A stretch of DNA of 20,270 nucleotides from a virus: positions 1 through 20,270 of the IMG/VR virus record IMGVR_UViG_3300003886_000053; one strand, 5' to 3'. This document shows, piece after piece, positions 1-20,270 of the stretch (position 1 is the stretch's first letter; every line of letters begins with the position of its first letter). The position numbers and the translations under genes were made by a program. Under the pieces are notes generated by a model that saw only the letters and a program-made list of their open reading frames with translations, was not told the origin of the DNA and made no database searches.

Positions 1-70
1 CCTCCTCAACCTCTACAAGATCGTCTAACTCATATAACGCCAATTGCCTTGTGCGATCGTCTACTGTCAT
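1..70 (-). CDS. Partial unknown protein, N-terminus only
   Basis: An ATG at 68-70 opens a leftward reading frame that stays open to the window edge. It gives 23 residues beginning MTVDDRTRQLALYELDDL, acidic and probably helical. An in-frame stop at 80-82 rules out an earlier start. AGAGG lies about 17 bases upstream, a poor ribosome site. It sits 12 bases after the stop of the preceding gene, so it probably belongs to the same transcript. Function cannot be judged from this fragment. Confidence 0.45.
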   Translation of the reverse strand, partial: MTVDDRTRQLALYELDDLVEVEE

Positions 71-82
71 AAACGCATACTA

Positions 83-301
83 TCAACCTCTTGTGGGTTT
101 AGCTACCTTCCCTAAATACTTTTCAGTCATACTACCCATGATTGAACTCGTCATGGTTTCGGATAATTTAATGGCTACGTCTTTTGGCAAACCTTCATCA
201 ATCATCTTCCTATAAAAACCAGCGATTAACGGAGCGATCGTGTCATTGATCGACGCAATAGCTTGGTCAATTTGAGCCTGAATAGAGGGTTCTAGCGCCA
301 T
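83..301 (-). CDS. Small unknown phage protein (72 aa)
   Basis: The start is placed at the ATG at 299-301 because GGAG at 312-315 lies 10 bases upstream. A TTG two codons earlier is possible but too close to that site. The protein begins MALEPSIQAQIDQAIASIND, is probably largely helical, and ends in a basic KVAKPTRG tail. There are no cysteines, no signal peptide and no membrane segment. It follows the 304-669 gene by two bases, so the two are probably translated from one message. I do not recognise the family. Confidence 0.65.
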   Translation of the reverse strand: MALEPSIQAQIDQAIASINDTIAPLIAGFYRKMIDEGLPKDVAIKLSETMTSSIMGSMTEKYLGKVAKPTRG

Positions 302-303
302 AA

Positions 304-669
304 TCAATTAACTCCATTAACAAACCGACCGCCCATGTGACGGCACAATAACGCCATTTGATTCTGGTTTAAGTGCAACGCACCGATAGAACGACTGAAC
401 TCTAACACAATCCGATTATCCGCCATCTTTCGGATCTTGATATTGACCGGCGACTCGGTCGCACCCTGATCCTGATTGGGCAGATATTTCTGAAGCTGTG
501 GAGCCGAACAACGATCAGCAGCAATCTGGGTAAAAGGCCTAATCGGATGCGCATCGATTAACGGATTGCCGGCACGAGCCAACTCACGAACCGATGGCTT
601 TGTAAACGCACCTACCTCCTTATCCCCGAACCACCGAGCCGATACTTCACTTACAACATCAGCGTTCAT
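304..669 (-). CDS. Unknown phage protein (121 aa)
   Basis: The start is well supported by GAGGT just upstream in TGAGGTAACC-ATG. The N-terminal half is mixed. The C-terminal half (about residues 75-121) reads as a compact beta-rich unit with IKIRKMADNRIVLEFSRSIG followed by LHLNQNQMALLCRHMGGRF. The latter looks like a short amphipathic helix and may make a protein contact. No catalytic motif is visible. It is the first gene after the tRNA and its spacer, so it may start a transcription unit, although I see no convincing promoter there. Function unknown. Confidence 0.7.
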   Translation of the reverse strand: MNADVVSEVSARWFGDKEVGAFTKPSVRELARAGNPLIDAHPIRPFTQIAADRCSAPQLQKYLPNQDQGATESPVNIKIRKMADNRIVLEFSRSIGALHLNQNQMALLCRHMGGRFVNGVN

Positions 670-836
670 GGTTACCTCAATAAAAATAAAACGGCCGTCG
701 TGGGTTGGTTAGTCGGAATTAGGGCAATGGGACATTCGAATGTTTCGCTAAATAATAGCGGTGGCAATCGGGTAATCTGACGTTAAAGAATCGGATGTTA
801 GTTTCATCGGATGTACACAACATGGCGTGAAGCCAT
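670..836. other. Non-coding spacer with small palindromes
   Basis: This 167-bp spacer lies between the tRNA and the next gene. It holds a perfect 12-bp palindrome ACATTCGAATGT (732-743), a hairpin CGCTA-AATAA-TAGCG (746-760) and an 8-bp direct repeat TCGGATGT at 791-798 and 807-814. The hairpin could protect or define the 3' end of a tRNA precursor, but there is no T-tract, so it is not a standard terminator. A 34-codon leftward frame at 719-823 has no ribosome site and is not accepted as a gene. Confidence 0.4.
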
Positions 837-915
837 TGGCAATGTATGCCGGACTCGAACCGGCTACCTAACGAGTTTCAAGTTCGTTTGCTCTATCCAG
901 GTGAGCTAATACATA
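837..915 (-). tRNA. tRNA with atypical anticodon arm (UGA anticodon if the central 7 nt form the loop)
   Basis: A full cloverleaf can be drawn on the minus strand. The acceptor is TATGTAT/ATACATT with a T-T mismatch at 1:72. The D stem is GCTC/GAGC with a 9-nt loop, the variable loop is AGGTA, and the T stem is GCCGG/CCGGC with loop TTCGAGT. The discriminator is G and CCA is encoded (837-839). The anticodon stem AACGA/TCGTT encloses nine bases, ACTTGAAAC. An A-C pair on top would leave the canonical loop CTTGAAA with anticodon UGA (serine codons). However, the variable loop is the short class I type, whereas serine tRNAs normally carry a long arm. G73 fits both Ser and Gln. The amino acid is therefore unresolved. 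Confidence 0.85.
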
Positions 916-1049
916 AATCCGTGAAACGACCCAACCGGTTGAATCTCAGTGTTTAAGGGACACCGCACAAACCCTTTCCCACAACGCCCGACCGTTTTAT
1001 ATTCCGTCCACGGTGAATCACAGAGACACCGAGGCTATAGCCCTTTGCG
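916..1049. other. Non-coding spacer upstream of the tRNA
   Basis: No leftward gene is visible here. The spacer contains a 10-bp palindrome GGCTATAGCC (1032-1041) just after the stop of the 1050-1358 gene. With the nearby GGCATAGC it could form an imperfect hairpin, but no T-tract follows. A TATAAA element lies leftward in the middle of the region and might serve as a -10 box for the tRNA, but I find no good -35 partner. Confidence 0.3.
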
Positions 1050-1358
1050 CTATGCCTTTGGAGGCGATTTGAAATCCTCCATCACCATATCCTCAACCTC
1101 AACCTCGGTGGTCCAATTGGTTTTTTGGATGATAGAATCAACCTTACGAAGCTGCTTTGCACAAGTGTCATAAGCAGCGGTGACATTCTCGATGTCGAGC
1201 TTGGGTATGCCCAAGACAACGTCATCGAAACCCTCGCTAACTTTGCGACGCTCGACCTTGACCTCGTACAAATCCTTCTCCTTGATTGCCTCTAGCCGAC
1301 GTAGCCGGCCATGCAACTCCTTGCGACGCAACAAAGCGTCCTGCATCAAAATCTTCAT
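1050..1358 (-). CDS. Small coiled-coil protein, possibly DIP1984-like
   Basis: The start is placed at the ATG at 1356-1358 (MKILMQDALLRRKELHGRL) because AAAGG sits 9 bases upstream. An earlier ATG abuts that site directly. The 102-residue protein has a charged helical N-terminus (ALLRRKELHGRLRRLEAIK). Its C-terminal segment, LRKVDSIIQKTNWTTEVEVE, resembles the helix plus INxTN element of the DIP1984 (septicolysin-like) family, whose members begin with a similar ALxxRxxLxxRIxxL helix. That resemblance is from memory and is weak. No catalytic residues can be assigned. It follows the 1361-1618 gene closely and is probably in the same operon. Confidence 0.65.
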   Translation of the reverse strand: MKILMQDALLRRKELHGRLRRLEAIKEKDLYEVKVERRKVSEGFDDVVLGIPKLDIENVTAAYDTCAKQLRKVDSIIQKTNWTTEVEVEDMVMEDFKSPPKA

Positions 1359-1360
1359 CA

Positions 1361-1618
1361 CTAACATCCTTTCGATTTAGACCAAACACTAATAACATAA
1401 AAACACGCCAAAATGGCGACACAAGAAACAAAACCTACTGCGTAAAACAAATCGCGATGAATCGCTATACGATCGGCGATTCTACGAAGATCCTTAACCT
1501 CGCAATTAAGCAGATGATTATCACGTTTCAAATCTTTCACCTCCTCCAATAGCTTCATTTCTTCAAAACTTGCCATCATAGTGTTGTATGCGACACCACC
1601 GGATAAGTCAACACGCAT
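1361..1618 (-). CDS. Small coiled-coil membrane protein
   Basis: The frame contains a heptad-like helix (EEMKLLEEVKDLKRDNHLL, continuing to EVKDLRRIADRI), then a hydrophobic segment FYAVGFVSCVAILACFYVIS near the C-terminus, and ends WSKSKGC. It is therefore probably a single-pass inner-membrane protein with a cytoplasmic coiled coil. Such layouts occur in phage lysis and superinfection proteins, but nothing assigns a job here. The start is uncertain. ATG at 1616-1618 overlaps the previous gene by 11 bases, while ATGs at 1579 and 1576 and one before KLLEEV are alternatives, none with a strong ribosome site. Confidence 0.55.
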   Translation of the reverse strand: MRVDLSGGVAYNTMMASFEEMKLLEEVKDLKRDNHLLNCEVKDLRRIADRIAIHRDLFYAVGFVSCVAILACFYVISVWSKSKGC

Positions 1619-1814
1619 TCGCAAGCTGCGGGCTGTAGTCCTCAACTAACGCACGCCGGACCTTGATGTCATCACCGATCGAGCCGACCTGAACCCAATG
1701 ATCATCCTCACCCTTGAATATCCTTGGCAGCCACCGATCGCCGATCTTCTGGGGATGCTGAACCAACTCCATCGCGTTCACCCGATCCGGCCCGATTTGC
1801 GTGATCTCGTTCAT
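1608..1814 (-). CDS. Small unknown protein (68 aa)
   Basis: The start ATG at 1812-1814 is preceded by GGGAG at 8-base spacing. The product begins MNEITQIGPDRVNAMELVQH and is acidic, with aromatic residues (RWLPRIFKGEDDHWVQVG) that suggest a small folded beta-rich domain. There is no cysteine pair, signal peptide or membrane segment. It follows the 1868-2725 gene by 53 bases. I do not recognise the family. Confidence 0.6.
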   Translation of the reverse strand: MNEITQIGPDRVNAMELVQHPQKIGDRWLPRIFKGEDDHWVQVGSIGDDIKVRRALVEDYSPQLANAC

Positions 1815-1867
1815 TTCGATACTCCCTGCCTCCGACACACAAAATAAACGATTCGAACCCAGCGAAG

Positions 1868-2725
1868 TCAACACCGACGCCTCTCGCCGGGCAACCGAGT
1901 CTCGTTAATACACCCGCAAACGATCGTAACCGCATACTTCAAAGCACTTTCCACCTTGCAAAAAGGTTTCTTCCGCTTGACCGCATCCTGAACCGCGAGT
2001 CCGAATAACTCATCCGCCGACGTCGGACGGCCAGCAGCACCCATGCGGCGGCTGAATTGGCCGAACGCTTGATGCCGCGCGAAATGCCCCACTTCCGCCG
2101 TGAACGCCCGCTGTGCCACCTTGCATCGAGCCAAGCTCGAATACCCATCAGACCGGATCCAGGCAAGCACAGCCCCCCAGGTCGAATCAGAGACGGTTCT
2201 GCCGGTACGGTACGGCTGGCGATAATCCGGGGCCCGGTCAGCAGGATTTGTAGGCTGCGAAGCTTGAGATTTCTCCGAACAGGAAAATGTAATTCTTGAA
2301 CGCTTAACACCCCCTTGTATGTGATCTGCAGATTGATCTGCAACCGGGGTAGCAGAATTGGCCCCGAGGTAGTTCAAAACGAACAAAGGGCCACCCGCGG
2401 AAAGCACACCAACGACGGCACGGCCCAGCCTGCTGAGACTACGCAAAGCACATCGGTTCGACCTCACACTATTCACCAGGCTATGACGGCTAAGCCAGGC
2501 CAAATAATTGTGAACCGTCCGCACCGAACAACCGATCCGCCGGGCCATGGTCGACACCTTCATGCAACAAACGCTCTTCGCACAGTTTTCAAGTGACCGG
2601 ATCCTGAACAGCATGCCGGCAATAGCCCGACGCTCGTTACAGAAATGCTGGCAAATATCACAGGCTTGCCGTAATAGATCCTCGGGGTAGGCAGACGATA
2701 GCTCTTGGGCGGTAAGCTCCTGCAT
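1868..2725 (-). CDS. HTH protein, possible replication initiator or regulator
   Basis: The start is well set by AAGGAG with 6-base spacing. The 285-residue product has a cysteine-rich N-terminus (ACDICQHFCN), then a helix-turn-helix/winged-helix segment at about residues 55-85 (KVSTMARRIGCSVRTVHNYL, followed by WLSRHSLV). This is the pattern of Rep/O-like phage initiators and of small regulators. The middle (about 125-175) is polar and probably disordered. The C-terminal third is helical and basic. No helicase or primase motif is present. Upstream lie a sigma-70-type promoter and a DnaA-box cluster, which favours a replication role, but that is inference. A transcription regulator is equally compatible with the sequence. 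Confidence 0.7.
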   Translation of the reverse strand: MQELTAQELSSAYPEDLLRQACDICQHFCNERRAIAGMLFRIRSLENCAKSVCCMKVSTMARRIGCSVRTVHNYLAWLSRHSLVNSVRSNRCALRSLSRLGRAVVGVLSAGGPLFVLNYLGANSATPVADQSADHIQGGVKRSRITFSCSEKSQASQPTNPADRAPDYRQPYRTGRTVSDSTWGAVLAWIRSDGYSSLARCKVAQRAFTAEVGHFARHQAFGQFSRRMGAAGRPTSADELFGLAVQDAVKRKKPFCKVESALKYAVTIVCGCINETRLPGERRRC

Positions 2726-2786
2726 AGCAACTCCTTAAGATTTCTGGAACGAACAAGAAGAGCCGAATGGCTCAGCCAAGTGGGTA

Positions 2787-2815
2787 GTAATACATCAGCC
2801 TTAAACCCTCGTCAA
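2787..2815 (-). promoter_or_regulatory. Sigma-70-like promoter for the HTH protein gene
   Basis: On the minus strand TTGACG (2810-2815) and TATTAC (2787-2792) are separated by exactly 17 bases. Transcription would start near 2780. The leader would hold a small hairpin, GAGCC-GAAT-GGCTC on the plus strand (2760-2773), before the ribosome site of the gene that starts at 2725. The -35 box matches consensus at five of six positions, the -10 at four. Confidence 0.5.
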
Positions 2816-2826
2816 CGGCTACTGTC

Positions 2827-2870
2827 TTATCCGCAAGTTATCCACATCGGTGGGTATAGGTTGTGGGTAA
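2827..2870. promoter_or_regulatory. DnaA-box-like cluster, candidate origin element
   Basis: A perfect DnaA box TTATCCACA lies at 2838-2846. A one-mismatch copy TTATCCGCA lies 11 bp upstream (2827-2835). On the opposite strand TTACCCACA (2862-2870) is another one-mismatch copy, and the GTGGGTA core recurs at 2850-2856 and 2780-2786. The boxes sit in the spacer between the resolvase gene and the HTH protein gene. They may recruit host DnaA for phage replication, or regulate the promoter immediately to the left. Confidence 0.5.
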
Positions 2871-2874
2871 CTCG

Positions 2875-3495
2875 TTAGGAACGCCTTGGCTGGGCATTGG
2901 CATAGCGAAACGCCACGGCCCGAGCGAACGTAGGGGAATAGGGATTTTTACCTAGATTTTTAGGCGGTAAGTGAAGATCGATCCAGTCCGGGATTGAGCT
3001 AGAATGCCTGGATAGATACCACTGCCCAAGCGAGATTGCATCCCCCTCATCACCCCCAGCGTCCCCCTCGCCGGTGCGGCCGGTCAGCAGGGCCAGGGTT
3101 TGGAGCCGGGCCGACTTCTGCTCGCCTCTTCCACCGTTGATCCGGGTCCAATGATCGCTGTCCACGGTCACCACGGGCTTAGTATCGACGGTATTGGCCC
3201 AGCAGACCGCCAAGACGGCCCCAACCGCCGCGCCATACACGCCAGGCGTTGCGAACTTGGCACGCTTACGGCCAGCCTGAGCACGACCAGGAATCTCCAC
3301 GACCACGCGATCGATCAGGGAAGCATATTCATCAAACAGAGCATCGACCTCCTGCATCATGTGCCGGATCCGCATATAAGCCGGCCAGCCGGCAGGACGC
3401 TTGATCACACCCGACGCCAGGGGCATGTAATCCTCCGACGTCATATACGCCCAACCGATACCGCTGCTTGAAGGGTCGAACGATAGGATCTTCAT
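2875..3495 (-). CDS. RuvC-like Holliday junction resolvase
   Basis: The protein has the RNase H-fold layout of RuvC: MKILSFDPSSSGIGWA with Asp7 on strand 1, VVVEIPG with Glu67, and the C-terminal DEGDA motif (Asp149 and Asp152). These acidic residues would bind the two metal ions that cut four-way DNA junctions. At 206 residues it is slightly longer than cellular RuvC (about 170), with an additional tail from about residue 165. Its ATG overlaps the methyltransferase stop as ATGA and no good ribosome site precedes it, so translation is probably coupled. A phage resolvase of this kind would debranch replication or recombination intermediates before packaging. The nearby Sak4-like protein fits a recombination set. 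Confidence 0.82.
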   Translation of the reverse strand: MKILSFDPSSSGIGWAYMTSEDYMPLASGVIKRPAGWPAYMRIRHMMQEVDALFDEYASLIDRVVVEIPGRAQAGRKRAKFATPGVYGAAVGAVLAVCWANTVDTKPVVTVDSDHWTRINGGRGEQKSARLQTLALLTGRTGEGDAGGDEGDAISLGQWYLSRHSSSIPDWIDLHLPPKNLGKNPYSPTFARAVAFRYANAQPRRS

Positions 3496-4478
3496 GATTG
3501 GATCAATTCGTTTAGTGCGCGTTTAACCACTGCCGGAACTTGTCCGTTGCCAAGGGCTTTAAGCCGGTCCACCCGATAGGCCACCCCATTAGCCAATCGA
3601 CCCATTCCGGGTTCAACTGACCACCAAGGCGCGACCTCTTCGCCGCGGACTTCGCACCCCTGCCCTTTGCCATCCCCACATCCGGCGTCGGATACTTGCA
3701 CACAGTGTTTAGGCCCGGAGATTTTCGTTTGAACTGACTCGGTCCCCCGTCGTTCTTTGCATCCTGAACCGTTGGCGTCGGCAACATCTTTTTGGCTACC
3801 GCGGTCGCTAGATCGTCCCCGCCCGCACCCTCCCGATTCACCCTCGCATAATCCGGACCCGAGGGGCTGGACTTGGGAGTCGGCCACGGCTTTGATGGTG
3901 TCCAATCCGTTTGAGCTACCTCTAGCAGATTCTTCGGGCCGTTGGTGTTCGCATTTTTGTTTGGAGCTTCCGGCGCGGTGCAAGGTGTCGGATAAGAGTA
4001 TCCATAATCTTTTTCGCTGATGTGGCGCTCCGCAATCTTCCGCAGACGTAATACACCACTCCGCATCGAACCCCAACCTGGCCAGGTCTCCAATAACGGT
4101 TCCCCAGTAGGGTGTTGAAATGAGGCCTGGCACGTTCTCCAGCAAAGCGAATCGTGGTCGTACCTCGCTAAGTATTCGTGCGGTTTGTGGCCACATATTT
4201 CTATCGTCATCTTCCCCGAGCCGTTTACCTGCGGTACTAAATGGTTGGCACGGGAACCCAGCAGAGACGACATCCACTTTGCCACGCCAAGGCTTGCCGT
4301 CGAATGTTCGTACATCGTCCCATACCGGGAACGGGCCGAGCGATCCATCCTCTTGGCGTCGTAGCAAGACCTCTCGACAGTACGGGTCGATTTCAACTGC
4401 GCACACCGTTCGCCACCCAAGCAGTTTGCCGCCGAGAATTCCGCCACCAGCGCCAGCGAACAATGCCAACTCATGCAT
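3492..4478 (-). CDS. dcm: DNA cytosine-5 methyltransferase
   Basis: The 328-residue product carries the ordered C5-methyltransferase motifs. Motif I (ALFAGAGGG, residues 5-13) binds S-adenosylmethionine. Motif IV is GFPCQPFS with catalytic Cys77, motif VI is ENVPG with Glu114, motif VIII is QRKRLWILLSD (154-164), and motif X is LKALGNGQVPAVV (306-318). Residues about 165-290 take the place of the target-recognition domain and are unusually rich in Gly, Ser and charged residues, so the recognised site cannot be guessed. The gene overlaps its upstream neighbour as TAATG and the resolvase as ATGA. No restriction endonuclease is adjacent, so it is probably a protective orphan methylase. Another long frame runs through almost the whole gene. 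Confidence 0.9.
   Translation of the reverse strand: MHELALFAGAGGGILGGKLLGWRTVCAVEIDPYCREVLLRRQEDGSLGPFPVWDDVRTFDGKPWRGKVDVVSAGFPCQPFSTAGKRLGEDDDRNMWPQTARILSEVRPRFALLENVPGLISTPYWGTVIGDLARLGFDAEWCITSAEDCGAPHQRKRLWILLSDTLHRAGSSKQKCEHQRPEESARGSSNGLDTIKAVADSQVQPLGSGLCEGESGGCGRGRSSDRGSQKDVADANGSGCKERRGTESVQTKISGPKHCVQVSDAGCGDGKGQGCEVRGEEVAPWWSVEPGMGRLANGVAYRVDRLKALGNGQVPAVVKRALNELIQS
3512..4474 (-). CDS. Overprinted ORF inside the methyltransferase gene (MSWH...LMGWPIGWT family)
   Basis: This 320-codon ORF starts four bases after the methyltransferase ATG and lies wholly inside it in another frame of the same strand. It is not random in content. It begins MSWHCSLALVAEFSAANC, contains YPTP, WPTP, LPTP and YPTP repeats (for example MLPTPTVQDAKNDGGPSQF), and ends LNPEWVDWLMGWPIGWTGL followed by LATDKFRQWLNAH. 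I recall many phage and prophage proteins with exactly this start, these PTP repeats and this ending. The same bases encode methyltransferase motif X in the other frame (RVDRLKALGNGQVP). Either both products are made, or the second frame stays open because methyltransferase sequence constrains it. Function unknown. Confidence 0.45.
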   Translation of the reverse strand: MSWHCSLALVAEFSAANCLGGERCAQLKSTRTVERSCYDAKRMDRSARSRYGTMYEHSTASLGVAKWMSSLLGSRANHLVPQVNGSGKMTIEICGHKPHEYLARYDHDSLCWRTCQASFQHPTGEPLLETWPGWGSMRSGVLRLRKIAERHISEKDYGYSYPTPCTAPEAPNKNANTNGPKNLLEVAQTDWTPSKPWPTPKSSPSGPDYARVNREGAGGDDLATAVAKKMLPTPTVQDAKNDGGPSQFKRKSPGLNTVCKYPTPDVGMAKGRGAKSAAKRSRLGGQLNPEWVDWLMGWPIGWTGLKPLATDKFRQWLNAH

Positions 4479-5245
4479 TAGAACCCCGCAGTTGGATCAC
4501 GAATATCGTGATGGTTAGATTTGCACCAAAACTTATGCTCATCGCCGCGCATCAACATCAAGTGGGCGATCACGTCATCGGTGGGCACCATGGCACCCGC
4601 CCAACTCTCCTGATAGTACGCTATTGGATGCAAGCATAGTACGGCCGTGGGCATTACGTTGCCGTCTTGATTAACCTTCATGGCAATTGTCGGCCGGAGC
4701 TTACGGAATAGATAGGTCGTGTTGCTCGCGGCGCTGGTTTCTAGGAACGAACCCGATAGCACGTAACACTTGAACGCCTGGCGCGTGGTCATCGACTGGA
4801 GCTTTTCCATTGCCTTGATCTCGGCATCTACCGACCAAACCTCATCGGCCGCGACCGCTAGCGTGTTCATCCAATAATGCCAACGCATCATGGCACCAAA
4901 GCCCGCCTCGCCTAGCTTTTTTTTATCACCGTCGTTAGTTACCGACGGCGCTGGCTCATCTGGGTATTCCTGCTTGGGGATTGGGTTGGACTCGATCTGA
5001 TGACGCATGGGATGGCGTTTTTCAACCACAAGGTTGATGCCCTCGACCGGGATGGGATACCCGGCCCACTCGCCACGCTCCTCGGCCAAAGACTGGACGG
5101 CCTGCCTGATATTGGTCCAGGCATCAACCCCCGGCTGTTGGCCCGATGCCAGTGGCTTTAACGGACCTGATTGGTATTTCTTTTTTCGATTGTCTTTTCT
5201 TGCTAGCCTTCGTTGCCTTCGGCTGGTCGACGACTTGTGTACCAT
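4478..5245 (-). CDS. Unknown phage protein with basic N-terminus (255 aa)
   Basis: The start is put at the ATG at 5243-5245 because GAGGAG lies 7 bases upstream. The first 25 residues (MVHKSSTSRRQRRLARKD, then NRKKK) are strongly basic, fitting nucleic-acid binding. Residues about 85-115 are a polar linker. The C-terminal half appears folded, ending LCLHPIAYYQESWAGAMVPT followed by DDVIAHLMLMRGDEHKFW. Two histidines and several acids there could bind metal, but no known catalytic pattern is seen. It overlaps the 5124-5480 gene by 122 bp in a different frame and is coupled by TAATG to the methyltransferase. The neighbours suggest DNA processing, but that is context only. Confidence 0.7.
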   Translation of the reverse strand: MVHKSSTSRRQRRLARKDNRKKKYQSGPLKPLASGQQPGVDAWTNIRQAVQSLAEERGEWAGYPIPVEGINLVVEKRHPMRHQIESNPIPKQEYPDEPAPSVTNDGDKKKLGEAGFGAMMRWHYWMNTLAVAADEVWSVDAEIKAMEKLQSMTTRQAFKCYVLSGSFLETSAASNTTYLFRKLRPTIAMKVNQDGNVMPTAVLCLHPIAYYQESWAGAMVPTDDVIAHLMLMRGDEHKFWCKSNHHDIRDPTAGF

Positions 5246-5480
5246 CTGGAATCTCCTCGGCGGTTGCCCCAGCACCCACAATGTAGACCTCGCGCTTGGC
5301 GTTGAAGCTCTTTACCCGCATGAGCTTTCCACCCTTGCCCTCAACGAACAACGCATACCCGCGCTTGAGCATGTCCTGAATCACACGCTTGGCATTTTCG
5401 GTTTCGATCGGGTCGTTCTTCTCGAACGAAAAGCTCATATGACCATGGCAGCAGCTAAGCACATCAAGCGATCCAGACAT
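5124..5480 (-). CDS. Unknown small protein with basic tail (118 aa)
   Basis: GGAG with 7-base spacing supports the ATG at 5478-5480. The core (about residues 15-75) reads as a small alpha/beta domain with AKRVIQDMLKRGYALFVEGK and LMRVKSFNAKREVYIVGA. After a polar stretch the C-terminal 30 residues are lysine- and arginine-rich and end ATGIGPTAGG. That tail overlaps the start of the next gene, so 122 bp would be read in two frames. I recall similar phage proteins ending with an APTAGG-like tail, which supports the stop used here. No enzymatic motif is visible. Confidence 0.7.
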   Translation of the reverse strand: MSGSLDVLSCCHGHMSFSFEKNDPIETENAKRVIQDMLKRGYALFVEGKGGKLMRVKSFNAKREVYIVGAGATAEEIPDGTQVVDQPKATKASKKRQSKKEIPIRSVKATGIGPTAGG

Positions 5481-5492
5481 TGGAATACTCCA

Positions 5493-5723
5493 TTAAATAT
5501 CGAACACTTCGGGCGGGGAAACGGTTCGATGAATTGCCAACCTTTTCTTACGACGAGCGTCGATTAAATTCTCTAATTCGTGACGGCTATTGCCCTCGCA
5601 CGACATTAGTGTCTCTGGGATCGTCACCCAATTGCCCTGCGTAATATACTCCTCAAACCAGGTCTTATTATTGGCATGATCTGTAATGAGGCGGACTGTT
5701 AATGTGGCTTTTTTGTTGCTCAT
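5493..5723 (-). CDS. Small unknown protein (76 aa)
   Basis: The ATG at 5721-5723 overlaps the stop of the SbcC-like gene as ATGA and is preceded by AGGTGG inside that gene, so the two are translationally coupled. The product begins MSNKKATLTVRLITDHANNK and looks beta-rich in its first half, then helical with a basic segment (LENLIDARRKKRLAIHRTV). There is no cysteine pair and no membrane segment. Tight coupling to an ATPase suggests an accessory partner, but there is no direct evidence of function. Confidence 0.65.
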   Translation of the reverse strand: MSNKKATLTVRLITDHANNKTWFEEYITQGNWVTIPETLMSCEGNSRHELENLIDARRKKRLAIHRTVSPPEVFDI

Positions 5724-6958
5724 TTTGCCACCTGACCGTCCTCGATAATGATCGAACACTCATCGCCAGTTGATACACGGGTAGCAATGACCTGCAACCT
5801 CTGGTCAGCGGCCCACAAGGCAAACGCATTCATCGTGTCAACGTCCATCTGCTCTAGCTTGTCGACCAGGACAAACGACGACTTAGGATTAAGCTGCTTG
5901 ACGATGCTCGTACCGACCATCAACTGCTCGGAACTACTCATGCAATCCCACTTCGAATCGTTGTAGACCAACTCGCCATCCTGAACGGTTAAGCACGGGA
6001 TAGGCATATCGCAATGATCCAACAGCGACGCACGCTGTGCGCGGACATCGGCAACCGCTTCATCAAGGGCGTTATGGTTGTCAAAACAACGGACAGAGGT
6101 TTGTTTGGCTGCTTCGTATTCCTGATTGTTACGAACAGCGTCATTGGTCGCCTGCGCAGTGTCGATTGACTTCTTGATCGCCTCAATATCCACAAGAATA
6201 CGCCCGTCATGGTCAGCCTGATGAGTACGTACCAAATGATCCAATTGAGTAACCCGATCCTTCGCATCCATTAACTCCTGCTCGAGGGTAATAACCCTTT
6301 TTTGGGCCATATCCAGAGAGCCTTGAGCGCTTTGTATTCTTGAATACGCCGCTGCTTTGCCACCATTAACACTATGGGCTTCAGACAGTTGATCGCTAAG
6401 CTCGGTAAGACTTACCGGCTGTGACGGCGCTGGCATTATGGACATCGAATCGACAACAGCCCTGGCCTTGGTTAGCTCCAAGCCGGCAACACGACGCTCC
6501 TCGAATACCGCCGCCTCCTGCTTATCGAGCACCACCAACTTATCACCGACTCCGATGATCTGTAGCAATACCTGAGCCTTCTCTTTATTGCTAGAATTCA
6601 TGAACTTCGGTAGGTCCAACGCCAGCTTGTCCATCAGGCCGTCAAGCACACCCTGGTTGCCCTTCAAGCCATCGGGATCCGTAACCCTAAGCGACCCGCT
6701 CTTGCCGCTACGCGACACCACAAGGCCGTTGCTTAGCCGTATCGTGATCTCGGGCGGCTCACCCTCGCCACGGGCATGGGCTTCGCTTGGCTTGTAACGC
6801 TCGCCACCCAGGGCATACACGATCGCATCAAGCACGCTGGTCTTGCCCTGCCCATTGCGACCGCCGATAACGGTTAACCCTTCCGGCGTTGGGCGTAGGA
6901 CTACCGCATTTAGTTTCTTGAACCGCTCGGCCTCCAACATCGTGATATGAATCGCCAC
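5720..6958 (-). CDS. SbcC/RecF-like AAA ATPase
   Basis: The start is GTG at 6956-6958 with AAGGAG 8 bases upstream. Residues 32-40, GGRNGQGKT, form a Walker A loop of the SMC/Rad50/RecF type and are preceded by FKKLNAVVLRP. A coiled-coil-like middle (about 200-300) follows. The C-terminal lobe has an ABC-signature-like MSSSEQLMVG and SSFVLVDKLEQMD at the Walker B position (about 361-372). There the usual acidic residue after Asp is Lys, so ATP hydrolysis may be altered. At 412 residues it is much shorter than SbcC and has no zinc hook or adjacent SbcD nuclease. It may handle phage DNA ends or recombination intermediates. Confidence 0.8.
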   Translation of the reverse strand: MAIHITMLEAERFKKLNAVVLRPTPEGLTVIGGRNGQGKTSVLDAIVYALGGERYKPSEAHARGEGEPPEITIRLSNGLVVSRSGKSGSLRVTDPDGLKGNQGVLDGLMDKLALDLPKFMNSSNKEKAQVLLQIIGVGDKLVVLDKQEAAVFEERRVAGLELTKARAVVDSMSIMPAPSQPVSLTELSDQLSEAHSVNGGKAAAYSRIQSAQGSLDMAQKRVITLEQELMDAKDRVTQLDHLVRTHQADHDGRILVDIEAIKKSIDTAQATNDAVRNNQEYEAAKQTSVRCFDNHNALDEAVADVRAQRASLLDHCDMPIPCLTVQDGELVYNDSKWDCMSSSEQLMVGTSIVKQLNPKSSFVLVDKLEQMDVDTMNAFALWAADQRLQVIATRVSTGDECSIIIEDGQVAK

Positions 6959-6960
6959 AA

Positions 6961-7257
6961 TTAAGCTCCTTTTGTTCTAAGCCTGATAATAGACATTACC
7001 ACCATTCGCGGTGGTAGTCCAAACGCGTGCCATTGGGTTAAGTAAGTAACAAGCACGTCCTGCAGCTTGCCGGTGAACTGCTCCAGATCCGGATCCCACT
7101 CAGCCAGCAGCAGACGATCGCCCACCTTGAAGTTGCGGCCATCGTCATTGCGAACCTCGTGGCATTTTGTGCCGTTAACTACCGCCTTGAACGGACCCGG
7201 CCAGGTTTTGAGCTTGTGAGATATCAATGAATTTTTCCCGGTTGGTGTACTGAACAT
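6961..7257 (-). CDS. DUF3850/ASCH-like RNA-binding-fold protein
   Basis: The core HKLKTWPGPFKAVVNGTKCHE continues VRNDDGRNFKVGDRLLLAEW and later GLPPRMVVMSI. This is the DUF3850 pattern, a member of the PUA-like ASCH superfamily thought to bind RNA or modified nucleotides. The start is uncertain. ATG at 7255-7257 is chosen since the domain begins soon after, but a TTG at 7302 with GGAG about 8 bases upstream would add 15 residues including a CNDC pair. The stop lies 2 bases before the SbcC-like start. A perfect 20-bp operator-like dyad lies within its 3' end (6997-7016). Confidence 0.75.
   Translation of the reverse strand: MFSTPTGKNSLISHKLKTWPGPFKAVVNGTKCHEVRNDDGRNFKVGDRLLLAEWDPDLEQFTGKLQDVLVTYLTQWHAFGLPPRMVVMSIIRLRTKGA
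6997..7016 (-). promoter_or_regulatory. Perfect operator-like dyad ahead of the SbcC-like gene
   Basis: TACCACC-ATTCGC-GGTGGTA is a perfect 7-bp inverted repeat with a 6-bp spacer. It has the same length and arms as the site inside the promoter at 9050-9078 (TACCACC-GTATAC-GATGGTA). It lies 39 bp upstream of the SbcC-like start codon. The minus strand also reads TTGGAC-N18-TAATGT across it, a weak promoter. As coding sequence it lies in the DUF3850 gene, so an RNA hairpin is an alternative explanation. Confidence 0.45.
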
Positions 7258-7264
7258 ATTGCAA

Positions 7265-7486
7265 TCATTGCAGCGACGGGTCAGCGATAAACCGGCAACC
7301 AAAAATGGTCTCCGGCGACTTTAAATGAGACTGAACACCGGAAGGCAATTGCCCATAAACCTTCGAAATTATTTCCGTAAGCTTAGGACTTAATAACAAC
7401 AGGTCGCAATCGTCCTCATGGCCTAGCGTCATGAGCTTGTCCATGACAAAATCAGATATGACATCGGACGGATCTAACTCAGGCAT
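7265..7486 (-). CDS. Small acidic unknown protein (73 aa)
   Basis: GGAG with a suitable 6-base spacing precedes the ATG. The product begins MPELDPSDVISDFVMDKLMT, is acidic and mostly helical, and ends TIFGCRFIADPSLQ. No motif points to catalysis. It is the first gene after the hairpin-rich spacer at 7487-7681 and its stop lies 7 bp before the chosen start of the DUF3850-like gene, so it may head the operon that contains the SbcC-like ATPase. I do not recognise it. Confidence 0.65.
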   Translation of the reverse strand: MPELDPSDVISDFVMDKLMTLGHEDDCDLLLLSPKLTEIISKVYGQLPSGVQSHLKSPETIFGCRFIADPSLQ

Positions 7487-7681
7487 TGTGATCTCCTAAA
7501 GCCGGGCCATTCCCGGCCCCGGCATCGCGGAAAGCAATACAACTCCGGGGCCGGGTCCGTTCGCCGGGGATCAACCGGCTACCCGCATCCTGCCAAAATA
7601 AATGCCGCCGCTTAACCCACGACGACTGAGACCAAAATCCATAGCTATGGCGCTACCTCATTTGGTCAGGGTTCCAGGGGT
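7487..7681. other. Hairpin-rich spacer downstream of the Sak4-like gene
   Basis: This 195-bp spacer is dense with inverted repeats. GACCAAA/TTTGGTC (7630-7636 and 7661-7667) encloses the palindrome CCATAGCTATGG (7639-7650). GCCGG/CCGGC pairs 7563-7567 with 7575-7579. A perfect 11-bp repeat CCCGGCCCCGG/CCGGGGCCGGG lies at 7512-7522 and 7545-7555. It competes with GCCGGG/CCCGGC (7501-7506 and 7512-7517). None is followed by a clear T-tract. It could be a terminator region, a structured leader or a small RNA. A 23-codon frame at 7571-7642 has only a distant ribosome site and is not counted as a gene. Confidence 0.5.
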
Positions 7682-9007
7682 CTATGTACCTGCAGACTTT
7701 GCAGGCCCAACCGATGGCAAAGCCCCATCGGCCGGTTGGCCAGCGCCGCCGTCTACGGCACCGGCGTTATTAGCTCCCTGCGCTGCTGCATCCTTGCCAT
7801 CATCGCCAAACATCTCAGACGCGTTACGCTCGACATCAAGCAACTCTTGATCAGGATCGACCTGCTCCACGGGCTTAAATAACGTGTCACGATATTCTGC
7901 TAACTGTGTGATCGCCTCACTCTTAGCCAACTGACCACTCTTAACCAAATGCATTTTCGTTTTCAATACCGGCATGATTTGCTTTAGCAACTCAAGCGGC
8001 ATGACCTTGATCTCCTCCCACGACATCGTCCCGAACGTTGCATCAAGCACATCCAGCTTGGCGGTTTTATCCTCGACGCGGGTACTAGGAAACGCTCTGG
8101 CAACGGCAAGCTCAATGTTCTCAAGCGTGATTGATTTATCAACCCGCCAGCGCTGACGACCATCATCGCCAAGATCCATCACACCCGGATCCGTATCGAT
8201 TGGCGGCGCTTCTCTAGGCCGTAGCTGAGTCACGATCGGCTTGAAGAAATTAAACGTCGGGTCAAAGGTAATCTCGCCCTGCAGAATATCCCACCGCTCC
8301 TTGACGACCTCAAGCTTTACGGCCGACCGCTTGTTCGGCGCAGTGATGATCCGACCCTCTTTAACCCCACGCTCGTAATGCGGGTGCTCCTCTTGGATCA
8401 ACGACATCTCAAATACGTAATCAGGCTCATGGCCAAACTCCCCTTCGGCCTTCACCTTGGTGCCCGTTTTGGTCAGCTTCATATGCCCACGATCATCCTC
8501 AACGTCATCCCACGTATAGCCCATACGACCACAGATAACGACGTGGGTACTGGTCTCAACAAGCCACCGATTAAACGGCTGCCAGGCGTCTTTGATTTTG
8601 CCAATGTCGTCGAGTGTTAGATGTATTTGCTCAACCGATTTTCGGAACCTTTGAGCCAACGACGCCTTGTAGCTTTCCGATAGCCCCTGCCAAAAATGAG
8701 TGACTGAATCGATAACGACAACCTCAGCAGCGCCCTGATCGATCTCACGGCACGCCGTCATAAGCTCGTCCATTCTTCGGGTAAATACCGCATTGGGCAC
8801 CATGCCCGTTAGCTCATGGGCGCGGGTCTTACGGAACCGGGCACCGCCCTCGGTATCAATAAACACAATAGGGTTTTTACACTTGAAGAATTGATGGACG
8901 CCGCAGGCTAACTCGCAAGCCGTGTAGGTTTTCCCCGAACCCTGCGGGCCATAAAAGATAGCCTTTAAATGGCTTACGGTTTCTACCATTGGATTAATAA
9001 TGCCCAT
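7682..9007 (-). CDS. Sak4-like RecA-fold ATPase (AAA_24)
   Basis: AAGGGG precedes the ATG at good spacing. Residues 20-27, GPQGSGKT, form Walker A. VFIDTEGGARFRK follows at about 48-60, and AEVVVIDSVTHFW (about 94-106) supplies Walker B with the SVT segment seen in RecA-like Sak4 proteins. Residues 1-260 therefore resemble the phage Sak4 single-strand annealing recombinase family, which acts with single-stranded DNA-binding protein. The C-terminal 180 residues hold a helical domain and end in an Ala/Gly-rich, probably disordered tail. Its promoter and operator lie just upstream, next to the HTH regulator gene. With the RuvC-like and SbcC-like proteins it would form a phage recombination set. 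Confidence 0.82.
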   Translation of the reverse strand: MGIINPMVETVSHLKAIFYGPQGSGKTYTACELACGVHQFFKCKNPIVFIDTEGGARFRKTRAHELTGMVPNAVFTRRMDELMTACREIDQGAAEVVVIDSVTHFWQGLSESYKASLAQRFRKSVEQIHLTLDDIGKIKDAWQPFNRWLVETSTHVVICGRMGYTWDDVEDDRGHMKLTKTGTKVKAEGEFGHEPDYVFEMSLIQEEHPHYERGVKEGRIITAPNKRSAVKLEVVKERWDILQGEITFDPTFNFFKPIVTQLRPREAPPIDTDPGVMDLGDDGRQRWRVDKSITLENIELAVARAFPSTRVEDKTAKLDVLDATFGTMSWEEIKVMPLELLKQIMPVLKTKMHLVKSGQLAKSEAITQLAEYRDTLFKPVEQVDPDQELLDVERNASEMFGDDGKDAAAQGANNAGAVDGGAGQPADGALPSVGPAKSAGT

Positions 9008-9049
9008 GAAATCCCCTTGTGGTTAGGTTGAAGGTTTCCCGTCAACCCA

Positions 9050-9078
9050 ACTATACCACCGTATACGATGGTATGCAA
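9050..9078 (-). promoter_or_regulatory. Sigma-70 promoter for the Sak4-like gene
   Basis: TTGCAT (9073-9078) and TATAGT (9050-9055) lie exactly 17 bases apart on the minus strand. Transcription would begin near 9043, giving a leader of about 36 bases before the ATG at 9007. The spacer is almost filled by the operator at 9054-9073. It shares the TTGCRT-N17 layout with the promoters at 13991-14019 and 15300-15328. Confidence 0.7.
9054..9073. promoter_or_regulatory. Operator overlapping the Sak4 promoter
   Basis: Plus-strand TACCACC-GTATAC-GATGGTA is symmetric at 18 of 20 positions and lies between and across the -35 and -10 boxes, so a bound protein would block RNA polymerase. An additional half-site GGTGGTA lies at 9083-9089. 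The gene immediately upstream encodes a Cro/CI-type HTH protein, the obvious candidate ligand, but no binding is shown by sequence alone. Confidence 0.6.
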
Positions 9079-9112
9079 GCCTGGTGGTACTTATCTTTCG
9101 CGGGTAATCAAA

Positions 9113-9394
9113 TCACTTTTTTAACGGTGCTTCGGGATCGAAGCCGGGAATGACATTCATCTCTAAGCCGACGGCCTTAAGCATTTGCCGGACATTGTTT
9201 GACGTTGTCTCGGCATGGCCACCCAGGAACCGGTAAACCACCGCCTCGCTTGAACCGGCACGGCCTACCAGCCAATACCGGGTCTTGTCCAACTCGTCAA
9301 GCCTGTGATTGATGATGTCGCGGAAATGATTGAGCGACATATCGATCGGGTTTTTCTTTAGACGTGGCTTCTTCTTCTTTTTCTTCTTCGACAT
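9113..9394 (-). CDS. XRE-family (Cro/CI-like) HTH regulator
   Basis: AGGAG precedes the ATG. After a very basic start (MSKKKKKKKPRLKKNP) the 93-residue protein has a lambda-repressor-like helix-turn-helix at about residues 35-80, TRYWLVGRAGSSEAVVYRFL followed by GGHAETTSNNVRQMLKAVGL. The pattern is helix, turn AGSSEAVVYRFL, then the LKAVGLEM end typical of XRE domains. It lacks a cleavable C-terminal domain, so it is more like Cro than full-length CI. It lies directly upstream of the operator at 9054-9073, and its own promoter region carries a different inverted repeat. It may regulate the TACCAYCGTA sites. A toxin-antitoxin antitoxin is unlikely because no toxin is adjacent. Confidence 0.72.
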   Translation of the reverse strand: MSKKKKKKKPRLKKNPIDMSLNHFRDIINHRLDELDKTRYWLVGRAGSSEAVVYRFLGGHAETTSNNVRQMLKAVGLEMNVIPGFDPEAPLKK

Positions 9395-9429
9395 GAATGG
9401 ACTCCTGTAAACAATAGTAACAGAAGTCG

Positions 9430-9458
9430 AGAGTATCGAGAATTTGCCAATAGGTCAA
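9430..9458 (-). promoter_or_regulatory. Candidate promoter of the HTH regulator
   Basis: TTGACC (9453-9458) and TACTCT (9430-9435) are 17 bases apart on the minus strand. The -35 box matches consensus at five of six positions, the -10 box at only three. The -35 box falls in the loop of the inverted repeat at 9443-9466. Transcription would start near 9423 and reach the ATG at 9394 after about 30 bases. Confidence 0.35.
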
Positions 9459-9466
9459 TTGGCAAA
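9443..9466. repeat. Inverted repeat around the stop codon of the 9455-10357 gene
   Basis: TTTGCCAAT (9443-9451) and ATTGGCAAA (9458-9466) are perfect 9-bp arms around a 6-base loop. On the minus strand the TGA stop codon of the upstream gene lies in the loop. It could be an operator for the HTH gene or a weak terminator; only a short T-run follows. Confidence 0.55.
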
Positions 9467-10357
9467 TAAAGATTGCTCAATCCACCGACGCCACGCGTCG
9501 TCGCCGATCGCCTCCAAATGCCCACGGGCGGTTCGAGCATCCCGCTCAGTTGACATGTCGCATTCAGTTAAACATTCCCACAGCCGAAGCGCCGGGCAAA
9601 ACACAACGCGGACGAACTTATCCTTAAAGCCGGCCAGGTTTGGCCCACCCGTGCAAACCATAGATAGGTCAGACATTAAAGACTTAGCCGTCACGCTAGG
9701 AATCAGCACCGATAGGTCGTCTGGGCCATAAAGAGGGGCCAACGACGTTGGGGCGTGCATCATTACAGCGTTTCGCTCGTCTGTAGTTGTTGACGGCTTA
9801 AGGCATACATATTTCATGATGCCAAGCGGCATGCCGGCATAATCCGCCACAACAATATGAAGCATTGAAAACCCAGGCAAGAACCGCGCCATGGACCGCA
9901 GGCAATTACCCTCCGTTTCAACCACAACAATGTCGAGCTTGCCGTTCTTATCCTCCTCAAGGCTCACTACAAACCCACCGACACTAAGGCCCACCGACCG
10001 ATTCTCAACCACCTTGGCCGCTAACACACCAGGGGCGGCGTCTGGACCCAGATCGAACTTGGGCCATAGCTCCTTGGGGAACGTTGTTCGGTGAGAACGC
10101 GGGACCATCCAGACAGCCATATGGAATAAAGAATCAAACGGATCACATATGCCTGGCCATCGCGGGCAACACGACACAGTGTCCTCAATCGTCAACGCCA
10201 AAGGCTTATCGATATTGATTACGATACTTTTCTCATCCTCCGGCTCAATACGATCAAACATACAGGCGGTCATGAATAACGCCATCGATAAGTTTTCTGT
10301 GTGATACTGAGACTTTCGATCATCCATAACAATTAACCGCCCTTCATTGAGACACAT
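9455..10357 (-). CDS. Unknown phage protein (300 aa)
   Basis: The ATG at 10355-10357 is preferred because GGAG lies 7 bases upstream. It overlaps the previous gene by 14 bases. A later ATG at 10327 is an alternative. The product begins MCLNEGRLIVMDDRKSQYHT. Mixed helices and strands follow, including VVENRSVGLSVGGFVVSLEE and GKLDIVVVETEGN, then FVRVVFCPALRLWECLTEC. The C-terminal 35 residues are helical and charged. Cysteines are scattered with no zinc-knuckle pairing. There is no signal peptide and no Walker motif. I considered a thymidylate-synthase-like enzyme but its catalytic motifs are absent. Function unknown. Confidence 0.7.
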   Translation of the reverse strand: MCLNEGRLIVMDDRKSQYHTENLSMALFMTACMFDRIEPEDEKSIVINIDKPLALTIEDTVSCCPRWPGICDPFDSLFHMAVWMVPRSHRTTFPKELWPKFDLGPDAAPGVLAAKVVENRSVGLSVGGFVVSLEEDKNGKLDIVVVETEGNCLRSMARFLPGFSMLHIVVADYAGMPLGIMKYVCLKPSTTTDERNAVMMHAPTSLAPLYGPDDLSVLIPSVTAKSLMSDLSMVCTGGPNLAGFKDKFVRVVFCPALRLWECLTECDMSTERDARTARGHLEAIGDDAWRRWIEQSLFAN

Positions 10358-10736
10358 AATCCGGCTCCCCATCGTCAAGGTAATCATCGACACGATCGAG
10401 TATCCACTCGGCCAAATGGTTGTTAATAATTTCTTCTATCGAATGAATCGACTCGTATAACACCCAGCCCGGATTATGGCTCTCCAACTGAACCTTGATC
10501 ATCCAGTAAGCCAACGCCATATCGGACGTGGTGTGGACCTCCACGTCACGGGTAGCCTGATCCGAATTACCATCACCATAATCGACTCTGGGATGATCCT
10601 CGCACGTTCCCGCGAACTCTACCTCGTCAAGGTGAGCATCGAAATACTCGTAAACGTTTGTGTCCATCCGCCACGCCTTGACCCTGAACTCTAAGAATGT
10701 CTCCATTCCGATAATGTTTTTAACGCTTGACTGCAT
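10344..10736 (-). CDS. Unknown acidic protein (130 aa)
   Basis: The ATG at 10734-10736 follows a GAGGGGGG ribosome site and overlaps the DUF6900 gene by 17 bases. A second ATG at 10706 is possible. The N-terminal half looks like a beta-domain (METFLEFRVKAWRMDTNVYE, then YFDAHLDEVEFAGT). The C-terminal half is helical and acidic (SIEEIINNHLAEWILDRVDD). The high acidic content and lack of motifs would fit a nucleic-acid mimic or a small inhibitor, but nothing shows this. It lies in the operon with the double-DUF6900 gene. Confidence 0.65.
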   Translation of the reverse strand: MQSSVKNIIGMETFLEFRVKAWRMDTNVYEYFDAHLDEVEFAGTCEDHPRVDYGDGNSDQATRDVEVHTTSDMALAYWMIKVQLESHNPGWVLYESIHSIEEIINNHLAEWILDRVDDYLDDGEPDYVSQ

Positions 10737-11100
10737 GCGAAGCCCCCCTCTTACCTGCAGCGACCGAAGTGGCACCGTATAGGTACGCCTTCTCTAAAGC
10801 ATCCTTCAACAACACGACGCTGATGTCATAGAAATCCAGATTGTCCATATTGCGGGTTTCAAGCGTCACCATGCATAAATCGTTTTGGGCCAGGCACACT
10901 ATGAATTGATGGGCCTCGCAAGGCAGGCCCGAGCCAGCAGACCAGGCGGCGTATAGCGCTTCTTTGATGCCCCAAACAGACAGGCAATGGAAGGCGAGCG
11001 AATCCCTCTTTCGTTCGGTTAGCGTTTCAAGGCCCAAGACCTCATGGGCAATCTTTAACGCCGCCTTCTGCATCGTAGCCGTATTGATTTCCGGTTTCAT
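10720..11100 (-). CDS. Tandem DUF6900-like protein
   Basis: The first half (about residues 13-56) reads LKIAHEVLGLETLTERKRDS, then LAFHCLSVWGIKEALYAAWS. This is close to the DUF6900 pattern in which LGLETLETRNSDxLDFH is followed by VWxIKxALEAAYxAG. The second half (about 76-113) repeats it: VTLETRNMDNLDFYDISVVL, then LKDALEKAYLYGA. The 126-residue protein therefore contains two diverged DUF6900 units, where single-domain forms are about 60 residues. It starts at ATG 11098-11100 after an AAAGGGG site within the conserved leader that also precedes the first lipoprotein gene. DUF6900 has no known function to my knowledge. Confidence 0.72.
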   Translation of the reverse strand: MKPEINTATMQKAALKIAHEVLGLETLTERKRDSLAFHCLSVWGIKEALYAAWSAGSGLPCEAHQFIVCLAQNDLCMVTLETRNMDNLDFYDISVVLLKDALEKAYLYGATSVAAGKRGASHAVKR

Positions 11101-11104
11101 AAAT

Positions 11105-11147
11105 AACCCCTTTCTAGGTTAAATATACGATCGCATTCGGTTGCAAC
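11105..11147 (-). repeat. Leader repeat, copy 1, upstream of the DUF6900 gene
   Basis: These 43 bases are identical to 11355-11397, and the bases on both sides also match apart from single changes. On the minus strand the unit holds a possible -10 box TATATT in GATCGTATATTTAACC. It then holds an AAAGGGG ribosome site and ends four bases before the ATG of the gene. A weak -35 (TTGGTT) lies 17 bases upstream of TATATT. It therefore appears to be a portable promoter plus ribosome site. Confidence 0.8.
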
Positions 11148-11179
11148 CAATTGAAAGTGCATGCCATGTACTTAGAAAT

Positions 11180-11350
11180 TTAGCGGGTAGTCGCAGTGTG
11201 ATCTCTATAGCCGTTGTGACGGTTGGGGTAAATGGCAGCCCGATGGTTAGGATAATTGGCGTAACGCTTACCGCTATCCTCGACGATCTCTTGTGGCGAC
11301 CGGCAGGCGGGAACGAATAGAAGAAACGCAATCAGTAATATCAGCTTCAT
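11180..11350 (-). CDS. Small lipoprotein, copy 1 (56 aa)
   Basis: This short gene begins at ATG 11348-11350, preceded by AAAGGGG in the leader repeat. The sequence MKLILLIAFLLFVPAC is a lipoprotein signal peptide, with VPAC as the lipobox and Cys16 as the acylated residue. The mature part RSPQEIVEDSGKRYANYP is polar and continues with Tyr- and His-rich sequence (AAIYPNRHNGYRDH). It matches the second copy at 31 of 56 positions without gaps. Phage lipoproteins of this size include Rz1 spanins and superinfection-exclusion proteins. There is no adjacent Rz partner and little proline, so spanin identity is not supported. Confidence 0.78.
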   Translation of the reverse strand: MKLILLIAFLLFVPACRSPQEIVEDSGKRYANYPNHRAAIYPNRHNGYRDHTATTR

Positions 11351-11354
11351 AAAC

Positions 11355-11397
11355 AACCCCTTTCTAGGTTAAATATACGATCGCATTCGGTTGCAAC
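11355..11397 (-). repeat. Leader repeat, copy 2, upstream of lipoprotein copy 1
   Basis: Identical over 43 bases to 11105-11147, 250 bp away. It supplies the ribosome site for the lipoprotein starting at 11350. The sequence further upstream (TTCTAAGTACAT-like) is also shared between copies, which marks the edge of the duplicated unit. The -35 candidate here is TTAGTT. Confidence 0.8.
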
Positions 11398-11428
11398 TAA
11401 TTAAATATGTACGTAATGTACTTAGAAT

Positions 11429-11599
11429 CTAACTGAAGGTCGTGTTGTGATCGTTATAGCGCTTGTGACGGCTAGGATATATTGCAGCCGGGTAGTCCGG
11501 ATAACCCGCATAACGCTTAGGACTATCATCCACGATCTCGCGCGGCGAGCGGCAAGACGACACAAACAAAATCAAGACCATTAGAAATAATAACCTCAC
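11429..11599 (-). CDS. Small lipoprotein, copy 2 (56 aa)
   Basis: The start is set at GTG 11597-11599, giving the same length and alignment as copy 1. GGAG lies 8 bases upstream. An upstream GTG at 11614 would add five residues but does not align. The product starts VRLLFLMVLILFVSSC, where VSSC is the lipobox, and continues RSPREIVDDSPKRYAGYPDY. It follows the NAMPT-like gene after 59 bp and lacks the leader repeat seen upstream of copy 1. A 15-codon frame at 11596-11643 ends in GTGA overlap with this start and might couple translation, but it is too short to judge. Confidence 0.72.
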   Translation of the reverse strand: MRLLFLMVLILFVSSCRSPREIVDDSPKRYAGYPDYPAAIYPSRHKRYNDHNTTFS

Positions 11600-11658
11600 C
11601 CAACTATCTCCCACTCCTTAGCCGCACACACCCACCGCGCCATGGATTTCCGTTGTCA

Positions 11659-13116
11659 TTAGAATGTCCTATGTTCAGCGAGCCGCGCACGGATCATATT
11701 GAACGTAGACTGATTGAAAATCGACCCATTATGGAACCGACACTGGAACGCGCAATTCTCGACCTCCTGCCACGACGAATCCTGCTTTAATTTCAAAACA
11801 CCGTTAGCACCACGGTGAACCGACAGCAAACCCTTTGCCGACTTCTTGGTGCCGTCGTCAGTCTTGGGATCCTTGAAGATGGGCATGGGCCGGCTTTTGA
11901 TCTCGCCGTAGGTCGACTTGACCGCAAAGCAAAACGTGTCACGGGTTATGTACTGATACGTATAAGAGCCGATACCAAACACCACCCTGGGCACGAACTT
12001 AGATGCGACTAAATTGGCACATATCTGCGTGCAACGATCGAGCGTAATTGAATCGCCATAGATCAACCCGACATGGCTATCCAGGCTCTTGAATCCCTTC
12101 TCGTTGGTCTTGCCGCCGAACGTATCGTATAGCAGCCGCATCGAACCCTTGCCCGCAGGCAACTCGGGGTCCACCGTAGGATCCCCGCAGATGATCTTGA
12201 CCGGATCGCCAGAGTCGGGGCGAATAACCAACGTGCCGTCACGATTCATAATCTCATTGCGTAACGCCGGCAGGATGTCGGTCAGCACACGCCAGTAATC
12301 CCAGCTATCGGCTACCACAGATACCGGGCCTGACGGGTAGACCTCAGTGATCAGCCGCCTGAAGGTATCTAGCTCGGTCGTATCGCCGCCCATGCACATC
12401 ACCGAGTGTTCGGTGGCCGGTATGGAACCACCCACAGCACGGTCCCCAGGATTGGGGTAGAAGCGATCTACGAAGTCCAGGGCATGAACGGTGTCCGTAC
12501 CCGTGAAGCTCAGCAGGTGAGCCGCACCTGACATTGCCGCCGCCTCGGGGCCGTACATGCCACGGGACGAAAAGTCATGGCCCTGGAACGGGCAGAAATC
12601 CTGGTCGCCACCCGAAGCCCTGGTCAGGCCACTGATAATACTGCGATATTTATCGGCGATCGTAGCAGCGGTACACGGCCCCCAGAGCACGCTGGATAGT
12701 GACGTCTCAAGGTAATTGGTCAGCCAAAAGAAGTCTGGGTGGGTATTCCACATCACCATTGCCGGCACACCTATCGGCACCTTGGTGCCCTCGGGAACGG
12801 CATAGATCGCAACGGGCAGACGGCCGAAGTCATGCAACGCCTCGATATGCGCGAAGTCCATAAACTTATTCGACCCACCAACACGCCGCTTGTACTCCTC
12901 GACTACAACGTTTTTGGGGTAGCCAAAGAAATTAGTGTCCCAAAGATCGAGCAGATACTTCTGAATGTAATACTGAAGGCCGAAAAACACGACCTCATTG
13001 ATCCCGTCGATTCGGGATCCACGCGGTGTGAAGTTTGAAAAGATGAGTCCCGTACCCTCCGGGTACTGGCGGCGGTGGTCGACCTTGTAGAAATCAATCA
13101 GGTGTAATGGGTTCAT
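11659..13116 (-). CDS. nadV: NAMPT-like nicotinamide transferase (NadV/Namat family)
   Basis: The 485-residue protein aligns by eye along the whole of NAMPT (about 490). It has DFYKVDHRRQYP at the N-terminus, GHDFSSRG, GTDTV, EHSV with the active-site His, VVADSWDY, IRPDSGDP, GLIYGDSI and FKDPKTDDGTKKSAKG. These residues bind nicotinamide and the phosphoribosyl group. The glycine loop that reads GSGGG in human NAMPT is GIGSY here. NAMPT makes NMN from nicotinamide and PRPP. In NARP1 systems the homologue (Namat) instead joins nicotinamide to ADP-ribose pyrophosphate, giving NAD+ directly. Its ATG overlaps the PRPP-synthetase-like gene by 23 bases, with GGA-type ribosome signals. I cannot separate the two activities by sequence alone. 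Confidence 0.9.
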   Translation of the reverse strand: MNPLHLIDFYKVDHRRQYPEGTGLIFSNFTPRGSRIDGINEVVFFGLQYYIQKYLLDLWDTNFFGYPKNVVVEEYKRRVGGSNKFMDFAHIEALHDFGRLPVAIYAVPEGTKVPIGVPAMVMWNTHPDFFWLTNYLETSLSSVLWGPCTAATIADKYRSIISGLTRASGGDQDFCPFQGHDFSSRGMYGPEAAAMSGAAHLLSFTGTDTVHALDFVDRFYPNPGDRAVGGSIPATEHSVMCMGGDTTELDTFRRLITEVYPSGPVSVVADSWDYWRVLTDILPALRNEIMNRDGTLVIRPDSGDPVKIICGDPTVDPELPAGKGSMRLLYDTFGGKTNEKGFKSLDSHVGLIYGDSITLDRCTQICANLVASKFVPRVVFGIGSYTYQYITRDTFCFAVKSTYGEIKSRPMPIFKDPKTDDGTKKSAKGLLSVHRGANGVLKLKQDSSWQEVENCAFQCRFHNGSIFNQSTFNMIRARLAEHRTF

Positions 13117-13969
13117 TGATCCATCCGTTGTAAAGGGTTTCTAATTTGATAAAACCGAACCGAAGATGCCGGGCCGGGTCAATACGTGGCGCATAGTTTT
13201 CAAGCGTATAAATGCGGTGGAACGTTTCCAATAGCTCGTCGACACCCTTTGTGAATAGCCCGTGTGTGACTACAAGATCGATCGACTCAGCACCCATCTC
13301 AACGAGCTTGGCAGCTAAGCCGATGAACGTGCCTCCACCGTCGCAAATGTCATCGACCAGGATGATCCGCTTGCCCTTGACCTGATCCTGATCGGCAATC
13401 ACATCGAACCCAGACAACGCGCCGGTTTCGCCATCACGAACCTTTAGGCACTGAACAGACACATCGTCATCGGTAAGCCAGGTCAACGCCTTGGGCACGG
13501 CACCCTTATCGGGAATCGCAAACGCATAGCCGTCCAAAACGTACTTACCGCCACAATGGTCATGGATCATATGCAACGCCGCATTAGCCACATTCGACTG
13601 AGGGATATGACGAAACGGCTCCGACTCGGTGCTATGGGGATCGATCACCACAATGTTGTGAGTCGTAAGGCCCAAGTAAATTTGACGAAGAACCGTTAGC
13701 GGCTCGCCATCACCGCGAACAAACGCACGGTCATGACGAGCAAACGGAAGATACGGCATAAGGATGTCGTTATTCAGGTTTAGCTTACGTAAGACCTCGG
13801 CAGCAACCATCACGTCCATCATCTCAGACCAGTTGAAAGCCTCAGCCAGAATGAACTCGTCGGGCTTTGGATCCCGCTTGAGCCGTACCTGGCTCTCGCC
13901 AGTGGGGTAATTAAACCGCTCGAAAATATCGAGAAACATCGCTAGCGGAGTTGGTGAGGGATCAGACAT
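13094..13969 (-). CDS. prs: PRPP-synthetase-like kinase (Prs/Adps family)
   Basis: GGAG at good spacing precedes ATG 13967-13969. The 291-residue product follows the Prs plan: YLPFARHDR (ATP-binding region), VVIDPHS with the metal-binding Asp-His, FAIPDKGAVPK, CLKVRDGETG with the catalytic Lys-Arg, and RIILVDDICDGGGTF as the PRPP loop. Cellular Prs is about 315 residues and reads DDxIDTxGT in that loop. Prs transfers pyrophosphate from ATP to ribose 5-phosphate. The NARP1 homologue Adps instead uses ADP-ribose. Overlap with the NAMPT-like gene and a dedicated promoter show the two act together in NAD+ synthesis. Which substrate is used is not shown by the sequence. Confidence 0.9.
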   Translation of the reverse strand: MSDPSPTPLAMFLDIFERFNYPTGESQVRLKRDPKPDEFILAEAFNWSEMMDVMVAAEVLRKLNLNNDILMPYLPFARHDRAFVRGDGEPLTVLRQIYLGLTTHNIVVIDPHSTESEPFRHIPQSNVANAALHMIHDHCGGKYVLDGYAFAIPDKGAVPKALTWLTDDDVSVQCLKVRDGETGALSGFDVIADQDQVKGKRIILVDDICDGGGTFIGLAAKLVEMGAESIDLVVTHGLFTKGVDELLETFHRIYTLENYAPRIDPARHLRFGFIKLETLYNGWINEPITPD

Positions 13970-13990
13970 AAGGAATCTCCTTGTTACTGT

Positions 13991-14019
13991 CTTATACGAT
14001 GGTATTGCCGTTAATGCAA
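13991..14019 (-). promoter_or_regulatory. Sigma-70 promoter with operator for the prs-nadV-like operon
   Basis: TTGCAT (14014-14019) and TATAAG (13991-13996) are 17 bases apart on the minus strand. The spacer contains TACCATCGTA (13995-14004 as its complement), the same half-site found in the promoters at 9050 and 15300. Transcription would start near 13984, only about 15 bases before the ATG, leaving room for the GGAG ribosome site at 13977-13980. Confidence 0.7.
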
Positions 14020-14027
14020 GTGCTGGG

Positions 14028-14282
14028 TTAAATTTCAGTAACCCAATGCGGACCGTTCACATTCAGTTCGGCAAAGGCATCTTCCATGGCGTACTCGTAG
14101 CCATGGCCCATATTGCAATAAAGCGATTGGCGGATCGGACGGGTCAGGCTGTAATAGTCAGGGCGGCAAAACGAGCGGCCAGGTTCCTTGAACCCGCCGC
14201 AGGCGGGGCATAGCGTCGAGCTAAGCGAAAGTAGCAGTTTCCCCCGGCTCAAGGGCCGTTTTTGTAGAGTCTGGCTGGACAT
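14028..14282 (-). CDS. Small zinc-ribbon-like protein (84 aa)
   Basis: CGGAG lies at correct spacing before ATG 14280-14282, although the start overlaps the upstream gene by 62 bp. After about 24 residues comes CPACGGFKEPGRSFCRPDYY, a Cys-x2-Cys pair with a later Cys, as in small phage zinc-binding proteins. LTRPIRQSLYCNMGHGYEYA follows and completes a helical C-terminus. I recall phage proteins with the same CPACGGxKxxGxSFC and short helical tail, of unknown role. It is the last gene before the prs-like promoter. Confidence 0.7.
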   Translation of the reverse strand: MSSQTLQKRPLSRGKLLLSLSSTLCPACGGFKEPGRSFCRPDYYSLTRPIRQSLYCNMGHGYEYAMEDAFAELNVNGPHWVTEI

Positions 14283-14796
14283 AAATACTCCGATCGTTGT
14301 GAACCTCTTTACCTATTGGCATCTTGGTTTGAACTCCTGGTATACAACGCTTCCAATGCAAAGTTAGCTTCCACAACCGAATACACACAGTATCGTATTC
14401 GCGTAACGGCAAGTCGTCAACCATATAACCCCATTTCGACTCCCTGGATAACCACCACCACACACGGCCCATAATGCCCAAGCTCCAGCAATGGGTTCGG
14501 TGCAGCCTTACTAAATTCATTATCCTTTGATGATTCATCTTGGCTTGGAGCAGCGTTGAATAGCGCCACATCTCTTGATCGAACTCACCACCAAACACTA
14601 TGGTCTCAAACAGGATCGTCGGACCTTTGCGTGAAAAATCATAATCTAGCCCTAAGAAAACAGTCGATACACGACTGCCGTGAATAAACGAATTACCGAT
14701 TTGCCGATCGTTGTCGCTGTCTTCAAACCACAAGGCCCAGGTCATTAAATCGACCGGCACGATCTTCATGTTTTCGAGGATGTAATGATCAGTCAT
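14221..14796 (-). CDS. Conserved phage protein (STVFLGLDxxF family) with C-terminal extension
   Basis: Residues 1-95 match a very common phage and prophage pattern: an N-terminal YILENMKIVPVDLMTWALWF, then VSTVFLGLDYDFSRKGPTIL, then FETIVFGGEFDQEMWRYST and a basic helix. Those family members usually end soon afterwards. Here about 95 residues follow, rich in Trp and Arg (GRVWWWLSRESKWGYMVDDL), an unusual extension that overlaps the next gene. The start is ATGA-coupled to the upstream zinc-ribbon gene. Function of the family is unknown to me. Confidence 0.75.
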   Translation of the reverse strand: MTDHYILENMKIVPVDLMTWALWFEDSDNDRQIGNSFIHGSRVSTVFLGLDYDFSRKGPTILFETIVFGGEFDQEMWRYSTLLQAKMNHQRIMNLVRLHRTHCWSLGIMGRVWWWLSRESKWGYMVDDLPLREYDTVCIRLWKLTLHWKRCIPGVQTKMPIGKEVHNDRSIYVQPDSTKTALEPGETATFA

Positions 14797-14993
14797 GGTT
14801 TAGGTTGACCCTTCTCGTCTATTTCGATCCAATCGATTGAGCATTGGCCCTCACACTCATCGCAATGGCTGCCTTTATCGAACGTATTTTGAACCACCCA
14901 GCATTGAGCGTCTATATCCCACTCGACATACGCATCGATCAGTACGCGAGCGCTGCCGCAATCGCTACATATTGGCTTGGTTCGCTTAGCCAC
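14793..14993 (-). CDS. Small zinc-ribbon protein (66 aa)
   Basis: The start is GTG at 14991-14993 with GAGAGG 7-8 bases upstream. The protein has two Cys pairs, CSDCG near the N-terminus and CDEC near residue 45, plus a further Cys, which fits a small zinc ribbon. Between them lies VLIDAYVEWDIDAQCWVVQN, a beta-rich stretch I recall from small phage proteins. It overlaps both neighbours (8 bases upstream, ATGA downstream). It might bind nucleic acid or a host protein, but its role is unknown. Confidence 0.75.
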   Translation of the reverse strand: MAKRTKPICSDCGSARVLIDAYVEWDIDAQCWVVQNTFDKGSHCDECEGQCSIDWIEIDEKGQPKP

Positions 14994-15186
14994 GACTCGA
15001 CCTCTCTCTATGATCCTGGTTTGCTAATATCAATTGCTGACAAGCCGCAAGCATGACCTTCAGGTCAGACCAAGAAACGGATACGCCCATGCCGCTCTTT
15101 CTGGCACGCGATAGCTTCTCTTTATTGCGATCTACAGCATCCTCTAGCGACGTCGGGGAATGTTTATAGGTGCTTCTCTTGGGCAT
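14986..15186 (-). CDS. Small basic unknown protein (66 aa)
   Basis: AGGAA lies about 10 bases before the ATG. The product MPKRSTYKHSPTSLEDAVDR continues NKEKLSRARKSGMGVSVSWS and ends in a helix (LKVMLAACQQLILANQDHRE). The basic N-terminus and helical end are compatible with a small DNA- or RNA-associated protein, but no family is recognised. It is the first gene after the terminator at 15203-15236, only 16 bp away, so its expression depends on read-through or on control of that terminator. Confidence 0.6.
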   Translation of the reverse strand: MPKRSTYKHSPTSLEDAVDRNKEKLSRARKSGMGVSVSWSDLKVMLAACQQLILANQDHRERSSRG

Positions 15187-15202
15187 TTGTAGGTTCCTGA
15201 AG

Positions 15203-15236
15203 AAAAACCCCCCCTATGCCGAAGCATAAGGGGGGC
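15203..15236 (-). terminator. Strong intrinsic terminator
   Basis: On the minus strand CCCCCCTTATGC-TTCG-GCATAGGGGGG forms a 12-bp stem, with one T-G wobble, capped by a UUCG tetraloop and followed directly by TTTTT. It stops transcripts leaving the tail operon or starting at the promoter at 15300-15328. Its 3' arm can also pair with an upstream leader segment (15274-15281). Confidence 0.88.
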
Positions 15237-15293
15237 GGAGGGGAGAAAGCTCGCTGCTAAAAACCATTTGATTTAGGGGGGTACTTCCTCACT
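15203..15293 (-). ncRNA. Possible short leader RNA or small RNA
   Basis: A promoter at 15300-15328 would start transcription near 15293, and the terminator at 15203 would end it after about 90 bases. The interval contains no reading frame with a ribosome site. It carries CCCCCCTA (complement of 15274-15281) able to pair with TAGGGGGG of the terminator 3' arm. It may be an attenuator for the 15186 gene or a free small RNA. Confidence 0.4.
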
Positions 15294-15299
15294 GGTTAT

Positions 15300-15328
15300 A
15301 CTATAGCACAGTACCACCGTAAACGCAA
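15300..15328 (-). promoter_or_regulatory. Sigma-70 promoter with operator half-site
   Basis: TTGCGT (15323-15328) and TATAGT (15300-15305) are 17 bases apart on the minus strand. TACCACCGTA lies within the spacer on the plus strand (15312-15321), as in the other two TTGCRT promoters. It sits just after the last tail-region gene and faces the terminator at 15203-15236. Confidence 0.7.
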
Positions 15329-15337
15329 GGTTTTTAT

Positions 15338-15565
15338 TTATTTATTTTTTAACACCCACCATATTGCGCCGCCAATAGCCGTAACCACAAGCCCGACAAT
15401 AGTTAATATGCCACGCCTTTTAATCGCCTCGTCTTGTTTTCGGCGGTCGCGCACCCACTTGTGGTCGGCCTGAACCTCGAGCGGGTTATGGACATCAACG
15501 CCGAACCGGACAAACGCCTCCTCGATCGCTTCGATGATTACGTCTTTGAGTTCTGCCCGGCTCAT
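15338..15565 (-). CDS. Small membrane protein, holin-like layout (75 aa)
   Basis: The ATG at 15563-15565 has GAGGT 8 bases upstream and is preferred over upstream in-frame starts. The protein has an amphipathic acidic N-terminus (MSRAELKDVIIEAIEEAFVR), a polar middle with NPLEVQADHKWVRDRRKQDE, and a C-terminal hydrophobic segment ILTIVGLVVTAIGGAIWWVL ending KNK. One membrane span with a cytoplasmic N-terminus is likely. The segment DPLExQxDxxxLRxxR before a membrane helix occurs in small phage proteins near tail and lysis genes. A holin role is possible, but no endolysin is next to it. Confidence 0.65.
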   Translation of the reverse strand: MSRAELKDVIIEAIEEAFVRFGVDVHNPLEVQADHKWVRDRRKQDEAIKRRGILTIVGLVVTAIGGAIWWVLKNK

Positions 15566-15655
15566 GGTGATTACCTCTTCGTTTTTTTTGGCCAAGGGTA
15601 TATCCTTTCCGAGAAATGGGCGGTCTGAAATGGTCACCCATTGGGCGGTGCCGGA

Positions 15656-18598
15656 TTATACCTGCAAAACGCCGTAAGCCTCTACCGCATCGCCAACTCC
15701 AAACACATCAATCCCCACAAACGTATTCACACCCGTCGACGCCTGGTTATGGCGGATCTCCACCGTATCGTTTATCGCAAGCGTGCCGATCGCGCCGGTT
15801 GTCAAACCGACTGAAATAACAGTGAAAAACGCACCGCCATTGATCCGGGCCTCAACAAGATTGGCACCCGTGATTACGTTAGCACCGATATTGAGAGTAT
15901 GGAGCACCGCCGCGGTAGCGGTAAACGTGGAGCTAATCGCGTTCTGGGCCAGCACGCCAAGGCTGGTGTCACCGCCGTCTAGCTCCGGGCTGGTCAGATC
16001 AAAATCCCAAGTCATTTTTTGTTGGGCAGTCCGTAATACAGCGTTGAACGTATGGCGGGTCTCTACAGAAACCCTCACACGGCTAGGCAGCACGTTTGAA
16101 TTATTAGCGAGCAACTCCGTTCTGCCAATCTCGGTAGTCGTGCCATCGGCGGCAGCCCAGGCGGTAAAGAACAGGCTGGTGGGCGTGCCATCAGGATCGT
16201 CGATAACCTCAATACGATGCTCTGTGGTATTGATGGTTTCAAAGCTAGTGGGCAGAGTAGCCTCGGTTAACTGGGCGAGATACTCATCGCTTGTTTGGAA
16301 GTCGCGGCGCGTCCAATCCACATTAAAGCCCTTGCCGTCATCGCCAGCGCCAACCGCGACGTCAACGCTGGTTGTTGTAGAAAACGCTACGCCAGTAATC
16401 GTTGGCCGTACAGGCGGGTACGGCAGTAGGTGCCTTTGGTTGAGAGTTACCACAATGTCGGTGGCCGAACCGTCCAGCAACCGATCGGTTGGACTCACCG
16501 GTATGAGCTTCACACTGACGCTAGCGCCGGTGAACGACGAATCACTTATCCCCGCGGCAATAAACACCAGATAAACCAGATCATCAACCGCGTGCTCTGC
16601 GGCGACAGAATCGAGCATTGCCCTTACGGGCGTTAACAGGTCTGTATTCGCAGCGTTGGCGGCGGCATTGCCGATTGAAATAAACTCGTCATTAACCAAG
16701 ACCAACTGGGATAGGCTCACACCGCGATCGGTATTACTGATAAGCTCGAACTGCTCTAAGACCTCCGCCTGAGTATCCGGGTCGGGCTTAATTGATATCG
16801 TTGCGGTTGACTCCCTGGTCACGGCGGCATTGAGCTTACCGACCAGCATGAATCCGACGATCGTCGCCTCGACAACACCGGCCACAATCATATCCGTTTC
16901 GACCTCACCATTACCCGCTGTGCGGATGCCGGCAAATACCCTGGGGCCTACACCGGGTGCGATCGGCGAGCGATCGACGATGGCCTTGGGCGACTCAATC
17001 ACAACGCGGTCGTCGGCAGGGATGTCCACGACGGTATCGGTTGGCACGACCCACCCGGTGGCAGGCGGCGCGACAAAGCTGCCCGCATTATTGTTAAACA
17101 CGTCCTCGACTAGATCCAGGACGATCCTGCCGTCAGTTAGATCGCCTAGATTAATCTGATTCACGCGCATGGGCAGCGCGACGATCCCCAGGACTGCATG
17201 TGACCAAGTCACCAAGTCGCCCGGATTGAGATCAAACCCAAGACGGTTGACCGTAAGCCTTACCTTTGACAGAGGCGTCGATAGGGTTGCCTGATCACGC
17301 CAGACGATCCTATTGGCTAAATCGCCATCCTTAATACCTGGGTAGGTTTCGATCGTACCCTGGTTAGACCCCTGGATCCTCACGTTTGCCATATCGTGAG
17401 CCTCGGCCCAATCGTCCTGATACTGGCTGGCACGGTTCGGGAACTTGAGCCTGATTTGATTCGTCGTCTCCTCCCAGGTTGACCGACCAAACCTGCTCAC
17501 CTTGACCACATTAGACTCATTGAACACGGCAGCTATTGCAGCGCCGGGGCGGACCAGGGTGACCTCCCAAAGCCCGGTCGTAATGTTCTGATAAACCAAG
17601 CCGTCAACCTGACGCTCGATCTCTTCGATAATCGTTTGGGCATCACTGGCGTTATCCAGGATCATGCTAAAGCCGTTACCCTCGGCCTTAAGTATTGCCG
17701 CGGCGTCTGACAAATTCGTTGCATTGATAATTGAAGGGCTACGATTCAACCCCCACTCGTCGTTCGTCATGGCCTCGTACAACACAGACATTGGGTTTGC
17801 GTCACCATCATTAACCGTCGCATTGGCTGCAGAGAGACCTAAACCGTTCGGGATCCGCTCCCACTCGGCAGACCAAGTACGAAGATTCGTGCTATTTCCG
17901 ATATAGCCACGCTCGAAAACCGTGTAAACCGTACCGCGATAGGCAGGCGTGTCGCCGGTCACAGGCGGCTCTTTTTGAAAATCGGAAAGATAGGTATCTG
18001 CGGTCTGAACCTCATCACCGACGTGAATGCTCAGCGTGCCGGATAAACCACCCTGACCAAATTCATTGCCGCCAAACAGATTCGGCTCGCTAATAGCAAT
18101 GGAACCCGCACCCTGGCTACCCGTAAATACCGTGTCGTCGCCGATCCACAGACGCTTGAGCAATACACTTGCATCGCCACGCGCCCAACCAAACTGCAAT
18201 CCCAAGAAATAACGAAACCCCACCGTCTGTGTGGCCGAACTAAATAGGCCGGTTTTGACGTTCTGGGTTATCGCACGACGCTTGAAATCACCGTACCAAT
18301 CCGTATTCGGGCCATCAAACCGGCACCGCCCCCAGAAAACAGGGATAAACCTTCCTTGCGTTGTTGTGGGTACATTGAAATCTCCAAGACCTGATGGCCT
18401 GGCGTTCTCAAGTTGCGGCTTCTTCAACTCACTCAAGAGCAGAAAAGCGCCGAACAACAAGAGCGTGAACAAGAACGCCTGCTGCGGCTGGCCGGGCTTT
18501 GGCGTTTCGGGCGCAAGCAATGCGGGGTAGATCACAGACGCGATCACACAGCAGATGACGCGATCTACCCGCCGCCAGAATGATGTGTTAAACGCCAT
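15656..18598 (-). CDS. Large tail-tip (J-like / Phage-tail_3) protein
   Basis: The ATG at 18596-18598 overlaps the end of the BR0599-like gene. The 980-residue protein has two hydrophobic segments near the N-terminus (about 12-29 and 41-57). Then comes DFNVPTTTQGRFIPVFWGRC, followed by FDGPNTDWYGDF and KTGLFSSATQTVGFRYFLGL, a conserved start of phage tail-tip proteins. At about residues 425-510 is a hub-like segment, LNPGDLVTWSHAVLGIVALP then MRVNQINLGDLTDGRIVLDL, as in lambda J and gene-transfer-agent baseplate hubs. Fibronectin-like beta repeats follow. The protein should sit at the tail end and contribute to host binding. Host range cannot be inferred. Confidence 0.82.
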   Translation of the reverse strand: MAFNTSFWRRVDRVICCVIASVIYPALLAPETPKPGQPQQAFLFTLLLFGAFLLLSELKKPQLENARPSGLGDFNVPTTTQGRFIPVFWGRCRFDGPNTDWYGDFKRRAITQNVKTGLFSSATQTVGFRYFLGLQFGWARGDASVLLKRLWIGDDTVFTGSQGAGSIAISEPNLFGGNEFGQGGLSGTLSIHVGDEVQTADTYLSDFQKEPPVTGDTPAYRGTVYTVFERGYIGNSTNLRTWSAEWERIPNGLGLSAANATVNDGDANPMSVLYEAMTNDEWGLNRSPSIINATNLSDAAAILKAEGNGFSMILDNASDAQTIIEEIERQVDGLVYQNITTGLWEVTLVRPGAAIAAVFNESNVVKVSRFGRSTWEETTNQIRLKFPNRASQYQDDWAEAHDMANVRIQGSNQGTIETYPGIKDGDLANRIVWRDQATLSTPLSKVRLTVNRLGFDLNPGDLVTWSHAVLGIVALPMRVNQINLGDLTDGRIVLDLVEDVFNNNAGSFVAPPATGWVVPTDTVVDIPADDRVVIESPKAIVDRSPIAPGVGPRVFAGIRTAGNGEVETDMIVAGVVEATIVGFMLVGKLNAAVTRESTATISIKPDPDTQAEVLEQFELISNTDRGVSLSQLVLVNDEFISIGNAAANAANTDLLTPVRAMLDSVAAEHAVDDLVYLVFIAAGISDSSFTGASVSVKLIPVSPTDRLLDGSATDIVVTLNQRHLLPYPPVRPTITGVAFSTTTSVDVAVGAGDDGKGFNVDWTRRDFQTSDEYLAQLTEATLPTSFETINTTEHRIEVIDDPDGTPTSLFFTAWAAADGTTTEIGRTELLANNSNVLPSRVRVSVETRHTFNAVLRTAQQKMTWDFDLTSPELDGGDTSLGVLAQNAISSTFTATAAVLHTLNIGANVITGANLVEARINGGAFFTVISVGLTTGAIGTLAINDTVEIRHNQASTGVNTFVGIDVFGVGDAVEAYGVLQV

Positions 18599-19412
18599 GC
18601 TTAAAAATATCCTTCTCTGGACCAAAAGCAGAGCCACCGTAGTTAATCACATTATCAAACTCTGACTTGCATATCTGTATGGTGCGATCGCAGCCCCGCA
18701 ATACCGTTACCAGATTGCCCACAACGATCGCCCTGAAGGGATACTGCAGGATCAAATCATCCGTGGCCACATGGCTGATTACCGTGCGCTGCTCGACCAG
18801 GGCATCAATACGAAGCAAGCCGCTGGTTGCGAAGCCGACCGACGTACCCGCATCAAGACCGCCCACGGTAATCGTCTTGCCATCAAGGCTCACGGCCGTG
18901 ACAGACCCGCTAAACAGATTGCCCGCCTCGGTGGCCTTGCAGCGGACGTCGTACACGACGTGGTTACATAGCCTTTGGAACGTGTAGAGCGGTATAGTTT
19001 TATTTAAAGCAGACGCCGAAGGGATCACCGAAAACTCAGCGACAAAACCGTCATTGGTAAACGAAACCGCACGAACCGTGCCGCTGAATATCTGCCTAAT
19101 CTCCGGGGTCACCCCGTCGAACCGTTGGAGCCTGGTGATGATCAAGGTCGCGTTCTGGCCCGGCTGAACGCCGATATAAGACTGGGCAAGGTCGTTGTTT
19201 GATTTGAGCGTCACCGTGACCGACCTCCTACGGGCCTCCGGGCCACGCACGATTTCAGTCCGGCTGATGGGGATCGGCAGGAAGGTATCGGCACCCACAA
19301 CGATCGAATCCTCGCTAGACGTCCACAGAAACGTACTGCTGCCTTGCCGGAACCGGTACATCTCAACAGGCGACCCCTCGTCCAGACTTTCCTCAAAGGT
19401 TGAATACACCAT
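18588..19412 (-). CDS. Tail assembly protein, BR0599/DUF2163-like
   Basis: The ATG overlaps the previous stop as TAATG and follows AAGGTGA. The N-terminal half (DTFLPIPISRTEIVRGPEAR, SVTVTLKSNNDLA) is beta-rich. The C-terminal half has paired cysteines, CNHVVYDVRC at about 147-156 and GCDRTIQICKSEFDNVINYG near 240-260, followed by PEKDIF. This matches the BR0599 C-terminal signature, in which GCD..tlatC..KF.N...F.G is conserved. Such proteins act in tail-tip assembly next to the J-like protein, and the gene order agrees. Confidence 0.85.
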   Translation of the reverse strand: MVYSTFEESLDEGSPVEMYRFRQGSSTFLWTSSEDSIVVGADTFLPIPISRTEIVRGPEARRRSVTVTLKSNNDLAQSYIGVQPGQNATLIITRLQRFDGVTPEIRQIFSGTVRAVSFTNDGFVAEFSVIPSASALNKTIPLYTFQRLCNHVVYDVRCKATEAGNLFSGSVTAVSLDGKTITVGGLDAGTSVGFATSGLLRIDALVEQRTVISHVATDDLILQYPFRAIVVGNLVTVLRGCDRTIQICKSEFDNVINYGGSAFGPEKDIFKHGV

Positions 19413-20270
19413 TAGAAAATCACCTTGACAGGAAACGATATACGCGCATTGCCGTTAGAATCCTGATGATCGATCTTGATGACATCGTTATCGATTCTGA
19501 CTTTCTCAATAATATCAATTTTGTCGATCTCGTTGACCTGGATATTGGCCGGCCAAGACGAGTCGACCGTAAGCTGCTCGGTGAACCGGTCGATTTCAGA
19601 CGACCCGGTTACCGTCCTGATCAGAATCGTTCCATCCGTTTCAACAACACGTATACGGTTCTTGGGCGAACGATCCTGAACAAACCGCGTCCAACCGACA
19701 TTTTCAATAGTTATCGTATCTGCACCATTGGTCAGCAAAACGGTTGGCCGCATTTCCTCATAGAACGTCGGGATAAAGAACGGTACCTGCCGGCCCCGCA
19801 ACGCATGAAGCAACCTCCTGACATCCCAAAGCTCCTGCCTCGACTTGGTTAGGAATGTTTTTGAACTGCCCCGCCTATTTCTTGTCCAGGGGCTATCGAC
19901 CGCAAAGGCACCCGCCCTGCTCTCGAACCGTTCAAACCTACGCTGATAGGTTTCCCGAAGCGTAGCGCCACTCATGAAGTTGATGCCGTCGAGATACACC
20001 AGCGAGTCAAGCGAATTAAACGCCGCGGTGCTCGCCAGGTCGTTATCGTTATCGATAACGTCGAACTTGATCTGGAACGAACCTAAGCCCTTTCTGAACC
20101 GAGCGCCGGTAATATTGTCCTGAATGGTGCAAGTCCTTACCGCGAACACCGTAGTGCCGGCAGGGTAAGCAAACTGCAGGCCCGAGCTAAACGTAATGCT
20201 GGTGGCATCAAAAGACGATACCTCCAACGAATCAAACGTCACCTCGTCGTCGGCCACCACGATCGCTAGG
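19412..20270 (-). CDS. Tail protein, partial (C-terminal part present)
   Basis: The frame is open to the window edge, so the true start lies beyond 20270. A GTG at 20258-20260 is internal or at best an alternative. The visible 285 residues are beta-rich and contain RETYQRRFERFESRAGAFAV, RRGSSKTFLTKSRQELWDVR and LLHALRGRQVPFFIPTFYEE. I recall this signature from phage tail proteins encoded immediately before the BR0599-like gene. The order here (this gene, BR0599-like, tail tip) is that of many siphophages. It is probably part of the tail baseplate, and the exact position in the tail is unknown. Confidence 0.75.
   Translation of the reverse strand, partial: LAIVVADDEVTFDSLEVSSFDATSITFSSGLQFAYPAGTTVFAVRTCTIQDNITGARFRKGLGSFQIKFDVIDNDNDLASTAAFNSLDSLVYLDGINFMSGATLRETYQRRFERFESRAGAFAVDSPWTRNRRGSSKTFLTKSRQELWDVRRLLHALRGRQVPFFIPTFYEEMRPTVLLTNGADTITIENVGWTRFVQDRSPKNRIRVVETDGTILIRTVTGSSEIDRFTEQLTVDSSWPANIQVNEIDKIDIIEKVRIDNDVIKIDHQDSNGNARISFPVKVIF

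Follow-up and report, generated by a model that had tools for sequence, protein, structure and literature searches.

The large-subunit gene of M.EcoHK31I also encodes the small subunit, in a different reading frame, and M.EaeI, an isoschizomer of M.EcoHK31I, is likewise a two-polypeptide enzyme. Single-chain C5-cytosine methyltransferases (C5-MTases) are built from a large domain, holding motifs I-VIII and X, and a small domain, holding the recognition region and motif IX (PMC3404938). M.EcoHK31I carries motifs I-VIII and X in the larger subunit and motif IX in the smaller, with the predicted recognition domain placed in the larger subunit; in M.AquI, one chain contains motifs I-VIII and the other contains the distal half of the recognition region plus motif IX (PMC3404938). 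The multispecific C5-MTases of temperate Bacillus phages (SPbeta type), as far as they are covered where cited in PMC4081073 and PMC12707154, carry several target-recognising domains in series.

The DNA analysed here (the window) is a virus record of 20,270 bases, on the minus strand of which two long ORFs overlap. We propose, with a probability of about 0.88, that they encode one C5-cytosine DNA methyltransferase made as two polypeptides, alpha and beta, from the same DNA in two frames. By its layout the system belongs with M.EcoHK31I, as a variant in which the specificity chain is modular, and it is widespread; its biochemical function is predicted from sequence. Compared by described layout rather than by sequence, the window resembles M.EcoHK31I in having motifs I-VIII and X in one chain and IX in the other. 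A further likeness is that the second ORF (3512-4474) lies inside the first (3492-4478) in the +1 frame and is under selection in relatives. The two differ in that the recognition modules of the window family lie in beta, with the alpha frame neutral there, and in that M.EcoHK31I is part of a restriction-modification system whereas the window family has, in phages, one to six swappable PTP modules. Among those window proteins that were scanned, none fell in a restriction-endonuclease family. M.AquI, like the window, separates catalytic motifs I-VIII and motif IX onto two chains; however, its beta also contains motif X, as do those of type A relatives (ArV1, phiBT1, Twister and L016), whereas the window encodes no small subunit with both IX and X, its motif X being in frame 1 (alpha). 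The SPbeta-type enzymes are also phage C5-MTases with serial modules, as the modules of the window family are serial and exchangeable, but they are single chains read in one frame, whereas here the array has a chain of its own, read from an overlapping frame, and target recognition by each module is putative. The families phrog_363 and phrog_1008, both labelled 'DNA methyltransferase', take in the window alpha and beta, respectively, and these labels are silent on the two being halves of one enzyme from the same DNA. A literature search of mostly openly available papers found no description of this overlap in phages.

Anatomy of the two chains

Alpha, the C5-cytosine methyltransferase catalytic subunit (3492..4478, minus strand), has 328 aa and contains motifs I-VIII and X. 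It matches phrog_363 (E 2e-66) and PF00145 (Pfam; E 4e-34, confined to residues 5-167), and it includes both GFPCQ and LLENV, the catalytic PCQ and ENV of C5-MTases. Alpha thus has the hallmarks of this family: motifs I-VIII, the two catalytic motifs and an M.HhaI-like fold (Pfam, Foldseek). Motif IX, in contrast, is absent from frame 1, and alpha lacks what a single-chain enzyme has between VIII and X, namely a recognition domain with IX. The first-pass annotation, which credited the methyltransferase frame with all main motifs, was inaccurate here, as motif IX sits in the second frame. An AlphaFold model of alpha (50 sequences) is confident over residues 1-169 (mostly above 90 pLDDT), and Foldseek matched the model to M.HhaI (E 9e-13), with M.HhaI and M.HaeIII matched over about 170 residues. 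Residues 170-301 are predicted to be disordered (pLDDT mostly 33-54), and residues 302-328 form a confident helix holding motif X. The poorly ordered part corresponds to the alpha linker (residues 165-302; 3573..3986, minus strand), which is frame 1 read through recognition-module DNA; motif X with the C-terminal helix (302-327; VDRLKALGNGQVPAVVKRALNELIQS) occupies 3495..3572 on the minus strand. This division into order and disorder matches the large and small domains of single-chain enzymes (PMC3404938). The 3′ end of the alpha gene is overlapped by 4 bases by a RuvC-like resolvase gene (phrog_159; 2875-3495, minus strand).

The second ORF, of 320 codons (3512-4474, minus strand), is nested in the +1 frame of the 328-codon methyltransferase gene and starts 4 nt past the first ATG. 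Both ORFs had been placed correctly in the first-pass annotation, as had their peptides, including four PTP-type repeats and LNPEWVDWLMGWPIGWTGL, and its remark that the same bases encode motif X (RVDRLKALGNGQVP) and the LMGWPIGWTGL segment was confirmed in the window. Beta, the predicted specificity subunit (3512..4315, minus strand; 267 aa if it starts at ATG 4315), comprises a core, four PTP modules and motif IX. The beta core (DHDSLCWRTCQASF..LLETWPGWGSMRSG; 4055..4168, minus strand) is overprinted on methyltransferase motifs VI-VIII and is conserved in frame 2 across loci, with the family consensus SSWKTxQCSL..SxTWPxWGxMRxG. It is followed on the minus strand by PTP module 1 (YPTPCTAPEAPNKN...; 3887..3994), module 2 (WPTPKSSPSGPDYARVNREGAGGDDLATAV; 3785..3886), which resembles a module of Gordonia phage JKSyngboy, module 3 (LPTPTVQDAKNDGGPSQFKRKSPGLNT; 3695..3784), which resembles a module of Arthrobacter phage ArV1, and module 4 (YPTPDVGMAKGRGAKSAAKRSRLGGQ; 3617..3694). 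Motif IX (LNPEWVDWLMGWPIGWTGL; 3560..3616, minus strand) then occupies a position homologous to IX of single-frame C5-MTases and of type A betas.

The family signature in frame 2 to which the first-pass annotation had pointed was recovered as a match of residues 71-303 to phrog_1008 'DNA methyltransferase' (E 7e-27); further phrogs match the frame 2 C-terminus. The window beta matches ORF067b of Arthrobacter phage ArV1 (the ArV1 beta; E 1e-16), which in turn aligns (E 1e-16) with a single-chain Streptomyces C5-MTase at residues 180-309, over a PTP module, IX and X. In the mycobacteriophage Estave1 enzyme, two PTP modules, IX and X share one frame with motifs I-VIII, and these single-frame modules resemble the second-frame modules of Gordonia phage Upyo. 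Through this chain of homology, the stretch from the PTP modules to IX is the C5-MTase recognition region and motif IX, moved to the other frame. The pairwise chain from the window beta to ArV1 and from ArV1 to Streptomyces was used in place of an HHalign comparison of the beta alignment with the single-chain Streptomyces enzyme, which was moderate (prob. 75) and aligned an implausible region. Separately, the Estave1 gene (L235:641-1216) encodes a single-chain enzyme, yet its +1 frame is still open across the beta core; it is perhaps a re-fused form.

These matches bear on a rival reading in which the two frames are both translated, with beta as a separate protein of regulatory or anti-defence function rather than the specificity half of the enzyme. 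The N-terminal core of beta (SSWKTxQCSL..WGxMRxG) is without counterpart in single-chain C5-MTases, and beta has no solved homologue: a frame 2 sequence search against solved structures gave no match, nor did Pfam and NCBIfam scans of beta proteins. However, beta shares homology with the C-terminal half of single-chain C5-MTases in its PTP modules, in IX and, for type A, in X as well, and alpha is left without an ordered small domain in the AlphaFold model, so that we regard a separate protein as very improbable. Modelled alone, beta reached a low pLDDT of 57; this poor model is compatible with a partner-dependent small domain and, because of its low confidence, was left out of fold searching. 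Judged by its homologies, beta supplies the target-recognition region (four PTP modules) and motif IX to the enzyme of which alpha is the catalytic part. The second protein would then be the other half of this enzyme, its signature being IX plus the recognition region, and not an unrelated overprinted family, a point not foreseen in the first-pass annotation.

Selection on each frame

In the +1 overlap, frame 1 position 3 is frame 2 position 2, and frame 1 position 1 is frame 2 position 3. Differences per site were counted between related loci, in 31 independent pairs; the alignment followed frame 1, which biases against a finding of frame 2 constraint. The window has no near relative, and selection was therefore measured among more distant ones. 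At frame 1 positions 1 and 3, differences were about 0.11 and 0.37-0.39 upstream (PCQ-63..-40), 0.31-0.43 and 0.03-0.10 over most of the recognition region, and 0.10 and 0.42 at motif X. An OLGenie-like count of dNN/dNS (frame 2) and dNN/dSN (frame 1), bootstrapped over pairs, followed the same course. Frame 2 dNN/dNS was 0.85 [0.67-1.09] at the N-terminus, 0.57 [0.48-0.66] at PCQ+45..84, where the beta core lies, 0.18 [0.13-0.23] from the recognition region to IX+15 and 0.66 [0.48-0.98] at motif X; the corresponding frame 1 dNN/dSN values were 0.19, 0.34, 0.89 [0.63-1.22] and 0.17. Purifying selection is strong on frame 2 from the recognition region to IX, where the methyltransferase frame evolves neutrally; at the N-terminus and motif X the roles of the two frames are exchanged. 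A replicate of 25 independent pairs from cellular genomes showed the same flip between frames, with differences at frame 1 positions 1 and 3 of 0.337 and 0.092 from recognition region to IX, 0.145 and 0.307 at the N-terminus and 0.125 and 0.370 at motif X. Codon usage, trained on the other genes of the window, favoured frame 2 (+0.235 bits per codon) over frame 1 (-0.259) across the 125 recognition-region codons, placing frame 2 ahead by about 0.49 bits per codon.

The overlap-aware check that the first-pass annotation had called for, run on homologues with DNA in common and replicated in the 25 pairs, supported its suggestion of dual coding for about codons 130-305. It did not do so for the first ~50 codons, where the alternative that it had allowed, of a passively inherited second frame, fits; in about codons 130-305 that alternative failed. 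What it had not foreseen is that in the recognition region the methyltransferase frame is the passive one.

The possibility that frame 2 is open and conserved merely because methyltransferase motifs and codon bias leave few +1 stops has some basis, since the +1 frame of strongly conserved methyltransferase segments can appear conserved without function, and the dNN/dNS of 0.85 over the first ~50 ORF codons suits it. From the recognition region to IX, however, frame 1 is neutral where frame 2 is constrained, and frame 1 therefore cannot cause the conservation of frame 2. Synonymous codon shuffling with the methyltransferase protein fixed (232 codons of the window) predicted 4.7 stops in frame 2, and none was seen (P about 0.0025); in 90 related loci an open frame 2 was expected in 3.8 and seen in all 90, these loci having been preselected for an open frame 2, although without that condition 92/93 were open. 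The +1 frame of E. coli dcm, moreover, contains 14 stops. For the stretch that runs from the recognition modules to IX, a passively open frame 2 is thus refuted by the dNN/dNS pattern, its replicate and the shuffling, and for the locus as a whole we give this explanation hardly any chance. Dual coding by one split enzyme would make this a clean natural case, in which, within 1 kb, selection passes from frame 1 to both frames, then to frame 2 and finally back to frame 1, the two flanks serving as internal controls.

Initiation of beta and the proposed enzyme

The 5′ stretch of the 320-codon ORF that overlaps the methyltransferase N-terminus (4316..4474, minus strand) is probably open through chance or passively, the near-neutral frame 2 ratio given above applying upstream of PCQ-40 in relatives. 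Because frame 2 looks neutral family-wide over these first ~50 codons, the length of 320 codons most likely exaggerates the beta gene, the real product starting within the ORF. Candidate starts in the window are ATG 4315, 4273 and 4210, with weak Shine-Dalgarno sequences; translation of beta is probably initiated inside the ORF, around 4315 or 4273. Where frame 2 of a relative opens late, only a short way ahead of GFPCQ, a start codon preceded by a Shine-Dalgarno-like sequence is found just upstream of that motif (e.g. GATGTAAGGAACTTAG|ATG). This signal was clear only in such late-opening loci, and no general Shine-Dalgarno enrichment was found at frame 2 start codons. The ATG at PCQ-5 was conserved no more than the methyltransferase frame accounts for, and the Shine-Dalgarno-forming arginine codons before it showed no excess.

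A programmed +1 frameshift, in place of internal initiation, would fuse the N-terminal part of alpha with the recognition region and IX of frame 2, so that a long hybrid is made in addition to alpha. Frames 1 and 2 overlap fully, and in type A loci (ArV1, phiBT1, L016) a single +1 shift would yield a canonical single-chain enzyme. Type B loci such as the window, by contrast, would require a second shift back to reach motif X, and the late-opening loci have Shine-Dalgarno and start codons of their own for beta. Frame 2 is, furthermore, constrained well before any useful shift point (0.57 at PCQ+45..84), where the conserved beta core is overprinted on VI-VIII. As this constraint over VI-VIII implies that frame 2 is translated upstream of any useful frameshift point, internal initiation is favoured and frameshifting appears improbable.

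According to the model of one enzyme made as two chains, both products would be translated, frame 1 giving the catalytic large domain (alpha), with motifs I-VIII in a single folded block. Read in frame 1, the recognition region would yield a disordered linker of about 130 residues, beyond which motif X and the C-terminal helix would complete the SAM-binding domain. Frame 2, most likely through its own ribosome binding inside the alpha gene, would give the small domain (beta), consisting of the N-terminal core followed by four PTP modules of recognition type and by motif IX. The two chains would then assemble as a heterodimer into one active enzyme, and phage DNA would be methylated at sites picked by the beta modules and so shielded from host restriction.

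Spread of the arrangement and exchange of modules

A scan of IMG/VR by codon pattern for the motif found at least 120 loci. Among the 93 listed with motifs IV and X in one frame, the +1 frame was open from just past motif VI to motif IX in 92, and the third frame usually stopped within a few codons. A search of bacterial and archaeal genomes gave 285 relatives; of the 80 that were retained, 71 were nested as in the window, three had IX and X together in frame 2 and six were unclassifiable; a single-frame enzyme with this motif occurred in 0/80 of these kept loci. Their titles span Pseudomonadota, Verrucomicrobia, Planctomycetes, Nitrospira, Bacillota, Actinomycetota, Patescibacteria and Euryarchaeota. 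Three layouts were distinguished: type A, with IX and X both in beta (ArV1, phiBT1, Heather, Twister, L016); type B, with IX in beta and X in alpha (this window); and type C, with the PTP region alone in frame 2 (Gordonia phage JKSyngboy). Two annotated plasmid methyltransferases initially taken as controls (L227 and L230) turned out to be type B with beta unannotated. Many phage and prophage entries named 'DNA cytosine methyltransferase' would on this reading represent half an enzyme, the annotated protein being largely neutral linker and the specificity subunit lying unannotated in the other frame, and specificity prediction, cloning or activity tests using the annotated frame alone would fail or mislead.

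Several further loci were observed alongside these. In L107 and L116, frame 2 holds PCQ and frame 1 holds motif X, as if through a one-base indel, which may be a sequencing error or mark a pseudogene. A gene of a different C5-MTase family on a Picosynechococcus PCC 7003 plasmid (L233:1505-2749) has a +1 frame open for all 262 codons with a motif IX-like FSPEAMAMYMGFP in it, possibly the same arrangement arisen independently. An Enterococcus faecium plasmid dcm (L228:1126-2565) encodes a full-length single-chain C5-MTase with a 142-codon ORF in the +1 frame; this ORF is conserved in 209 phage records, mostly Streptococcus, and may be another overprinted partner or reflect passive conservation.

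Target-recognising domains of the SPbeta type are near 40 aa in length. Between the beta core and motif IX, nearly all loci of the window family contain one to six PTP modules, with a median of 39 residues, the window having four, and each module would read a DNA target. Among 73 locus pairs with N-terminal DNA at least 85% identical, all modules were common in two and none in 58; conversely, 73 pairs without a detectable N-terminal DNA match had a module in common at ≥60% identity. Two loci with 95% identical N-termini (L035 and L055) differ by one extra module, and one 29-residue module is identical between L101 and Acinetobacter phage ABMM1. These patterns support cassette exchange between loci with nearly identical catalytic halves, which makes it directly testable whether phages recombine recognition cassettes to change methylation specificity. 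We tentatively suggest, at somewhat less than even odds, that a large class of phage C5-MTases stores its specificity as one to six interchangeable recognition cassettes, read in the +1 frame of the gene for the catalytic chain, so that exchange alters the functional beta while alpha merely receives another disordered linker. The overlap would then act as an evolvable specificity cartridge for multi-target methylation against host restriction, with a beta core newly made by overprinting VI-VIII.

Elsewhere in the window, a NAMPT-like gene (phrog_448; 11659-13116, minus strand) overlaps a ribose-phosphate pyrophosphokinase-like gene (phrog_619; 13094-13969, minus strand), a pair that we take to resemble phage NAD+ reconstitution (NARP-type) anti-defence operons.
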